Assembly (NCBI RefSeq): GCF_000685275.1
Contig: NZ_ARYK01000001.1
Span: forward strand, 124,001 to 188,000
Source: Hyphomonas johnsonii MHS-2
GTDB lineage: Bacteria; Pseudomonadota; Alphaproteobacteria; Caulobacterales; Hyphomonadaceae
Length of the DNA: 64,000 nucleotides
Direction of reading: 5' to 3'
Shown here: piece by piece, positions 1 through 64,000 of the stretch
Position numbering within the stretch: position 1 is the stretch's first letter
Layout: each line of letters opens with the position of its first letter
The notes under the pieces: model-generated
The model's input: the letters and a program-made list of their open reading frames with translations, nothing else
Database searches by the model: none
What the model was told of the DNA's origin: nothing
Made by a program: the position numbers and the translations under genes

Positions 1-668
1 TCGATGAGTGCGCGCAGCTCGGCGGGTTTCCGCTCGTCGAGAAACTCTTCACCTATGGGGCCGGGATCGGGATACGTCCGTGGGCGGTGTTCCAGTCGGT
101 TTTCCAGATGGAGCGGATTGGCAAGGGCGCGCAAAACATCATCACCTCAAGTGCGCAGCTGAGGAGCTATTTTGCCATTCGCGATATTGAGACGGCGCAA
201 AGCGTCTCTCGGATGCTTGGCGCGCAGACGCTCGAATGCGATGATGAATTGATGCAGCAACGGGCGCGCCACGCCAGGCATCAGGCGATGCAATCCATGA
301 TGAGCGGCGGCGATCCGCTGATGGCGGGGATGAGCATTGCCCACCATGGGCGCGAAGCGCAGCAAAGAAGCAAACAGCACCGCCAGCTTCGCACGCCCGA
401 GGAAGTGCTAAATACCCCCAAGGACCAGCAATACATCTTCACCGACGCTTTGCCTAAGCCGCTATTGGCCGAGCGAAAGCCTTATTACGAGCAGTCCTTC
501 ATGGCGGGTCGCTATCATCCGAACCCCTATCACCCGCCGGAGGGCCGCGTGCGTGTTAAGACGCGCTGGGGGCGTGCTTGGCGAGCGGTTGTTCGAGAGC
601 CAGTGCCAGCGGCCTTCGCCGACTACCCGCAATATGCGGATGGTTGGTGGTCCCGCATCGCGCCTTAG
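1..668 (+). CDS. Type IV coupling protein (VirD4/TraG family), C-terminal part, 5' end outside window
   Basis: The frame is open from the first bases and ends at a TAG at 666-668; the gene begins upstream of the window. The first visible residues, DECAQLGGFPLVE, look like the Walker B region of VirD4/TraG coupling ATPases (DExxxL), followed by a region with the family's typical sensor-like segment (around FQSVFQMERIGKG and SAQLRSYFAI). Such proteins sit at the inner membrane and deliver the relaxase-DNA complex to a type IV secretion channel. The last ~110 residues are polar and low in recognisable motifs. The neighbours (small element-type genes and a serine recombinase) suggest an integrative conjugative or mobilizable element. 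The family call is firm. Whether the element is self-transmissible cannot be seen here. Confidence 0.85.
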   Translation, partial: DECAQLGGFPLVEKLFTYGAGIGIRPWAVFQSVFQMERIGKGAQNIITSSAQLRSYFAIRDIETAQSVSRMLGAQTLECDDELMQQRARHARHQAMQSMMSGGDPLMAGMSIAHHGREAQQRSKQHRQLRTPEEVLNTPKDQQYIFTDALPKPLLAERKPYYEQSFMAGRYHPNPYHPPEGRVRVKTRWGRAWRAVVREPVPAAFADYPQYADGWWSRIAP

Positions 669-703
669 ACGGCACAGCTTCCAAATCAAATGCGGAGCAA
701 TCC

Positions 704-934
704 ATGGAACACCCGAACATCACAACCAGCGCCGAAGCGAGCATGCTGGAGAAGCATCGCAAGCCTTTGGTGCCTAGCCTTGATCTGACGCCGGGCGGAA
801 GCCTGCAATACCAGACCGATTATGATGTTGAGCGCATGCGTGAGCGGCGCATCAGCTTTATCCGCCATCGCTTGTCGATGGCCTCACACAAGGTTCAACG
901 AGATCACGATCAAGCTATTTCTCAAGAGCAATAG
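704..934 (+). CDS. Small hypothetical protein of the mobile element (76 aa)
   Basis: The ATG at 704 is preceded by GGAG at 694-697, and the gene follows the coupling protein by 35 bp on the same strand. The product is hydrophilic and charged. It carries a basic stretch near the middle (ERMRERRISFIRHRL) that could form an amphipathic helix. No signal peptide, membrane segment or known motif is visible. I do not recognise the family. Its position between a coupling protein and further element genes suggests an accessory role in conjugation or element maintenance, but that is inference. Confidence 0.6.
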   Translation: MEHPNITTSAEASMLEKHRKPLVPSLDLTPGGSLQYQTDYDVERMRERRISFIRHRLSMASHKVQRDHDQAISQEQ

Positions 935-963
935 CCAACTCAAACCACTAGAAAGGACATCCC

Positions 964-1383
964 ATGAGTGAAGCCCCACCAGGCAACCCGAAAACTGAAA
1001 ATGCCCCCGAGATTGTGCTGCGTGACAATGCCTTGCGCGCCGCGATCTGGAAGGTCGATGGTGAGTATGGCCCGATCTACAACACAAAAATCTCCCGCTA
1101 CTATAAGAATGACGAGGGTGAGATTCGTGAGACAAGTTCCCTGCGTGAGCGGGACTTGCTGCCAGCCGCAGAGCTTGCGGCAGAAGCCCATCGCAGCATC
1201 AGAGACCGTAAGCGGGAAAACGCCCAGACACGCTCCGAGCGTGATCAGCAGTCAGATCAGAGCAATCACGACTGGCATGATGACGAACTGTCACGCGGCG
1301 ACATTCAGCGCGAACGCTTCAAGCAAGAGCGCGAGACAAAAGGCACTCGCCGCACGCGCCCACGAGATAGAACGGCCCGCTGA
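964..1383 (+). CDS. Hypothetical element-associated protein (139 aa)
   Basis: The start at ATG 964 has AAAGGA (951-956) just upstream. The N-terminal ~80 residues contain a beta-rich module (IVLRDNALRAAIW ... YNTKISRYYKNDEGEIRET ... LPAAELAAEAH). From memory this resembles a family of unnamed proteins found beside relaxase or coupling-protein genes in alphaproteobacterial plasmids and integrative elements. The C-terminal ~60 residues are extremely charged (Arg, Glu, Asp, Gln) and probably disordered. A hairpin (GGCCCGC/GCGGGCC, 1374-1393) spans the stop codon but lacks a T-tract. No enzymatic motif is visible, so function is unknown. Confidence 0.7.
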   Translation: MSEAPPGNPKTENAPEIVLRDNALRAAIWKVDGEYGPIYNTKISRYYKNDEGEIRETSSLRERDLLPAAELAAEAHRSIRDRKRENAQTRSERDQQSDQSNHDWHDDELSRGDIQRERFKQERETKGTRRTRPRDRTAR

Positions 1384-1413
1384 GATGCGGGCCTAAAGCC
1401 AACCCATTTCTTC

Positions 1414-1454
1414 TTGACGATTTTGAAAAGTGAGCGTATGTTCACTATCTGTTC
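1414..1454 (+). promoter_or_regulatory. Promoter with overlapping LexA-type SOS box
   Basis: TTGACG (1414-1419) and TATGTT (1437-1442) are spaced by exactly 17 bp, a good sigma70-type promoter. GTTC-ACTATCT-GTTC (1440-1454) matches the alphaproteobacterial LexA consensus GTTC-N7-GTTC exactly and overlaps the -10 element and the expected start point, where a repressor would block transcription. The next genes downstream are the 124-aa protein and the serine recombinase. The sequence match is seen directly; SOS control is inferred. Confidence 0.65.
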
Positions 1455-1543
1455 TTTTGGTCGATCCCGTTGGATTGAGCAAAGCAAGAAGAGGAAAGGA
1501 CGAAGATGATTGAAACACGCTAACTAGAAAAGGAACACGAGTC

Positions 1544-1918
1544 ATGGAGGAAACCAGGACCACGCAACTGTCACCGGAACGCGCAGCCGGAACGCCAATA
1601 GAGGGGCGAAGCCAGCGCGAATTTAAGAACACCGTGTCGGTCGATCTCGAAGCCTATATGCCGCTTCTCGAAGACACGGACATTCCCGACGATCAAAAGC
1701 TTGAATTGCTGCAGGCACTATATGCCATCATGGCGAGCTTTGTTGATCTGGGGTTTTCGCTTGAAACGAGCCCCTGTGGAAAACCGCAAAAAACTGGCGA
1801 TCCTTCGGCTCAAGCCCTTCGCGATCATGTATACTCTTCTCATCAAAATCAAATTGAGCGCTTTAAAAATGTTGCAGACCGCACGTGCGATGTTGCAGGG
1901 GAAGGAGTCGAAGCATGA
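1544..1918 (+). CDS. Small hypothetical protein coupled to serine recombinase (124 aa)
   Basis: The ATG at 1544 follows AAAAGGAA (1528-1535). The middle of the protein (about residues 33-70, around YMPLLEDTDIPDDQKLELLQALYAI) is a helical, acidic region. I recall this from short unnamed proteins encoded directly upstream of serine recombinases in alphaproteobacterial elements. The final ~50 residues are less convincing. The stop codon overlaps the recombinase start as ATGA at 1915-1918, so translation is probably coupled. A role as a recombination directionality factor or regulator of excision would fit the position, but nothing in the sequence proves it. Confidence 0.75.
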   Translation: MEETRTTQLSPERAAGTPIEGRSQREFKNTVSVDLEAYMPLLEDTDIPDDQKLELLQALYAIMASFVDLGFSLETSPCGKPQKTGDPSAQALRDHVYSSHQNQIERFKNVADRTCDVAGEGVEA

Positions 1919-3612
1919 CCCTACAAGCCAAGACAAAAACTGCGATTATCTATTGCCGGATATCATCGCTAAAACAGGCCTCAGACGGGGACGGGCTCAA
2001 TAGCCAAGAGCATCGCTGCCGTCAGTATGCTGCGCAAAAGGGCTATGAGGTCGAAGCGGTGTTCCCTGACTCGATCACTGGCGGCGGGGATTACCTGAAG
2101 CGGCCCGGGATGGTGGCGTTGCTTGCCTATCTCGATGCGCAAAGCGAGAACGAATATGTCGTGATCTTTGACGACCTAAAACGCTTCGCGCGCGACACGG
2201 CGCCACATATCGCATTGCGCAAAGAGTTGTCGTCGCGCGGCGCAAGCGTGGAATCCCTGAACTTCAAGTTTGAAGAAAGCCCCGAAGGCAAATTCATCGA
2301 GACAATCATTGCCGCGCAAGGGCAGCTTGAGCGCGAACAGAACAGCCGTCAGGTTGTCCAGAAGATGAAGGCTCGCCTTGAAAAAGGCTTTTGGGTCTTC
2401 AGCGCGCCCATTGGAATGAAATACGTCTCCGCCAAAGGTGGCGGCAAGGTGTTGGTGCGTGACGAGCCTGTGGCCTCCATCTGTGCCGAAGCCTTAGAAG
2501 GATTTGCGAGCAATCGTTTCGCCTCCCAGACAGAAGTGCTGCGCTGGCTGGAATCTCAACCCGAATTCCCGAAAGACAAACCCAATGGCACGCTGCGCCC
2601 CCAAAGCATCGTGCGTTTCCTCGGCAAGGAAGTATATGCGGGGCTCGTCTGTTCGAAGAAATGGGGCGTGTCGCTTCGCGAAGGGCAGCATGAGGGACTC
2701 ATCTCGATTGCCACCTATGAACGTATCCAGCGGAAGCTGAAGGAAGGTGTGTATGCGCCGACGCGCATCGATACCCATGAGGACTTCGCCCTCAGGGGGG
2801 CCGTTAAGTGCGATTGCTGCGGCTATCACCTCACGGGCGGCTGGTGCAAAGGCAAGCGCAAGAAATACCCATATTATTTCTGCGTGAACCGCGACTGCGA
2901 ACAAAAGTCCAAGACTGTTTCCCGTGACAAGCTGGAAGGCGCGTTTGCCGATCTGCTTGGCCAATTGCAGCCCGCGCCGTCACTTGTGAAAGTGGCGACG
3001 GCCATGCTGACGGATTGCTGGAAGCAGCGTCTCGCACGCGCTGAGGAGATCGCGGAAGGCTTTAGGGTGCAAGCGGATGCCTGTGAGCGGCAGATCAGCG
3101 AATTGGTGGACCGGATCGTCGAGGCGACGAACCCGCGCGTGATCAAAGCCTATGAAGACAAGATCGCCGAAGCGGAGAAGCGCAAGCTGGTGATGCTGGA
3201 GAAAGCCTCCCAAACCGCCAAACCTTCGATACCATTAGAGAGTTTGATTGAACACGCCCTGAGATACGTCTCGGCGCCGAAAACCCTATGGGAATCAGGG
3301 GGGTTAGAGCTGCGTCGGTTGGTATTGAAGCTCACTTTTTCGAGCCATCTGAGTTATTCTAAAAAGGACGGTATTAAACACCCTGAACCGACAGCGCCGT
3401 TCAAATTATTTAATCATATCAAACAAGTAGGAGAAGATATTATGACCCCACACCCCGAATTCGCTTTAGCGAAAGGAGTGGTGCCGCGAGGGAGAATTGA
3501 ACTCCCGACCTCGTCATTACCAATGACGCGCTCTACCACTGAGCTACCGCGGCGTTGCCGTTTGCAAGACGCGGCTTTAGCTTATGCCTGTATAGAAGAA
3601 AAGACCGTTTAA
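1915..3612 (+). CDS. Large serine recombinase (integrase) of the mobile element
   Basis: The start is ATG 1915, with GAAGGAG at 1901-1907 and a 4-bp overlap with the previous stop; the product is 565 aa. The N-terminal resolvase domain carries the YxRxS motif (Y13, R15, S17, with S17 the probable nucleophile) and a later EREQNSRQVVQKM segment. A 'recombinase' domain follows, then a zinc-ribbon with Cys299, Cys302, Cys323 and Cys328, and a coiled-coil-like region around residues 365-430. This is the layout of large serine integrases that carry out att-site recombination. Oddly, the reading frame continues through the antisense of the tRNA-Thr gene (residues about 522-547) and stops 59 bp beyond it. 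The last ~45 residues are therefore encoded by the attachment region and flanking chromosome. Only these residues are doubtful; the core is secure. Confidence 0.92.
   Translation: MTLQAKTKTAIIYCRISSLKQASDGDGLNSQEHRCRQYAAQKGYEVEAVFPDSITGGGDYLKRPGMVALLAYLDAQSENEYVVIFDDLKRFARDTAPHIALRKELSSRGASVESLNFKFEESPEGKFIETIIAAQGQLEREQNSRQVVQKMKARLEKGFWVFSAPIGMKYVSAKGGGKVLVRDEPVASICAEALEGFASNRFASQTEVLRWLESQPEFPKDKPNGTLRPQSIVRFLGKEVYAGLVCSKKWGVSLREGQHEGLISIATYERIQRKLKEGVYAPTRIDTHEDFALRGAVKCDCCGYHLTGGWCKGKRKKYPYYFCVNRDCEQKSKTVSRDKLEGAFADLLGQLQPAPSLVKVATAMLTDCWKQRLARAEEIAEGFRVQADACERQISELVDRIVEATNPRVIKAYEDKIAEAEKRKLVMLEKASQTAKPSIPLESLIEHALRYVSAPKTLWESGGLELRRLVLKLTFSSHLSYSKKDGIKHPEPTAPFKLFNHIKQVGEDIMTPHPEFALAKGVVPRGRIELPTSSLPMTRSTTELPRRCRLQDAALAYACIEEKTV
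3479..3553 (-). tRNA. tRNA-Thr (anticodon GGT)
   Basis: On the minus strand a full cloverleaf can be drawn. The acceptor arm GCCGCGG pairs with TCGCGGC (one G-U). The D arm is GCTC...GAGC. The anticodon arm is CGTCA-TTGGTAA-TGACG with anticodon GGT (complement of 3519-3521). The T arm is GGGAG-TTCAATT-CTCCC. A discriminator A at 3482 is followed by an encoded CCA (3479-3481). The gene is intact although it abuts the mobile element, whose recombinase frame runs across it from the 3' side. It is the probable integration target. Confidence 0.96.
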
Positions 3613-3631
3613 CCGCGAAAAGCTGCTGGAA

Positions 3632-3763
3632 ATGCCCGAACGTCTGACTGAACAGGAAAAAGCGGCCCGCCGCGCCCAGGCGCTGCGGGCAAATCTCAAG
3701 CGCCGCAAGGCGGCGACACGCAGGGCGAAGGAATCGCCGCCGCCCGATCGCAAACCGGAATGA
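3632..3763 (+). CDS. Small basic protein coupled to the P450 (43 aa)
   Basis: This short frame starts with ATG 3632 (MPERLTEQEKAARRAQ...) and its stop overlaps the P450 start as ATGA at 3760-3763. The product is very rich in Arg, Lys and Ala, reads as one amphipathic helix, and ends in a Pro-rich tail. I recall similar ~45-70 residue 'E-K-x-x-R-R-A-x-A-L-R-x-N-L-x-R-R-K' proteins as common unnamed genes in Alphaproteobacteria. No SD-like site is obvious apart from purine-rich AAGCTGCTGGAA. It lies just outside the tRNA, so it belongs to the chromosome rather than the mobile element. Function is unknown. Confidence 0.65.
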   Translation: MPERLTEQEKAARRAQALRANLKRRKAATRRAKESPPPDRKPE

Positions 3764-4968
3764 ACCGGCCGGACCTGGCCTCGCAAGCCTTCAAGCGTGC
3801 GCCGCATGCGACGCTGGCAGGCGCTGTCGAGGCGGGGCCGTTCTGCGAGGTCAAGCTGCCCGTGTTCGGCCGGGTGCTGGCCACCACCCGCCACGCCGGC
3901 AGCCAGGCCTTGCTGAAGGACACAGACCATTTCGCGGTCGACGCGCGCAATGCGGGCCACAGGTCGGCCTTTGGCCTGCCATTCCTGCCCAAGGTGTTCC
4001 GGGACCTGGCCAACAATGTCCTGTCGCTGGACGACCCGGATCACAAGCGGCTGCGCCGCCTGGCGGACGGGCCATTCCGGCGCGCCAGCATCGAGGCCAT
4101 GCGCCCGCTGATCCGCGAGCAGGTCGACCGGCTGCTGGACGCCCATTTCGCCAGCGGCGATGCCGACCTTGTCGCCGGGTTCTGCCGCAGGCTGCCCCTG
4201 CAGGTGATCTACACGGTGCTGGGCATGCGCGAGGAGACCCGCACGAAATTCGACGTTGCGATGAGGGCGTTCAATGTCGGTGAGTCGCCGCTGGCGATCC
4301 TGCGGGCCGTTTTTGCGCTGAAGCCCCTGCTGAGAACGCTGCGGGAGGAGATCGATGACCTGCGCGGCGCGCCCCGGCCGGGCCTGATGAGCGACCTTGT
4401 GCACGCCGAACAGGACGGCGACCAGCTCAGCGAGGACGAGCTGGTGACCATGGTGTTCGTGCTGTTCGTCGCCGGTCACGAGACAACCACGCACCTGCTG
4501 TCGACCAGCGTGTTCACGCTGCTGACCGATCCGGATGCGCTGGCGCAATTCCGCACGCTCGATGGTGATGCCCTGACGGTGGCGGTCGACGAACTGATGC
4601 GGTTCACGGCGCCGGTCCAGTTCACCAAGCCGCGCTTCGTGCGCGAGGACATGACGTTCGAGGGGCGCGAACTGCGCAAGGGCGACAAGGTGATGGCGCT
4701 GCTGGCGGCCGGCAACCTGGATCCTGACGCATTTGAGCAGCCACGGGTGATGGACCTGGCGCGCCGCCCGAACCGCCACCTCGGCTGGGGCGGCGGCCCG
4801 CATATCTGTCTCGGCCTGCACCTGGCCAAGGCGGAGGCAGAAATCGCCCTGTCGGAACTCTTCCGGCGGTGTCCCGGCCTGGCGCTGATGACGGCGCCTG
4901 ACGCCCTGAAATGGATCAGGCGGTCCGGACTGCGCGGTCTCCAGACCCTGCCGCTCGCCCTGTCGTGA
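3760..4968 (+). CDS. Cytochrome P450
   Basis: At 402 aa this has the usual size for a soluble bacterial P450. The I-helix oxygen-activation motif AGHETT is at residues 238-243, the K-helix ExxR is E278-L-M-R281, and the heme-binding loop GWGGGPHIC places the thiolate ligand at Cys350. The usual Phe seven residues before the cysteine is Trp343 here, a noticeable change in a very conserved position. The substrate cannot be predicted. No ferredoxin or reductase gene is adjacent, so electron donors must be encoded elsewhere. The gene is translationally coupled to the small basic protein upstream and lies 81 bp before murA. Confidence 0.93.
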   Translation: MNRPDLASQAFKRAPHATLAGAVEAGPFCEVKLPVFGRVLATTRHAGSQALLKDTDHFAVDARNAGHRSAFGLPFLPKVFRDLANNVLSLDDPDHKRLRRLADGPFRRASIEAMRPLIREQVDRLLDAHFASGDADLVAGFCRRLPLQVIYTVLGMREETRTKFDVAMRAFNVGESPLAILRAVFALKPLLRTLREEIDDLRGAPRPGLMSDLVHAEQDGDQLSEDELVTMVFVLFVAGHETTTHLLSTSVFTLLTDPDALAQFRTLDGDALTVAVDELMRFTAPVQFTKPRFVREDMTFEGRELRKGDKVMALLAAGNLDPDAFEQPRVMDLARRPNRHLGWGGGPHICLGLHLAKAEAEIALSELFRRCPGLALMTAPDALKWIRRSGLRGLQTLPLALS

Positions 4969-5049
4969 CATGGTGCGGCTGTGTTTGCGCCCGCAAGCTT
5001 CCACATTCACGCCTTTCCCGCGCCGTGAACCTCTCTATAAGTGCGCGCC

Positions 5050-6330
5050 ATGGACAGATTGAATATCATCGGCGGCGCTGAGCTCAACGGCCGCATTCCG
5101 GTCTCCGGCGCCAAGAATTCGGCGCTGAAGCTGATGGTCGCGTGCCTGCTGACAGACCAGCCGATCACGCTGACGAACATGCCGAGCCTCGCCGACACGC
5201 GTTTCCTGGCGCAGCTGCTGGAAACGCTGGGCGTCGAGGTCTATTGGCCGAAGGGCGAGTCGACCTGCCACCTGAACGCCGCGGAGCTGAAAAGCACGAT
5301 CGCGCCTTACGAACAGGTGCGGAAGATGCGGGCGAGCTTCAACGTGCTGGGCCCGCTGATTGCCCGTTCGGGGCACGCGACGGTTTCGCTGCCCGGCGGC
5401 TGTGCCATTGGTGCGCGCCCGGTGGACCTTCACCTGCAGGCGCTGGAAGCGATGGGCGCCGACCTCAAGGTCGAGAACGGGTATGTGAAGGCGGCAGCGA
5501 TTCAGGGCTTGAAGGGCGCGCATATCGTGTTCTCGATGCCGAGCGTCGGGGCCACCGAACACGCCATGCTGACCGCCACGCTGGCATCCGGCGAGACGAT
5601 CCTCGAAAATGCGGCCCGCGAACCCGAGATCGAGGACCTCGCGGACTGCCTGAACAGCATGGGCGCGAAGATCAGCGGCACGGGCACATCGACGATCCGC
5701 ATCGTGGGCGTCGAAAAGCTGAACGGCACCACGCACGCGGTCATGCCGGACCGGATCGAGGCAGGCACCTATGCGATGGCGGCAGCGGCAGCGGGCGGCG
5801 ATGTCACGCTTGACGGCGCGCCTGTGGACGCCCTCGGCGCGATGATTGCCAAGCTGCGCGAAGCCGGTGTCACGGTGGACGCCGACGAGGCCGCCTCGAC
5901 CCTGCGCATCCGCCGCAACGGTACGCGCCTCAAGGCCGTCAGCGTTTCGACGCAGCCGCATCCCGGCTTCCCGACCGACCTGCAGGCGCAGTTCATGGCA
6001 CTGATGAGTGTCGCGGACGGCACCAGCATCATCCGTGAGACGATTTTCGAAAACCGGTTCATGCACGCGCCGGAACTGTCGCGGCTCGGCGCCGACATCA
6101 ATGTGCGCGGCCAGGAGGCCGTCGTGAAGGGAGTCGATCACCTGACCGGGGCGCCGGTGATGGCGACCGACTTGCGTGCATCGGTCTCACTGGTCATTGC
6201 GGGGCTTGCCGCCGAGGGTGAGACTGTGGTGAACCGTATCTACCATCTCGACCGCGGCTTTGAGCGGCTCGAGGCGAAACTGAATGCCTGCGGCGCAAAC
6301 ATCAAGCGCCTGGCGGGTGAGGACGAGTGA
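5050..6330 (+). CDS. murA: UDP-N-acetylglucosamine 1-carboxyvinyltransferase
   Basis: MurA transfers enolpyruvate from PEP to UDP-GlcNAc, the first committed step of peptidoglycan synthesis in the cytoplasm. The product is 426 aa, the normal length. The N-terminus MDRLNIIGG...SGAKNSALK is typical and decides for ATG 5050 over the in-frame GTG at 5041. The PEP-reactive cysteine is present as Cys118 in [12 protein letters not shown], so the enzyme should be fosfomycin-sensitive in principle. It heads the conserved murA-DUF2948-hisD-UPF0262-infA-maf order. Confidence 0.98.
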
Positions 6331-6347
6331 CACACCAAGGGGGGCCA

Positions 6348-6800
6348 ATGTCCGATCAACAACCGCTACGCCTCCTGGCCGAGACGGCCGAGGATCTCGA
6401 AGTCATTTCGGCGGCGGTGCAGGATTCCATCGTCAAGGCCGGAAGCCTGAAATACGAAGCGAAACGGCACCGCTTTTCGCTCGAGCTGAACCGCTTCCGC
6501 TGGGAGGTGGGCCAGCCGCGGCCGAAGGAAGGCCTGCGGGTGCGCTCGCTGCTGGCCTTTGATGGCGTGCTTGGCGCGAAGACCCGCGCCGTGACCAAGG
6601 CCGACCCGGAAATGATCCTGTCGCTGCTGGACGCCACGTTCACGCCCGCCGCGGAACCGCCCGGCGGCGTGGTGACGCTGCTGTTTGCGGGCGACGGCGA
6701 GATCACGCTGGATGTCGAGGTGCTGGACGCAACCCTTCTCGACAGCGATTATGTGTGGCCAACCCGAAACCTTCCCAGCCACGAAAACAGGCGGAGATGA
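6348..6800 (+). CDS. DUF2948 family protein
   Basis: ATG 6348 is preceded by AAGGGGGG (6338-6345), 17 bp after murA; the product is 150 aa. The pattern LRLLAETAEDLEVISAAVQDS...KYEAKRHRFSLELNRFRWE, followed by a block ending near ITLDVEVLDATLLD, matches the alphaproteobacterial DUF2948 family. That family typically sits between murA and hisD, as here. No catalytic residues, signal peptide or membrane segment are visible. Its stop overlaps the hisD start region, so expression is probably coupled with both neighbours. The function of the family is not known to me. Confidence 0.9.
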   Translation: MSDQQPLRLLAETAEDLEVISAAVQDSIVKAGSLKYEAKRHRFSLELNRFRWEVGQPRPKEGLRVRSLLAFDGVLGAKTRAVTKADPEMILSLLDATFTPAAEPPGGVVTLLFAGDGEITLDVEVLDATLLDSDYVWPTRNLPSHENRRR

Positions 6801-8107
6801 TGCTGCGCCACTTTGCTCACGGCTCGCCGGACTTCAAGGCGGATTTTGACGCGTTCCTGCGGGAGGACCGCAGCAGCGACCATGACGTCGTGACCAGCGT
6901 CACGCGCATCCTGGACGATGTCGAAACCAAGGGTGGCAAGGCTGTCGCGGATTACACCGCGAAATATGATGAACTCCAGATCGATCCGACCACGCTCGAC
7001 TCCGACAATGTGAACCTGCATGCGCTGGCAGCCGAATGCCCGCAGGACCTGTGCGAGGCCATCGATTTCGCGCATGATCGGATCGCCGCCTACCATATGG
7101 CGCAGCGCCCCTCCGACCATTCCTTCACCGACAGCCTCGGCGTCGAACTCGGCTGGCGCTGGACGCCGCTCGACAGCGTCGGCGTCTACGTGCCGGGTGG
7201 GCGGGCGAGCTATCCCTCGTCGGTGCTGATGAACACGGTGCCGGCCCGGATTGCCGGCGTCGCCCGGATCGTGATGGTCGCGCCTGCGCCCGGCGGGGAA
7301 CTGGCGCCGTCGGTGGCCTACGCAGCGCTGAAGGCTGGCGTGCACGAATATTATCCCATTGGCGGCGCACAGGCGATCGGCGCGCTGGCGCTGGGTGCCG
7401 CGCGGCTGAAGCCGGTCGACAAGATTGTCGGGCCCGGCAATGCCTACGTGGCAGAGGCGAAGCGCCAGGTATTCGGCCGGGTCGGCATCGACACGATTGC
7501 CGGACCGTCAGAGGTTCTGGTGATTGCCGACCACACGGCCAATCCCGAATGGGTGGCCGCTGACCTGCTTGCCCAGGCCGAGCATGACCCGTCCAGCCAG
7601 TCGATCCTGGTCACTGTGGACGAAGCTGTGGGCAAAGCTGTGGAAATCGCTGTGGAAAACCAGTTGAAGGATCTCGCGACGGGTGAACGCGCGCGCACCT
7701 CGTGGGACCGCCACGGCGCAATCATCCATGTACCTGACCTTGCCACCGCCGCGGAGATATCCAACCGCGTCGCGCCGGAGCACCTGGAGCTTGCAATCGC
7801 AGACCCAGACGCCCTGCTGCCGCTGATCCGCCATGCTGGTGCCGTGTTCCTCGGCCACATGACACCGGAGGCGCTTGGCGACTATGTCACCGGTTCCAAC
7901 CATGTGCTGCCGACCAGTCGTTCGGCGCGATTCGGTTCGGGCCTGGGGCTGAACGATTTCATGAAGCGGATGAGTATCCAGCGCGTCAGCCCAAAAGGCT
8001 TTGCCGCACTGGCCCCTGCGGCCCTGCGCCTCGCCGAAGCCGAACGCCTGCCGGCGCATGCCCGGTCGATCACGATTCGCTCCAATCCGGGCGGGGGCGA
8101 TGGGTGA
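6797..8107 (+). CDS. hisD: Histidinol dehydrogenase
   Basis: HisD oxidises L-histidinol to L-histidine in two NAD-dependent steps, the last reactions of histidine synthesis. The family signature runs through the middle, with [65 protein letters not shown] and LLAQAEHDP. The C-terminal half has [11 protein letters not shown] and [15 protein letters not shown] chose ATG 6797 (436 aa), overlapping the DUF2948 stop by 4 bp; ATG 6800 is equally possible. The longer frame from 6755 would overlap DUF2948 by 46 bp. No other his genes are adjacent. Confidence 0.96.
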
Positions 8108-8576
8108 CAACCGCCTCATATCGGTCGAGATCGACGACGAAACGCTCGGCGCGTCCGGTCCGGACGCCGAACACGAGCGGCGCGTCGCGATCTTCGACCT
8201 GATCGAGGAAAACAGCTTTGCGTTGTCGGATCATGACAAGGGGCCCTATGTGCTGTCCCTGTCGCAGGTCGACCGCAAGCTGGTCTTCGCCATCCATGAC
8301 GAAAGCGGGACTGACGTGCACACGTTCATCCTCTCGATGGGGCCGTTCCGCGGCGTGATCCGTGATTATTTCATGATTTGCGACAGTTATTACGACGCGA
8401 TCCGGACGCAGACGTCGCACCAGATCGAGGCGATCGACATGGCCCGGCGCGGAATCCACAATGAGGGCTCCGAATTGCTGGCCGAACGGCTTGAGGGCAA
8501 GGTGACGGTCGACTTCCAGACCTCCCGCCGCCTGTTCACGCTGATCTGCGCCCTGCACGCCGGGAACACCCGTTAA
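8100..8576 (+). CDS. UPF0262 family protein
   Basis: This 158-aa cytoplasmic protein starts at ATG 8100 and overlaps the hisD stop by 8 bp. The conserved core is recognisable: [53 protein letters not shown] and a C-terminal [19 protein letters not shown]0262 is an alphaproteobacterial family of unknown function that regularly follows hisD. There is no signal peptide or membrane helix, and I see no motif suggesting an enzyme. Its conserved place between hisD and infA is the main contextual information. Confidence 0.92.
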
Positions 8577-8678
8577 CGCTGCTGACCTTCCAAGCTTGCC
8601 GGAATCCGTTCAAGGCGCTATGGCGCACGCCTGTATGCGTTTCGGCGGCGTAATGGTCGCGCACTGTTTGGAGACTTC

Positions 8679-8897
8679 ATGTCGAAAGAAGAACTGATAG
8701 AATTTGAAGGCACGGTCGTTGAACTGCTGCCCAACGCGACGTTCCGCGTCAAACTTGAGAACGATCACGAAATCGTCGCCCACACGGCGGGCAAGATGCG
8801 AAAAAACCGTATCCGCGTGCTGACCGGCGACAAGGTCATGGTTGAAATGACCCCCTACGACCTGACCAAGGGTCGCATCACCTACCGCTTCAAGTAA
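8679..8897 (+). CDS. infA: Translation initiation factor IF-1
   Basis: IF-1 is a 72-aa OB-fold protein that binds the 30S A site and supports IF2 and IF3 during initiation. The whole sequence is conserved, including [19 protein letters not shown] and [16 protein letters not shown] 8679 has GGAG (8670-8673) at good spacing. About 100 bp separate it from the UPF0262 gene, room for its own promoter, though I could not define one. Confidence 0.98.
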
Positions 8898-8902
8898 GAC
8901 CC

Positions 8903-9481
8903 ATGGCGAGCTTTGGACATGCGCCGCTGATCCTTGCGAGCGCCAGTCCGCGCCGGCGGGACCTGCTCGCGCAGATCGGCATTGTCCCGGCCCGCATCGC
9001 CCCCACCGACATTGACGAAACGCGCCGCAGGGACGAGTCCCCGCGCGCGCTGGCCGAACGCCTCGCCAGGGAAAAGGCGGCGGCGTGCGATGCCGACGGC
9101 TTTGTGCTGGCGGCTGACACGGTCGTTGCGCTAGGCACTCGCAACCTCGAAAAGGCCGAGGACGCGGCTGAAGCGGAAGCCTTCCTGCGCCTGCTGTCAG
9201 GCCGCTCGCACCAGTGCATTACCGGCATTGCCGTGAAAGCGCCCGACGGCCGCCTGCAGTCGCGCACCGTTCTTGCGCGGGTGCGGATGAAGCGCCTCAC
9301 CGACCAGGAGATCGCCGCCTATGTCGCCAGCGGCGAATGGCAGGGCAAGGCAGGCGGCTACGGCATCCAGGGCATGGCCGGCGCCTTCATCACCCACATC
9401 AATGGCAGCTACACGGCGATTGTCGGCCTGCCGCTCTATGAAACCAAATCCCTGCTTGAGGGCATGGGCTGGCGCGGGTGA
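8903..9481 (+). CDS. maf: Maf family nucleoside triphosphate pyrophosphatase
   Basis: Maf proteins hydrolyse non-canonical or modified nucleoside triphosphates to monophosphates and are linked to septation control. The N-terminal substrate loop ILASASPRRRDLL, the catalytic-site segment VLAADTVVALG with its Asp, and the C-terminal GKAGGYGIQGMAGAFI and INGSYTAIVGLPL are all present. The product is 192 aa, normal for the family. The gene starts 5 bp after the infA stop, so the two are probably co-transcribed. The substrate subgroup (dTTP/UTP or m7GTP type) cannot be settled by eye. Confidence 0.93.
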   Translation: MASFGHAPLILASASPRRRDLLAQIGIVPARIAPTDIDETRRRDESPRALAERLAREKAAACDADGFVLAADTVVALGTRNLEKAEDAAEAEAFLRLLSGRSHQCITGIAVKAPDGRLQSRTVLARVRMKRLTDQEIAAYVASGEWQGKAGGYGIQGMAGAFITHINGSYTAIVGLPLYETKSLLEGMGWRG

Positions 9482-9487
9482 CGCAGA

Positions 9488-9964
9488 TCATCCGCCGAAG
9501 GCTTTTCTCATATTGATGCCCGTCGCGCGATAGCCTGCCGCCAAGTACAGGCGCTGCGCCTTTTCATTGTCTGCGGCCACGCGCAACCGGGCTTCTCGGT
9601 GTCCGGTCTCGGCGAACATGTCCTCCAGGGCGATCAAGGCGGATTTGGCATACCCTTTCCCCCTGTGACCGGGCAGGACGTAAAACTCGCTGATGAAAAC
9701 AGTCTTGCCGGCCGCTTCGGGCTTGCACCAGAGATACCCGACAGGCGCGTCGCTTTCGTCGCCGTCTCTCACCATGCAAAGCAGGGCCTGACCCGGCGTA
9801 TCAACGCCCAAGGGCAAATCGGCTTTCACTTCGCGCTCCGCCCGCGCGCGAGCAGCGCCAATGTCTTCATCATAATTGGCAGAAATTTCTTCTGCATAGT
9901 CGGGGATGAAGTAGGCGATGAAATCGGCATATTCGCCAATTTTCATGTCGCGGAGATGTATCAT
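9488..9964 (-). CDS. GNAT family N-acetyltransferase
   Basis: This 158-aa protein has the GNAT acetyl-CoA binding region at EFYVLPGHRGKGYAKSAL, matching the Q/RxxGxG/A motif (RGKGYA), followed by LRVAADNEKAQRLYLAAGYRATG, the typical C-terminal beta-alpha-beta. The N-terminal ~60 residues are acidic and probably determine the acceptor. The substrate is unknown. It is convergent with maf (6 bp apart), so it is expressed independently. Confidence 0.85.
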   Translation of the reverse strand: MIHLRDMKIGEYADFIAYFIPDYAEEISANYDEDIGAARARAEREVKADLPLGVDTPGQALLCMVRDGDESDAPVGYLWCKPEAAGKTVFISEFYVLPGHRGKGYAKSALIALEDMFAETGHREARLRVAADNEKAQRLYLAAGYRATGINMRKAFGG

Positions 9965-10114
9965 GTGATCCTATGTCCCAAGCGTGCCACCCATTACGAC
10001 TGGTTTGGACTGTCGGGCAGCCCAGGCCAAGCGGAAGCAGGCACAAAACATGGGCAAGTCGACAAGAGCCTGGCTGTGATGTCGCGCCAGGGTCATTTCA
10101 GGGAACGGATTTAC

Positions 10115-10858
10115 ATGACGAAAACCACCATCATCACCGGCGGCACCAAGGGCATCGGGCTGGCGATCGCCACGCGTCTCGCCGCAAAGGACAGCCATCT
10201 CATCCTCGGCTATTTGAGTGATGAGCGCGCCGCGACAGACGCAAAAGAAAGCCTCGAGCAGCTTGGCGCGAAGGTCACGACGGTTCGCGGCGACCTGGGT
10301 GAGGCGGGCGGGGTTGAACGGCTTGTCGAGGCTGTAACCGACGATGGCCCGGTTCACATCGTCCATAATGCGGCAATGATCTATGCCACCAACCTGTTGT
10401 CTGCCGACATGACCGTATTATCCAGGGCGATCGAAGTGAACGGGATGTCGCTGCTGCATCTCGTGCGGGCGGCGATGCCCGTGCTCAAGGCCGGAAGTTC
10501 AATCGTGTTTGTGACCAGTGCCGGGACGAAAGTGGCGAGAACGGGTTATGCGGCCCTGGGTGTGGGGAAAACCCTTGCCGAGGGGCTTGTCCGTTACCTG
10601 GTGCTGGAACTGGCGCCGCTTGGAATCACGATCAATTCAGTGGCGCCGGGCATCGTTGCGACCAGTTCCGTGGCAACCATGGTGGGTGGCCAAGAGGCGG
10701 CGAACAAGGTTCTTGCAAATGCGGCACGCATGACCCCACAGGGCCGGATCGCACAGGACGACGACTTTACCGGCGTCGTGGAATTCCTGTTGAGCCCGGC
10801 CGCGAAATTTGTGCAGGGGCAGACCATTCATGCCAATGGCGGCGTGTTTGTGCCCTAG
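10115..10858 (+). CDS. Short-chain dehydrogenase/reductase, enoyl-ACP reductase III (FabL)-like
   Basis: The 247-aa protein has the NAD(P)-binding TGGTKGIG loop near the N-terminus and the SDR NNAG-equivalent VHNAAM. Instead of the classical YxxxK, the active site reads YAALGVGK with Tyr145 and Lys152, i.e. Y-X6-K. The C-terminus (NSVAPG, MTPQGRIAQDDDFTGVVEFLL, GQTIHANGG) also resembles FabL (enoyl-ACP reductase III) more than FabG. It probably reduces an enoyl thioester or related enone. ATG 10115 follows AGGGAACGG (10100-10108). A longer in-frame start upstream would overlap the acetyltransferase promoter region and was not used. Confidence 0.85.
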   Translation: MTKTTIITGGTKGIGLAIATRLAAKDSHLILGYLSDERAATDAKESLEQLGAKVTTVRGDLGEAGGVERLVEAVTDDGPVHIVHNAAMIYATNLLSADMTVLSRAIEVNGMSLLHLVRAAMPVLKAGSSIVFVTSAGTKVARTGYAALGVGKTLAEGLVRYLVLELAPLGITINSVAPGIVATSSVATMVGGQEAANKVLANAARMTPQGRIAQDDDFTGVVEFLLSPAAKFVQGQTIHANGGVFVP

Positions 10859-10900
10859 AATTGCGTGAAGGGCGACGCCATCCGCCCTTGGGCCCCTTGG

Positions 10901-11248
10901 CTAGGTCCGCTCCATCGCGGCGACGGCCAGCAGGCTGAGGCCGACAATTGCAGCGATGCCCAGCCAGAGTGGATTGGCGCTTGCCAGCGCGCTGGCGTCC
11001 GTCTGGACCTGGATGATCGACGTCGTCAGCGATGCATCGAGGCCGACCGTATCTGCCAGCAGCTTTGGCAGCTGGGACGCCGCCAGGAGCGCGCCGCCCA
11101 CGCCGGTCACGACCAGCAGCAGCTTGCGTATGCGGGCCTGGGCCCGGATACGGCCCATCACCTGGTCCACGAACGGCTTGGCCTCTTGTTCGCGGTCTTC
11201 GGCGCTGAACAGTGCGGTCAGGTCGGCATATGTGTCTTCGTCTCGCAT
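10901..11248 (-). CDS. Small two-helix membrane protein, candidate anti-sigma factor
   Basis: ATG 11248 has GGAG eight bases upstream and lies 13 bp after the ECF sigma factor stop on the same strand; the product is 115 aa. The N-terminal ~40 residues are charged and cytoplasmic-looking (ALFSAEDREQEAKPFVDQVMGRI). A transmembrane helix follows at about 43-60, then a short extracytoplasmic loop and a second helix at about 93-111. This layout and the position suit a membrane anti-sigma factor, though no ZAS Cys/His motif is present. The assignment rests on context. Confidence 0.7.
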   Translation of the reverse strand: MRDEDTYADLTALFSAEDREQEAKPFVDQVMGRIRAQARIRKLLLVVTGVGGALLAASQLPKLLADTVGLDASLTTSIIQVQTDASALASANPLWLGIAAIVGLSLLAVAAMERT

Positions 11249-11261
11249 GGTCTCTACTCCA

Positions 11262-11786
11262 TCACGCCACTTGGTCGGCGGCAAGGTGTTTGCGAAGCGC
11301 GGCAACACCGCGGTTCACATGGGATTTTATCGTGCCGAGGGGCCAGCCCGTGGCTTCGGCGGCCTCCCGGTGGCTGAGGCCCGCTGCGACACACAGGGTG
11401 ACGCAGATGCGTTGGGCCTCGGGCAATTTTGCCAGCGCGCGCGACAGGTCCAGCTTGTCGCCTGCGTCGGGGACCGACCGGTCGAACGGGATGATCTCGG
11501 CGGTCTCGTCGAGCTCGATTTCCGGCCTTTGCCGACGCCGCACCTGCAGGAACTCGCGGTAGCAGATCATGCAGATCCAGGCGCTGAACGTGCCACCGGC
11601 ATAGGTGGCGATCTTTTGCCAGGCGGTCAGGAAGGTCGCCTGGGCGATATCGTCGCCATCACTGGCCGAGCCGGTCAGCCGCCGCGACATGCCCCGCACC
11701 CGTGCCTGGTGACGCCGCACGAGTTCAGCGAAGGCGGTGTCGCTGCCGCGTGCGGCATCAGCTGCCAGGTCAGGGTCGGTGCGCAT
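11262..11786 (-). CDS. ECF-type RNA polymerase sigma factor
   Basis: The product is 174 aa. Region 2 is visible from about residue 15 (TAFAELVRRHQARVRGMSRRLTG...DDIAQATFLTAWQKI, including the DDIAQATF core promoter-melting region). Region 4 is at the C-terminus (LPEAQRICVTLCVAAGLSHREAAEATGWPLGTIKSHVNRG), a clear helix-turn-helix for the -35 element. ATG 11786 is favoured by GGGAGG seven bases upstream over in-frame ATGs at 11837 and 11858. It is flanked by two small membrane proteins on the same strand, probably in one operon and autoregulated. The stimulus is unknown. Confidence 0.92.
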   Translation of the reverse strand: MRTDPDLAADAARGSDTAFAELVRRHQARVRGMSRRLTGSASDGDDIAQATFLTAWQKIATYAGGTFSAWICMICYREFLQVRRRQRPEIELDETAEIIPFDRSVPDAGDKLDLSRALAKLPEAQRICVTLCVAAGLSHREAAEATGWPLGTIKSHVNRGVAALRKHLAADQVA

Positions 11787-11817
11787 GTCGGTGCCTCCCG
11801 CAGCGACGATCCAGAGA

Positions 11818-12189
11818 TCAGGCCGATTTGTTGCCATGACCGAATGCCCAGAGGCCAAGATATGCCAGTCCGAGGAAAACCGGAAACGATGCCACGCCGA
11901 GCATGGGCATCAGGGCATCGCCATCTTCGAAGTTGACCATCATGCCGAGGACGGCAAAGGCGGCACCAAAGGCAATGAACAGCACGCCGCGGCGCAGGTC
12001 GGCGCGGATCGGGTCGACCAGGAGCGACATCTTTTCGATCAGCTCCGGAGACACGGTCTGGCCGGCATCGATGGCGTGACGCACGGTTTCGTGGGCCGTC
12101 AGGCGTTTGCGATAGTTGAAATAACTGACCAGCCAGATGCACACTGGCAGGACAGAGAACAGGACGATTGGGACAATCACGTCTTCCAT
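11818..12189 (-). CDS. Small membrane protein upstream of ECF sigma factor (DUF6249-like)
   Basis: This 123-aa protein has an N-terminal helix (about residues 5-23), a charged cytoplasmic stretch including a TVSPELIEKMSLLVDPIRADLRRGV segment, and two further helices (about 68-85 and 95-113). The LIEKM...DLRRG pattern resembles DUF6249-type membrane proteins that often accompany ECF sigma factors in Proteobacteria; this is from memory. It precedes the sigma factor by 31 bp on the same strand, so the three genes 12189-10901 probably form a single unit. No enzymatic motif is visible. Confidence 0.75.
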   Translation of the reverse strand: MEDVIVPIVLFSVLPVCIWLVSYFNYRKRLTAHETVRHAIDAGQTVSPELIEKMSLLVDPIRADLRRGVLFIAFGAAFAVLGMMVNFEDGDALMPMLGVASFPVFLGLAYLGLWAFGHGNKSA

Positions 12190-12344
12190 TGGGTAATCTT
12201 TCTGCGTGTTTCACCGGATCCGAATGTCCGGCCTTGTGGGTGAGATGCCCTGACCGGGGCATTTGGATGCAGGCGGGCTGAAAAAACGTCAGCTGCCCCC
12301 ATGTCTTGCCGTGCGGAAAGCGGGCCTGTAATCGCGGGAACAGA

Positions 12345-13058
12345 ATGGTCAAACTGACACCCAAATCGAAAAAGCGCCCGCATGTGGCTCCTGATCTCAG
12401 CACGCCGGGCGGGCGGCGCCGTGCGCGCGCCGAGCTTGTCTGGGGCGATCACGGCTTCCTGAGAGCCGCGTTCAGCAACCTGCACCAGATCTCGCCCGAC
12501 ATGTGGCGCGCCAACCAGCCATCCCCCCGCCAGGTGGTGGCGCATGCCAAGGCGCGGGGCATCCGGACGATCATCAATCTCAGGGGGGCCAGTACAAAGG
12601 GCTATTACCTGCTCGAAAAAGAGGCCTGCGAAGCGGCCGGGATCGTGCTGGAAGATTTTCAGGTGTTTTCGCGCGATACGCCGACCAGGGAGGCGATATT
12701 CGGCGCACGCGACCTGTTTGAGCGGATTGCCTATCCGGCCCTGATGCACTGCAAGTCCGGTGCAGACCGGGCCGGGCTGATGGCAGTGCTGTACAAGCTG
12801 CTGCACGAAAAGGTGCCGTTCGAAGAGGCGCGCCAGCAGCTGTCCTTCAAGTACCTGCACGTGAAACACGGCAAGACAGGCATGCTGGATGCCTTCCTGG
12901 ACGCCTATGCGAACTACAATTCGGGCCGCCCGGTGGACAATTGGAAGCCGTTCCTCGACTGGGTCGCGGAAGACTATGACCGGCAGGCCGTCAAGGACGC
13001 GTTCCTCGGGTCATTTGGCAAGAAGGTCCAGCTCGACCGGATACTCGGGCGCGAATAG
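12345..13058 (+). CDS. Dual-specificity/tyrosine-type protein phosphatase family protein
   Basis: The 237-aa protein carries the Cys-X5-Arg phosphatase loop HCKSGADRAGL, preceded by DMWRANQPSPRQVVAHAKARGIRTIINLRG, the typical start of cysteine-based phosphatases (the DUF442/beta-lactamase-hydrolase-like and DSP4-like group). No signal peptide is present and the N-terminus is strongly basic. The C-terminal ~60 residues (FLDAYANYNSGRPVDNWKPFLDWV) are family-specific. Substrate could be a phosphoprotein or inositol or lipid phosphate. ATG 12345 was chosen because of GGGAACAG just upstream. It is divergent from the sigma-factor operon. Confidence 0.82.
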   Translation: MVKLTPKSKKRPHVAPDLSTPGGRRRARAELVWGDHGFLRAAFSNLHQISPDMWRANQPSPRQVVAHAKARGIRTIINLRGASTKGYYLLEKEACEAAGIVLEDFQVFSRDTPTREAIFGARDLFERIAYPALMHCKSGADRAGLMAVLYKLLHEKVPFEEARQQLSFKYLHVKHGKTGMLDAFLDAYANYNSGRPVDNWKPFLDWVAEDYDRQAVKDAFLGSFGKKVQLDRILGRE

Positions 13059-13123
13059 GCGCTTAACACCGCTGCCAAGTCGTGGTTGGCTTCGGGCTGG
13101 TGATAATATCGGAGACAAACGGC

Positions 13124-13429
13124 ATGCGCACGCTGGTGCTTTCCCTCGCAGCCATTGGCCTTTTGGCGGGTTGCGGCAAGAGCGACAAGGCGACCCTGGT
13201 CGCTTCCTGTACCGCCGAAGGCGAAAGCCAGCAGGCCTGTGCCTGCATTGCCGACGCGATGGAGACGAATCTCAGCCCGGACCTGTTCAAGCGGACCGCC
13301 CAGGCGATCGGACGCGAGAAACAGGAGGTCGAACGGTTCGTGTTGTCACTGACACCGGACGACCAAATGGAATTTGCCGCGGTCGTCGGTGACATGTTCA
13401 CCTGCAAACTGGCACCGGAAAAGGACTGA
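13124..13429 (+). CDS. Small lipoprotein of unknown function
   Basis: The 101-aa precursor starts at ATG 13124 (GGAG at 13110-13113). It has a short signal peptide ending in the lipobox LLAG-C at about residue 18, so the mature protein would be lipid-anchored. Ser after Cys+1 Gly does not suggest inner-membrane retention. The mature part contains three further cysteines, two of them in a CACI pair and one near the end, possibly disulfide bonded. I do not recognise the fold or function. Confidence 0.8.
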   Translation: MRTLVLSLAAIGLLAGCGKSDKATLVASCTAEGESQQACACIADAMETNLSPDLFKRTAQAIGREKQEVERFVLSLTPDDQMEFAAVVGDMFTCKLAPEKD

Positions 13430-13554
13430 ATTGCCAGCCGCAATCGGTGTTTTTGAGCAGCGGGCCCGCAAAGACATTCGTTTGGTACGTGTAATCGCGT
13501 GACGTGTCGTCGCAATCCGCCTAAATTCGGTTCCGCAACAGGAAGGGGATGCCC

Positions 13555-13830
13555 ATGAAGTTCTTAATCATCAACAGTTTCCGCATCATGGTCTATGTGG
13601 CCTATATTGCGATCATCGTCGGGGGCATTGCGCTCGGACTCTACAACAAGGGTGAATTCAGCAACGAGATGCTCGGCCTTTCCGGCGCTCTCGCCCAGGT
13701 CGCGGACTTTGTGATCTTCACAGCAGCCGGCTGGATCGCGGCGAGTCTCGTTTGCGGTCTGATCGTCACGCTGATGGACATCCGTGACGACATCAACGAT
13801 CGGTTGCCCGATGCCCGCCGCGACGATTGA
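13555..13830 (+). CDS. Small two-helix membrane protein (91 aa)
   Basis: ATG 13555 is eight bases after AGGAAGG; the in-frame ATG at 13549 is only two bases from it and less likely. The product has two transmembrane helices (about residues 10-30 and 50-72), a short loop with GLYNKGEF between them, and an acidic cytoplasmic C-terminal tail. It is followed by a strong terminator, so it ends a transcription unit. I recognise no family beyond similar small membrane proteins. Confidence 0.7.
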   Translation: MKFLIINSFRIMVYVAYIAIIVGGIALGLYNKGEFSNEMLGLSGALAQVADFVIFTAAGWIAASLVCGLIVTLMDIRDDINDRLPDARRDD

Positions 13831-13860
13831 TGCGGCCGGCTTGAGCGGGGAATGACAATC

Positions 13861-13892
13861 ATGCCGCCGGAAGCGTTCCGGCGGCATTTTTT
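13861..13892 (+). terminator. Rho-independent terminator
   Basis: A perfect 12-bp stem ATGCCGCCGGAA / TTCCGGCGGCAT with a GCG loop is followed by TTTTT (13888-13892). It closes the small membrane-protein gene 13555-13830, and the next gene's Shine-Dalgarno begins directly after it. Confidence 0.92.
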
Positions 13893-13909
13893 CTGGGAGG
13901 AAATACAAC

Positions 13910-14335
13910 ATGGCACCACTGGAGGCGGCCGCAGTCTATGTCGGCATCAACATACTCCTGCTGATCTACCTGTCGTCCCGCGTCGTGTTCATGCGGCGGT
14001 CGGCGCAGGTTTCGGTCGGGCATGGCGGAAATGTCGACCTTGAAATTCGTACCCGCGTGCATGGAAATGCCGCCGAATACATCCCGTCCATGCTCGTGGC
14101 GCTGATTACAGCGGCCTTCATGGGCATTCCGGTACTGTGGATCCACATCCTGGGCACCACGTTCACGCTCGGGCGTGTCATCCATGCATTCGGGCTGTCA
14201 CGGTCCGTGCTGCAGGCCCGCGTATTGGGCATGGTGCTGACCTGGCTGGCCATGATCGTCGTCGCTGCCATGCTGATTTTTCACGGTCTTACCGGATTTG
14301 CCCCGTTGCACGGCCTGTCGGGGCAGTCCATCTAG
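13910..14335 (+). CDS. MAPEG family membrane protein
   Basis: The 141-aa protein has four hydrophobic helices, as expected of MAPEG proteins (glutathione-dependent membrane transferases and relatives). The family signature region is R-V-H-G-N-A-A-E-Y-I-P at about residues 46-56, with the Asn and Glu that contact glutathione in the family. GGGAGG at 13895-13900 precedes ATG 13910 (spacing 9). Bacterial members are poorly characterised; a role in detoxification or lipid peroxide handling is a family-based suggestion only. The gene sits 5 bp before pmbA on the same strand. Confidence 0.88.
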   Translation: MAPLEAAAVYVGINILLLIYLSSRVVFMRRSAQVSVGHGGNVDLEIRTRVHGNAAEYIPSMLVALITAAFMGIPVLWIHILGTTFTLGRVIHAFGLSRSVLQARVLGMVLTWLAMIVVAAMLIFHGLTGFAPLHGLSGQSI

Positions 14336-14340
14336 CGCGG

Positions 14341-15687
14341 ATGACTGAATTCAAAATTCCGCCGGCCGATTTGCTCGCCGGCCTCCTCGACCAGTGCCTG
14401 AAGGCAGGTGCAGATGCCGCAGATGCCCGGATTGGCTCGGCCGAAGGCGTCAGCGTGTCGGTCCGCGACGGCAAGATGGAAAGCATCGAACGCGAAGAGA
14501 GCACGAGCGTCTCGCTGCGCTGCCTGTTCGGCAAGCGCCAGGCCCATGTCTCCGGCTCCGACCTGTCCAAGGATGGACTGTTCGCGCTGGCTGAACGCTG
14601 CGCGGCGATGGCGCGCGCGGTGCCGGAAGACAAGTATTGCGGCCTGGCCGAGCCTGAAGAACTGGCAACCGGCGAACTGGACATGGACCTCACGGGCGAC
14701 CCGGAGATCGCCGCTGACACGCTCGAACGCGAATCACTCGCCGCTGAAGCTGCGGCGCTGGACGTAAAAGGCATCAAGACTGTCGCCGGCTGCGGCGCGT
14801 CCTGGAACCGGTCCACCCGCTGGGTGGCCGCCACGAACGGCTTTTCCGCCTGGAAGACCGGCACCAGCACCAGCCTGGGGCTCGCTTCCGTGGCCGAAAA
14901 GGACGGGGCGATGGAGCGCGACTATGAAAGCTGGTCGGTTCGCCGTACCGCCGACCGCCCCAGCGCGGAAACCATCGGCCGGACCGCGGGCGAACGGACC
15001 ATCGCCCGGCTTGGCGCGCGCAAGCTGGAAACCCAGAAGGCGGCTGTCCTGTATGACCGCCGTGTCTCCGGCGGCCTGCTCGGAGCGCTGATGAGCGCCA
15101 TATCCGGCCCGTCGATCGCGCGGGGCGTCAGCTTCCTGAAGGACCGCATGGGTAGCGACGTCTTCGCCAAGGGCGTCCACGTCATTGACGACCCGTTCCG
15201 CCCGCTCGGCATGGGCTCGCGCTGCCATGACGGCGAGGGCCGCCCGGTGCGCAAGACGCACTTGATTGACGATGGCCGCCTGACGGAATGGTTGCTGAAT
15301 GGCCCGTCGGCCCGCCAGCTGGGCCTGCAGCCAAACGGCTTCGGTGCGCTCGGCTTTGGTGATCCGCCCGGTGTCACGACGTCGAACCTCTACTTGCAGG
15401 CAGGCGAGAAAACGCCTGCCGAACTGATGCAGCAGGCTGGCAAGGGCCTGCTCGTCACAGACATGTTCGGGCCGTCGATCAATGCCAATACGGGCGATTA
15501 TTCCGTCGGTGTTGCGGGCTTCTGGTTCGAGAATGGCGAGATTGCGTACCCGGTGTCGGAAGTGACCATCGCGGGTGACCTGCCGGCCATCTTTGCGCGC
15601 CTGATCCCCGCCTCTGACCTCGAATTCCGGGGCACGCGCGATGCGCCAAGCATCCTCGTCGAGGACATGAGCCTTGCCGGCAGCTGA
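14341..15687 (+). CDS. pmbA: PmbA/TldE metallopeptidase-related protein
   Basis: PmbA (TldE) is the non-catalytic partner of TldD; together they form a heterodimeric protease processing small peptides and modified peptides. The 448-aa product shows the N-terminal AGADAADARIGSAEGVSVSVRDGKMESIEREES segment and the C-terminal DMFGPSINANTGDYSVGVAGFWFENGEI. No HExxxH is present, in contrast to TldD, which is encoded in this same window (38158-39561). ATG 14341 is 5 bp after the MAPEG stop. The next gene overlaps its end. Confidence 0.95.
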   Translation: MTEFKIPPADLLAGLLDQCLKAGADAADARIGSAEGVSVSVRDGKMESIEREESTSVSLRCLFGKRQAHVSGSDLSKDGLFALAERCAAMARAVPEDKYCGLAEPEELATGELDMDLTGDPEIAADTLERESLAAEAAALDVKGIKTVAGCGASWNRSTRWVAATNGFSAWKTGTSTSLGLASVAEKDGAMERDYESWSVRRTADRPSAETIGRTAGERTIARLGARKLETQKAAVLYDRRVSGGLLGALMSAISGPSIARGVSFLKDRMGSDVFAKGVHVIDDPFRPLGMGSRCHDGEGRPVRKTHLIDDGRLTEWLLNGPSARQLGLQPNGFGALGFGDPPGVTTSNLYLQAGEKTPAELMQQAGKGLLVTDMFGPSINANTGDYSVGVAGFWFENGEIAYPVSEVTIAGDLPAIFARLIPASDLEFRGTRDAPSILVEDMSLAGS

Positions 15688-16798
15688 ACGAACGCTGGTC
15701 GAAGACCTTGTGACATTGCGCAGCCTTGCCATTGAGGCAGGCCAGCTTGCGCTGTCATATACACGCGAAGGCCAGTCGGCCTTTGCCTGGGAAAAAACTG
15801 GAGGCAGCCCGGTCACCGAGGCGGACCTTGCGGTCAACCAGCTCTGTGCGGCACGCCTCACGCATGCCCGGCCGGGTTATGGCTGGCTGTCGGAAGAGAC
15901 ACTCGACGATTTTGCTGCGCGCCGGAAAGACCGTTGCTGGGTGGTCGACCCGATCGACGGAACGCGCGCCTATATGCGCGGCGATCCGAACTGGTGTGTC
16001 GGCCTCGCCATCGTCGAAGAGGGACGAGCCGTGGCCGGTGTCCTCTACGCGCCTGTCCTTGGCCACCTTTATGAAGCCCGCGCCGGAGCCGGTGCCTTTC
16101 TCAATGGCGAGGCGATCCGTGTGTCCGAATGCGGCAGCGAAGCCGGCTGCAGGCTGATCGCGGCTGAGGAAATGCTGGTCCACAAGGGCTGGCCGGAACC
16201 CTGGCCAATCCTCACGGTCGCCCGCCCCAAGCCGAATTCCACCCTCCTGAGGATGGCCATGGTGGCGTCGGGCGCATGGGATGCCACGCTGACGCTGACC
16301 CAGAAGTCGGACTGGGACCTCGCCGCCGGGACAATCCTTGTCACCGAGGCGGGCGGCGTTGCCACGACGCACAAGGGCGAACCTTTCCAGTTCAACCGGG
16401 AGGTTCCGGCCCAGCGTAGCGTCATTGCGTCTGGAAAACAGCTGCATCCTCTGTTAGTGCGCCGGTCAGGATTTGTGGATATACCTGACCCACAGGAAAA
16501 GGCGGCCAGGCCCGCCGCAACAATCAGTACGGAGCCACTCAAAATGGGCGACGCCCCCAAAGCCGAAAAGCAACTTCTCCACATCGTATTCGGCGGAGAG
16601 CTGAAAGACGTTGCCGAGCTGGAGTTCGAAGACCTCTCCAAAGTCGATTTCGTTGGCGCATTTGCCAGCTATCGTGAAGCCTATGACGCATGGAAGTCGG
16701 CCGCGCACCGCACGGTCGACCATGCCGAAATGCGCTATTTCATCCTCCATGCCCACCGGCTGCTTGATCCGGAGACGGGGGAACACCATCACGTCTGA
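15674..16798 (+). CDS. CysQ/inositol monophosphatase-like enzyme fused to a DUF4170 domain
   Basis: Residues ~1-265 form an inositol-monophosphatase superfamily domain of CysQ type. The metal-site motifs are LSEET, VVDPIDGTRAY and, near the C-terminus, WDLAAGTILVTEAGG. This predicts a Mg-dependent 3'(2'),5'-bisphosphate nucleotidase or related sugar-phosphate phosphatase. Residues ~291-374 are a DUF4170 domain (LLHIVFGGELKDV...AEMRYFILHAHRLLDPETG), which I know as a separate ~80-aa gene next to cysQ in other Alphaproteobacteria. The start is probably TTG 15674, after GAGGAC, overlapping pmbA by 14 bp. ATG 16544, with GGAG at 16531, could also start a free DUF4170 protein. Confidence 0.9.
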   Translation: MPAAERTLVEDLVTLRSLAIEAGQLALSYTREGQSAFAWEKTGGSPVTEADLAVNQLCAARLTHARPGYGWLSEETLDDFAARRKDRCWVVDPIDGTRAYMRGDPNWCVGLAIVEEGRAVAGVLYAPVLGHLYEARAGAGAFLNGEAIRVSECGSEAGCRLIAAEEMLVHKGWPEPWPILTVARPKPNSTLLRMAMVASGAWDATLTLTQKSDWDLAAGTILVTEAGGVATTHKGEPFQFNREVPAQRSVIASGKQLHPLLVRRSGFVDIPDPQEKAARPAATISTEPLKMGDAPKAEKQLLHIVFGGELKDVAELEFEDLSKVDFVGAFASYREAYDAWKSAAHRTVDHAEMRYFILHAHRLLDPETGEHHHV

Positions 16799-16832
16799 CG
16801 CGGCCAAACCGGCGCGCCGCACCGGCGCCCTG

Positions 16833-18560
16833 ATGCGTCTGGCCCGCGAGCGCTTTGCCACGCACTGGCGATGGTTCGTGGCCGGAACGCTGTGCGCCGC
16901 ACTGACGTCCGTGGCTGCTGCGTCTTACGGCTACCTGCTGAAACTTGTCGTGGAAGGGCTCGAGGCTCTCGCCGGGCCTGCACAGGTCGAGGTGCCGACC
17001 CACCTCTGGTGGCTGATCGGCATCATCGGCGTGGCTGCCGTGGTCCGCTCCCTGGCGCTGTATGGCATGACCATCTTCAACAATACCGGCGTGCAGCGCG
17101 CGATTGTCGACATCCAGGACGCCCAGTTCGATGCCCTGACCGGGGGTGACTTTGCCCGTATCGCGGCCGAAGCGTCAGGCGGGTTCGTGTCGCGTTTCAT
17201 CAATGACGTGAATGCCCTGCGCGATGCAGGCCTGCGCATCGCCAACAACCTGACCAAGGGCGTGCTGACGGTGATCGGCGTGTTCATCACCATGCTGGTC
17301 ATGGACTGGAAGCTGACGCTCGTCCTGCTCGTCATCTACCCCATCGCCTTCGCGCCGGTCATTGCCCTCGGCAACCGCGTCCGCAAGCGCTCGCGCCAGT
17401 CGCAGAAACAGATCGGCGAAGTCACTTCCCTGCTCGGCGAGGCGTTCCAGTCGGCGCGCGTGGTGAAAGCCTATGGCCTCGAGGACTACCAGAAGGCCCG
17501 GGCTGCCCGGGGCTTTGCCGAACGCTCTCGGCTGTTCCTGAAAGTGCTGACAGACCGCGCCGCCGTCGACCCGATCCTCGAGATCACCGGCGGCCTCGCG
17601 CTTGTCGGCATTTTGGCGCTGACCGCGTGGCGCATCGCGCAGGGCGACACGTCGCTCGGGAATTTTGTCGGCATTATCGGCGCCATCGCTGTCGCTGCGC
17701 CGGAATTGCGGGCGCTCGGCACACTGAACTCCGTTGCGCAGGAAGGCGGCGCTGCGGCCGACCGTGTATTCGAAATCACCGATGCCGTCCCGGAAATCGC
17801 CGACGCGCCTGATGCGCAGCCGATCGGGAAAGTCACCGGTGCGGTCCGCTTTGACGCTGTTCACTTTGCCTATCCGGATGGCACCGAGGCCCTCAAGGGA
17901 CTGTCCTTCACCGCCAGTCCGGGAGAGACGATTGCCCTTGTCGGCCCCTCCGGCGCGGGCAAGTCAACCGTGTTCAACCTGCTCCTGCGGCTCTATGATC
18001 CGACCGGAGGGAATGTTTCTGTGGACGGAACAGATGTGCGTGATGTGACGGGCGCCAGCCTCCGCGCGAACATGGGCCTCGTCGCGCAGGATGCCGCCCT
18101 GTTCGACGACACGATCCGCGCCAATATCGCGCTTGGTCGCCTCGGCGCCAGCGATGAAGAGATCCAGGCTGCGGCCCGTGCGGCCCACGCGCATGATTTC
18201 ATCCTCTCGCTTCCGGGTGGCTATGACGCCCCTGCCGGCGAAATGGGCCGCAACCTGTCAGGGGGCCAGCGCCAGCGCGTCGCGCTCGCCCGCGCCATCC
18301 TGCGCGGCGCGCCGATCCTGCTGCTGGACGAGGCAACGTCCGCCCTCGATGCCGAAAGCGAAGCCAAGGTGCAGGACGCTCTGGGGAAATTCTCTGCCGG
18401 CCGCACCACGCTGATCATCGCGCACCGCCTGTCCACCGTGCGGGCGGCGGACCGGATCATCGTGATGGAAGATGGTCGCGCCGTGGAAGACGGCACCCAT
18501 GTTGCCCTGATGGACAAGAACGGCGCCTATCGCCGCCTTGTGGACCTGCAGCTCAGCTAG
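16833..18560 (+). CDS. ABC exporter, MsbA-like (fused permease and ATPase)
   Basis: The ~575-aa half-transporter has an N-terminal six-helix ABC exporter domain (about residues 10-300). The nucleotide-binding domain has Walker A GPSGAGKS at about 371, signature LSGGQ at about 475 and Walker B ILLLDEATS with Asp at about 499, plus an H-loop IIAHRLS. It should homodimerise in the inner membrane and export a lipid or hydrophobic molecule. Lipid A core export is a reasonable guess because it follows the CysQ/DUF4170 locus that often adjoins lipopolysaccharide genes. The start is uncertain: ATG 16833 lacks a good Shine-Dalgarno and an upstream non-ATG start is possible. Confidence 0.9.
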   Translation: MRLARERFATHWRWFVAGTLCAALTSVAAASYGYLLKLVVEGLEALAGPAQVEVPTHLWWLIGIIGVAAVVRSLALYGMTIFNNTGVQRAIVDIQDAQFDALTGGDFARIAAEASGGFVSRFINDVNALRDAGLRIANNLTKGVLTVIGVFITMLVMDWKLTLVLLVIYPIAFAPVIALGNRVRKRSRQSQKQIGEVTSLLGEAFQSARVVKAYGLEDYQKARAARGFAERSRLFLKVLTDRAAVDPILEITGGLALVGILALTAWRIAQGDTSLGNFVGIIGAIAVAAPELRALGTLNSVAQEGGAAADRVFEITDAVPEIADAPDAQPIGKVTGAVRFDAVHFAYPDGTEALKGLSFTASPGETIALVGPSGAGKSTVFNLLLRLYDPTGGNVSVDGTDVRDVTGASLRANMGLVAQDAALFDDTIRANIALGRLGASDEEIQAAARAAHAHDFILSLPGGYDAPAGEMGRNLSGGQRQRVALARAILRGAPILLLDEATSALDAESEAKVQDALGKFSAGRTTLIIAHRLSTVRAADRIIVMEDGRAVEDGTHVALMDKNGAYRRLVDLQLS

Positions 18561-18564
18561 GCGG

Positions 18565-19356
18565 TCAGTCGCCTGTAAAGTCAGGCTTGCGGCCTTTCAG
18601 GAACGCACTGACGCCTTCCTTGAAATCATCTGACTGCTGCATCAGGGCGAACGCCTCAAGGTCGCGGTGCCCTGTCGCCCGGGCCAGTGCCAGCGCGGCG
18701 ACATTCACGTCCTGCTTCACGCTTTTCAGCGCCGTCGGGGGCAGGGCAGCGGCCGCTTCGGCAATCTCGCGCGCCCTGGCCATGGCCGTGCCTGCAGGAA
18801 CGACATGGTCGCAAAGCCCCCAGTCCAGCGCCATGCCGGCCCCGATCTTCTCGCACAGGGCCGCAATGCGTTTGGTCCTCGCCGGGCCGACCAGCGCCAC
18901 AAAGCGCGGGATCGAGCCCCAGCTCATGTTCATGCCGCGCTCGACTTCGGGCACGTAGAAGGTGGAATTGTCTGCCGCCACGCGCAGGTCACAGGCGGTC
19001 GCCAGGGCCACGCCGCCGCCCACGCACCAGCCCTCGACAGCACAGATCGTGAGGGCATCAACGTCTTCCCATGCCTGGCACATGCGCGGTCCCCGGCGCA
19101 GCAGAACGCGGCGCTGGCTGAGTGACGATTTTGCTGCCGCCGTGCCTTCGGGGTCTTTCAGGTCTGCGCCCATGCAGAACTGGTCGTCGCGGCCGGTCAG
19201 GATGACGGCGGAAATGTCCGGGCAATCGTGGAAGCCCTGCGCGGTCTCTGTCAGGTCGCGCATCAGCTGCTGGCTCAGCGCATTGGCGCGGTTGCCGGTA
19301 TCGAACCTGACGGTAGCAATCCGGCCTTCGCGCGTGACGCTTACAAGGTCACTCAT
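18565..19356 (-). CDS. Enoyl-CoA hydratase/isomerase family protein
   Basis: The 263-aa crotonase-fold protein has the first oxyanion-hole region around DQFCMGADLKD and the second around CAVEGWCVGGGVALATACDLRVA. A Glu in the segment FYVPEVERGMNMSWG may be catalytic. It could hydrate enoyl-CoA or carry out another crotonase reaction; the substrate is not predictable. The ATG comes directly after the TGA of the DsbA-like gene (TGAATG), so the pair is translationally coupled. It is convergent with the ABC exporter, 4 bp away. Confidence 0.88.
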   Translation of the reverse strand: MSDLVSVTREGRIATVRFDTGNRANALSQQLMRDLTETAQGFHDCPDISAVILTGRDDQFCMGADLKDPEGTAAAKSSLSQRRVLLRRGPRMCQAWEDVDALTICAVEGWCVGGGVALATACDLRVAADNSTFYVPEVERGMNMSWGSIPRFVALVGPARTKRIAALCEKIGAGMALDWGLCDHVVPAGTAMARAREIAEAAAALPPTALKSVKQDVNVAALALARATGHRDLEAFALMQQSDDFKEGVSAFLKGRKPDFTGD

Positions 19357-20031
19357 TCAGGTGTCGCCGGCCGGGCGTTCCTGCGGCAACTGCGCAGCCG
19401 CGTGTTTCAGGAACTTTGCCAGCTTCTCGGCGGTTTCGGCGCCCTGCACAGCGACGGCACGGTTGGCGATATAGGTCGGTACGCCGCTGACGCCCATCTG
19501 GCGGAAGGATTCGGCCTCTTCACGCACAGTCTGCACATCCGCATCGGTCTTCAGCAGGTCAGCCACGATCGTTGCGTCGAGATCGATTTCCCGCGCCACG
19601 TCCACCAGCACCTGATGGTCGCCAATGTCGCGCCCGTCTTCGAAGAAGGCCTTGAACAACGCTTCCTTGGCTTGCACGCCCTTGGCCTGTCCCTGTGCCC
19701 AGCGGACGACGCGGTGGGCGTCGAAACTGTTCGGTCGGCGGGTGATCCGGTCGAAATGATAGGGAATGCCTTCGGCCTCGCCATAATCGATCAGGGCCTG
19801 GCGCATCGAGCCGGAGCGTTCGCGGCTTTCGTCCGAACCGCCGAACTTCTCTTTCATGTATTCCTTGTAGTCGATGCCAGCAGCCGGGATCGTCGGATCC
19901 AGCTCGAACGGGCGGAATATCATCTGAACATCAACTTCAGGAACAAGGGCTCTCGCCGCCTCGATCCTGCGAAGGCCCAGCCAGCACCAGGGGCAGACCA
20001 GATCCGAAACCATTTCAACAACAACTGTCAT
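19357..20031 (-). CDS. DsbA family oxidoreductase (FrnE-like)
   Basis: The 224-aa protein has a thioredoxin-like active site CPWC at residues 13-16 and the FrnE/DsbA-like C-terminal SGVPTYIANRAVAVQGAE with its cis-Pro. There is no signal peptide, so this is a cytoplasmic DsbA-fold protein of the FrnE or 2-hydroxychromene-2-carboxylate isomerase-like type. It may be a thiol-disulfide oxidoreductase or glutathione-dependent isomerase. It leads the two-gene unit with the enoyl-CoA hydratase-like gene. The unit is divergent from a MarR regulator, with a long perfect inverted repeat in the 136-bp gap. Confidence 0.9.
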   Translation of the reverse strand: MTVVVEMVSDLVCPWCWLGLRRIEAARALVPEVDVQMIFRPFELDPTIPAAGIDYKEYMKEKFGGSDESRERSGSMRQALIDYGEAEGIPYHFDRITRRPNSFDAHRVVRWAQGQAKGVQAKEALFKAFFEDGRDIGDHQVLVDVAREIDLDATIVADLLKTDADVQTVREEAESFRQMGVSGVPTYIANRAVAVQGAETAEKLAKFLKHAAAQLPQERPAGDT

Positions 20032-20118
20032 GGCCTCAGCCTATTCCCCACGCCTCATGCACGCAACCAGCGCAACAAGAAGTGATGGACAGGCAAGACA
20101 TCGCGCTTGACAGGAGCG

Positions 20119-20152
20119 GTTATACAATCAATTGTGCAATTGATTGTATAAC
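20119..20152. promoter_or_regulatory. Perfect 16-bp inverted repeat, probable MarR operator
   Basis: GTTATACAATCAATTG and its exact reverse complement CAATTGATTGTATAAC are separated by TG. The repeat lies 16 bp before the marR ATG and 88 bp before the divergent dsbA-like gene, and it is AT-rich in a GC-rich genome. MarR dimers bind palindromes of this kind between divergent genes. A TTGACA hexamer lies just upstream at 20107-20112, but I could not pair it convincingly with a -10 box. Confidence 0.8.
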
Positions 20153-20167
20153 TAGGATGCAGGGCCA

Positions 20168-20653
20168 ATGCGTGACATGAATTTCATAGATGGACATGAA
20201 CTGCGGTCCGCATTCATTGCGTACCAGCTGGAGCGACTGTCCGAACTGATCGTCGCGCAAGGCAACGACATGCTGGACGCGGCCGGGATCACGTTCCCGT
20301 CGCGAGCGGTCTCGACTGTCCTGTATATCGGCGAGCACCAGCCCACTTCGACCGCAGATATTGCCCGTGCGCTTGGCCAGCCTCACCAGGTTGCCTCCCA
20401 GCGCGTGGATATCCTGATCCGGCTTGGCATCATCGAGCGCGTCGACGACCCCGATGACGGCCGGCGCAAACTGCTCCGCCTGACTCGTCAGGGTTCAGAG
20501 CAATTCAAGGCCCTGACAGCGCGGCTTGCGAAGGCGGGCCAGGCCTTCGAGGCCCTTTTCGACGAAATCGGGTGCGATCTCTCCGCCGCCATCCAACGCG
20601 CGGCAGATTCCCTGCTCAGCGTCCCGCTCCTCTCCCGCATGAAAGACAACTGA
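20168..20653 (+). CDS. MarR family transcriptional regulator
   Basis: The 161-aa protein shows the MarR winged helix: recognition region STADIARALGQPHQVASQRVDILIRLGIIERVDDPDDGRRKLLRLTRQG, with the wing at DPDDGRRKL, flanked by dimerisation helices at both ends. ATG 20168 has AGGG nearby. It is divergent from the dsbA-like/echA unit and shares the intergenic palindrome with it, so autoregulation and control of the neighbours is likely. The metallo-hydrolase gene starts one base after its stop, indicating co-transcription. The ligand is unknown. Confidence 0.92.
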   Translation: MRDMNFIDGHELRSAFIAYQLERLSELIVAQGNDMLDAAGITFPSRAVSTVLYIGEHQPTSTADIARALGQPHQVASQRVDILIRLGIIERVDDPDDGRRKLLRLTRQGSEQFKALTARLAKAGQAFEALFDEIGCDLSAAIQRAADSLLSVPLLSRMKDN

Positions 20654-20654
20654 C

Positions 20655-21584
20655 ATGATCCGACTCATATCCTTCTTCATATCGGCCATGCTGCTTGCCA
20701 GCCTCTCGGCCTGCGGAACGCAGAATGCCGCCAAACCGTCGATACTGTTCGCGCAAGCGTGGAACAGTGGCATCGACCCGGATGAGCCGGCGTTCCAGGT
20801 GCAGGCGATCGGTTCAGACACGTTCGTCCTGCGCCAGTCGCTGCGGACAAGTTTCGAGGCGCCCTTCCTCTACCTCCTCGTCGGAGAGACCCGGGCGCTC
20901 CTCATCGACACCGGCGTTGAAGGCGTGGACCTTCGCGCCGAAGTGGACCGGCTGCTTGCGGCCAGCGGGCATGCCGGAATGCCACTCGTGGTCATGCATA
21001 CGCATGGGCACGGCGATCATGTCGGTGGCGATGCCGGGTTTGCAGACCGGCCCGACACGATTGTGGTCGGGCATACGGCAGCCGATGTCGCCGCGTTCTT
21101 CGGGATCGATCAGTGGCCGGCGGATACCGGCACGCTCGACCTTGGTGGGCGCACAGTCGATGTCCTGCCGACCCCGGGGCACCATGACTCGCATGTCATG
21201 GTTTATGATGCGCTCACACGCATCATGTTCTCAGGCGACGCTGTCTATCCGGGACGGCTGTTCTTCGTGTGTGACAAGGCTGGCGAGTATGCGGCTTCCA
21301 TCAGACGTGTCGCCGAATTTGCGGAGACCCATCAGGTCGACTGGCTGCTGGGTGGGCATGTGGAAATGAAGGCAGAGGCGGGCCAGGCGTTCAATGGCGA
21401 GAGTGCGTCGCGCCGCGGCGAACACGTGCTGGAACTGCCGGGCAGCGCCCTTGCCGACGTGAAGGCGGCGTTCGACGGAATCGGTGACTATCCGCGCGTG
21501 ACACCCTTTCCCGAATTCATGCTTCTGCCGCATCCGGCAGACCCGACAGGCATGTCTCCGCCGGACTGGTGCAAGCCTGACTAG
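20655..21584 (+). CDS. MBL-fold metallo-hydrolase lipoprotein
   Basis: The 309-aa precursor has a signal peptide with lipobox LSA-C at about residue 20, so it should be a periplasmic lipoprotein. The metal-binding motif HTHGHGDH (His115, His117, Asp121, His122) and downstream ligands (TPGHHDSH, FSGDAVYPGR, LLGGHVEM) show a dinuclear metallo-beta-lactamase fold. Candidate reactions include lactone, thioester or other ester hydrolysis; a substrate cannot be assigned. It begins one base after the marR stop, so it is probably under that regulator's control. Confidence 0.9.
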   Translation: MIRLISFFISAMLLASLSACGTQNAAKPSILFAQAWNSGIDPDEPAFQVQAIGSDTFVLRQSLRTSFEAPFLYLLVGETRALLIDTGVEGVDLRAEVDRLLAASGHAGMPLVVMHTHGHGDHVGGDAGFADRPDTIVVGHTAADVAAFFGIDQWPADTGTLDLGGRTVDVLPTPGHHDSHVMVYDALTRIMFSGDAVYPGRLFFVCDKAGEYAASIRRVAEFAETHQVDWLLGGHVEMKAEAGQAFNGESASRRGEHVLELPGSALADVKAAFDGIGDYPRVTPFPEFMLLPHPADPTGMSPPDWCKPD

Positions 21585-21602
21585 GGGGCGGGTTCGCCCG
21601 TC

Positions 21603-21878
21603 CTACTTCTTTCGTCCGCCCAGCACGGCGACCAGTTCTTCCACCTTCTCCCGCCGTTCATTCATGTCATCGCCTTCCAGCGCGTGCTCGACGCAGGTTG
21701 AGATATGATCGTCGAGGACCAGGCCTTCGAGCCCCGTCAACGCTGCCTTGATGGCCTGCACCTGCCGCACGACGTCGATACAATAGCGGTCTTCCGCCAC
21801 CATCTTCGCCACGCCGCGCACCTGTCCTTCGATGCGGGCAAGGCGCTTGACGGCGCTGTCTCTGGTTTCAGGTGTCAT
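21603..21878 (-). CDS. csoR: CsoR-type copper-sensing repressor
   Basis: The 91-aa all-helical protein belongs to the CsoR/RcnR/FrmR family. Start MTPETRDSAVKRLARIEGQVRGV is typical. The metal ligands of copper-sensing members (Cys, His, Cys) are visible as YCIDVV and DDHISTCVEHA. It lies 13 bp downstream of copA on the same strand, so the two form an operon. A CsoR-like operator precedes copA. Copper(I) binding would release the repressor and switch on the exporter. Confidence 0.93.
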   Translation of the reverse strand: MTPETRDSAVKRLARIEGQVRGVAKMVAEDRYCIDVVRQVQAIKAALTGLEGLVLDDHISTCVEHALEGDDMNERREKVEELVAVLGGRKK

Positions 21879-21891
21879 GGCAACGGGTTCC

Positions 21892-24147
21892 TCAAAGTTT
21901 CACACTGCGCAGGCGCAGCGCATTGGCAATCACCGATACCGATGACAGGCTCATCGCGGCAGCGGCAATCATCGGGCTCAGCAACAGGCCGAAGACCGGG
22001 TAGAGTATACCTGCCGCCAGCGGAACGCCCAGTGTATTGTAGACGAAGGCGAAGAACAGGTTCTGCCGGATATTGCGCATGGTCGCGCGGCTGAGTGTGA
22101 TCGCCTTTGCGATGCCAGCCATGTCGCCTTTGACCAGCGTCACGCCGGCGCTTTCCATGGCGACATCCGTGCCTGTTCCCATTGCGATGCCGACATTGGC
22201 CTGCGCAAGGGCCGGGGCGTCGTTGATGCCGTCACCGGCCATCGCCACGACCGCGCCAGCGGCCTGGAGTTCCGTCACGATCCGGTTCTTGTCTTCAGGC
22301 GAAACGTCGGCGCGCACATCGTCGATGCCCACCTGGCGGGCCACGGCAAGGGCCGTTGCCGCGTTATCGCCGGTCAGCATTACCACTTTCAGGCCCTGCG
22401 CATGCAGGCGTGCGATCGCATCCTGTGTTGTCGCCTTGATCGGGTCTGCCACGCCGACCAGGCCCGCCGCCCGGCCATCGACCGCCACGAACATCACGGT
22501 CTGGCCATCCTGGCGATGGGCATCTGCTGCGGCGGCGCGCGCTTCGTCGAAGCCGCCGATCCGACGCATCATCTTCTCGTTGCCGATGGCGACGGACTGG
22601 CCATCCACGCGAGCCTGTGCGCCCTCGCCGGTGACGGATTCGAAATCCTCCGCCGCTTTTGCCTCGATGCCGCGCTGTTTGGCGCCCTCAACGATGGCGG
22701 CTGCCAGCGGATGCTCGCTTGCGGCCTCGACGGCGGCAACCAGCGCCAGCAGGCCTGCCTCGTCCCAGCCTTCGGCTGGCTCAACGGTCACCAGTTTCGG
22801 TTTGCCTTCGGTCAGGGTGCCCGTCTTGTCGACCACGACCGTGTCGACCTTTTCCAGTGTCTCCAGCGCTTCGGCATTGCGGATCAGGATGCCGTTCTGC
22901 GCGCCCTTGCCGGTGCCCACCATGATCGACATCGGCGTTGCCAGTCCCAGCGCACAGGGGCAGGCGATGATCAGGACAGCGACAGCATTGACCAGCGCAA
23001 AAGCCAGCGCCGGATCCGGGCCGAACACGGCCCAGACAATGAAGGTGAGCATGGCCACCGCCACGACAGCCGGCACGAACCAGGCTGCCACGATATCGAC
23101 CAGCCGCTGGATCGGGGCCCGCGACCGCTGCGCTTCCGACACCATGCGCACGATCTGGGCCAGCACCGTGTCGTCGCCGACATGTGTTGCCGTGATCACC
23201 AGCGTGCCTGTTGCGTTCACCGTGCCGCCGGTCACCCGGTCGCCTGCCGCCTTGGCCACCGGTACGGCCTCGCCAGTGACCATGGACTCGTCCACGCTCG
23301 ACTTGCCGTCGACGACCTCGCCGTCCACCGGCACTTTCTCGCCCGGCCGGATGCGCAGGCGGTCGCCGGTTTTGACTTCATCAAGATCGACATCTTCCTC
23401 GCTGCCGTCCTCGCGGATGATGCGCGCCGTTGGCGGGGTCAGCTGCAAAAGGGCCCGGATCGCACCGGAGGTCGAGCTGCGCGCCTTCAGTTCAAGCACC
23501 TGCCCGAGCAGCACCAGCGCGGTGATCACCGCCGCGGCCTCGTAATAGACATGCACCGCGCCATTCATGTCGCGGAAATTGTCCGGGAATACGCCCGGCG
23601 CCACGGTCGCCACCAGGCTGAACAGGAACGCCGTGCCGACGCCCAGCGCGATCAGCGTGAACATGTTCGGGTTCATGCTCCTGATCGAGCGCCAGCCGCG
23701 CACGAAGAAGGGCGCTGCGCCCCACAGCACCACGGGCGCTGCCAGCGCCAGCTGGATCCATGCTGCCCAGCCTGCCGGGACAAGGGCGTGCAACGGCATG
23801 CCGGGGATCATGTCGCTCATGGCATAGACGAACAGGGGCAGGGCGAACGCCGTGCTGATCCAGAACCGGCGAGTCATGTCATCGAGTTCGCTCGTGTCCT
23901 CGTCCAGGGTCGCCGATTCCGGTTCCAGTGCCATGCCGCAGATCGGGCAGCCGGTATTGGATGTCTCACGCACCTGCGGGTGCATCGGGCAGGTCCACAC
24001 GGTGCCGGTATAGCCGCCCGGGACATGGTCATAGGCGCCGTCCGGCTTTCCGGCCTTGGCGCCATCATCATGGCAGCAGGCATGTGCCGCAGGTTCGCTG
24101 TGGTGCGTGTGATCGTGGTGGGAGTGGTCGTTGGAAGGCGTGTTCAT
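21892..24147 (-). CDS. copA: Copper-exporting P1B-type ATPase
   Basis: The 751-aa protein starts with a His-rich stretch (HSHHDHTHH) and a heavy-metal binding motif TCPMHPQV...[11 protein letters not shown] instead of classical CxxC ferredoxin-like domains. It then has eight predicted helices. The intramembrane metal site is CPC (396-398), the phosphorylation motif DKTGT starts at Asp440, and a later [10 protein letters not shown] is the hinge motif. It should pump Cu(I) out of the cytoplasm across the inner membrane. GGAGC lies eight bases before the ATG. Co-encoded csoR and the upstream operator support copper as the cargo. Confidence 0.95.
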
Positions 24148-24184
24148 ATGCAGTTGCTCCGCCGAGGTGTCTGATCTGCATATG

Positions 24185-24207
24185 ATACCCTATGGGGGTA
24201 TATTCAA
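24185..24207 (-). promoter_or_regulatory. CsoR-like operator in copA promoter
   Basis: On the minus strand ATACCC-CCATA-GGGTAT is an inverted repeat with the A/T-rich ends and G-tract/C-tract centre typical of CsoR sites. It lies about 38 bp upstream of the copA ATG. A TTGAAT hexamer (24202-24207 complement) just before it could be the -35 element, placing the operator in the promoter spacer. The repeat is seen; CsoR binding is inferred from the adjacent csoR gene. Confidence 0.75.
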
Positions 24208-24289
24208 GGCATGATTCCAACCGCGCCTCGAAGCGGCTTCTGTCTGTCTGTCTGTCCATGAATTGGTCTTGCCCGAAGAGAGCAGGCTT

Positions 24290-25381
24290 TCAGGCGAGCT
24301 GGAACGTCAGGCTCAACGAGAACCCGTCGGCAGTCGCATCGCGCACGACCTTGCAGCCAAGCTGCGACGCGGCGGCATCGACCAGTCGGTGCCCCAGGCC
24401 CTCCACGGCGCTTTCGGGACGTTCGGCCGATGCGCTGCCGACGCCGTTGTCGCTGCAGGTCAGGGTCACCTTGCGGTCAGGGCTGCCTTCGAGGCGCAAC
24501 AGGATTTCGCCGGTCCTGCCATCCGGAAAGGCGTGCTTGATCGAATTGGCGACAAATTCGCTGACGATCATCCCGATGGCAGAGGCCGGGCCGGAGCCGA
24601 CATGGATCGGGTCAATCTCTGTACGGATCTTGATGTTTTCCGGAGTGGAATCCTGGAGCAGCGCCATGACGCGGGGAATGAAGCCCTCCAGCGGCACGGT
24701 CTCGACTTCGGCCGCCTGGTGCAGTTCCTGGTGCAACAGCGATATCGTGTCGACTCGCCGCGCCACCGCGTCGAATGCGTCCTTGTTGTTGGCGCCCGCC
24801 CGCGAGCTGTAGAGCCGCACCAGCGAACTGACCGACTGCAGTGAGTTCTTCACCCGATGGTCCATTTCGTGGAGCAGGATATTCTGGTCCCGCAGCGTCA
24901 TCCGAAGATCAAGTTCGCGCATTACCTGCTTGCCGAGGGTTCGCAGCGATTTCTTCTGGAACTCCGTCAATTCGCGGGGCTGGTCGTCGAGGACGCAGAG
25001 CGTACCGATGGGGTGGCCGTCACGCGATTTCAGCAGTGTCCCAGCGTAGAAGCGAAGACCCGGCTCGTCGAGGCAAAGCGGATTGTTGCCCGTCCGGGTG
25101 TCGGCAAGCGTGTCGGTGATCTCGACAAAATCGTCCTGCAGTATGACATGCGAGCAGATCGAGGTGTCGAGCGGTGTCTCTCTGACACCAAGTCCGACCT
25201 CGGCCTTGAACCATTGGCGGTCGGCATCAATCAGGTTGATGACCGAAATCTTCACGCCGCACAGTTCGGCCGCCAGTTCGACGATATCGTCAAAATCGGC
25301 TTCCCGATCCGTGTCGAGTATCTGGTATCGATACAAGGCAGCCAGACGTTCAGCCTGGTTGGCGGGCTTGGCTGCAAGCAT
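24290..25381 (-). CDS. GAF-domain sensor histidine kinase, HWE/HisKA_2 type
   Basis: The 363-aa soluble kinase has an N-terminal GAF domain (about residues 20-155) with the GAF-like LDTSICSHVILQDD and FYAGTLLKSRDGHPIGTLCVLDD. A HisKA_2-type dimerisation region follows with HEMDHRVKNSLQSV; the phosphorylated His is probably His175. The C-terminal ATPase domain has an N box around EFVANSIKHAFPDGRTGEI and a G box DNGVG...GLGHRLVD. No membrane segment is present, so it probably senses an intracellular ligand or light or redox via GAF. No response regulator is adjacent. It is upstream of copA on the same strand but separated by 142 bp with its own copper operator. Confidence 0.9.
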   Translation of the reverse strand: MLAAKPANQAERLAALYRYQILDTDREADFDDIVELAAELCGVKISVINLIDADRQWFKAEVGLGVRETPLDTSICSHVILQDDFVEITDTLADTRTGNNPLCLDEPGLRFYAGTLLKSRDGHPIGTLCVLDDQPRELTEFQKKSLRTLGKQVMRELDLRMTLRDQNILLHEMDHRVKNSLQSVSSLVRLYSSRAGANNKDAFDAVARRVDTISLLHQELHQAAEVETVPLEGFIPRVMALLQDSTPENIKIRTEIDPIHVGSGPASAIGMIVSEFVANSIKHAFPDGRTGEILLRLEGSPDRKVTLTCSDNGVGSASAERPESAVEGLGHRLVDAAASQLGCKVVRDATADGFSLSLTFQLA

Positions 25382-25529
25382 GTTTGAATTCCCCTGAAAT
25401 TCACGCTGACACGCTGGGTTGGGCCGGAAGCAATGCGTTCGTAGGCCAGGGCTGAAACCTGGTCAACGCGGATGCGCACCCTGCCAGCGGCGGCGCCGTG
25501 CGCCGTGGGGCCAGCCATGCCGGCGGGAC

Positions 25530-26648
25530 TCACTCTTCGGGAACTTCAACGCCTTCGGATTCAAGCGCGCGCACAATGTCGCTGGCCATCCAGGTTTCCT
25601 CGCCGGCGATATGGGGCTCGCGCTTGACTTCGAGACCAAACGGCAACTCGACCTTGCTGGACGGTCCGGCCGGCAGGATCTCATGGTCGGCGAACAAGGA
25701 GCGCGGCTGGGGCGTCGGCAGCATCGCGGCGAGCAGGAACCCGATCGCCACCAGCGCGCCTGCGAAGACATTGGACTTGAACACGGCAAGCGCATCGGCC
25801 TCTCGGCTGGATTTCAGGCGGGCCGCCTGCCACAGCCCGTGCGCAAGGAAGGCGAGCGCCGTCACCGCTCCGGCCCGCTGCGACCCGTTCACCCAGGCGG
25901 CCAGCGCGATCAGGGCTGCTGCGCCCATGTGGAAGCTGAAACTGATCAGCACTGCCCGCTTGCCGAACAGGCGTGCCGTGGAGCGCACCCCGATCAGTGC
26001 ATCATCTTCCCGGTCCTGCAGGGCATAGATCGTGTCATAGGCCAGGGTCCACAGGATCAGCGCGGCATAGAGGATGATCACCGGTCCGGACAGGCTGCCC
26101 GCTGTCGCGGCACCGACCAGGATGCCCCAGTTGAAGGTCAGGCCCAGCCAGGCCTGCGGCCACCATGTGATCCGTTTCATGAAGGGGTAGGCGGCAACAA
26201 GCGGCAGTGCGCACAGCGCGGAGATCTTCGCGTCGGCCGGCAGGCAGAGCCAGACCAGGCCGCCCACGAACAATTGCGCGCCCATGAAAATGTAGGCTTC
26301 GCTCAGCGTGACAGCGCCAGAGGGCAGGGGCCGCAGGGCGGTGCGTGACACTTGCGCGTCAAAGTCCCGGTCGCTGATGTCGTTCCAGGTGCAGCCTGCC
26401 CCGCGCATTGCGATCGCGCCGATCAGGAACAGCGGCGCCCACAGGAAATCGACGAGATAGAGGCCGGTCCGCATCCGCACGAAGAGGAGGCCGATCAGGC
26501 AGGGCAGGAAAAGCAGCCAGATGCCGACCGGCCGATCGAGTCGCGCCAGCAGGGCATAGGGCTGCATCCAGTCCGGCAGCAGTGCCAGCAGTCCGGGCAG
26601 CGCACTGTCAGCGGGCAAGGCCCGTGGGGAGGTCTCGGTTTCGGTCAT
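25530..26648 (-). CDS. ubiA: 4-hydroxybenzoate polyprenyltransferase with C-terminal extension
   Basis: UbiA attaches the polyprenyl chain to 4-hydroxybenzoate in ubiquinone synthesis at the inner membrane. The two Asp-rich motifs are clear: NDISDRDFDAQVSRTALRPL and YDTIYALQDREDD. Multiple hydrophobic helices span residues ~40-310. The protein is 372 aa, about 60-70 longer than the usual ~300. The extra part is a soluble, acidic C-terminal tail (from about residue 312, ending VEVPEE) with no family match I recognise. It is followed 67 bp away by the aldo/keto reductase gene, itself upstream on this strand. Confidence 0.93.
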   Translation of the reverse strand: MTETETSPRALPADSALPGLLALLPDWMQPYALLARLDRPVGIWLLFLPCLIGLLFVRMRTGLYLVDFLWAPLFLIGAIAMRGAGCTWNDISDRDFDAQVSRTALRPLPSGAVTLSEAYIFMGAQLFVGGLVWLCLPADAKISALCALPLVAAYPFMKRITWWPQAWLGLTFNWGILVGAATAGSLSGPVIILYAALILWTLAYDTIYALQDREDDALIGVRSTARLFGKRAVLISFSFHMGAAALIALAAWVNGSQRAGAVTALAFLAHGLWQAARLKSSREADALAVFKSNVFAGALVAIGFLLAAMLPTPQPRSLFADHEILPAGPSSKVELPFGLEVKREPHIAGEETWMASDIVRALESEGVEVPEE

Positions 26649-26668
26649 CGCGCGGCTTATACAGGGAA

Positions 26669-26690
26669 TTGCGGCGCTTCACAGCCGCAA
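26669..26690 (-). terminator. Possible terminator of the aldo/keto reductase gene
   Basis: On the minus strand TTGCGGC - 8 nt - GCCGCAA forms a 7-bp stem followed by TTCCC. It lies 25 bp beyond the aldo/keto reductase stop. The T-tract is very short, so termination would be weak. Confidence 0.35.
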
Positions 26691-26715
26691 GCAACCAGTG
26701 CGCGACCATCGGTCT

Positions 26716-27723
26716 TCAACTCAGTTCAAACGCGAACTGCTCGGTGTCCACGCTTGCCTGCGCGGCGGGCGAATAACGTGGACCCTTGACGGCCTCCGGC
26801 TGGAACAAGGTGTCGAGCGCCGCCATCACGTCGCTGGACAGCGAGAGGTCTGCCGCCAGGAAATTGTCCTTCAGGTGCTGGCGGCTGGTTGTGCCGGGAA
26901 TGGGAACACAGGCCGCGTCCTTGGCCAGTGTCCAGGCGATCGCCAGCTGGGACATGGTGCAGCCGAGGTCGCCGGCAATCGCCTGTGCCTGTTTCAGCAG
27001 CGCCTGGTTCTGGGTCCAGTAGGGCTCGGTCCAGCGCGGGAAGATGCGCCGCATGTCGGCTTCATGATAGTCGGCCGGGGCGGGTGGATTGTCGGCGAGA
27101 TAGCCACGCCCGACCGGGGAAAAGGGCACGAAGGTCACGCCCAGCTCCCGGCACGCATCCAGCACGGCAATTTCAGGATTTCGCGTCAGGAGCGAATATT
27201 CCGACTGCATGGCCGAAACCGGATGGACCGCATGGGCCCGGCGCAGCAGGCCTTCGCCCATTTCGGACAGGCCCACCATGCGAATCTTGCCCTCCTTGAC
27301 GAGGTCTGCCATCGCGCCCATCGAGTCCTCGATCGGCACTTTCGGGTCCGGCCGGTGCATGTAGTACAGGTCGATCGTCTCGCGCTGCAGCCGTTTCAGG
27401 CTGGCCTCGCAGGCGGTCTTGATGCTGTCCGGCCGCGCGTCGATCATCCGCTTCTTGCCGTCGAACAACAGCACGCACTTGCTGGCCTGCAGGAATTCAC
27501 CCTGCCGGGCCTTCAGCGTCTTGCCGATCAGGGTCTCGTTCCTGCCGAAGCCATAGATCGTCGCCGTGTCGAGAAAATTGTAGCCGAGGTCGAGCGCCTC
27601 ATGCAGCAGCGCGGCGGCATCGGCCTCGTCCGTCGGCGGCCCATAGCCGTGATGCAGGTTCATGCAGCCAAGGCCCACCGGATAAACCGTGTCTGATCCC
27701 AATTTGCGCGGTGCTGGACTCAT
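26716..27723 (-). CDS. Aldo/keto reductase
   Basis: The 335-aa NADPH-dependent oxidoreductase has the family catalytic tetrad pattern: FLDTATIYG with Asp and Tyr near residue 60, then Lys in LQASKCVLL and His in YYMHRPDP. Other family markers are VGLSEMGE, QSEYSLLTRNPE and PIPGTT in the C-terminal cofactor region. It would reduce aldehydes or ketones; the physiological substrate is unknown. ATG 27723 has GGAAAG seven bases upstream, preferred over a start 29 codons earlier. Confidence 0.93.
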   Translation of the reverse strand: MSPAPRKLGSDTVYPVGLGCMNLHHGYGPPTDEADAAALLHEALDLGYNFLDTATIYGFGRNETLIGKTLKARQGEFLQASKCVLLFDGKKRMIDARPDSIKTACEASLKRLQRETIDLYYMHRPDPKVPIEDSMGAMADLVKEGKIRMVGLSEMGEGLLRRAHAVHPVSAMQSEYSLLTRNPEIAVLDACRELGVTFVPFSPVGRGYLADNPPAPADYHEADMRRIFPRWTEPYWTQNQALLKQAQAIAGDLGCTMSQLAIAWTLAKDAACVPIPGTTSRQHLKDNFLAADLSLSSDVMAALDTLFQPEAVKGPRYSPAAQASVDTEQFAFELS

Positions 27724-27899
27724 GTTTCTGCTTTCCGGTGACCGGGTTCCTCCGCACAGACTAGGCTTTGGGACGCAAAGCAGGCAAGGCCTGCAGGAAT
27801 CATGCGCCAAACACGCGCCATCGTTCTATCGCCTTTGGTCACGACATTCGGTTCAAACAGTGATAACCATTGGGAACAGACCAATTCGGGGGCGCCAGG

Positions 27900-30038
27900 T
27901 TGCAGAATCTGATTCAGGAATTGCGGCGTCGGAACGTGTTCCGCGTCGCCTCGCTCTATGCCGTTGGCGGCTGGCTGCTGATGCAGCTGGCCGTGGTGCT
28001 GGAAACGACGCTGAATCTGCCCGGCTGGTTCGATACGCTGATCACCGTTCTCGTCCTGATCGGCTTCCCAATTATCGTTTTCGGCGCCTGGGCATTCGAA
28101 ATGACGCCCGGGGGCCTGAAACCCACGGCGAAGATTGATCCGTCCAAAAGCGTCAGCGCCCGCACCGGCAAGCGACTCGACATGGTCCTTGCTGCCGCAA
28201 CGGCCCTCCTTGTGGTGGTCATCATCGGCGACCGCGTCATGCCATCGGGCGACGCAGCCGCAAGTCACAAGTCGGCTGCCTCGGAAGACTTCTCCATCGC
28301 CGTGCTGCCGTTTGCAGACATGAGCCCGGATGGCGACCAGGAATATTTTGCCGACGGCATTTCCGAGGAATTGCTCAATGTCATGGCCCAGGTGCCCGGC
28401 CTCGCCGTGGCGGGGCGTACCTCCTCGTTCGCCTTCAAGGGCCAGAACACGGACCTGCGCGAGATCGCCCAGATTCTCGATGTGGCCCACGTGCTCGAAG
28501 GCTCGGTGCGCAAGTCCGGCAACAAGGTCCGCGTCACGGCCCAGCTCATCCGCGCCGACAATGGCTTCCATATGTGGTCTGACACCTATGATGGCGACCT
28601 GACAGACATCTTCGCGGTGCAGGACGAGATCGCCAACGCCATCCTCGCGGAACTGAAGCCCCAGCTGATGGGCACGGTCACGCCCATCGCCGCCCCGCGC
28701 ACGGACATTACCACCTACGACCTTTACCTGCTCGCCCAGCAGAAAGCCGCGCTCAACACGATGACCGGCTATGAGGCCGCTGCCGAATCTCTCGACAAGG
28801 CCCTCGCCATAGACCCTGATTTCGTTCCCGCCCTCGCCTGGCGCGGCTATTACGAGCTGATGATGTCTGATGCAGAGGGTGCCGCCGGTGACATTCCCGC
28901 CGAAGAAGCCTTCGCGCGCGCTGGTGTCTGGACCGACCGTGCTCTCAAGCTGGACCCCGATTCCGCCGATGCCCTCTTCGCCCGCGCGGGGCTTTTTTCG
29001 ATGGCGTTTGATGCCGAGACCCGCGACAAGGCGGGGGCACTCTATGAACGTGCCCTTGCGATCAAACCCAATTTTGCGCTTGCGAGGAATGACTATGGCT
29101 ACTGGCTGAACGACCAGAAACGCTTTGGCGAGGCGATTGCGCAATTTGAAGTGGCGCTGGCACACGACCCGGCCCAGAGCGACGTGAACACGAATTTATT
29201 GGCCTATTATGGCCGCATAGGCGACTACGATAAGGCGCGCGCTCAGGCCGACAGATGGCTCGCCATCTCACCGGAGAATCCGGGGGCTTACGTAATTCAG
29301 GCGGTTCTGCAGGAAATATCCGGCAATCTGGCCGAAGGGCTGAAGATTCGGCGCAAGGTGCTGGCCATGGCGCCGCACGATCCGAGAGCGTCACGCGACC
29401 TTCATTTTGCCGAACTGGGACTGGGGGAGTTCCAGTCGGTCCTGAAGGCTGACGAACCTTATATGCGCTATCGGGCGATGGTCCTGATGGGCCGCAAGGA
29501 TGATGCGCGGGCGCTGGTCAGGCAGGAACTGGACGCGCGACCGGACTTTCCGCAACAGCAGGCCGATTATCTCGAAATCCATAACAACACCCACGACTGG
29601 GCAGAGGTCGTTCGCTACTATGATGCAACCTGGGGCAGCCTCGAGTCTTTCCAGAAGACCTTTGTCAGGCCGCCCTACCTGGTAGTCCTGCCCGCCCTGA
29701 TCGACGCCGGGCACCAGGACGCGCCCGCCATGCTTGCGGCCGCAAGACGGGCCATTGATGCGGATCGCGCGTCTGGCTTCCAGAACGCCAGTTTTGATGT
29801 GAATGAGGCCGGGGTGTATTTGCTCGAGGGCGATACGGGCAAGGCGATGGACCTGTTGGAACTGGCCTATGCGAAAGGGATGCGCGACATTTCCCTGTTC
29901 ATCTATCCCATCCTGAATGACACACCCACGCCCCGTCTTGAAGCCCTTCAGGCCAAGGTCGCCGCTGACATCAACGCTGAACGCGCCAAGCTGGGCTGGA
30001 CCGCCATTGAGATGCCGGAGGCCTTTCACAAGTCGTGA
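27900..30038 (+). CDS. Membrane-anchored TolB-like/TPR protein
   Basis: The ~712-aa protein begins with a helical segment LQNLIQELRRRNVFRVASLYAVGGWLLMQ and two hydrophobic helices (about 18-38 and 45-65), with another near 95-113. A FlgO/TolB N-terminal-like domain follows (about 130-250; SIAVLPFADMS...EYFADGISEELLNVM...VLEGSVRKSGNKVRVTAQLI). The rest consists of TPR-like repeats (about 290-600; e.g. YERALAIKPNFALARNDYGYWLNDQKRFGEAIAQFEVAL). Such proteins are often fused to adenylate cyclase or winged-helix domains, but no such domain is seen here. The start is probably TTG 27900 (family proteins begin ~8 residues before RRRNVFRVA); TTG 27870 is the alternative. It likely acts as a signalling or scaffolding membrane protein. 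Confidence 0.85.
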   Translation: MQNLIQELRRRNVFRVASLYAVGGWLLMQLAVVLETTLNLPGWFDTLITVLVLIGFPIIVFGAWAFEMTPGGLKPTAKIDPSKSVSARTGKRLDMVLAAATALLVVVIIGDRVMPSGDAAASHKSAASEDFSIAVLPFADMSPDGDQEYFADGISEELLNVMAQVPGLAVAGRTSSFAFKGQNTDLREIAQILDVAHVLEGSVRKSGNKVRVTAQLIRADNGFHMWSDTYDGDLTDIFAVQDEIANAILAELKPQLMGTVTPIAAPRTDITTYDLYLLAQQKAALNTMTGYEAAAESLDKALAIDPDFVPALAWRGYYELMMSDAEGAAGDIPAEEAFARAGVWTDRALKLDPDSADALFARAGLFSMAFDAETRDKAGALYERALAIKPNFALARNDYGYWLNDQKRFGEAIAQFEVALAHDPAQSDVNTNLLAYYGRIGDYDKARAQADRWLAISPENPGAYVIQAVLQEISGNLAEGLKIRRKVLAMAPHDPRASRDLHFAELGLGEFQSVLKADEPYMRYRAMVLMGRKDDARALVRQELDARPDFPQQQADYLEIHNNTHDWAEVVRYYDATWGSLESFQKTFVRPPYLVVLPALIDAGHQDAPAMLAAARRAIDADRASGFQNASFDVNEAGVYLLEGDTGKAMDLLELAYAKGMRDISLFIYPILNDTPTPRLEALQAKVAADINAERAKLGWTAIEMPEAFHKS

Positions 30039-30175
30039 CGGCCCCCTGACATGCCGCAATCAGGCCTGTCCGGACACGATTTCGGGCTGGCCAGCGCCCA
30101 AAATGCAGGACAATTTCGCCCTGTTCGCATAGGATTCGATACCGGACATCCCGATCAATCCGAGGCAAGGGACAG

Positions 30176-30820
30176 ATGACGGTGCGCGAACCAAAGAAAT
30201 CCGAAATGCTCGAGATCAGGGTCTCGCACGAAACCAAGGAGGCCCTGCATGCCAGGGCCCGTTCGGAAGGCCGGACAGTCAGCGATATCGTCAGGAGCCA
30301 GATTTCAGATTACATCGGTGCAGGCGACGCAGGGGCGCGTGCTGGCGGCCACATCGGCGGGCTGGCTGGCCGGGTGAAAGCGGGTGTTGCGACGCTGGCG
30401 CGGTTGCCGCGTGTCCTGGCCGCCGCTGCGGCGGCGCTGGTCGTGATGGTGCTCTTCAGCCAGTCGGCCAGTCTAGCGCAGGACGTCTCGCTCGAACTCG
30501 ACGGCACGATCGTCAGTGGTGACCGGAATGTTCATTCCTTCGGAACCGAGATTGTCCTGGCCCCCGACACGCCGGTCTCGTTTCCGGTTCAATCGGACAC
30601 GGACCCCTACACGGTCACCGTCACTCTTCATTCGCCCACCAAAGGGACCGGCCCGGTCCAGATCGGGTTCACGATCTCGCACGGCAATGCGGAGACGGAG
30701 GCAACAGCCGCCAGCCCCAGCGTGTTGATCGACTTCGACGAGAAGGCCCGCATCGAATTCCGCGGTGCCGACGGGGCGTTCTACGGCATCACGGCGCGCG
30801 CCCGGCCCGTCAGCAAATAG
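30176..30820 (+). CDS. Ribbon-helix-helix protein with transmembrane segment and extracytoplasmic domain
   Basis: The 214-aa protein starts with an RHH/CopG-like module (about residues 8-44; KKSEMLEIRVSHETKEALHA...GRTVSDIVRSQISDYI). A Gly/Ala-rich linker, one hydrophobic helix (about 80-98) and a ~110-residue beta-rich C-terminal domain rich in Thr, Val and Pro follow. The order predicts a cytoplasmic DNA-binding part and a periplasmic part, i.e. a one-component membrane regulator, though RHH domains are normally soluble. The start may be ATG 30177 or GTG 30180; I used ATG 30177 region reading MTVREPKK. It follows the TolB/TPR gene by 137 bp. The C-terminal domain is not recognised. Confidence 0.75.
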   Translation: MTVREPKKSEMLEIRVSHETKEALHARARSEGRTVSDIVRSQISDYIGAGDAGARAGGHIGGLAGRVKAGVATLARLPRVLAAAAAALVVMVLFSQSASLAQDVSLELDGTIVSGDRNVHSFGTEIVLAPDTPVSFPVQSDTDPYTVTVTLHSPTKGTGPVQIGFTISHGNAETEATAASPSVLIDFDEKARIEFRGADGAFYGITARARPVSK

Positions 30821-30823
30821 GCT

Positions 30824-32197
30824 TCACGCAATCGACACGGTCTTGCGGTTGACGAAGGCCCTGATGCCGTCAGCCGCGAGTTCGCGGCCGAAGCCCGACT
30901 GCTTGATTCCGCCGAAGGGCAGGCGGGGATCAGACGACACCATACTGTTGACGAAGGTCGATCCGGCTTCGAGGCTGTCGATCGCCAAAGTCATTTCGGA
31001 TTCCACATCGGTGAAGATCGTCGAACCGAGGCCGTAGACGCTGTCATTGGCCTTCTCGATCGCCTCAGGCAGGTTCGTCACTTTCCAGAGGCCTGCGACG
31101 GGACCGAACATTTCCTCGTCGGCGCCCGGTGTGCCGGCAGGCGCGTCAGCCAGGACCTGCGGTGCAAACCACCAGCCTTTTTCCGGCAGGTCCGCCAAGC
31201 GGCCGAGCCGTTTCGCGCCGCCCTTCAACGTGGCGTCCACCTGGGCCTGCAATTCGTCGCGAATGGCGCGGGTCGCCAGCGGCCCGATATCCGTCGTGTC
31301 GAGCAGGGGATCGCCGACCCGCAGGGCCGCCACCTGGTCAACGAATTGTTGCGTGAACGCATCGTACACATCGGCGTGGACGAAGAACCGCTTGGCGGCG
31401 ATGCAGGACTGGCCATTGTTCTTGGTGCGGGCCGCGACGGCCGTCTTGACGGCCTTGTCCATGTCGGCAGACGGCATCACGATAAAGGCGTCGGAGCCGC
31501 CGAGTTCCAGCAGGGACGGCTTGATCTCGTCACCCGCGATGCTCGCCACGCTCTTGCCGGCGGGGCCGGACCCGGTCAGCGTCACGGCCTTCACGCGGCT
31601 GTCACGGATCACGCCCTCGACAGCGCCCGAACCGATCAGAAGTGTCTGGAAACAGCCGTCCGGAAAGCCTGCCTGGCGGAAAACCGCCTCGATGTTCATG
31701 GCCGAGCCCCAGACGTTGGAGGCATGTTTCAGCAGGCCGACATTGCCGGCCATCAGGCTCGGCGCAGCAAAGCGGAAGACCTGCCAGAACGGATAGTTCC
31801 ACGGCATCACCGCCAGCACCGGCCCGAGTGGCAAGTGCCGGACATAGGACTGGCTGGCCTCGGTCGGGATTACCTGGTCGGCGAGGTATTGCGGGGCATG
31901 ATCGGCATAGTGCCGGCAGACGAGGGCGCATTTCTCGACCTCCGCAACCGCCTGCGCCAGCGGCTTGCCCATTTCGAGCGTCATCGTTCGGGCATATTCG
32001 GACTTGTGTTGATCCAGCACGTCGGCTGCGGCGTGCATCAGCCGGGACCGTTCGGTCATGCTTGTATGGCGCCATGAATCGAACCGCGCATCGGCCTTTT
32101 CAATGGCGGCATCCGTGGCGGCTGGGCTGAGCGGCGAGAATGACGAGAGCACCTCGCCGGTCGCAGGGTTTATCGAGGTGACAGCTTGCGCGCTCAT
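30824..32197 (-). CDS. NAD(P)-dependent aldehyde dehydrogenase, succinate-semialdehyde dehydrogenase-like
   Basis: The 457-aa ALDH has the catalytic Cys in NNGQSCIAAKRF and the general base Glu in LELGGSD. Other family markers are PLGPVLAVMPWNYPFWQVFR (Asn for thioacyl stabilisation), GSGPAGKSVA and a C-terminal FGGIKQSGFGREL. The SCIAAKR pattern is that of SSADH-like members, so succinate semialdehyde is a likely substrate. ATG 32197 after GGACG is preferred over an upstream in-frame GTG. It is divergent from rsmE with 51 bp between them. Confidence 0.93.
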   Translation of the reverse strand: MSAQAVTSINPATGEVLSSFSPLSPAATDAAIEKADARFDSWRHTSMTERSRLMHAAADVLDQHKSEYARTMTLEMGKPLAQAVAEVEKCALVCRHYADHAPQYLADQVIPTEASQSYVRHLPLGPVLAVMPWNYPFWQVFRFAAPSLMAGNVGLLKHASNVWGSAMNIEAVFRQAGFPDGCFQTLLIGSGAVEGVIRDSRVKAVTLTGSGPAGKSVASIAGDEIKPSLLELGGSDAFIVMPSADMDKAVKTAVAARTKNNGQSCIAAKRFFVHADVYDAFTQQFVDQVAALRVGDPLLDTTDIGPLATRAIRDELQAQVDATLKGGAKRLGRLADLPEKGWWFAPQVLADAPAGTPGADEEMFGPVAGLWKVTNLPEAIEKANDSVYGLGSTIFTDVESEMTLAIDSLEAGSTFVNSMVSSDPRLPFGGIKQSGFGRELAADGIRAFVNRKTVSIA

Positions 32198-32248
32198 GAG
32201 TTCGTCCTTCCGCTTAACGTGAACCATATATAGGCATATAGAGCCCCG

Positions 32249-33019
32249 ATGAGTTCCCTGCCTCGCTTATTCGTGACCGTCGGCCTGGTGCCGGATAGTG
32301 CCTTCTCGCTTGACGAGGAGCAGGCCCGGTACCTGACACGCGTCATGCGCCTCAACATTGGCGATGCAGCCCGCGTATTCAACGGTCGTGACGGGGAATG
32401 GCGGGCGGAAATCACCGATATCGCGGGCCGCCGTGTCGAAATGACGCCGGTGGAGAAATTGCGGGAACAGGCCGGGCAGGGCGCTTTGCCGCTGACGCTG
32501 CTGTTCGCCCCGGTCAAGAAATCGGAGACGGATTTCATTGTCGAGAAGGCAACCGAGCTTGGCGCGGCCATCATCCAGCCGGTCATCACCGAGCGCACCC
32601 AGACCCGCACGGTGCGCCTCGACCGGTTCCAGAAGATCGCCCTTGAAGCCGCTGAACAGACCGAACGCCTCGACCTGCCGGAGGTTGTCGACGCGCTCAG
32701 CCTCGATGCTGCGCTGGCGGCCCTGCCGGACGGTACGGCGCTCATTTTCTGCGATGAAGCCGGCGACGAGACAGATGCGCCCTGGGGCGGTCAGGCAGGG
32801 CGGGCCGGGCCGATGGCAGGGGTGCTGGAGGGGGTGAAGGGGCGTGCTGCGGCCATCCTGATCGGCCCCGAAGGTGGGTTCAGTCCCGCCGAGCGAACCT
32901 TCCTGCGCGGCAGGCCCGAAACCTACCCGGTCAGCCTGGGCCCGCGCATCCTGCGTGCCGAGACAGCTGCCGTGTCAGCCATGACTCTCTGGCAGGCGAT
33001 CTGCGGGGACTGGGGCTGA
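32249..33019 (+). CDS. rsmE: 16S rRNA (uracil(1498)-N(3))-methyltransferase
   Basis: RsmE is a SPOUT-class methyltransferase that modifies U1498 of 16S rRNA. The N-terminal PUA-like part reads HYLT-equivalent RYLTRVMRLNIGDAARVFNGRDGEW. The SPOUT knot is at the C-terminus: IGPEGGFSPAE and SLGPRILRAETAAVSAM. The product is 256 aa, normal in length. A shadow of this gene in another frame was ignored. The order rsmE...gshA downstream is common in Alphaproteobacteria, although here two minus-strand genes intervene. Confidence 0.95.
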   Translation: MSSLPRLFVTVGLVPDSAFSLDEEQARYLTRVMRLNIGDAARVFNGRDGEWRAEITDIAGRRVEMTPVEKLREQAGQGALPLTLLFAPVKKSETDFIVEKATELGAAIIQPVITERTQTRTVRLDRFQKIALEAAEQTERLDLPEVVDALSLDAALAALPDGTALIFCDEAGDETDAPWGGQAGRAGPMAGVLEGVKGRAAAILIGPEGGFSPAERTFLRGRPETYPVSLGPRILRAETAAVSAMTLWQAICGDWG

Positions 33020-33061
33020 CCCGGTGCGGACGCCCCAGGGGCATTTGGCGGGTGGGGCAGG

Positions 33062-33508
33062 CTAGCCCCTCACATACTTGATGAAGGGCGTCTGCACGCC
33101 GATCCGGTCATACAGCCGGCGTGCCGTTTCGTTGAATTCCTGCGTGGTCCAGTAGACCGAGGCCGCCCCGTGCGCGTCGGCGGCGGCGTAAACCGCCTCG
33201 ATCAGCGCCCGGCCAATGCCGGTGCCGCGCACATCCGGATCGGCGTAAAGGTCCTGCAGGTAGCAGGTATCCCCTATCTCCCAATTCGTCCGGTGGAACA
33301 GGTAATGCGCGATGCCGACGGCCCGCCCGTCCAGGGTCGCGATCAGGCCGCGATACTCATTCGGCGCACCAGACAGCATCCGTGCAAAGCTTGAGGCATA
33401 GACGGCTTCCGGCCGTTCGGCCTCGTAGAACTCGAGATAGGCGGTCCAGAGCCTGCGCCATTCGGATTCGTCCGATGCGGCCAGAGGACGGATCACCAGG
33501 CCGGGCAT
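33062..33508 (-). CDS. GNAT family N-acetyltransferase
   Basis: This 148-aa protein has the acetyl-CoA binding motif DLYADPDVRGTGIGRALI (RxxGxG/A) in the middle and a C-terminal YWTTQEFNETARRLYDRIG segment with the conserved Asn and Tyr. These features recall the small GNAT group acting on amines or aminoglycoside-like molecules. Substrate unknown. It lies 6 bp after the DUF6891 gene on the same strand and is probably co-transcribed with it. Confidence 0.88.
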   Translation of the reverse strand: MPGLVIRPLAASDESEWRRLWTAYLEFYEAERPEAVYASSFARMLSGAPNEYRGLIATLDGRAVGIAHYLFHRTNWEIGDTCYLQDLYADPDVRGTGIGRALIEAVYAAADAHGAASVYWTTQEFNETARRLYDRIGVQTPFIKYVRG

Positions 33509-33514
33509 GGCCAG

Positions 33515-34147
33515 CTAGAACGACCAGCGTTTCAGGGGTGTCGGCACGTCGCCGGTCCAGCGGCGTTTCCAGTCGAGCACCACACCGACGCGGTGGTCCA
33601 GCTTGCCGTCCCAGTGCGGTTTGAGCCCGACTGACTGCAGCACGTCGAACAATTCCTGCGCGACCGCGACATGCGCGACATCCAGGTCGGAATGCGTTGC
33701 GCCATAGCTGAAATACAGGCCGTGGCCTTCCACGGCGCTTTCGGTGTCCTGCTGGTGGAAGAAGACATAGCCGCGCGCCTTGCGGCCCAGCTCCTCGAAT
33801 TCCTCGATCTCGGCGCCGATTTCGGCCGCGCCGCAATTTCCACAGCAGGTAAAATTGGCCCGGGTGACGATGCCGTGGTCTTCCAGCGTGTCCAAAGCCA
33901 GTTCCAGCCGGTCATAGTCGGTCAGCACCGGCCAGGCTTCCTGTTCTTCGACCAGCGTGCGCACCGCCACGATCAGCGCGTTGCGCACTTCGATGTGGCG
34001 ATCCCGCTCCGATATCAGCGAATCGAAATCTTCCGTCAGCTCCTGCAGGAGCTCCTCGATCTCTTCGATATCTTCATAGCCGCCACGCACGTGGATACGC
34101 GCCCACGTGCTCAAATCTTCGCGTTCGTCTGCCTTAAGCTTGGTCAC
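33515..34147 (-). CDS. DUF6891-like protein
   Basis: The 210-aa protein starts at GTG 34147, with AAGGGG five bases upstream. It has an acidic helical N-terminus (about residues 25-60), then a cysteine cluster TCCGNCGAAEI around residue 100. A conserved block KARGYVFFHQQDTESAVEGHGLYFSYGA, typical of DUF6891, follows, and the C-terminus is WDGKLDHRVGVVLDWKRRW. The Cys motif could bind zinc or iron-sulfur. No function is known to me. It forms a two-gene unit with the GNAT gene. Confidence 0.8.
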   Translation of the reverse strand: MTKLKADEREDLSTWARIHVRGGYEDIEEIEELLQELTEDFDSLISERDRHIEVRNALIVAVRTLVEEQEAWPVLTDYDRLELALDTLEDHGIVTRANFTCCGNCGAAEIGAEIEEFEELGRKARGYVFFHQQDTESAVEGHGLYFSYGATHSDLDVAHVAVAQELFDVLQSVGLKPHWDGKLDHRVGVVLDWKRRWTGDVPTPLKRWSF

Positions 34148-34259
34148 TTCAGCCCCTTGGCCCCTCTTGTACTTTTCTGTCCAGTTAGAATAACCCGGTT
34201 GGCGGTCGAGCGAAACATACCTATGTGCACTTCCATCGCCGATTCATGGGAGGCCCACA

Positions 34260-35639
34260 ATGACCACACCGACGTCGGACGTTGACGAGGCCTCGCCACG
34301 CATCGAATCCAAGGCCGAACTGATCGCTTACCTTGCCGCAGGGTCAAAGCCGCAGGCGGACTGGCGGATCGGTACGGAGCACGAAAAGTTCGGCTTCCTG
34401 ACCGACGGCCTGCGCCCGCTGCCCTATGAGGGCACGGCGTCGGTCTGTGCCATGCTGGAAGGCTTGCGTGACCGGTTTGGCTGGGACCCGATTGTCGAAG
34501 GGGGCCACCTGATCGGCCTCACGCAGGATGGCGCCAGCGTGTCCCTGGAGCCCGGCGGCCAGTTCGAACTGTCCGGTGCGCCGCTCGAGACCCTCCACCA
34601 GACCTGCAATGAAGTCGGCCGCCACCTTGCCGAAGTGCGCGAGATCGCCGAGCCGCTGGGAATTGGTTTCCTCGGCGCGGGTGCCAGCCCTCTCTGGAGC
34701 CTTGCCGAAACCCCGGTAATGCCCAAGGGCCGCTACCGCATCATGACCGCCTACATGGACAAGGTCGGCCGCCTCGGACGCCAGATGATGTTCCGGACCT
34801 GTACCGTGCAGACAAATCTCGATTTCGGCTCGGAAGCCGACATGGTGAAGAAGTTCCGCGTGTCACTCGCCCTGCAGCCGCTCGGGACCGCCCTGTTCGC
34901 CAACTCGCCATTCCTCGACGGGCGCCCGAATGGCTTCCTGTCCTATCGTTCGCAGATATGGACGGACACTGACCCCGACCGCACGGGCATGCTGCCCTTC
35001 GTTTTCGATCAGGGCTTCGGGTTTGAACAATACGTCGATTACGCCCTTGATGTGCCGATGTATTTCGTCCGCCGCAAAGGCGAATACCTTGATGCCAGCG
35101 GCCTCAGCTTCCGCGATTTCATGGCAGGCAAGTTGCCCATCCTGCCGGGCGAATTGCCCGCGATGGACGATTTCGTCGACCACCTGTCGACCATTTTCCC
35201 GGAAGTCCGCCTGAAGCGCTTCCTGGAGATGCGCGGGTCGGATGCGGGCCCGTGGAGTCGCCTCTGCGCCTTTTCAGCTTTCTGGACGGGCCTGATGTAT
35301 TGTCCGACCTGCCTTGATGCAGCGTGGGACCTGGTGAAGGACTGGACCGCTGCCGAGCGTGAATGCATGCGCCAGGGCGTGCGTACGCTGGGCCTGAAGA
35401 CCCCCGTTCCGGGTGGCGGCTCGATGCAGGACCTTGCCAAGCAGGTACTCGCCCTGTCGCGTGAGGGCCTCAGGAATCGCGGTAATCTCTCGACATCCGG
35501 CGACGACGAGACGGGTTATCTCTCGGAACTCGACGAGATCGCCGCCAGCGGGCTTACGCCGGCCGACCGCCTGCTGACCCGCTACCACACCGTCTGGAAC
35601 CGCGACGTTCGCCCGATCTTCGAAGAAGAGGCCTATTAG
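34260..35639 (+). CDS. gshA: Glutamate-cysteine ligase (alphaproteobacterial/plant type)
   Basis: GshA makes gamma-glutamylcysteine from glutamate and cysteine with ATP, the first step of glutathione synthesis. The 459-aa sequence has the ATP/substrate motif [11 protein letters not shown], then [18 protein letters not shown] and the central [30 protein letters not shown]-type segment. It belongs to the group shared with plants rather than the E. coli type. GGAGG at 34249-34253 sets the start at ATG 34260. Glutathione would be relevant to the MAPEG and DsbA-like proteins elsewhere in the window. Confidence 0.95.
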
Positions 35640-35770
35640 AGGCACGGTTTTGCCGTATTTGTGTCACGCCAAAGCACAAATTGCCTTGAGCGATTGCGCG
35701 GCCCGTGGTCAAACTTCCTCCTTGCGTCGATGGCGCACCACAGACTGAAGCGAGCCTGGGGAGGGCCACT

Positions 35771-37522
35771 GTGACAGATACACCAGTTTCCACGACGGAT
35801 CCCGTCGCGAACGACCATAGCTTTTTTGGGCACCCAAAGGGCCTGCTCATCCTGTTCCTGACAGAAATGTGGGAGCGCTTTTCCTATTACGGGATGCGCG
35901 GCCTGCTGATCATCTACCTGACCCAGCACTTCCTTTTCTCGGACGAGAAATCGGCGCTGATCTACGGTGCCTATACGGCGCTGGTCTATGTGATGACGAT
36001 CATCGGCGGCACGCTCGCCGACAGGTATCTCGGCCAGCGAAAAGCCGTGACGTTCGGGGCTGTGCTGCTGGTGCTCGGGCACTTCGGCATGGCGTTTGAA
36101 GGCTCGGGGTCGCAGCAGATCGCCACGATCAATGGCGGTGAATACACATTGACGCTCGATGGCCGCGGCGGCGACGCCAACCAGATCATCGTCCAGGGCG
36201 ACAAGACTTCGCTGATCAGTTTTGACAATGAAACCAATGAACTCGTGATCGCCGAACCGGACGTGATGGGCCTGCCGGAGCGGATCGACCGCTCAACCTA
36301 TGACACCAAGATCATCCAGCAGGACCTGTACAAGAACATCCTGTTTCTCTCGCTGGCCCTCATCATTGCAGGTGTGGGTTTCCTGAAGGCGAACATCTCG
36401 ACCATCGTGGGCGCGCTCTACGGCGTCGGCGATGCGCGCAGGGATTCAGGGTTCACGCTGTTCTACATGGGCATCAACCTCGGCGCCTTCCTGTCGTCGA
36501 TCACCTGCGGAATCCTGGGCATCGTGTATGGCTGGGCCTGGGGGTTTGGCCTGGCAGGCATCGGCATGCTGGCCGGCCTCATGGTGTTTCTCTGGGGGCA
36601 AAAATTCCTCGGCGGCCGCGCCGACCCGCCAGATGCCGAAAAGCTCAAGAAGTCGGTTCTTGGTCCGATCAACGTGGAGTGGGCCTGCTACCTTGCCGGC
36701 CTGCTGATGATCGGCGTGTCGATGCTGTTGGTGATGAACGAAGAGATTGTCGGCGGAATCCTCGGCCCGATCGGCATCCTGATGTTCCTGTTCCTGGTTG
36801 GATACGCAATTCTTCGCCTGAAGGGCACCGAGCGGAACCGGATGTTCGCGGCGATCTATTTCGTCCTCGCACAAATCCCGTTCTGGGCCCTGTTCGAGCA
36901 GGCAGGTTCATCGTTGAATCTGTTCACTGACCGCCTGGTCGATCGGACATTGCTCGGTTGGTCCGTTCCGGCGCCCGTGTTCCAGTCGCTCAATGCCGCC
37001 TTCATCTTCATCTTTGCGCCTATCATCGCCTGGCTATGGATCTGGCTGGCAAAACGCAAATGGGAACCGTCGACGCCCGTGAAGTTCGCTATCGGTGTGT
37101 TCGGCGTCGGCCTTGGCTTTCTGGCGCTCGTCGCCGGGATCCAGACAGTTGGTCCGGCGGCCATGACGCCGGTCCTGTTCATCTTCCTCGTCTACTGGAT
37201 CCACACGATGGCCGAACTCATGCTGTCTCCGGTCGGGCTCTCGGCCGTGACCAAGCTGGCGCCGCCGCAGGTTGTCGGCATGACGATGGGCGCATGGTTC
37301 CTCTATTCGGGCCTGTCGAATTTCCTGGCCGGTGTCATCGCCCGCTCGACGGGGTCGGAAACAATCGGTGGTCAGTTGACCGACGTGGCCGCTGCCAAGG
37401 CGACCTATGTGAGTGTCTATTCAACGGTTGGCATGTACGGGATCGGGATCGCGGTCCTGATGCTGCTCGTTTCGCCGGTTATCAAGAACTGGATGAAAAC
37501 CGACGACGGTACGATGGTCTAG
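35771..37522 (+). CDS. POT family proton-coupled peptide transporter
   Basis: The 583-aa inner-membrane protein has the POT/PTR signature EMWERFSYYGMRG (ExxERFxYYG) in the first helix and further helices throughout, as expected for an MFS peptide:proton symporter. GTG 35771 follows GGGGAGGG; a longer frame from 35705 is less likely. Between helices ~2-3 and the next there is an ~80-residue hydrophilic, beta-rich insertion (about residues 112-190), which would lie outside the membrane. A terminator follows. Likely substrates are di- and tripeptides. Confidence 0.93.
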   Translation: MTDTPVSTTDPVANDHSFFGHPKGLLILFLTEMWERFSYYGMRGLLIIYLTQHFLFSDEKSALIYGAYTALVYVMTIIGGTLADRYLGQRKAVTFGAVLLVLGHFGMAFEGSGSQQIATINGGEYTLTLDGRGGDANQIIVQGDKTSLISFDNETNELVIAEPDVMGLPERIDRSTYDTKIIQQDLYKNILFLSLALIIAGVGFLKANISTIVGALYGVGDARRDSGFTLFYMGINLGAFLSSITCGILGIVYGWAWGFGLAGIGMLAGLMVFLWGQKFLGGRADPPDAEKLKKSVLGPINVEWACYLAGLLMIGVSMLLVMNEEIVGGILGPIGILMFLFLVGYAILRLKGTERNRMFAAIYFVLAQIPFWALFEQAGSSLNLFTDRLVDRTLLGWSVPAPVFQSLNAAFIFIFAPIIAWLWIWLAKRKWEPSTPVKFAIGVFGVGLGFLALVAGIQTVGPAAMTPVLFIFLVYWIHTMAELMLSPVGLSAVTKLAPPQVVGMTMGAWFLYSGLSNFLAGVIARSTGSETIGGQLTDVAAAKATYVSVYSTVGMYGIGIAVLMLLVSPVIKNWMKTDDGTMV

Positions 37523-37544
37523 GTCGGTACCCGGTACCAAAACC

Positions 37545-37576
37545 AAAAGGGCGGCCCGCAAAGGCCGCCCTTTTTC
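37545..37576. terminator. Bidirectional terminator between POT transporter and rhodanese genes
   Basis: An 8-bp stem GGGCGGCC / GGCCGCCC with loop CGCAAA is flanked by AAAA on the left and TTTTT (37571-37575) on the right. It can stop the POT transcript on the plus strand and the convergent rhodanese transcript on the minus strand. Confidence 0.85.
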
Positions 37577-37595
37577 GTTCCGGTCGCGTGAAAGC

Positions 37596-38027
37596 CTATC
37601 GCATCGGCGGATTGAACGGGTCGGTCGGCAAGCCGCGCTTGATCCAGCCATCACCGGCACCGCGATGCCCGGCCATGCCTTCGGAAATATTGAACACGTG
37701 GGCGAACCCTTCCGAGACCAGTTTCTGCGCAGCCGACGTCGACCGCGAGCCGGACCTGCAGATCACCGCGACGGGCTGTTCCAGGTCGCCCAGTACGGCG
37801 CCGCGCGCCCGGGCCACGAAGTCTGAATCCTGCAAGGTGGCACCGATGCTGTCGCGCGGCATGCCGGTCATCGCCCATTCCGAAGGCGTCCGGACGTCAA
37901 TCACGACCAGTTCTCCCTTCTGGGACATCTGGAAGGCCGCGTCGGCCGCCAGGCTTTCAATGTCTGCACTGGCTGCACCGGCAAGGCCAAACGCCGCGCA
38001 GGCCACTGTCAGGAATTGCAATCTCAT
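37596..38027 (-). CDS. Exported rhodanese-domain protein
   Basis: The 143-aa precursor has a signal peptide (cleavage likely after AGAASA, about residue 20), so it is periplasmic. The rhodanese domain has the active-site loop CRSGSRSTSA with the catalytic Cys, preceded by VVIDVRTPSEW. It may handle sulfane sulfur or act in cyanide or thiosulfate chemistry; its substrate is unknown. ATG 38027 gives a better signal peptide than GTG 38036. It is monocistronic, ending at a shared terminator. Confidence 0.9.
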   Translation of the reverse strand: MRLQFLTVACAAFGLAGAASADIESLAADAAFQMSQKGELVVIDVRTPSEWAMTGMPRDSIGATLQDSDFVARARGAVLGDLEQPVAVICRSGSRSTSAAQKLVSEGFAHVFNISEGMAGHRGAGDGWIKRGLPTDPFNPPMR

Positions 38028-38108
38028 TAGCGTCACTCACCATCTGCTCTACAAGAAGTCCCGACCCGCCTGATCGGCGGACCGGGGCTGATTGTGGCAG
38101 CAAAGTGG

Positions 38109-38134
38109 CAAAACCCTCGCGGTGCCGCAAGGGT
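38109..38134 (-). terminator. Probable terminator of tldD
   Basis: On the minus strand ACCCTTGC - GGCACC - GCGAGGGT forms an 8-bp stem with one G-U pair, followed by TTTTG. It lies 24 bp beyond the tldD stop codon. Confidence 0.55.
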
Positions 38135-38157
38135 CATGGTTAATCATGACGGTAATT

Positions 38158-39561
38158 TTATCCAGCGCCGCCAACGGTTAAGGCACCAACCTTGAGAGTT
38201 GGCTGTCCGACGCCCACCGGCACGGACTGGCCGGCCTTGCCGCACACGCCGACGCCGTCATCCATCGCGAAATCATTGCCGATCATCGAGACCTGCTGCA
38301 GCACGGTCGGCCCGTGGCCGATCAGGGTGGCGTTCTTGACGGGCGCAACAACCTTGCCGTCCTCGACGAGATAGGCCTCGGTGCACTGGAACACGAAATT
38401 GCCGGACGTGATGTCGACCTGTCCGCCACCGAAATCCACGGCCCAGAGGCCGCGCTTGATCGAGGCGACGATTTCGGCAGGGTCCTTGTCGCCGCCGAGC
38501 ATCACTGTGTTGGTCATCCGCGGCATCGTCTGGGATTCGTAGCTTTCGCGCCGGCCATTGCCCGTCGCGGCGACGCCCATCAGGCGGGCATTCAGGCGGT
38601 CCTGCATGTAGCCTTTGAGGATACCATCCTCGATCAGCACCGTACGCTGGGTCGGCGTGCCTTCATCATCGAACGAGAGCGAGCCGCGACGGGCCTCGAT
38701 GCTGCCATCGTCGATAACGGTGACGCCCTTGGCGGCGACCTGCTCGCCGATCCGGCCGGCATAGACACTCGTGCCCTTGCGGTTGAAGTCACCCTCAAGA
38801 CCGTGGCCAACCGCTTCGTGCAGCAGCACGGCGGGCCAGCCGGGGCCAAGCACGACCTCCATGACGCCTGCCGGGGTCGGAATGGATTGCAGGTTGACCG
38901 ACGCCTTGCCAAGCGCGCGGCGGACGAGGTCCTGCCAGCGGCCCGGCTGGATCCATTCGTCATAGGCGGCCCGCCCGCCTGCACCGGCGCTGGCGGATTC
39001 GCGGCGGCCGTTTTCCTCGAGGGTCACGGAGACATTGAGGCGCACCAGGGGACGCACTTCGGAGAACACCGCGCCATCCGGGCGGATGATGTCGACTTCG
39101 CGGTGGCTGCCGGCGAGGGAGACGGAGACCTGCACGACACGCGGATCGAGCGCCCGGGTCCAGGCGTCGATCTCGGCCAGGAGGCCGGTCTTCACGGTGA
39201 AATCGGGTGCCGAGGTGGGGTCGATGGGGGCATAGAGGCGGCGGTTCGTCGGCTGCGGGCCATCGGCGAGCCGGCCGGAATAGCCGCGCTTGGCCTGGGA
39301 GGCGGTGCGTGCGGCACGCTTGATGGCGTCGAGCGAAAGTTCCGAGCCATAGCCGCTGCCCTGCGCTTCGCCCGCCACGACACGCAGGCCGAAGCCCTGG
39401 TCGGTATCGAATGCGGCGGACTTCAGCCGCCCGTCATCGAATACGAAGCTTTCCGAGCGGGAGCGCTCGATGAAAAGGTCGCCATCGTCACCTCCGGCGA
39501 CAGCATCGGAGAGAATGTCGGCCGCGCGGGTGACGTCGAAAGGCAATTGGGTCTGGGTCAT
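38158..39561 (-). CDS. tldD: TldD metalloprotease
   Basis: TldD is the catalytic half of the TldD/TldE(PmbA) protease. The 467-aa sequence contains the zinc motif HEAVGHGLEGD with His248, Glu249 and His253. The C-terminal FGGGQVDITSGNFVFQCTEAYLVEDGKV includes a conserved Cys. The N-terminus has the family-typical DGDLFIERSRSESFVFDDGRLKSA. AGGAAGC precedes the ATG. It lies near the cox cluster, a common alphaproteobacterial neighbourhood, while pmbA is encoded 22 kb away at 14341. Confidence 0.96.
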   Translation of the reverse strand: MTQTQLPFDVTRAADILSDAVAGGDDGDLFIERSRSESFVFDDGRLKSAAFDTDQGFGLRVVAGEAQGSGYGSELSLDAIKRAARTASQAKRGYSGRLADGPQPTNRRLYAPIDPTSAPDFTVKTGLLAEIDAWTRALDPRVVQVSVSLAGSHREVDIIRPDGAVFSEVRPLVRLNVSVTLEENGRRESASAGAGGRAAYDEWIQPGRWQDLVRRALGKASVNLQSIPTPAGVMEVVLGPGWPAVLLHEAVGHGLEGDFNRKGTSVYAGRIGEQVAAKGVTVIDDGSIEARRGSLSFDDEGTPTQRTVLIEDGILKGYMQDRLNARLMGVAATGNGRRESYESQTMPRMTNTVMLGGDKDPAEIVASIKRGLWAVDFGGGQVDITSGNFVFQCTEAYLVEDGKVVAPVKNATLIGHGPTVLQQVSMIGNDFAMDDGVGVCGKAGQSVPVGVGQPTLKVGALTVGGAG

Positions 39562-39608
39562 GCTTCCTAGATGCGGGTGAACGCCCGCTGCAGCAAGGGC
39601 AAAGCCGG

Positions 39609-40835
39609 TCAGGCGGTGACATTCGCCTCTGGTGCTGGCGATGAGCCGGGCAGGGATGCGGGGTCTGCCGCCGCTTTGGACGCCGCACGCTTGCTGAGCG
39701 GTGCATCGCGCCTGAAGATGTATTTCAGGATCCGCCGGTCCGAGCGTGACAGCTCGTCCCGGTCAGCGAGGAATTTGCCGAAACCGTGCATGCCCGGAAC
39801 ATGGTCGGACACGACTTTCATCGTCAGCAACATCGGAGTCGACAACAGCATGCCCATGAACGACCACAGCCACGCCCATAGCGCGAAGGACACGAACACG
39901 ACCACCGCGTTCAGTTTCAGACGCCGCCCCACCATGATCGGCGTCACGAACTGGCCTTCGAACGAGGTGAGCGCCCAGTAGGCAAGTGCCGGCACGATCG
40001 CTGCGGTCGCCGAGTCAAACGTCACCAGCGCGACCAGGAACGATATCCCTGCGCCGGCCATCGCGCCGATATAGGGGATGTAGTTCAGCAGGAAGCCGGC
40101 AATCCCGAACAGCACCGGGTCAGGCATTCCCAACCCCCACATGGCGAGCCCGATCGCCAGGCCAAGGCCCATGTTGATCAGCGTGATCGTCAGCAGGTAA
40201 GTTGATAACTGGTTCTCGATCGCCCGCGCGACGGCCAGCGCCCGCCGTTTGTCCTTCAGGGTGGGCATCATCTGCACCAGTTTTTCGTAGAACAGATCAC
40301 CCGATGCGATCAGGAAGAAGGCCAGCGTCAGGCAGATCACGATCTGGCCGAACATGACGGGCAGCGTATCCGCAAAGTCGGCCATGAAGCCGGGCTCGCG
40401 CAAGGTGACCGTATCCGAGGCAGGTTCGGGGACAGCGATATGTTCAATCTGCTCGGTTGCGTCCATCACCGGCTGCACCGTGCCTGTCAGTTCCTTCAGC
40501 TTGTCGCCGACGTCCTCGATCATGTGTGGCGCATCGAGCAAACGGTCCTGCGCTGCGCCGGAGACGAAATAGCCGAGCGTGCCAAGCAGGGCGAGCAGGC
40601 TGAACAGGATCAGCGCCGCCGAGACGCCCGAAGGCACGCCGATGCGGGCAAGGGCGCGCCGGACCGGGCTGAAGATCAGCGCGATCAGCATGGCCGACAC
40701 GATGGGAACAATCAGGCCCTGAGCAATCGTCAGGATGCTCAGGGCCATGATCCAGAAGATGCCGATTATGGCCCAGCCGCTGGCCGCGCCACGCGGCGGG
40801 GCGTCAGCGGGAGATTCGGACGTGCCGGATGTCAT
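39609..40835 (-). CDS. AI-2E family transporter (PerM/UPF0118-like)
   Basis: The 408-aa inner-membrane protein has about eight helices and the family block in its second half: [37 protein letters not shown] and [18 protein letters not shown]. Family members include TqsA (AI-2 export) and sodium/proton antiporter-like proteins; substrate assignment is not safe. The ATG 40835 overlaps the DUF1328 stop as ATGA (40832-40835), so translation is coupled. The C-terminal ~30 residues are Ala/Pro/Ser-rich. Confidence 0.92.
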
Positions 40836-40996
40836 CCCCGGCGCAGCCCGCCGAAGACCAGGGACACGACGAACAGGATGACGAAGATCAGGGCCAGAAG
40901 TTTGGCGATGCCGGCCGCGGTGCCCGCAATTCCGCCGAAGCCCAGAACGGCCGCCACAAGGGCGACGACGAGAAATATGATTGCCCAACGCAACAT
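40832..40996 (-). CDS. DUF1328 (YtjA-like) small membrane protein
   Basis: This 54-aa gene starts at ATG 40996 with AAAGGAAA five bases upstream. The product [20 protein letters not shown]... has two hydrophobic helices separated by [12 protein letters not shown], matching the DUF1328/YtjA family closely in length and pattern. It is translationally coupled with the AI-2E-family gene. Family members are small membrane proteins without a firmly assigned biochemical role, sometimes linked to stress. Confidence 0.9.
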
Positions 40997-41098
40997 GGTG
41001 ATTTCCTTTCTGATGATAGAAAGGGAAACGGCGAAACCTGAAGATGGTTCCCTCCGGGGGCGCCCGGCAGGTTTGTCTGATGCGTGCCGGCGATCAGG

Positions 41099-41653
41099 TC
41101 AGTTGGCGACGACCGTGAACCGGGACATCTGGATCTTGGCGAGTTCGAAGTCGGGATTGAGATCGTCGGCTTGCTTGAAGTCGAAATATGCGCCTTGCAG
41201 GTCGCCGGTGTTTTCGCGGGCGATCGCGCGATTGTAATAGGCGGCGTACAGGTCGGTCGATTCCAGTTCGATCGCCTTGTTCAGGGATACCAGCGCCGAG
41301 TTGTAATCCTGCCGCAGGATATGGGCAGCGCCTTCGTTCAGGTAGGTCGCACCGACGTCGGGCTGCATCCGCTTGGAAATGTCATAGTCTGACAGCGCGG
41401 CCTCAAGCCGGCCGTCACGCATGCGCAGCACGCCGCGATTGGTGTAGGTGGCGGCCTTGTTGCTCACGTTCATGATCTCGGATTCGATGGCCTTGGTGCA
41501 GATTTTCTCGCCGGCTGAGGCCGATACCCGCTGGTATTTTGCCGCTTCGTAGCATTCCTTGGCGATGCCACCGCCAATAACAGTAACCTGTGCAGCAGCG
41601 AACGGGACTGACAGCGTGAGCACAAATGCGGCGAGGGCAGATAGTCTCAACAT
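41099..41653 (-). CDS. Exported TPR-repeat protein
   Basis: The 184-aa precursor has an N-terminal signal peptide (about residues 1-21, ending PFAAA-Q). The mature part holds TPR-like repeats: ATYTNRGVLRMRDGRLEAALSDYDISKRM, then LNEGAAHILRQDYNSALVSLNKAIELES, then YYNRAIARENTGDLQGAYFDFKQADDLNP. It is probably a periplasmic protein-protein interaction module. It is divergent from ctaC, with a 152-bp gap that must hold both promoters; I could not define them. No partner is obvious. Confidence 0.88.
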   Translation of the reverse strand: MLRLSALAAFVLTLSVPFAAAQVTVIGGGIAKECYEAAKYQRVSASAGEKICTKAIESEIMNVSNKAATYTNRGVLRMRDGRLEAALSDYDISKRMQPDVGATYLNEGAAHILRQDYNSALVSLNKAIELESTDLYAAYYNRAIARENTGDLQGAYFDFKQADDLNPDFELAKIQMSRFTVVAN

Positions 41654-41805
41654 TTTCGTCTCCCTTATGTTCTTTTGGCAATATTAACACGGTTGCCCCT
41701 GAGCGGCGAGCGCCTGCGACAATATTGAGCGTCAAAACTGCTGGGTTGCGGGCGCAGTCTGATGTAGGTACAGCGGTGCCATTCCAACGAGACGAGGATT
41801 CCTTC

Positions 41806-42807
41806 GTGCGACACTTTTTTGCCGCCTTGTGCGCTTCATTACTGACTGCGCCGGCGTTTGCTTCCATCCCTCACGACGGTGCGCTCGGGTTCCAGCCCGC
41901 TGCGACCCGCATTGCAGAACGCATCCTCTTCTTCCACGACGATTACGTCCTCTGGATCATAACCGCGATCACGCTCCTTGTGACGGTGCTGCTGATCTGG
42001 GTGATGGTGCGCTACAATCGCAAAGCCAATCCGGTGTCCAAGAAATTCAGCCACAATTCGCTGATCGAGGTGATCTGGACGGTGGTTCCGGCGCTCATTC
42101 TCGTCGCCATTGCCGGCCTGTCCTTCCCGAACCTCTACTATCAGGATGTCGTGCCGAACCTGGAAACGATCCAGGCCGAATCAGCCGAATTGCTGGCCGA
42201 CGGCAAATCGGCGGAATACGAGCGCTACACCCGCAACAATTTCCCCGATGCGGCCGAAAAGGGCTTCATCAACGTCAAGGCCCAGGGCAACCAGTGGAAC
42301 TGGACCTATTCGTATCCGGACCTGGTGGACGCTGACGGCTACGCGCTGGAATTCGTGTCCAACGCTGTCCACAAGGGCAAGCCGGACGACGAGAAGAATT
42401 ATGAGTCGTCGACGGGGCGGACAGATTACGCCACCAAGCCGCGCAATCTGGGCGTCGATTATCCAATGGTCATCCCGGCAGGCCGTTACATTCGCTACTA
42501 CACTGCTGCGGCGGATGTGATCCACTCGTGGACGGTGCCGGCATTCGGCGTCAAGACAGACGCCGTCCCCGGCCGCCTCAACGAAGGCTGGTTCCTGGTT
42601 GACGAGCCGGGCGTGTATTACGGCCAGTGTTCGGAACTGTGCGGAATCGACCATGCGTACATGCCGATCGAAGTTCGCGTCGTGCCGCAGGACCAGTTCG
42701 ACCGCTGGGCCGAGCAGATGCTGGCTGGCGACTATGAAGGCGCCTATTCATCGGTGATGATGATCGCCGCCCGCGAGCCGAGCACGCAGCTCGCAGCCAA
42801 ACAATAG
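41806..42807 (+). CDS. ctaC: Cytochrome c oxidase subunit II
   Basis: Subunit II receives electrons from cytochrome c at its CuA centre and passes them to heme a. The 333-aa product has a signal peptide, two transmembrane helices (about 45-65 and 85-105) and a periplasmic cupredoxin domain. The CuA site reads Cys275-x-Glu277-x-Cys279-x3-His283-x2-Met286 (CSELCGIDHAYM), with an upstream His in DVIHSWTVP. I chose GTG 41806, preceded by GAGG, because it gives a proper signal peptide; upstream frame codons do not. An ~80-residue insert around residues 120-210 is rich in charged residues. Confidence 0.96.
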   Translation: MRHFFAALCASLLTAPAFASIPHDGALGFQPAATRIAERILFFHDDYVLWIITAITLLVTVLLIWVMVRYNRKANPVSKKFSHNSLIEVIWTVVPALILVAIAGLSFPNLYYQDVVPNLETIQAESAELLADGKSAEYERYTRNNFPDAAEKGFINVKAQGNQWNWTYSYPDLVDADGYALEFVSNAVHKGKPDDEKNYESSTGRTDYATKPRNLGVDYPMVIPAGRYIRYYTAAADVIHSWTVPAFGVKTDAVPGRLNEGWFLVDEPGVYYGQCSELCGIDHAYMPIEVRVVPQDQFDRWAEQMLAGDYEGAYSSVMMIAAREPSTQLAAKQ

Positions 42808-42830
42808 CCTGAGAGAGAAGTAGGTCCGCC

Positions 42831-44513
42831 ATGCCAATGGATGAAATTGCCCTCGACCATCACCACGATGCCCATTCCCACACGCCGGGCTTCTTCAAGC
42901 GTTGGTTCCTGTCGACCAACCACAAGGACATCGGCACGCTCTACCTGCTCTTCGCACTTTGCGCGGGTATCGTGGGCTACACGCTGTCGGGCCTGATCCG
43001 CTGGGAACTGGCCGAGCCGGGCATCGGCCCGATGCTCTGGATCGTCCAGCACTTCCAGGGCGTGCAGGGCGACGAGGCGATCACCCACGCCAAGCAATTC
43101 TACAATACCGTGATCACCTATCACGGCCTGATCATGATCTTCTTCGTGGTCATGCCTGCCCTGATCGGCGGGTTCGGGAACTGGATGGTGCCGCTGATGA
43201 TCGGCGCGCCGGACATGGCGTTCCCGCGCATGAACAACATCTCGTTCTGGCTGACTGTTGCGGGCTTCGTGCTGCTCTGTATCTCGATGGTCGTCCCCGG
43301 CAACTCGGCTGGCAATGGCTTCGGCGGCGGCTGGGTGATGTACCCGCCCCTGTCCTCCACGACCGGACACCCCGGGCCTGCCATGGATCTCGTGATCCTG
43401 GCGCTGCACACGGCCGGTATCGCGTCGATCCTTGGCGCCATCAACTTCATCGTGACGATCCTGAACATGCGTGCCCCCGGCATGACCATGCACAAGATGC
43501 CCCTCTTCGCCTGGGGCATGTTGGTGACGGCTGTCATGCTGCTGCTGTCCCTGCCGGTGCTCGCCGGCGCGCTCACCATGCTGCTGACGGACCGCAATTT
43601 CGGCTCGCAATTCTTCAATCCGGGTGGTGGCGGCGACCCCGTCATGTTCCAGCACCTGTTCTGGTTCTTCGGTCACCCTGAAGTCTACATCATGATCCTG
43701 CCGGCTTTCGGCATCGTCAGCCATATCGTGTCGACCTTCTCGAAAAAGCCGATCTTCGGTTATCTCGGCATGGCCTATGCCATGGTGTCGATCGGTGTGA
43801 TTGGCTTCATCGTCTGGGCGCACCACATGTTCACCGTGGGCATGCCTGTCGACCTGAAAGCCTATTTCATCGCAGCCACGATGGTCATCGCGGTGCCGAC
43901 CGGCATCAAGATCTTCTCGTGGATCGCCACGATGTGGGGCGGTTCGATCGAATTCAAGGTGCCGATGCTCTGGGCGATCGGGTTCATCTTCCTGTTCACC
44001 GTTGGTGGCGTGACGGGCGTCGTGCTCGCCAATGCCGGTATCGACCACGCCCTTCACGACACCTATTACGTCGTGGCGCACTTCCACTATGTGCTGTCGC
44101 TGGGCGCCGTGTTCGGCCTGTTCGCAGGCTGGTACTACTGGTTCGAGAAGATGTTCGGCATCAAGTATAACGGCGTTATCGGTGGCCTGCACTTCTGGCT
44201 GATGTTCATCGGTTCGAACGTCCTGTTCTTCCCGCAGCACTTCCTGGGCCTGCAAGGCATGCCGCGCCGCTATATCGACTATGCCGACGGGTTCCACTTC
44301 TGGCACTACTGGTCGTCGATCGGTTACGCGATCACGCTTGTCGGTACGCTGGTCTTCTTTGTCGGCATGATCGAAGCGCTGATCCGTCGTCGCAAGGGCG
44401 AAGCCAACCCTTGGGGCGAAGGCGCCACGACGCTGGAATGGACGCTGCCGTCCCCGCCGCCGTTCCACCAGTACAACGAGCTGCCGCACGTCACGACCAA
44501 AGGCGGCCACTAG
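42831..44513 (+). CDS. ctaD: Cytochrome c oxidase subunit I (aa3-type)
   Basis: This 560-aa subunit holds heme a, heme a3 and CuB and has twelve transmembrane helices. The CuB ligand and cross-linked Tyr are in [13 protein letters not shown] (His282, Tyr286), followed by WAHHMF and [15 protein letters not shown] with the remaining ligands. The Glu286-equivalent of the D-channel lies in GHPE. The C-terminal part has the family-typical extension. It follows ctaC by 23 bp and forms the core of the cta cluster. Confidence 0.98.
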
Positions 44514-44629
44514 ACGCTTCCGTGTGCGGGCCCCTTATCCGGACCGGAACACGGATACGAAAACCGGGCGGCCCTGCGCTGAAAAGGCGTATGGGCCGTT
44601 TCGCTTGAATGCCCCATAAGGTTCTGACA

Positions 44630-45583
44630 ATGACCGACGCCCCTGCGACCCCGATCAAGCGCTACGCCACGGCGAGCGACTATGTGAGCCTGATGAAACC
44701 ACGCATCATGATGCTCGTGGTGTTCACGGCCGCCGCCGGGCTTGTCGCTGCCGCCGGCGTTACCGGCACCCCGATCCACCCGCTGATGGCAGCGATCGCG
44801 CTGCTTGCTGTCGCGCTCGGATCCGGTGCAGCTGGTGCGATCAACATGTGGTTCGATTCCGATATCGACGCGATCATGACCCGTACGTCCACGCGGCCGA
44901 TCCCGTCCGGCGCCGTGCCGCGGGAAGAGGCCCTGACCATGGGCCTGATCATGTCCGGCGTCGCCGTGATGCTGATGTGGCTGGCATCGAACTGGCTTGC
45001 GGCGGCACTGCTCGCCTTCTCGATCTTCTATTACGGCGTCATCTACACGATGTGGCTGAAGCGCTCGACGCCCCAGAACATCGTCATTGGCGGTGGGGCA
45101 GGGGCCTTCCCGCCAGTCATCGGCTGGGCCGCTGTCACCGGCAATACGCCGCTCGACGCATGGATCCTGTTTGCCGTCATCTTCTTCTGGACACCGCCGC
45201 ATTTCTGGGCGCTCAGCCTGCTGGCGCATGGCGAATACGAGAAAGCCGGCGTGCCCATGCTGCCGGTCACTCACGGTGCCAAGGCGACGCGCCTGCAGAT
45301 GCTGCTGTATACGATTGTCCTCGTTCCGCTGGCGCTTACGCCCTTGCTGACCGGCCTGGGGGGATGGATATATGGCGTCACGGCTGGCCTGCTTGGCGCC
45401 GTGTTCTTTGGTTACGCTGTGCGCGTGTTCATGTCCCGTGCCGGGGATGCGGACTGTACGGCGGCCGAGAAGAAGCTCGCCCGGTCGATGTTCCTGTTTT
45501 CGATTCTTTACCTGTTCCTCGTGTTTGCCGCGTTGATCGTCGAGCATGCGGCAGGCCTCTATTTCCCCGTGAAGGGTTTCTGA
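44630..45583 (+). CDS. ctaB: Protoheme IX farnesyltransferase (heme O synthase)
   Basis: CtaB farnesylates heme B to heme O, on the way to heme A for the oxidase. The 317-aa UbiA-superfamily protein has nine helices and the prenyl-diphosphate motif NMWFDSDIDAIMTRTSTRPIP, plus a second motif with YTMWLKRSTPQNIVIGG. ATG 44630, with AAGG eight bases before, is favoured over ATG 44609. It lies between ctaD and the CoxF-like gene, whose start overlaps its stop. Confidence 0.96.
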   Translation: MTDAPATPIKRYATASDYVSLMKPRIMMLVVFTAAAGLVAAAGVTGTPIHPLMAAIALLAVALGSGAAGAINMWFDSDIDAIMTRTSTRPIPSGAVPREEALTMGLIMSGVAVMLMWLASNWLAAALLAFSIFYYGVIYTMWLKRSTPQNIVIGGGAGAFPPVIGWAAVTGNTPLDAWILFAVIFFWTPPHFWALSLLAHGEYEKAGVPMLPVTHGAKATRLQMLLYTIVLVPLALTPLLTGLGGWIYGVTAGLLGAVFFGYAVRVFMSRAGDADCTAAEKKLARSMFLFSILYLFLVFAALIVEHAAGLYFPVKGF

Positions 45584-45888
45584 TGACTGAAAAGCCTGAT
45601 CCCTATCCTGGCGAATTCACCACCGCTCCCCAGATGGACCCGGAGGCGATCCGCGCACGCAAGAAGCGCAATGTCTGGCTCGGCCTCGCTTTGTTCGGTT
45701 TTGTGGTGCTCGTGGGCATCACGACCGTGATCCGCCTGGCCGGCGCAGATCTCAGCAATGGTGCCGGCTTCTATTACAACGCATCCGATTCGCAGGGTAA
45801 GAAAGCGGAACAGCCCGCGCTTCCCCCTGGCATGACCGAAGATCAGGCGACGCCGCCGGCCCCTAGCCCCGAGGAGTCACCGGAATGA
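45583..45888 (+). CDS. CoxF-like small membrane protein
   Basis: The ATG overlaps the ctaB stop (TGATG, 45581-45585), and its own stop overlaps ctaG as ATGA (45885-45888), so all three are coupled. The 101-aa product has a short charged N-terminus (MTEKPDPYPGEF), a basic patch RARKKR, one transmembrane helix (about residues 32-50), then a Pro- and Glu-rich tail. Similar proteins sit between ctaB and ctaG in Alphaproteobacteria, where they are annotated CoxF; the role in oxidase assembly is by association only. Confidence 0.8.
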   Translation: MTEKPDPYPGEFTTAPQMDPEAIRARKKRNVWLGLALFGFVVLVGITTVIRLAGADLSNGAGFYYNASDSQGKKAEQPALPPGMTEDQATPPAPSPEESPE

Positions 45889-46463
45889 AACTCTCGAATC
45901 GCGCCATCGCCGCGGGTGCTGCGACAGCTTTCCTTGGAATGCTGGGCCTCGCGTTCATGTCGGAGCCGCTCTACAAGAGCTTTTGCGCCGTGACGGGGTT
46001 TGGCGGCACCACGCGGATTGCCACGCGCGCACCCTCGGAAATCCTCGACCAGGAAATCACGGTCCGGTTCGATGCGAACGTCGCGGACACGGCCCTTGTC
46101 TTCCGGCCGCTCCAGCAGACCCAGGCAGTCAAGGTTGGCCAGCATGGCCTGGCATTCTTCGAGGTCGAGAACCCGACCAAGAAGCCGATTCGTGTCATCG
46201 CGAGCTACAATGTGACGCCGCACTTTGCCGGTCGGTATTTCTACAAGCTGGAATGCTTCTGTTTCGAGGAGCGCGTCATCGCACCCGGCGAATCGAAGAA
46301 ACTGCCCGTCGTCTACTTCATTTCTCCGGAAATTATTGATGATCGTGTCGCTTCCCAGCTCGAGACAATCACCCTCAGCTACACGTTCTTCGACAGTACC
46401 GAGTACAAAGGGCCACTCAGCGCGTCTGCCACGGGTGCGGCGAATTCGGCCTCCCCGGGTTGA
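45885..46463 (+). CDS. ctaG: Cytochrome c oxidase assembly protein CtaG (Cox11)
   Basis: CtaG/Cox11 delivers copper to CuB of subunit I. The 192-aa protein has one N-terminal membrane anchor (about residues 8-25) and a periplasmic immunoglobulin-like domain with the copper motif CFCFEE and a conserved cysteine near the anchor (FCAVTGFGG). Other family features are YNVTPHFAGRYFYKLECF and VVYFISPEI. It overlaps the CoxF-like gene by 4 bp and precedes ctaE by 77 bp. Confidence 0.96.
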   Translation: MKLSNRAIAAGAATAFLGMLGLAFMSEPLYKSFCAVTGFGGTTRIATRAPSEILDQEITVRFDANVADTALVFRPLQQTQAVKVGQHGLAFFEVENPTKKPIRVIASYNVTPHFAGRYFYKLECFCFEERVIAPGESKKLPVVYFISPEIIDDRVASQLETITLSYTFFDSTEYKGPLSASATGAANSASPG

Positions 46464-46540
46464 ACCTGTTGCGTTCCGGGCGGGGAGCGGTCTAAACAGC
46501 ACAAAAGCTATACGTGAAAATATCAAGGGGTTTCCCAGCC

Positions 46541-47419
46541 ATGTCCGACGGCGAAGTCAAACACGATTACCACCTCGTCAATGCGTCTCCGTGGCCGCTT
46601 CTCGGCTCGATTTCGGTGGTCACCCTGGCCATCGGCGCGGTGACCTTCATGAAGGGCCTGTTCGGCATGGAAAAAGGAACCTGGTGGCTGATGGCCATCG
46701 GTTTCGCCATGGTCATATGGGTCATGATCGGTTGGTGGCGCGAAGTCGCCAAAGAGGGTGCAGAAGGCGACCATACGCCGGTTGTTGCCATCGGCCTGCG
46801 CTACGGGATGATCCTGTTCATCGTTTCCGAAGTCATGTTCTTCGTTGCATGGTTCTGGGGGTTCTTCGAGTTCGCGATTTTCGCAGACGCTCGCGTTGGC
46901 GAGACATGGGACGCAACCAACCCGCTCTATGCCGACGCGCTGGCCCGCTTCAAGAGCTGGCCGCCTGCCGGTGTTGAAACATTCGATCCCTTCCACCTGC
47001 CGCTGATCAACACGCTGGTCCTGCTGCTTTCGGGCACCACGGTCACCTGGGCGCACCATGCGCTGCAGCACAATGACCGCTCCGGCGCGAAACTGGGCCT
47101 GTTGCTGACCGTCGTGCTTGGCATGGCGTTCACGGCGCTCCAGGTGATCGAATACAGCCATGCCGGCTTCACCTATGACGGTACGCTTTATGGCTCGGCC
47201 TTCTTCATGGCGACCGGGTTCCACGGCGCGCACGTTGTGATCGGCACGATCTTCCTTGCCGTCTGCCTGATGCGCCTGATGATGGGTGGCATGACGCCGA
47301 CCAAGCATATCGGCTTCGAGTTTGCCGCCTGGTACTGGCACTTCGTTGACGTCGTGTGGCTGTTCCTGTTCGCGTTCGTCTATGTCACGCCGCATCTGAT
47401 CTTCGGTAACGGCGCCTAG
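46541..47419 (+). CDS. ctaE: Cytochrome c oxidase subunit III
   Basis: The 292-aa membrane protein has seven helices and the subunit III signatures HDYHLVNASPWPLLGS near the N-terminus, EVMFFVAWFWGFFEF and WYWHFVDVVWLFLF at the C-terminus. It helps the stability and proton uptake of the aa3 oxidase. ATG 46541 (AAGGGG ten bases before) is preferred over GTG 46514. A strong terminator follows, ending the oxidase transcript. Confidence 0.97.
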   Translation: MSDGEVKHDYHLVNASPWPLLGSISVVTLAIGAVTFMKGLFGMEKGTWWLMAIGFAMVIWVMIGWWREVAKEGAEGDHTPVVAIGLRYGMILFIVSEVMFFVAWFWGFFEFAIFADARVGETWDATNPLYADALARFKSWPPAGVETFDPFHLPLINTLVLLLSGTTVTWAHHALQHNDRSGAKLGLLLTVVLGMAFTALQVIEYSHAGFTYDGTLYGSAFFMATGFHGAHVVIGTIFLAVCLMRLMMGGMTPTKHIGFEFAAWYWHFVDVVWLFLFAFVYVTPHLIFGNGA

Positions 47420-47453
47420 GCGGCGTGGGTAGTACGCCCCTGTCCTGATCCCG

Positions 47454-47492
47454 AGGCCCGCCGGAGCGACACAAGCCCGGCGGGCCTTTTTC
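47454..47492 (+). terminator. Rho-independent terminator after ctaE
   Basis: An 11-bp perfect stem AGGCCCGCCGG / CCGGCGGGCCT with a 12-nt loop is followed by TTTT. It lies 34 bp after the ctaE stop and 21 bp before the Surf1 gene, which therefore needs readthrough or its own promoter. Confidence 0.9.
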
Positions 47493-47513
47493 ATAGAAGG
47501 CCTTCCCGGCGCC

Positions 47514-48206
47514 ATGAAATTCCATCCGCTTCCCGTGCTCAGCCTGTTCACCCTGATCAGCCTGGTCGTGCTGGTTTGCCTCGGCAACTGGCAATATGGC
47601 CGTTTCCTCGAGAAGCTGGCCATGGACGAGGCCGAACCCGCCTGGGCGGTCATGGATGGCACGGTCGTTCCGGGCAGCGAATCCATGGTCTATTCCTATG
47701 TTGATGGCAGCGCTGCGTGGCGGCGGGTCGTCGCCGTCGACACGGGAACGGAAGTGCTGTTCACGCCGATCGAGGTGATTTACCAGGTCGAGCCGCCGAC
47801 ACCCTGCATGGGCCCCCAATGCGACTCAGGCGAACGATTGGCCGCACGCGGCCTGTACCAGACGCCGAAGGGCCGCAACGCCTTCAGCGGCACGGATTCG
47901 CCCGAGACCGGCATATTCTACACGCTGGATCCTGCCGTCCTGGCCAAGCAGCTGCCGGAGGATGTCGCGGCGCGCGTCGAAGGCCATGTGTTCGAGCCTG
48001 ATACGATCCGTCTGTCGGAAAACGGCCGGTCGGCCGTCGCCACCAATCCCTTCGCGCGTGTCCGCATGGATGACAGCCTGCCACCCCAGCGCCATATCGG
48101 GTATGCGATCACGTGGTGGGGACTGGCCATCGCCCTGCTCGCCGTGTATTTCGCCTTCCATCACCAGAAGGGCCGGTTGCGGTTCCGCAAGGGGAGCGAT
48201 GCGTGA
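47514..48206 (+). CDS. SURF1-like cytochrome oxidase assembly protein
   Basis: The 230-aa protein has one helix at each end (about residues 7-24 and 197-214), the classic Surf1 layout with a large periplasmic loop between. The N-terminus LGNWQYGRFLEKL is a relaxed form of the LGxWQxxR motif, and the C-terminal HIGYAITWWGLAIALLAVY matches the HxxYAxxWF-type ending. It supports heme a insertion into subunit I. Its stop overlaps the thrC start by GTGA. Confidence 0.9.
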   Translation: MKFHPLPVLSLFTLISLVVLVCLGNWQYGRFLEKLAMDEAEPAWAVMDGTVVPGSESMVYSYVDGSAAWRRVVAVDTGTEVLFTPIEVIYQVEPPTPCMGPQCDSGERLAARGLYQTPKGRNAFSGTDSPETGIFYTLDPAVLAKQLPEDVAARVEGHVFEPDTIRLSENGRSAVATNPFARVRMDDSLPPQRHIGYAITWWGLAIALLAVYFAFHHQKGRLRFRKGSDA

Positions 48207-49588
48207 AATATGTCTCGACACGCGGACAGGCGGCGCCGGTTGATTTTGTCGGTGCCTGCCTCGCCGGGCTGGCCCCTGATGGCGGCCTCTACGTCCCCGA
48301 ATCCTACCCTCGCATAGATCCGGCGCGCGCCGACGAGCCTTACGCCCACGTCGCGGCGCGCATCCTTTCGGCCTTCGCTGGCGACGCCATCCCGGAAGCC
48401 GACATGCTGGCCATGTGCGAACGCGCCTATGCGAGCTTTTCCCACCACTCGGTGGCACCGTTGACGCAGGCCGGTCCCGGACTCTGGCTGATGGAACTCC
48501 ACCACGGCCCGACGCTGGCATTCAAGGACGTGGCGATGCAGATCATCGCCCAATTGTATGACTACATGCTCGGCAAGACGGGCCGGCGCCTGTCGATTGT
48601 CTGCGCCACGTCCGGTGACACTGGTGGTGCGGCGGCGGCGGCGTTTGCCGGGGCGAAGCATGCCGATCTCTTCATCCTGCACCCGCACGCACGCATCTCG
48701 CCCGTCCAGCGCCTGTTCATGACCACGACGGGGGCCTCCAATGTCACCAACCTCGCCCTCGACGGCGACTTTGATGACTGCCAGGCGATCGTGAAGTCGC
48801 TGTTCGCTGACAAGGCCTTTGCCGACAAGGTGGGCCTTTCGGGCGTGAACTCGATCAACTGGGCCCGCATCGCGGCGCAGACCGTCTACTACGCCACGGC
48901 CCAGGCTGCGCTTGGCGGCAAGCTGCGCTTCGTCGTGCCGAGCGGGAACATGGGTGATGCGCTCGCAGGCTATGTCGCTGCCCGTTGCGGGCTGCTGGCC
49001 GGCGGCCTGGAGATTGCCTGCGCGGTCAACGAAAATGACGCGCTCGCCCGGCTGTTCAACACCGGCATCATGTCCCGCGCGGCCGCCGTCGCGACGCCGA
49101 GCCCGGCAATGGACATCTCCGTGCCAAGCAATTTCGAACGGCTGCTGTTCGAAGCCACCGGCCGTGATGGCGACGCCGTGCGCGGTGTGTACGACCAGTA
49201 CCGGCAGGCCGGAGAGGCCGGGTTGCCGGATACCGCCAGGGGCCGCCTCGACTGTGTCGGCATATCGGCCAGCACCGTCAGCAATGGCGAGACGCTCGCC
49301 GAGATGGCCCGGTTCGAATCCGAGACAGGCTGGCTGATCTGCCCGCACACAGCCGTTGGAACCTATCAGGCGCGTCAGACACCGCGGAGCGATGTGAACA
49401 CCGTGGTGCTGGCCACCGCGGCAGCTGCCAAGTTTCCTGAGACGGTGAAGCAGGCAACCGGCCTCGACGCGCCCCTGCCACACCGCTGCGGCGCCCTCCT
49501 GGCCCGTGGCGAAGTGTTCGAGCGGTTGCCCGCCGAACCTTCAGCGGTGCGTGCCGCAATCGAATCGAAGCGCCGCGCGGTCTCCTGA
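48203..49588 (+). CDS. thrC: Threonine synthase
   Basis: ThrC converts O-phosphohomoserine to threonine with PLP. The 461-aa product has the PLP lysine in PTLAFKD (Lys108), and CATSGDTGGAAA and NSINWARIAAQTVYY for phosphate and substrate binding. The start is GTG 48203 with AAGGGGAG just upstream, overlapping the surf1 stop by 4 bp. The neighbouring acetyltransferase starts at its own stop (TGATG). Confidence 0.97.
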   Translation: MKYVSTRGQAAPVDFVGACLAGLAPDGGLYVPESYPRIDPARADEPYAHVAARILSAFAGDAIPEADMLAMCERAYASFSHHSVAPLTQAGPGLWLMELHHGPTLAFKDVAMQIIAQLYDYMLGKTGRRLSIVCATSGDTGGAAAAAFAGAKHADLFILHPHARISPVQRLFMTTTGASNVTNLALDGDFDDCQAIVKSLFADKAFADKVGLSGVNSINWARIAAQTVYYATAQAALGGKLRFVVPSGNMGDALAGYVAARCGLLAGGLEIACAVNENDALARLFNTGIMSRAAAVATPSPAMDISVPSNFERLLFEATGRDGDAVRGVYDQYRQAGEAGLPDTARGRLDCVGISASTVSNGETLAEMARFESETGWLICPHTAVGTYQARQTPRSDVNTVVLATAAAAKFPETVKQATGLDAPLPHRCGALLARGEVFERLPAEPSAVRAAIESKRRAVS

Positions 49589-50157
49589 TGGTGATCGCGA
49601 TGCGGGATACGCTGATCACCAGTGAACGCCTGGTACTGATGGCGCCCCGGCGGGCGGACTTCGAGGACTGGTCCAGCATCCGCACAGCAAGCCGCAGCCA
49701 CCTCGAACCCTGGGAACCGCGGTGGCCGACCGACGCAAACTCGAAAGCGGACTGGACCCGCCGTCTCAGGGCCTGGACCGTCGCGTGGAAAGAGGGCCGC
49801 GCCTACGTGTTCCTGATCCGGCGCGTGTCGGACAATGCGCTCGTCGGCGGGGCCTCACTGACCCATGTCCGGGCCTGGCCGGCGTCGAGTGCCAGTCTCG
49901 GTTACTGGCTGGGCGCCGATTTCGAAGGCCAGGGCTACATGCGCGAAGCCGTTTCAACGCTGTGCGGCTGGGCCTTTGGCCGTCTTGGCCTGTGGCGCAT
50001 CGAGGCGGGCACCCTGGCGGAGAACGACCGGTCACGCCAGGTGCTCGAATCGGTTGGGTTCACGGAAGAAGGCTACGCCCGGGCCTATCTGGAGATTGCA
50101 GGCGAAAGGCGAGATCATGTTCTTTTCGGCCTCGTCAGACCGCAAAATCACGGGTAG
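49588..50157 (+). CDS. RimJ/RimL-type GNAT N-acetyltransferase
   Basis: The 189-aa protein begins SERLVLMAPRRADFEDWSSIR, the usual RimJ/RimL opening, and has the acetyl-CoA site GYWLGADFEGQGYMREAV (QGYM) and LAENDRSRQVLESVGFTEEG. It could acetylate a ribosomal protein N-terminus or a small amine; the substrate is unknown. ATG 49588 overlaps the thrC stop. The same pair order is common in Alphaproteobacteria. Confidence 0.9.
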   Translation: MVIAMRDTLITSERLVLMAPRRADFEDWSSIRTASRSHLEPWEPRWPTDANSKADWTRRLRAWTVAWKEGRAYVFLIRRVSDNALVGGASLTHVRAWPASSASLGYWLGADFEGQGYMREAVSTLCGWAFGRLGLWRIEAGTLAENDRSRQVLESVGFTEEGYARAYLEIAGERRDHVLFGLVRPQNHG

Positions 50158-50167
50158 ATTCAATCCG

Positions 50168-51196
50168 ATGGCCAAATCAATTCCTACCCAGCCTCAGGGC
50201 AGTTGGCATTGGCACGTGCCCTCGCAGCGCCTGCTGATTGACGCCCCCAAAAGCACGGCCCTGTCAGACCTGTCCGGCGACTGGTCGATCGAGTCGCTGG
50301 AGCAGATACTGGAAGGCCTGAGCCGCGGCCGGCTTGGCAAGGCGTTCGGCGACACTGACGGGCCGGTGCGCTGTGCCCTGCGCCTGTCGAGCGGACGCGA
50401 CGTCCACCTGGTGGGGGCGTTTGTCGATGAAACCGACGCGCGCGGCATGTTGCTGGTGGGCGACGACTTTCCGGAGATCGATCCCTCTGACCTGAAGCCG
50501 GGGCCTGACCTGTCGCCAGTCTACCAGCCGATCATCTCACTGCGTGACGGCCGGATCGCCGGCTTCGAGGCGCTTGCCCGCTGGGATGGAGCCGAAGGCA
50601 CATCTCCGCCGAGCCGGTATGAAGACGAATCGCTGGCGTCCAACATGCTAATCCGTTCTGCCGAAACTCTCGCCATGCTGCGGGAGGAATCGGGCCGCGA
50701 GGACGTGTTCATGCACGTCAATCTCACAGCCCGGGATCTTGCTCGCGGAACAATTCCGGCGCTGGTCGAGGCGCTGATGAACGGTTACAAGCTGCCGCCG
50801 CGCTCGCTCAAGGTCGAACTCACAGAACAGGCGGCCCTGCGCAATGCGGGGCTGGCGCTGGCAGCTGCGATGGCCCTCAAGGCAGTCGGCGCCGGTCTGG
50901 TGCTCGATGATTTCGGCACGGGCCATTCGTCGTTCCAGTGGCTGGCAGACCTGCCTGCCGACAGCCTGAAGATCGATCACGGGCTGACGCGCCGCCTCGG
51001 CCAGGCCCGCACTGACACCATTCTCGGCACGATCACTCTGCTGGCGAACCGGCTCGGCATGACGTCCACGGCCGAAGGCGTCGAGAACAAGGACGATGCG
51101 GCCCGGCTGCGGGCGCTCGGGTTCGACCATGCTCAGGGCTTTGCCTTTGCCAGACCGATGAATGCGAAAGCGGCGGCGCGTTTCCTGATCGGCTGA
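50168..51196 (+). CDS. EAL-domain protein (putative c-di-GMP phosphodiesterase)
   Basis: The ~342-aa protein has a ~110-residue N-terminal part (GSWHWHVPSQRLLID...) with a PAS-like opening, then an EAL domain. Catalytic residues appear intact: EAL at Glu134, Asn in MHVNLTARDL, Glu in KVELTEQAAL, DDFGTG, Lys in SLKIDHGL and Glu in STAEGVENKDD. It should hydrolyse c-di-GMP to pGpG in the cytoplasm. I used ATG 50168; ATG 50117 with AAAGGCGAG before it would add 17 residues and overlap the acetyltransferase gene. A PilZ receptor is encoded at 60754. Confidence 0.9.
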   Translation: MAKSIPTQPQGSWHWHVPSQRLLIDAPKSTALSDLSGDWSIESLEQILEGLSRGRLGKAFGDTDGPVRCALRLSSGRDVHLVGAFVDETDARGMLLVGDDFPEIDPSDLKPGPDLSPVYQPIISLRDGRIAGFEALARWDGAEGTSPPSRYEDESLASNMLIRSAETLAMLREESGREDVFMHVNLTARDLARGTIPALVEALMNGYKLPPRSLKVELTEQAALRNAGLALAAAMALKAVGAGLVLDDFGTGHSSFQWLADLPADSLKIDHGLTRRLGQARTDTILGTITLLANRLGMTSTAEGVENKDDAARLRALGFDHAQGFAFARPMNAKAAARFLIG

Positions 51197-51757
51197 TCAG
51201 GCGCTGCCCCCATCGATCTGCAGGCGCCCGGAATCGACGCCCAGCAGGCCGAGCGCATGCCGCCACTTCTGGCTGTGGGAATCCCCGAAGACAAGGTCAT
51301 CGTCCGGATCGCTGACCAGCCAGGCATTCGCGGCAAGTTCAAGTTCCAGCTGTCCGGCGCCCCACCCGGAATAGCCGAGGGCGAGGACCGACCGCCGCGG
51401 CGCGGCGACAGAGCCGATCATCTGCAACATGTCGCGCGTGGCGGTCATGCAGAATTCGCCATCGATCTCGAGTGTCGTCCCGTCGGCGATAACGTCGTCT
51501 GTATGTAGCACGAAGCCGCGATCCGAACTGACCGGACCGCCATCAAGGACGTAGGTGTCGGGCACCTCGATTTCCATTGGCACATCAAGCTGTTCGAGCA
51601 ACTGGGGCAGGCGAAGCCCCTCCATGGGCTTGTTCAGGACAATACCCATCGCGAATTCAGGGGAATGGGCGCAGAGCAGGATCACGGATCGGGAGAAGCG
51701 GGCGTCGCCAATCCCCGGAAGGGCGATCAGCAACTTGCCGGTCAGGTCCGTATCCAT
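51197..51757 (-). CDS. YqgE/AlgH family protein (UPF0301)
   Basis: The 186-aa protein carries the family blocks GKLLIALPGIGDARFSRSVILLCAHS near the N-terminus, GIVLNKPMEGL, LDGGPVSSDRGFVLH and the C-terminal LALGYSGWGAGQLELELAANAWLVS. The family has no agreed biochemical function. ATG 51757 was chosen over ATG 51778 because AAGGCA is close to it and the family start matches. It is convergent with the EAL gene and divergent from the peroxiredoxin gene. Confidence 0.93.
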   Translation of the reverse strand: MDTDLTGKLLIALPGIGDARFSRSVILLCAHSPEFAMGIVLNKPMEGLRLPQLLEQLDVPMEIEVPDTYVLDGGPVSSDRGFVLHTDDVIADGTTLEIDGEFCMTATRDMLQMIGSVAAPRRSVLALGYSGWGAGQLELELAANAWLVSDPDDDLVFGDSHSQKWRHALGLLGVDSGRLQIDGGSA

Positions 51758-51881
51758 TGCCTTGCTTGCTCCAATCATGACGAAAGCTGCGGCAAGGTTG
51801 GCGATTTGGCAAGGGCTTGTTGCTTGCCCGGCGCCGGTGTGACGCCTATGTCCTGTGTCAAACCTGCAAGGAGACTAACAG

Positions 51882-52364
51882 ATGAGCATCAAAGTCGGCG
51901 ACAAGCTTCCTGAAGCCACATTCATGGAAATGACAAATGACGGGCCGCAGCCACGCACCACAGCGGACGTCTTCAACGGCAAGACGATCGCGCTGTTCGC
52001 CGTGCCTGGCGCCTATACGCCGACCTGTTCAGCCCGCCACCTGCCGGGCTTCATCGACAAGGCGGGTGACATGAAGGCCAAGGGCGTCGACGAGATTGTC
52101 TGCACCTCGGTCAATGACGTGTTCGTCATGGGCGCCTGGGGCAGTTCCGCTGGCGCGAACGAAACCGTGCGCATGCTGGCTGACGGCAACGGTGCGTTTG
52201 CTTCCGCGCTGGGCCTTGAGATGGATGCATCCGGTTTCGGCATGGGCAAGCGCTCGCAGCGCTATTCGATGCTGGTCAAGGACGGTGTCGTTGCAGAGCT
52301 GAATGTCGAGCAGGGCCCGGAATTCAAGGTTTCCAGCGCCGATTACCTGCTTGGGCAACTTTAA
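51882..52364 (+). CDS. Peroxiredoxin (Prx5/thiol peroxidase type)
   Basis: The 160-aa protein has the peroxidatic Cys in PGAYTPTCSARHLPGF (about residue 49), typical of Prx5 and glutaredoxin-linked peroxiredoxins. It reduces hydrogen peroxide and alkyl peroxides, probably with glutathione or glutaredoxin; gshA in this window would supply glutathione. AAGGAG (51868-51873) precedes ATG 51882. A second Cys (IVCTSVND) may be the resolving residue. Confidence 0.93.
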   Translation: MSIKVGDKLPEATFMEMTNDGPQPRTTADVFNGKTIALFAVPGAYTPTCSARHLPGFIDKAGDMKAKGVDEIVCTSVNDVFVMGAWGSSAGANETVRMLADGNGAFASALGLEMDASGFGMGKRSQRYSMLVKDGVVAELNVEQGPEFKVSSADYLLGQL

Positions 52365-52404
52365 GGCTGCCTGCGTAGTATCTGTTAAACAAATCAAGCC
52401 ATTG

Positions 52405-52438
52405 TCGGCGCGTTCGGGGGGACCGGGCGCGCCGATTT
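52405..52438 (+). terminator. Possible terminator of the peroxiredoxin gene
   Basis: TCGGCGCG / CGCGCCGA forms an 8-bp stem with a 15-nt loop followed by only TTTC. It lies 41 bp after the peroxiredoxin stop. The T-tract is short, so efficiency is uncertain. Confidence 0.4.
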
Positions 52439-52507
52439 CGGTCGATTATTATTGATTATCGGTAAATCCTTCCCCACATCAATGTGAATTGAAGAGGAGA
52501 GGGATAA

Positions 52508-53476
52508 ATGGATTTTCTTTTGACGGTGCCGGTACTGATTGCAGTCGTCGGCCTCATTCTGATCGTGTCGACGGTCAAGCAAGTGCCGCAGGGCTATAAT
52601 TGGACGGTCGAAAATTTCGGGCGCTATACGAAAACCCTGACACCCGGTCTGCATATCATCATGCCAATCGTCCAGAAGGTCGGGCGCAAGATGAACATGA
52701 TGGAGACCGTGCTGGACGTGCCGCAGCAGGAAGTCATCACCAAGGACAACGCTATGGTGTCGTGCGATGCCATCGTGTTCATCCAGGTCATAGACGCGGT
52801 CTCGGCGGCTTATGAAGTCAACAATCTTCACAACGCGATCCAGAATCTCTCGCTGACCAACATCCGTACCGTGGTGGGGTCGATGGACCTCGACGAAGTC
52901 TTGTCGAACCGGGACGATATCAATGCGCGGCTGTTGCACGTGATCGACGCCGCCACCAATCCCTGGGGCGTGAAAGTCACGCGGATAGAGATCGCGGATC
53001 TCAGCCCGCCGGCTGACATTACCGAAGCCATGAACCGCCAGATGAAGGCCGAACGCCTGAAGCGGGCGGAAATCCTGACAGCCGAGGGCGACAAGCAGTC
53101 GGCCATCCTCAAGGCAGAAGGTCAGAAGCAGGCGAAAATCCTGGAAGCCGAAGGCCGCCGCGAAGCTGCTTTCCGCGACGCTGAAGCGCGCGAGCGAGAA
53201 GCCGAAGCCGAAGCCAAAGCGACGGCCATGGTCAGCGAAGCCATCGCCAAAGGCGACGTCAACGCGATCAATTACTTCCTCGGGCAGGCCTATGTCGCCG
53301 CGTTCGAGAAGCTGGCGACCAGTCCGCAGCAGCGGACGGTCATCATCCCGGCTGAATTTTCGAGTATCCTGGGCGCCATTGAGGGCATCAAGGGCCTGAC
53401 CGGTGCCGCCAAGGAAGCGCAGCTTAGCGCACGCGCGCAGGGTGGCGCAGTGCCGCCGACGCGGACCGAATACTGA
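52508..53476 (+). CDS. SPFH/band 7 family membrane protein (QmcA/stomatin-like)
   Basis: The 322-aa protein has one N-terminal helix (about residues 4-21), a band 7 domain (VPQGYNWTVENFGRYTKTLTPGLHIIMP onwards) and a coiled coil in the second half (about 185-240, rich in Glu, Ala, Lys). It ends with the stomatin-type region TSPQQRTVIIPAEFSSILG. It should oligomerise at the inner membrane, as in flotillin-like microdomains. AGGAGAGGG lies before ATG 52508. nfeD follows 70 bp later, the usual partner, with a strong hairpin between. Confidence 0.94.
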   Translation: MDFLLTVPVLIAVVGLILIVSTVKQVPQGYNWTVENFGRYTKTLTPGLHIIMPIVQKVGRKMNMMETVLDVPQQEVITKDNAMVSCDAIVFIQVIDAVSAAYEVNNLHNAIQNLSLTNIRTVVGSMDLDEVLSNRDDINARLLHVIDAATNPWGVKVTRIEIADLSPPADITEAMNRQMKAERLKRAEILTAEGDKQSAILKAEGQKQAKILEAEGRREAAFRDAEAREREAEAEAKATAMVSEAIAKGDVNAINYFLGQAYVAAFEKLATSPQQRTVIIPAEFSSILGAIEGIKGLTGAAKEAQLSARAQGGAVPPTRTEY

Positions 53477-53482
53477 TCGTAC

Positions 53483-53513
53483 GCCGATGCCCGGCGTCGC
53501 GCCGGGCATCGGC
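53483..53513. repeat. Perfect 14-bp hairpin between the SPFH and nfeD genes
   Basis: GCCGATGCCCGGCG and its reverse complement are separated by TCG. The structure starts 6 bp after the SPFH stop and lies 33 bp before the nfeD ATG. No T-tract follows on either strand, so it is not a standard terminator. It could protect the upstream mRNA 3' end or alter nfeD expression. Confidence 0.85.
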
Positions 53514-53546
53514 CTCCATCTCAACCCCAACCGGGAGACCTGGATC

Positions 53547-54011
53547 ATGGAACAGATTTTTTCCGAGCTTACCGTCTGGCACTGGCTGGCCCTGGGCCTT
53601 GTCCTGTTCGGCATCGAATTGATGACGGGAACATTCGACCTGATGATGCTGGCGATTGCCGCCTGGGTGGCTGGCGCGTTCGCCTATTTCGGACCGGATG
53701 CCTATGCAACCTGGCAGGGCCAGCTCGTGGTCTTTGGCTTGGCAGCCTTCGCGCTGGTTCTTGCCGGCCGGACACTGTTCTCCGGCCTGCGCGGCAAGGT
53801 TGATGAACACCCGACGCTGAACAGGCGCATGGCCGGCCTGGTCGGCCAGCACGGGCAGGCAACCGCCGATTTTTCCGGCGGTAGCGGCCAGATCAAGGTC
53901 GGCGACTCGGTCTGGGGCGCCGAAGCCGCAGCCGGCGAGATCATCCACGAGGGTGACCAGATCGTGGTCGAAGGCGCCCGGATGACCAAGGCGATCGTGC
54001 GCAAGGCCTGA
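53547..54011 (+). CDS. NfeD family protein
   Basis: The 154-aa protein has an N-terminal membrane part of about two to three helices (residues ~10-75) and a C-terminal OB-fold NfeD domain (GLVGQHGQATADFSGGSGQIKVGDSVWGAEAA, IHEGDQIVVEGARMTKAIV). NfeD proteins work with SPFH proteins in membrane quality control. ATG 53547 has GGGAG nine bases upstream. It is convergent with the peptidase gene, 3 bp away. Confidence 0.92.
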   Translation: MEQIFSELTVWHWLALGLVLFGIELMTGTFDLMMLAIAAWVAGAFAYFGPDAYATWQGQLVVFGLAAFALVLAGRTLFSGLRGKVDEHPTLNRRMAGLVGQHGQATADFSGGSGQIKVGDSVWGAEAAAGEIIHEGDQIVVEGARMTKAIVRKA

Positions 54012-54014
54012 TCG

Positions 54015-55526
54015 CTACTGGCCAGCCCTGATGAATGCGCGGACATCGTTGGAGAGTTTGCGCCCGTCCTGTTCGGCCAGGTACATCATGTGGCCGGCGT
54101 CGTAATAGTCGAACTGGACCCGGTCGAGAACGACGCCGTTCTTGTGCAGCGCCATTTCGGCCCCGAAAAAGGGTGTTGCCAGGTCGTACCAACCGGACGC
54201 GAGCATGACGCGCAGGTCCTTGTTCTCGCGCATGCCCTTGCCGAGCCATGGCGTGACATTGACGTATTCAGGCCAGCCACTGTCATTCATGCTCCAGTTC
54301 CACTGGGAGCCCGGCTCGCCCGTCAGCACCTTGTAGGCCCGCGTGAAGTCCACTTTCAGGTCACGCGTGAGATAGTCGTTGAGCGCGGCAACATAGGCGA
54401 CGTCCATGCCATAGCCTGACGGGTCGTTCTCCGGCGAGTCGGCTGTTCCTTCGCTGTCGACGCCCTTGTAGCGCCCGTCGAACCGGCCAACCGTGTAACC
54501 TTCACGGCGCAGCAGTTCCTTGCGGAAACGGGTTGGGTCGACACGCAGTTTGGCTTGCTTGATCCATTCCGCCGAGACACCGAGATAGGCGCTCATTTCG
54601 CTTGCGATTTCAGCCTCTCTTACCGCGCCAAGTGTCGAGCCGCGGATCAGGGCCGGTGCCAGTGTGTCGATCGCGTAGGTGCGGGCATCCTGGACGAAGG
54701 CATTGAAATCACCGTTCCATTTCGTCTTGTCGACCTTGCCCTGGTACCAGGCGATGGCGGCTTCCGACGGGAAGTAGGCGATGTGGGCCGTGTCGTTGCC
54801 GGGGCCGAATTCGCCGGTCTGGAAATCGAGGATCGCGGAAATCAGGATCACGCCATTCAGGCCAATGCCGTTCCAGCCGCCCTGCAGTTTCTCGGTCAGG
54901 GCCGCGGCGCGCGTCGTGCCATAGCTTTCTCCGGCGAGGTATTTCGGGCTGTTCCAGCGGCCATTCTCCGTGATCCACAGGCGAATGAACTCGGCAATGC
55001 TTTCGGCATCTTCATTCACACCATAGAACGCCTTGCCGTCGTTCTCGCCGAGGGGACGGGAATAGCCTGTTCCGACCGGATCGATGAACACCAGGTCCGT
55101 CACGTCGAGCAGCGAGTTCTGGTTGTCGCGCACATTGTAGGGCGGCGAACCGACATCGGTGGCATCCGACGGCGTCACCACCTGCTTCGGGCCAAACGCA
55201 CCCATGTGCAGCCACAGCGACGCCGAGCCCGGGCCGCCATTGAACACGAAGGTCACCGGCCGGTTGCGTGGATCGGAGACCCCGTCGCGGACATAGGACA
55301 CAGAGAAGATGGACGCGGTGGGCTCGTCCTTTGCGTCTCGCAGGTAGGTTTCGCCTGCGACGGCGGTGTAGCGGATGGTCTCGCCGCCAAGTTTCAGCGT
55401 GTGGTCAGTGGAGAAGGATTGCGCTTCGGGGATTTCGGGTTTGTCCTGGGCGTCAGCTTTCGCCTCGTCGGCGAATGCCGGCACCACAAAAACAGCCAGG
55501 CACAGAGCCAGAAGCAGTCCACGCAT
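54015..55526 (-). CDS. Exported serine carboxypeptidase (peptidase S10)-like protein
   Basis: The 503-aa precursor has a signal peptide (about residues 1-19, ending PAFA-D), so the enzyme is secreted or periplasmic. The nucleophile motif GESYG lies at about residue 210, and FNGGPGSASLWLHMGAFGP forms the oxyanion region of S10 peptidases. The remaining triad members are probably in SGWYDLATPF (Asp) and YDAGHMMYL (His). It should release C-terminal residues from peptides. ATG 55526 gives a proper signal peptide; a longer frame was rejected. Confidence 0.93.
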   Translation of the reverse strand: MRGLLLALCLAVFVVPAFADEAKADAQDKPEIPEAQSFSTDHTLKLGGETIRYTAVAGETYLRDAKDEPTASIFSVSYVRDGVSDPRNRPVTFVFNGGPGSASLWLHMGAFGPKQVVTPSDATDVGSPPYNVRDNQNSLLDVTDLVFIDPVGTGYSRPLGENDGKAFYGVNEDAESIAEFIRLWITENGRWNSPKYLAGESYGTTRAAALTEKLQGGWNGIGLNGVILISAILDFQTGEFGPGNDTAHIAYFPSEAAIAWYQGKVDKTKWNGDFNAFVQDARTYAIDTLAPALIRGSTLGAVREAEIASEMSAYLGVSAEWIKQAKLRVDPTRFRKELLRREGYTVGRFDGRYKGVDSEGTADSPENDPSGYGMDVAYVAALNDYLTRDLKVDFTRAYKVLTGEPGSQWNWSMNDSGWPEYVNVTPWLGKGMRENKDLRVMLASGWYDLATPFFGAEMALHKNGVVLDRVQFDYYDAGHMMYLAEQDGRKLSNDVRAFIRAGQ

Positions 55527-55593
55527 CGTTTCAACCTCGTATTCATTGCAGAAGGCAGCGACCCTAACAGCGTGTCGTTCAACGACAAGGCCC

Positions 55594-55626
55594 AAAAAAA
55601 GGCCCCGCACCAGGGGATGCGAGGCC
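55594..55626 (-). terminator. Terminator of the alpha/beta hydrolase gene
   Basis: On the minus strand GGCCTCGCA - TCCCCTGG - TGCGGGGCC forms a 9-bp stem (one T-G pair) followed by TTTTTTT (55600-55594). It lies 34 bp downstream of the hydrolase stop. Confidence 0.88.
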
Positions 55627-55659
55627 AGGGTGTCAGAATTCGTGGGCGCCGGTTTGGCG

Positions 55660-56496
55660 TCACTCGGCGCCGCGCCCCTCGTCCAGGAAGGCGATGATGG
55701 CGCGTGGGAATTCGGGGTCGAGGACGGCGGTGAGGTGGGTGCCGGTGAGGGGGTGGTAGCGGGCGTCGGGGATGAGCGCGGCGAGGCCGGGGCCGGAGCC
55801 GTTGTCGAGGTCCTCGTCCCCGGTCAGGATGAGGGTCGGCACGTCGAACGTGGCGAGGAGGTCGGCGGGGGTGTAGGTGCGGGCCGAGAGGGCGCCGAGA
55901 TAGCCTTCCAGCGTTCCGCCGGTGGCCTTGGCGCGGGCACGCATGCCTTTGGCGCCAGGCGTGTCGTCTCCGGCCATCGCTTCGAGAATGGCAGTGCGGA
56001 ACGCGGTGTTGCGGTCGGTATTGAATTCGTCGGCCGCAGAGTCGCCGATGCCCCCGAGGGCCATGCGGCCGGTCTCGCGCGAGAGCAGGTGCCAGCGCAG
56101 CGCCGAGATCGCCCCCATGGAATAGCCGACCGTTGCGTAGGGGCGGTCGCCGAGATGGGCGATCAGCGCGATCTGGTCGCGGGCGACGGCGTCACCCGGC
56201 CAGTTTTCGGGCGGGGCCATGTAGGGCGAGGCACCGTGGCCGCGCAGGTCTGGTGCAACGACATGATAGCCAGCTGCAGCGATCTTCTGCGCGATACCGG
56301 GCTGGAAGAAATTCTGGTCCGCATTGGACGTGAAGCCATGCAGCAGGACGACCAACGGGCCGGTGCCTAACTCCTGATAGGAGATCGTGGTGCCGTCAAA
56401 GGAGTCGTAGGTTTGCATGGCAGGGGCTTCCTCGGCGCGGGCGACTGTGAGGGGGAGGGCGGTCAAAGCGAAGGCCAGCGCGGCAAGGCGGATCAT
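55660..56496 (-). CDS. Exported alpha/beta hydrolase
   Basis: The 278-aa precursor has a signal peptide (about residues 1-21, ending VARA-E). The fold is shown by LVVLLHGFTSNA (oxyanion), the nucleophile elbow GYSMG, a probable Asp in LILTGDEDLDN and a His in LTGTHLTAVL. It is likely a periplasmic esterase or similar hydrolase; the substrate is unknown. The DNA of the C-terminal half is unusually rich in G on the plus strand, but codon use appears normal. It ends at a strong terminator. Confidence 0.92.
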   Translation of the reverse strand: MIRLAALAFALTALPLTVARAEEAPAMQTYDSFDGTTISYQELGTGPLVVLLHGFTSNADQNFFQPGIAQKIAAAGYHVVAPDLRGHGASPYMAPPENWPGDAVARDQIALIAHLGDRPYATVGYSMGAISALRWHLLSRETGRMALGGIGDSAADEFNTDRNTAFRTAILEAMAGDDTPGAKGMRARAKATGGTLEGYLGALSARTYTPADLLATFDVPTLILTGDEDLDNGSGPGLAALIPDARYHPLTGTHLTAVLDPEFPRAIIAFLDEGRGAE

Positions 56497-56594
56497 CGTG
56501 GTCTCTCCCGGTATGCGTGTCGTTCAGGCTACCTGACGCGGGCAGGGCTGGAGCGTCAAGCGTGCGCAGGCTGAGACAGCCTCGCGGGAGCGAT

Positions 56595-57281
56595 TCAGTT
56601 GACTGGCTGGCCTTCAGCCGGGGATGAAAACAGGGAACAGGCCAGCCAGCGGCTCACCGTTTTTGTGAGCGCCTTGTCGCCGACAATGGTCAATTCTTCT
56701 GCCTTGATCGCGTCGCGGTAAGTCCGGTGGCCGAGCCAGACATCGGTCATCGTGCGCACGGTGGAATTGAAATAGACATCGACGTCCAGGCCGGGGTTTT
56801 TCTCGCAGACTTCCACATTGGTTTCACTGGCGACGAGCCACCAGTTGCGGAACTGTTTGAGATCGCTGAACTCGAACTGGAGGATGGTCTGGGGGCCGGG
56901 CAGCATTTCGCGGACGATGCTGCGCTCGAGATAGAGCATCAGGAGTTCGACATCATAGTCTTCCTCGACAAGATTATCCTTGGCCCAGCGCATGCCCCAG
57001 TCGCCCAGCGACACGATTATGGGCAGCAATTCCTTGCAGCCGGGCGTCGGGAAGTATTCATAGCCGCGCTTGCCGGTCAGGCTGCGGCGAACGAGTAGTC
57101 CGTTGTCGGCCATGGACCTGAGGCGTTCAGTGAGGACGGCCGTGGAGATGGACCCGAGCCCGCGCTGGAATTCGCTGAACCGGGTCGCGCCCATCAGCGC
57201 TTCACGCACGATCAACAGGGTCCATCGGTCGCCGAGGACTTCGGTGGCTTTCGCGATGGGACAGAACTGGCTGTATTTCAT
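56595..57281 (-). CDS. HxlR family transcriptional regulator with C-terminal extension
   Basis: The 228-aa protein starts MKYSQFCPIAKATEVLGDRWTLLIVREALMG, the HxlR hallmark including a Cys at position 7 that in some relatives senses electrophiles. The winged helix follows with FSEFQRGLGSISTAVLTERLRSMADNGLLVRR. Residues ~115-228 form an extra domain that resembles the SCP2/alkyl-sulfatase-like C-terminus seen on longer HxlR proteins. AAGGAGG lies before the ATG. It is divergent from the AhpD-like gene, with a near-perfect 17-bp dyad between them. Confidence 0.9.
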   Translation of the reverse strand: MKYSQFCPIAKATEVLGDRWTLLIVREALMGATRFSEFQRGLGSISTAVLTERLRSMADNGLLVRRSLTGKRGYEYFPTPGCKELLPIIVSLGDWGMRWAKDNLVEEDYDVELLMLYLERSIVREMLPGPQTILQFEFSDLKQFRNWWLVASETNVEVCEKNPGLDVDVYFNSTVRTMTDVWLGHRTYRDAIKAEELTIVGDKALTKTVSRWLACSLFSSPAEGQPVN

Positions 57282-57329
57282 CTTCTTCCTCCTTGAGCCG
57301 GACCATAGCTTCGATTTGGGAAGCGGGAT

Positions 57330-57346
57330 ACTTTGGAATCCGAAGT
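57330..57346. promoter_or_regulatory. Imperfect 17-bp dyad, candidate HxlR operator
   Basis: ACTTTGGAATCCGAAGT is symmetric except for one mismatched pair around a central A. It lies in the 150-bp divergent gap, 49 bp before hxlR and 86 bp before the AhpD-like gene, where a shared regulator site would be expected. Binding is inferred. Confidence 0.5.
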
Positions 57347-57431
57347 GCGTGGCTCTGGATCGTGAAGTGTTTCGCGGCGCAGCCCCGGCCTAAGCCTGTT
57401 CCATCGAAACCAGGAAACAGGAGGCCGGGCC

Positions 57432-58007
57432 ATGACCGGATTCAAAATCGAGACACTTGCGACAGCGCCCGCCGGGTCGCGGGACATTCTTGACGCCATT
57501 GACGCGGGGCTGGGTTTTGTCCCGAACGTATACGGCGTATTTGCGAGGGCACCGAATGCCCTGAGCGCGCTGGCGGCAATCAATGCCGGCTTTGATGCCT
57601 CATCGTTCACGCCGGGCGAGCGCGAGATCATTGCGCTGACGACCAGCGTCTACAACCAGTGCCCCTATTGTGTCGCCGGGCACTCGACCTTTGCGCTGGC
57701 CCATGGCGTCGATCCGGAGACGGTCGAAGCCGTACGCGCTGGCGGGCTGAGCAAGGATACGCGCCTGCAGGTGATCGGCCAGCTGACACTCAGCATTCTC
57801 GAGAAGAAGGGCGCGCTTGGCCCGTCCGAGATCCGGTCATTCCTGAACGCCGGATTCCAGCCAGTGCATATCCTCGAACTCCTGGTCGGGATTGCCGGGA
57901 AAACGATGACCAATTTTGCCAGCAAGATTGCCCGCATTCCTCTCGATGACGCCTTCGCCGCCCAGGCGTGGGCGTCCGCCACAACCAAGACCCCAACAGC
58001 CGCCTGA
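57432..58007 (+). CDS. AhpD-like carboxymuconolactone decarboxylase/peroxidase-related protein
   Basis: The 191-aa all-helical protein has the AhpD-type redox motif CPYCVAGHSTFA (CxxC with a downstream His) at about residue 76, in the usual peroxidase-related position EREIIALTTSVYNQ. Such proteins reduce peroxides or act as disulfide reductants. It is the first gene of a unit with a methyltransferase (15 bp gap) and is divergent from an HxlR regulator. A peroxide or electrophile response role fits. Confidence 0.9.
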   Translation: MTGFKIETLATAPAGSRDILDAIDAGLGFVPNVYGVFARAPNALSALAAINAGFDASSFTPGEREIIALTTSVYNQCPYCVAGHSTFALAHGVDPETVEAVRAGGLSKDTRLQVIGQLTLSILEKKGALGPSEIRSFLNAGFQPVHILELLVGIAGKTMTNFASKIARIPLDDAFAAQAWASATTKTPTAA

Positions 58008-58022
58008 AGGAAAGATAGAGAA

Positions 58023-59084
58023 ATGAACCCCGATATGAATCAAGTCGAAGCCTTCGCAGGTCAGGTCGTGACAGACGTCGCCGCAGCGATGTCTGGCGTC
58101 ATGACCAGCCTTGGAGACAAGCTTGGCCTGTACAAGGCCATGGCAGACGCTGGCCCGTTGACCTCCGGTGCGCTCGCCTCAAAGACCGGCCTGCACGAAC
58201 GCTATGTCCGTGAGTGGCTGAACAACCAGGTGGCAGGCGGATATATCATCTACCAGCCACAGGACGGCACCTATGAACTGCCTGATGCCCACGCGCTGGT
58301 TCTGGCCGTGGACGGCAGCCCGGTATTCCTCGTGCCTGCGCTGGAAGTGTGCGCATCACTCTGGTTCGATCGCGACAAGATCGAGGATGCGTTCCGGTCC
58401 GGTGACGGTATCGCCTGGAAAGACCATCATGAAGGCCTGTTCTGCGGTTGCGAGGCCCTGTTCAAGCCGGGCTACGAGGCGAGCCTGGTTGCGGACTGGA
58501 TCGGTGCGCTCGACGGCGTACCCGCCAGGTTGGCAGCCGGTGGCAAGATCGCGGATGTCGGGTGCGGGCACGGCGCCTCGGCGATCATCCTTGCCGATGC
58601 CTTTCCCAATTCGACCGTATACGGTTTTGATAGCCACAGGGAGTCGATCAATATCGCCCGGCAGCGTGCCAGCGACGCCGGCCTGTCCGGGAACCTCCAT
58701 TTCGAAACTGCCTTGGCGAAGGGGTATGAAGAGCGCGATTTCGACCTGATCTGCTTCATGGACTGCCTGCATGACATGGGCGATCCGATCGGTGCGGCCC
58801 GGCACGCATGCAACGCCCTGAAACCGGACGGAACGCTCCTGCTGGTGGAGCCGGCAGCGGATGATGGCGTGGAGAACAATATCAACCCGGTCAGCCGGCT
58901 TTACTATGCGGCCTCAACCGGGGTGTGCACGCCCTGTTCACTTTCCCAGGAGGTGCGCGAAGGCCTTGGTGCGCAGGCGGGTCCGGGGCGCCTGGCAGAC
59001 GTGCTCGGCGAGGCCGGTTTCAGCACGGTGCGTGTCGCTGCGCGGACGCCGTTCAACATTATCCTCGAAGCCCGCAAGGGGTGA
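58023..59084 (+). CDS. Class I SAM-dependent methyltransferase with N-terminal winged helix
   Basis: The 353-aa protein has an N-terminal winged-helix-like region (about 25-75; SLGDKLGLYKAMADAGPLTSGALASKTGLHERYVREWL) common in small-molecule methyltransferases. The SAM motif I is IADVGCGHGASAIILA at about residue 178, and motif II is YGFDSHRESI. The family resembles Rv2258c-type enzymes. The acceptor is unknown. GAAGGAAA precedes ATG 58023, 15 bp after the AhpD-like gene, so both belong to one unit. Confidence 0.9.
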   Translation: MNPDMNQVEAFAGQVVTDVAAAMSGVMTSLGDKLGLYKAMADAGPLTSGALASKTGLHERYVREWLNNQVAGGYIIYQPQDGTYELPDAHALVLAVDGSPVFLVPALEVCASLWFDRDKIEDAFRSGDGIAWKDHHEGLFCGCEALFKPGYEASLVADWIGALDGVPARLAAGGKIADVGCGHGASAIILADAFPNSTVYGFDSHRESINIARQRASDAGLSGNLHFETALAKGYEERDFDLICFMDCLHDMGDPIGAARHACNALKPDGTLLLVEPAADDGVENNINPVSRLYYAASTGVCTPCSLSQEVREGLGAQAGPGRLADVLGEAGFSTVRVAARTPFNIILEARKG

Positions 59085-59109
59085 GACGAACCTGACTGAA
59101 AGCCTCTGT

Positions 59110-59140
59110 GCCCCCTCTTCCTTCCGGGAGAGGGGGCTTT
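59110..59140 (+). terminator. Possible terminator after the methyltransferase gene
   Basis: A 9-bp stem GCCCCCTCT / AGAGGGGGC with a 10-nt loop is followed by TTTC. It lies 25 bp after the methyltransferase stop. The T-tract is short but the stem is strong. Confidence 0.55.
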
Positions 59141-59145
59141 CAGGG

Positions 59146-59958
59146 CTAGAGGACTTCGAGCATTTCCTGAACCAGAGGGTGGCGGACGACGTCGATGCCC
59201 TGCAGGCGGATCACGGCGGCGCCGGCCAGTTTCTCGAGCCGCTCGGCGGCGTTGGCGAGGCCGGAGAATTCCGGCAACAGGTCGGTCTGGGCCGGGTCGC
59301 CGGTAATCACCATGGTCGAGTGCCAGCCGAGCCGGGTGAGCAGCATCTTGATCTGCGTATAGGTGCAGTTCTGCGCCTCATCGACGACGATGAAGGCATT
59401 GTTGAGCGTGCGCCCGCGCATGAAGCCGATGGGCGCGATCTCGATCACCCCTTCAGACAGCATGTGTTTCAGCTGGGCCGGCGAGAGCCGGTCGGACAGG
59501 GCGTCGTAGAGGGGCCGCAGGTAAGGCGCGAGCTTGTCCTCCATGGCGCCGGGCAGGAAGCCGAGTTGCTCGCCGGCTTCGACTGCGGGACGCGACAGGA
59601 TGATGCGGGCGACCTTGCCCTTCTGCAGGGCCTCGACCGCCTTGCAGATGGCAAGATAGGTCTTGCCGGTGCCCGCCGGGCCGAGGGCTGCGACAAGGGC
59701 ATGGGTCTCCATCGCCTTCATCAGCTGGGCCTGGTTCTCGGACCGGGGCTTGACGGTTTTCTGGTAGCGCTGGGTGCGGTCGGGCTCGTTGGAGGTGGAT
59801 TTTCGCTTTCGTGAATCAGCATCGTCAGGGTGCCAGCCGCGGCCTCCCTCGATGGCGTGGAGAAGGGGCGGCTGACCGCGATCGGCTTCCTGAATCCAGG
59901 CAGTGGCTTTCACCTCTGCTGCTGTTTTCATTCGCTTCGCGGCGTTGCGTTTACCCAT
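59146..59958 (-). CDS. PhoH-like ATPase
   Basis: The 270-aa protein has a Walker A GPAGTGKT (residues 93-100) and Walker B IVVDEAQN, with further PhoH motifs SRPAVEAGEQLGFLPG and GDPAQTDLLP. The N-terminal ~60 residues are basic and unconserved. PhoH-family proteins are cytoplasmic P-loop ATPases, with links to RNA metabolism. It is preceded by a structured leader bearing a terminator 26 bp before its ATG. AAGGAG lies before the start. Confidence 0.9.
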   Translation of the reverse strand: MGKRNAAKRMKTAAEVKATAWIQEADRGQPPLLHAIEGGRGWHPDDADSRKRKSTSNEPDRTQRYQKTVKPRSENQAQLMKAMETHALVAALGPAGTGKTYLAICKAVEALQKGKVARIILSRPAVEAGEQLGFLPGAMEDKLAPYLRPLYDALSDRLSPAQLKHMLSEGVIEIAPIGFMRGRTLNNAFIVVDEAQNCTYTQIKMLLTRLGWHSTMVITGDPAQTDLLPEFSGLANAAERLEKLAGAAVIRLQGIDVVRHPLVQEMLEVL

Positions 59959-59983
59959 GGGAGGACTCCTTGGTTCCAGGCAG

Positions 59984-60016
59984 AAAAAAAGCCGTCAGCA
60001 GGATTGCGGACGGCTT
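59984..60016 (-). terminator. Terminator in the leader of the PhoH-like gene
   Basis: On the minus strand AAGCCGTC - 12 nt - GACGGCTT forms an 8-bp stem followed by TTTTTTT. It sits directly upstream of the PhoH-like gene's ribosome binding site, and no annotated minus-strand gene lies upstream that it would close. It looks like an attenuator or the end of a small RNA. Confidence 0.75.
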
Positions 60017-60216
60017 GGCGAAAAACGGGGAAGGAAGGCTGGCCCGCCCTGTGGGCGGTGAGGCCGGTCCGGAAACACACGATTCCGGCGGCGAAGTGTG
60101 ACTGGGTCGTTCTATGACCGTCTCCACGTCCTGAACTCTGTTGTTGATTAAACCCTAACAGGGTTATCAAACCCTTTATCTGATATTCCGCAGGCGAAAC
60201 GAGAGGACGAATCATC

Positions 60217-60747
60217 ATGGCAATCTACCAGATAGGAGAGGCCCGCCCCACGCTGCCGGCAAGTGGAAACTTCTGGGTCGCCGAAAATGCCCAAGTAATG
60301 GGCAATGTGGTGCTCAAGGAAAATGCATCGGTCTGGTACGGCTCGGTCCTGCGCGGTGACAATGACCCGATCACGGTCGGCGAGAACTCCAACATCCAGG
60401 ATGGCAGCGTGCTGCACACGGATGTGGGGGCGCCGCTGACCATCGGCCGGGACGTGACGGTGGGGCATATGGTGATGCTGCACGGCTGTACGATCGGCGA
60501 CGAGACGCTGATCGGGATCGGCTCAACCATCCTGAACGGGGCGAAGATCGGGAAGAACTGCATCATCGGTGCGCATTCGCTGATCCCCGAAGGCAAGGAG
60601 ATTCCGGACAATTCGCTGGTAATGGGCGCTCCCGGGAAAGTCGTGAAGGCGCTGTCAGACCACCAGGTCCAGGTTATCAGGATGTCGGCAGTGCATTATG
60701 TCGAGAACTGGAAGAAGCACCGCGACCATGTCAGGCGCATCGACTGA
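60217..60747 (+). CDS. Gamma carbonic anhydrase family protein (hexapeptide repeat)
   Basis: The 176-aa left-handed beta-helix protein has successive hexapeptide repeats and the zinc-type residues of gamma carbonic anhydrase-like proteins: [14 protein letters not shown] (His), [13 protein letters not shown] (two His). The C-terminal helix (about 150-175) is typical. Members include YrdA and PaaY; carbonic anhydrase or thioesterase-like activity is possible but unproven. It starts at ATG 60217 and is convergent with the PilZ gene, 6 bp away. Confidence 0.93.
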
Positions 60748-60753
60748 GTCCCG

Positions 60754-61341
60754 TCAGCGGATATAGCGGATCGCGAAACTGGTCAGGGCGACGCGGATGA
60801 CTTCGCCGCGGACGTTGCCGGCGATCACGATGTCGCCGATCATCGGGGCAATGCCTTCGGCTTCGAAGCTTGCGCCGCTGAGGGAGATATCGAGAACGCG
60901 GCACTTCAGTTCCCGGCCGTCTTTGAGAATCAGGATGGCCGGGCCAGTTGCGGATGAACGGGGCGCGGCGCGCTCTTCATCGAGACCGAGCTGGTCCTTG
61001 TTGAGCAACCAGGTGAGGCGGTCGGCCAGCTTGTCACGCTTGTGTTCGGCGGTTCGGAACTGGACCGCGAAGCCGGTCGGCATCGGGCGAATGACGTTTG
61101 CGGCGACGCGGCCGAGATCGTCGAAATAGCAGACCACCGGTGCACCGGCCGGCGGGCGCATGTCCGATGCGATGAGCGCCCCGGAGCAGGAAATATTGAT
61201 CGTTACAAAGTCGTGGTCGTCGCTGGTAGCGTCGAGGAAGCGCCCGGCCAGCTGAAGGGGCACGCGCTTGAACAGGCGGCGATCCTTGTTGAGTCTCAAT
61301 AGCGGGCCATTATTGGCTGCGGTCCTTAGGGCAATTGTCAT
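60754..61341 (-). CDS. Tandem PilZ-domain protein
   Basis: The 195-aa protein has a first PilZ domain with both c-di-GMP motifs: RxxxR in RRLFKR and NxSxxG in TINISCSGAL. The second domain (from about residue 115) has DxSxxG in VLDISLSGASFE but no clear RxxxR, so it may not bind. It should act as a c-di-GMP receptor in the cytoplasm. ATG 61341 follows GGGAG. The EAL protein encoded at 50168 could supply the turnover side of the same second messenger. Confidence 0.88.
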   Translation of the reverse strand: MTIALRTAANNGPLLRLNKDRRLFKRVPLQLAGRFLDATSDDHDFVTINISCSGALIASDMRPPAGAPVVCYFDDLGRVAANVIRPMPTGFAVQFRTAEHKRDKLADRLTWLLNKDQLGLDEERAAPRSSATGPAILILKDGRELKCRVLDISLSGASFEAEGIAPMIGDIVIAGNVRGEVIRVALTSFAIRYIR

Positions 61342-61493
61342 CCGCTGCTCCCGGCAACCTTGCAAACAAGGCCCGTCGATCCCCTGATCGCTTTACTTAA
61401 CCAATTTTCGTTCACAAAGTGTTTCGAAACCCAGTCCAGCTTGCCAGGCATGCGCACGCTGTGATGTCCGATTTTGCTTGGAGAACCTGTTTT

Positions 61494-63125
61494 ATGGAAA
61501 CCTATGACTATGTGATCGTTGGGGCAGGCAGTGCCGGCTGCACACTGGCAAACCGTCTGTCTGCCGACCCCGCGATCAAGGTCTGCCTGATCGAAGCGGG
61601 CAAGAAGGACAATTCGCTGATGGTGCGGATGCCGGCTGGTGTTGGCAATCTGATCAAGCAGGCCAATGACTACAATTGGGGGTTCCATACCGCAGCCCAG
61701 AAGCACATGAATGGGCGCAAGCTCTACTGGCCGCGCGGGAAAGGCTGGGGAGGATCGTCTTCGATCAATGGCATGATCTACATTCGCGGCCATGCCGGCG
61801 ACTATGACCAGTGGGGCCAGATGGGCCTGCGGGGCTGGAGCTATGCCGATGTATTGCCCTACTTCAAGCGCTCCGAGGCGTATGAAGGCGGCGAAACGGA
61901 TTTTCATGGCGGCGGCGGACCGCTCAACGTATCGGAAAGCCCGCTGTCAGCGCCGATCTATCGCGCCTTCCTGCAGGCCGGCGAGCAGGCCGGCTACAAG
62001 CTGACCGACGATTTCAACGGCGCGTCGCAGGAGGGCTTTGGCCGGTACCAGCGGACGATCCACAAGGGCGAGCGCTGGAGTGCATCCTATGCCTACCTGC
62101 GGCCCATTGTCGGCGTGCGGCCCAATCTGACGGTGATTTCAACCGGCCTCGTCACGCGGGTGTTGATCGAGAATGGCCGCGCGACGGGTGTCGAAGTAGT
62201 CGAGGGCATCGGCAGCCTGACGCAGGTGATCAAGGCTGACGTCGAAGTGGTGGTGTGCGCCGGCGCCGTCCAGTCGCCGCAGATCCTGATGCTGTCGGGT
62301 ATCGGCAATCCGGAACACCTTGACCGGTTCAGCATCCCGGCAAAGGTCAAGTCGATGGGGGTCGGGCAGAACCTGCAGGATCACCTGGACGTCACCGTGA
62401 TCCATGAAATGACCCAGCCGGTGTCGGCCTATTCGGCCCAGAAGGGCCTCAAGAAGGTCGGCGTGGGCCTGCGTTATCTCTACAATCAGACCGGCGCGGG
62501 GGCGGACAACCACCTCCAGGTCGGCGCTTTCCTGAATTCGCGCGAAGGCCTCGCGATGCCGGACATCCAGGTCCACCTCGTCAATGCCATCATGATGGAT
62601 CACGGCAATCACGATGCCCAGAAGGATGGCTTTACCGTGCATGCCTGTCAGTTACGCCCGGAAAGCCGGGGCACGATCTGCCTGGCGTCCAGCGACCCGT
62701 TCGACGCGCCGTCCATAGACCCGAACTACCTGGCGACGGAGGAAGACCGGCGGGCGATGCGCGAGGCGGTCAAGATGATGCGTGACGTGTGTTCGCAATC
62801 GGCCCTGGACGCCCTGCGCGGGACCGAGATATTGCCCGGCGTCAGCGTCGAGACCGATGAAGACATTGATGCCTTCGTGCGGCGCACGGGTGAAACGATC
62901 TATCACCCTGTCGGGACGGTCGCGATGGGGGCCGACGACGACAGCCCGGTCGACGACCAGCTGAAAGTGCGCGGTGTCGACGGGCTGCGTGTGGTCGATG
63001 CGTCAGTGATCCCGACCCTGATCGGCGGCAATACCAACGCGCCGACGATCATGATCGCCGAGAAGGCGGCCGACATGATGCTGGGAAAACCGGCGCTTGC
63101 CCGCCAGGAGGCGGTACCGGCCTAG
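61494..63125 (+). CDS. GMC family FAD-dependent oxidoreductase (choline dehydrogenase-like)
   Basis: The 543-aa flavoprotein has the Rossmann motif VIVGAGSAGCTLANRL near the N-terminus, the GMC signature GKGWGGSSSINGMIYIRG and the catalytic pair His471 (HPVGTVAMG) and Asn515 (GGNTNAPT). It oxidises an alcohol, with choline-like or aliphatic alcohol substrates being typical for this branch. ATG 61494 has GGAG ten bases before. No betaine aldehyde dehydrogenase is adjacent, so choline itself is not favoured. Confidence 0.94.
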   Translation: METYDYVIVGAGSAGCTLANRLSADPAIKVCLIEAGKKDNSLMVRMPAGVGNLIKQANDYNWGFHTAAQKHMNGRKLYWPRGKGWGGSSSINGMIYIRGHAGDYDQWGQMGLRGWSYADVLPYFKRSEAYEGGETDFHGGGGPLNVSESPLSAPIYRAFLQAGEQAGYKLTDDFNGASQEGFGRYQRTIHKGERWSASYAYLRPIVGVRPNLTVISTGLVTRVLIENGRATGVEVVEGIGSLTQVIKADVEVVVCAGAVQSPQILMLSGIGNPEHLDRFSIPAKVKSMGVGQNLQDHLDVTVIHEMTQPVSAYSAQKGLKKVGVGLRYLYNQTGAGADNHLQVGAFLNSREGLAMPDIQVHLVNAIMMDHGNHDAQKDGFTVHACQLRPESRGTICLASSDPFDAPSIDPNYLATEEDRRAMREAVKMMRDVCSQSALDALRGTEILPGVSVETDEDIDAFVRRTGETIYHPVGTVAMGADDDSPVDDQLKVRGVDGLRVVDASVIPTLIGGNTNAPTIMIAEKAADMMLGKPALARQEAVPA

Positions 63126-63128
63126 GGG

Positions 63129-63680
63129 TCAGGCGTTGCTGGCAACCAGGCGCAGATTCGGTCCCTCGACACGCGTGTCGGGCGGAACGAGCATGGAAAC
63201 GCGGTGGCGCCAGATCGGGCGTCCGGCCAGCAGCGCTTCGCCACCCAGCGTCTGGTAGAGGCCGAGCAGGCGCGGCGCCGTGGCCGGCATGCCGGCATGG
63301 ACGAGCGGCATCAGCGTGATTTCGATCTCGACCCGCTGGCCCGTCAGTGTCTCGCCGCGACCGCGGATGACACCGGGAGCCCCGTCGAATCGGACAGCTT
63401 CCATGAAATGGGCCATCATGGCGCGGTCCGGCCCGCTCCAGAAATTCAGGAAGTTGTGATGCGTCAGGTCGCGGCCGAGCAGGCCTGAAAGGCCCTCGCC
63501 GGCGGTGCGGAAGGTCCACGCACTGTCGGGCATGCGCTGGACCACGAACAATTGCTTGATCAGGTCCGGATGGTCTGCGACGCGGGGGTCGTCGACCGTA
63601 TTGCCGGACGGGCTTGCACTCATGCGGCGCCAGGCGTCGATCAGGACCTTAGTGTTTGGGTGTATGGACCGGTCGATCAT
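63129..63680 (-). CDS. PAS-domain protein (PAS_5 type)
   Basis: The 183-aa protein has a PAS-like core: LFVVQRMPDSAWTFRTAGEGLSGLLGRDLTHHNFLNFWSG, then MMAHFMEAVRFDGAPGVIRGRGE and a beta strand region LMPLVHAGMPATAPRLLGLYQTLGG. This pattern matches PAS_5 (formerly DUF1488-like) proteins that are numerous in Alphaproteobacteria. No output domain is visible. ATG 63680 with GGAG ten bases upstream was chosen. It is convergent with the GMC gene, 3 bp away. Confidence 0.85.
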   Translation of the reverse strand: MIDRSIHPNTKVLIDAWRRMSASPSGNTVDDPRVADHPDLIKQLFVVQRMPDSAWTFRTAGEGLSGLLGRDLTHHNFLNFWSGPDRAMMAHFMEAVRFDGAPGVIRGRGETLTGQRVEIEITLMPLVHAGMPATAPRLLGLYQTLGGEALLAGRPIWRHRVSMLVPPDTRVEGPNLRLVASNA

Positions 63681-64000
63681 GACTGGCTGTCTCCGTGGTG
63701 ATGCGTTTGCCCCTGATGGGCATTCCGGAGGTATCTTTCGCAATATCCATTCCAGTCCGCGCGGATCATGCGTGAGGGGAAATCTCCGTGGCAAGCACCG
63801 CCAAATTCCCCTGTCAGGGAGCGCAGACCCTCCAAAAGCGCCGCTCCGGGACACGCACTCCAGTCTTGCGTGTCAGGGCGACACAGTGACGACGGAAGCT
63901 CCGCATTGCATTCCGCCGCCCTCTATCTAACCCGTGTCCGGCGAGTCACGCCCATTAATCTTTTTTTGGGTTTGTGAAGTGCAGGTCTTGCGAAGTGGGG
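63681..64000. other. 320-bp region at the right edge without a recognised gene
   Basis: No convincing coding frame, RNA gene or operator is visible. It presumably holds the promoter of the minus-strand PAS gene (63129-63680) and perhaps of a gene beyond the window. A T-rich run lies at 63960-63967. Confidence 0.4.

Follow-up and report, generated by a model that had tools for sequence, protein, structure and literature searches.

A conserved terminator inside a proline-rich leader reading frame suggests translation-sensing attenuation of phoH in a Hyphomonas-like genome and its relatives

The comparative data suggest that the leader of a phoH-like gene in a Hyphomonas-like genome probably functions as a translation-sensing transcription attenuator resembling that of pyrBI, in which an intrinsic terminator lies within a short, proline-rich open reading frame that ends on the start of phoH. 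Conservation of the terminator, the presence of the leader ORF, the maintenance of its frame and the overlap of its stop codon with phoH are supported by comparison of the leaders of relatives; we infer the promoter, translation of the ORF in this species, the control of read-through and a role for EF-P or proline supply.

The window, i.e. the entire 64,000-nucleotide stretch of DNA that was analysed, belongs to a genome of 3.6 Mb (G000). From 400 confirmed relatives the 80 best were kept, and the closest named relatives in this set are H. oceanitis and H. chukchiensis. On the minus strand of the window, a gene for a PhoH-like protein of 270 amino acids (59146-59958; Pfam PF02562, E 3.4e-82) is preceded by a Shine-Dalgarno sequence AAGGAG (59966-59971) and a 5' gap of 258 nt (59959-60216) that reaches up to a divergent hexapeptide-repeat gene (60217-60747, plus strand). 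The argument of the earlier note that no upstream gene needs the terminator found in this gap is a fair one: the next gene is divergent and the closest same-strand ORF with a Pfam match upstream of phoH ends at 60754. PhoH is down under copper stress in Caulobacter (PMC8224329), in a passage of that paper that does not mention a leader.

The intrinsic terminator (minus strand, 59984-60016) consists of AAGCCGTC..GACGGCTT followed by seven T, with an 8-bp stem, an inner 3-bp stem and a hairpin energy of -16.1 kcal/mol; a simple terminator scan, with a loop limit (8 nt) smaller than the outer loop of the hairpin, missed it. Its last T lies 25 nt upstream of the phoH ATG, leaving no room for a separate promoter in between. 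Covariation analysis of the leader, which the earlier note had proposed, gave a consistent picture for the terminator: in 21 sequences of the Hyphomonas clades, 100% of cells are paired, ten pairs are always formed and three pairs vary on both sides. The wider comparison drew on these 80 relatives and on upstream DNA from five families of the order; at the level of the order 80 upstream regions (75 of them outside the window's family, f1) were taken from 283 matching genomes, and at the level of the class 20 of the 23 matches outside the order were sampled. Scored as a hairpin with a T-run 5-75 nt upstream of the phoH start, and with identical loci merged (8 loci, e.g. L047 with L041 and L206 with L089), a terminator precedes phoH at 60 of 61 f1 loci (the sole miss is L205, whose phoH start was placed too far upstream), at 36 of 36 f2 loci and 14 of 15 f4 loci, at 4 of 8 f3 loci and 0 of 12 f5 loci, and at 5 of 20 loci counted as unassigned to a family (L091-L111, among which L109 resembles the f2 locus L177, and L092, L098 and L101 are scored as misses with a terminator visible by eye). 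As a control, loci L032-L111 supplied 125 further candidate gene starts (ATG codons that have a Shine-Dalgarno-like stretch and 150 open codons, with duplicates retained), and a terminator was found at none of them. The spacing is likewise narrow: of the 125 terminator-bearing loci (unmerged), 118 have their last terminator T 15-40 nt from the phoH start, the median distance being 23 nt. Judged by this comparison, the terminator is more than a chance hairpin.

Beyond the order, a terminator-like hairpin is present in the last 140 nt before phoH in 11 of the 20 sampled loci and a GATTCG box, described below, in 8, with both in 1. Proline-containing ORFs that cross a terminator and reach the phoH start also appear in two loci of other orders, L258 and L262.

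The entire leader (59959-60216) contains, as the earlier note had drawn them, three stems on the minus strand, all of which are present: CCGGAA/TTCCGG (60069-60088), GGCC..CCGCCC/GGGCGG..GCC (60041-60065) and the terminator. The leader also folds better than shuffled sequences, with z -2.39 over 157 nt and z -2.17 over 258 nt; in each case, 5 of 200 shuffles folded equally well. A further small hairpin, GGTC..GACC, lies directly 3' of the ORF start (60105-60119), with 89% of cells paired and one pair altered on both sides among the 21 Hyphomonas-clade sequences. The stems other than the terminator differ from clade to clade; the GGGCGG stem is found mainly in the closest Hyphomonas clades, A-C. 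In an Rfam scan only a tRNA reaches the gathering threshold in the window, leaving the leader without a family, and nothing reaches the threshold in the phoH loci of nine relatives; the statement that no known riboswitch corresponds to the leader thus agrees with Rfam, in which there are sub-threshold matches only. The best of these is to RF02401 (ClpQY promoter; minus strand, 59956-60013; 26.2 of 42 bits) and perhaps merely reflects a hairpin, a U-run and a ribosome-binding site in like order. 6S RNA was considered and set aside, its near-threshold match (45.2 of 46.4 bits) lying elsewhere in the genome.

The earlier note had read the leader as an attenuator or a small RNA ending at a terminator just before the ribosome-binding site. 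This reading is supported in part, by a terminator that is conserved, covarying and tightly placed with no room for a promoter behind it; what had been missed is that a short ORF takes up much of the leader and runs through the terminator, so that part of the C-rich sequence consists of proline codons. In the window, this ORF comprises 58 codons from a GTG at 60127 (or from an ACG at 60121) and ends ...KESSHG* (minus strand, 59951-60127), as judged from its frame, codon score, Pro-Pro-X (PPX) codons and stop position, and it spans the terminator at 60016-59984. Its stop codon TAA (59953-59951) overlaps codons 2-3 of phoH. In 39 of 47 f1 leaders the last base of a TAA is at +8 relative to the phoH start (ATGGGTAA), in most f2 leaders, when read in the right frame, a TGA ends at +4 (ATGA) or +1 (TGATG), and in part of f4 the stop falls directly before the phoH ATG, so that the ORF stops at or close to the phoH start in most of 97 loci. 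This overlap is partly automatic, because the phoH start sequence itself supplies the stop. In the clade f3a, the leader ORF and phoH are fused into a single reading frame.

Many relatives have a Shine-Dalgarno-like stretch followed by a short frame that crosses the terminator. The start codon of the window is poor, being either a GTG 1 nt past AGGA or the ACG, at the position of which clades D, D2, E and F as well as L035 and L043 have an ATG. GTG is found in all members of clade A and a TTG two codons upstream in all members of clade B; four of the five members of clade C have only ACG and lack any usable in-frame start 5' of it, and in L219 and L220 a TGA follows directly after the GTG. Most Caulobacter start codons are reported to lack Shine-Dalgarno sites (PMC4117421), and the weak site of the window is therefore not fatal to translation of the ORF. 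Two loci of f2-g11 contain an additional stretch: in the last 100 nt before phoH, L244 carries tandem terminators within one open frame, the ORF being open through both and its peptide repeated, and in L241 the 3' part is extended and also open. In one clade (L093, L094, L096, L097, L100 and L102-L108) the T-run of the terminator is lost in most members, the ORF is in frame with phoH and the start-to-phoH lengths differ by multiples of three (ten measured).

Evidence that the ORF is a coding frame comes from its length changes and its codons. For these tests 102 of 161 upstream regions were listed and 97 used (the list does not cover the Ponticaulis-type clade, f5, most of f3 and some further regions, and L226, L194, L203, L195 and L103 were missed by the start patterns), and the statistics are guides rather than exact probabilities, given that the sequences share ancestry and that clades and start patterns were picked by eye. 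Of 27 length changes between the ORF start and phoH, 21 are multiples of three; in a control stretch reaching from the 5' box to the ORF start, this holds for 5 of 22 (Fisher p 1.4e-4). Without the fused clade f3a the count for the ORF is 18 of 24, and without f3a and the clades of less certain start it is 12 of 16 versus 3 of 14 (p 0.005). The main frame class of the respective clade is common to 89 of 97 sequences, the exceptions including L034-L036, L049, L055, L056, L211 and L228. Codon replacement scores in the ORF frame are positive for all 30 Hyphomonas-clade leaders (z 2.75; 0 of 300 column shuffles), for all 17 Henriciella-clade leaders (z 2.67; 0 of 300) and for the 17 leaders of clades A-C, which include the window (z 2.18; 8 of 300), and are negative in the other two frames. 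Over 12 smaller groups, Stouffer's z is 2.7 in the ORF frame versus -1.6 and 0.03 in the others. An open frame of 120 nt is in itself expected in about half of shuffled leaders.

Early codon tests were negative or weak, and codon-position substitutions anchored on the phoH ATG were flat (1158/1154/1222) with no coding signal, as were the counts made group by group. The test anchored on phoH was negative because the CU-tract close to the terminator carries one-base insertions and deletions that change the frame on their 3' side alone, and re-anchoring on the homologous ORF start reversed the verdict on coding. Even in the clade-wide sets, third codon positions change only approximately 15-20% more than the others (1384 versus 1173 and 1188 in clades A-C): the leader peptide is loosely constrained. 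The peptides can be aligned by eye within clades, with TVIERPSHTSPPES... in the window, TVITRPCHTPPPG... in clade B, MARLVPIFTSPPEA... in D2, MVPRPSLPGTPPGP... in Henriciella, MTAPRPSPPGSG... in f4 and VSLLAFRR...EPP...RPRPFLMPEWRL in f2; the leader peptide has no match in Pfam or NCBIfam.

Proline codons are a frequent trait of the peptide. In the window, the codons Ser-Pro-Pro-Glu (SPPE; minus strand, 60083-60094) form an in-frame PPX motif that is a candidate slow site for the ribosome, at which stalling may occur, and a second PPX (SPPT) begins at 60061. With X taken as P, G, E, D, T, S, A or N and the motif sought within codons 5-36, PPX is found in the ORF frame of 83 of 97 leaders and in the other two frames of 53 and 18 of 97. 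All 47 leaders of the f1 clades A-F have it; in two f2-g11 groups, one of which was scanned in the wrong frame, it is present in 0 of 11. Given that the first PPX of the window lies approximately 30 nt and the terminator approximately 105 nt into the ORF, a ribosome held at this PPX would leave the terminator hairpin free to form.

Combining these data, we suggest the following model. RNA polymerase would initiate near 60146 and a ribosome would start on the proline-rich leader peptide; a ribosome that keeps pace would cover the 5' arm of the terminator, allowing the polymerase to read through, and on finishing the leader it would end on the phoH start codon, where it could restart. If the leader is left untranslated, or if the ribosome is stalled at a PPX far upstream, the hairpin would form and an RNA of approximately 160 nt would be released. 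Stalling would in this way lower phoH expression, and the signal could be EF-P, proline or general translation capacity. Duplexes between upstream sequence and the 5' arm of the terminator are about as stable as in shuffled sequences (mean z per clade between -0.73 and 1.50, with 15 clades compared) and their positions are not shared across clades, i.e. no conserved antiterminator was found in these clades. This makes a switch of the trp type unlikely and leaves the pyrBI scheme, in which the ribosome masks the terminator, as the simplest remaining one.

Attenuators of the trp/his/ilv type share with the phoH leader a leader peptide and a terminator, but here no antiterminator alternative was found and the ORF does not stop before the terminator; moreover, a trp/his-type leader has a run of codons for the amino acid that its downstream operon makes, whereas the codons in question are for proline and phoH is not a proline biosynthesis gene. 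In E. coli, pyrL responds to UTP via polymerase pausing, and in Salmonella mgtL/mgtP a leader peptide rich in proline governs whether the gene behind it is transcribed, as part of an Mg2+ response and with other terminators; in the phoH leader, by contrast, the intrinsic terminator sits inside the ORF. It is this arrangement that is shared with E. coli pyrBI, in which the pyrL ORF likewise spans an intrinsic terminator and coupled translation should block termination, whereas the gene here is phoH and the peptide is proline-rich. Similar in design, too, is the reporter of Elgamal et al. (PMC5021804), in which, as here, proline stall codons lie 5' of an intrinsic terminator within one ORF. In that work, a PPPPPP stall before the pyrL terminator in E. 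coli cut expression 1.3-fold in the wild type and, in the absence of EF-P, 26- to 32-fold depending on the RNA polymerase background. That reporter was built, whereas the phoH leader is natural and conserved and has shorter PPX motifs.

The main alternative is that the leader encodes a trans-acting small RNA of approximately 160 nt with a C/U-rich anti-Shine-Dalgarno tract, the terminator being the end of the sRNA gene and phoH being transcribed by read-through. The strong and conserved terminator, a structured body with some covariation, a conserved 5' box and a CU-tract upstream of the terminator would all be expected of such an RNA, and similar sRNAs exist in Caulobacter: the alphaR8 RNAs SisA-D (PMC12559287) are, like the phoH leader, alphaproteobacterial, with a CU-rich stretch and a Rho-independent terminator. 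The single-stranded 10-mer of these RNAs, UUUCCUCCCU, is not conserved here, however, since even a looser form of it occurs in only 27 of 121 leaders and is absent from the window, and identity with alphaR8/SisA was rejected; in addition, sisA lies by another gene and the phoH leader has a coding frame, in which the C-rich stretches are proline codons. The tightly held distance from the terminator to the phoH start also speaks against a free-standing RNA, and so does genomic location. The family's 105 genomes include 98 with phoH and 61 in which a covariance model of the element, weak outside the window's genus, finds a match. Within the genus the element is found in 41 of 42 genomes (one of them, G054, with a match split over two contig ends), with the best match next to phoH in each of the 41; the remaining genome, G063, has no phoH match either. 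This constant association favors cis control, which on these sequence grounds is likelier than a free-standing small RNA. No convincing copy away from phoH was found in the 105 genomes of the family: weak second matches in G056 and G044 proved on reading the sequence to be the 3' end of another gene with its terminator, and that in G058 was judged unconvincing from its alignment. We therefore regard the sRNA reading as unlikely.

Alternatively, the ORF could encode a genuine small protein, e.g. a partner of PhoH, that is translationally coupled to phoH, with the terminator only setting the ratio of the products. The overlap of the ORF with the phoH start and its in-frame fusion in f3a would fit such a protein; its fast divergence, the failure to match Pfam or NCBIfam models and a C-terminal part that is dictated by the terminator do not, and we consider this reading very unlikely. 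Least likely, with only a slender chance of being correct, is an attenuator that senses through the RNA itself, by binding a small molecule or a protein such as the PhoH ATPase, without any role for translation. Stable stems that beat shuffled sequences are in line with it, as is a match of the PhoH protein to the PhoH2 RNA helicase model, which is weak (101.8 of 680 bits, far under the cut-off), but the leader has no Rfam family, the stems other than the terminator vary between clades, a conserved alternative pairing with the terminator arm was not found, and the signals of the ORF would be left unexplained.

Translation-sensing attenuation, as proposed here for phoH, would be a form of leader-peptide attenuation whose particular trait is a terminator that lies within the ORF. 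We tentatively go one step further, to a proposal that is possible rather than probable: that this is a natural attenuator reading the progress of the ribosome through proline-proline codons, that phoH is transcribed only if EF-P-assisted translation of the leader keeps up with the polymerase, and that the arrangement is spread through much of the order and perhaps beyond. A literature search over titles and the starts of abstracts turned up no account, for alphaproteobacteria, of a leader, an attenuator or an upstream ORF of phoH, and a search for Hyphomonas with sRNA and CtrA found nothing relevant. The word phoH is absent from the main text of seven papers on Caulobacter RNA and transcription, as far as this text was covered (PMC12559287, PMC11005374, PMC6237742, PMC5869019, PMC8959179, PMC4287350 and PMC4117421). 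If the proposal is true, the little-understood, helicase-like PhoH ATPase would gain a control circuit tied to translation, the synthetic polyproline-terminator reporter would have a natural counterpart, and the role of EF-P in transcription-translation coupling would become testable in Caulobacter-like bacteria.

Transcription of the leader is predicted to start from a -10-like element, GTTAGGGT (minus strand, 60152-60159), with a putative start at approximately 60146. All 47 f1 loci have the pattern [GC][CTG]TANNNT ahead of the 5' box, and in 11 loci inspected for its position the offset is -20 to -24. The box itself, GAGTTCAGG in the window and GATTCGGAG in relatives (60130-60138, approximately +8 of the putative start), may in f1 serve the leader ORF as its ribosome-binding site. 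GATTCG occurs at a similar place in f1, f2, f4 and part of f5, is changed in the window (GAGTTC) and in L033, and is missing from most loci of L091-L111 and f3. Recognition as a CcrM methylation site was rejected: the box almost invariably reads GATTCG, whereas a CcrM site would need only GANTC, and methylation alone therefore provides no explanation. In the f5 loci (L229-L240) GATTC(G) is kept in 9 of 12 and a terminator was found in 0 of 12; in these loci the box may have a role of its own at initiation.

A putative, degenerate CtrA-like site, TAAA-N7-ATAA (minus strand, 60164-60178), has 2 mismatches in the window. Several Henriciella loci have TTAA-N7-TTAA at this position, which is perfect in L070, L073 and L078, and a site with at most one mismatch is found in 23 of 47 f1 loci compared with 0 of 47 in the leader body. 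The best match lies 39-43 nt upstream of the 5' box (11 loci inspected). The site overlaps the core promoter at a nearly fixed place and in the window would start near -33. Full CtrA sites have been described to activate at -39 and to repress at -14 (PMC4287350). Based on the placement of these sites, phoH may be cell-cycle regulated in the family to which the window belongs.
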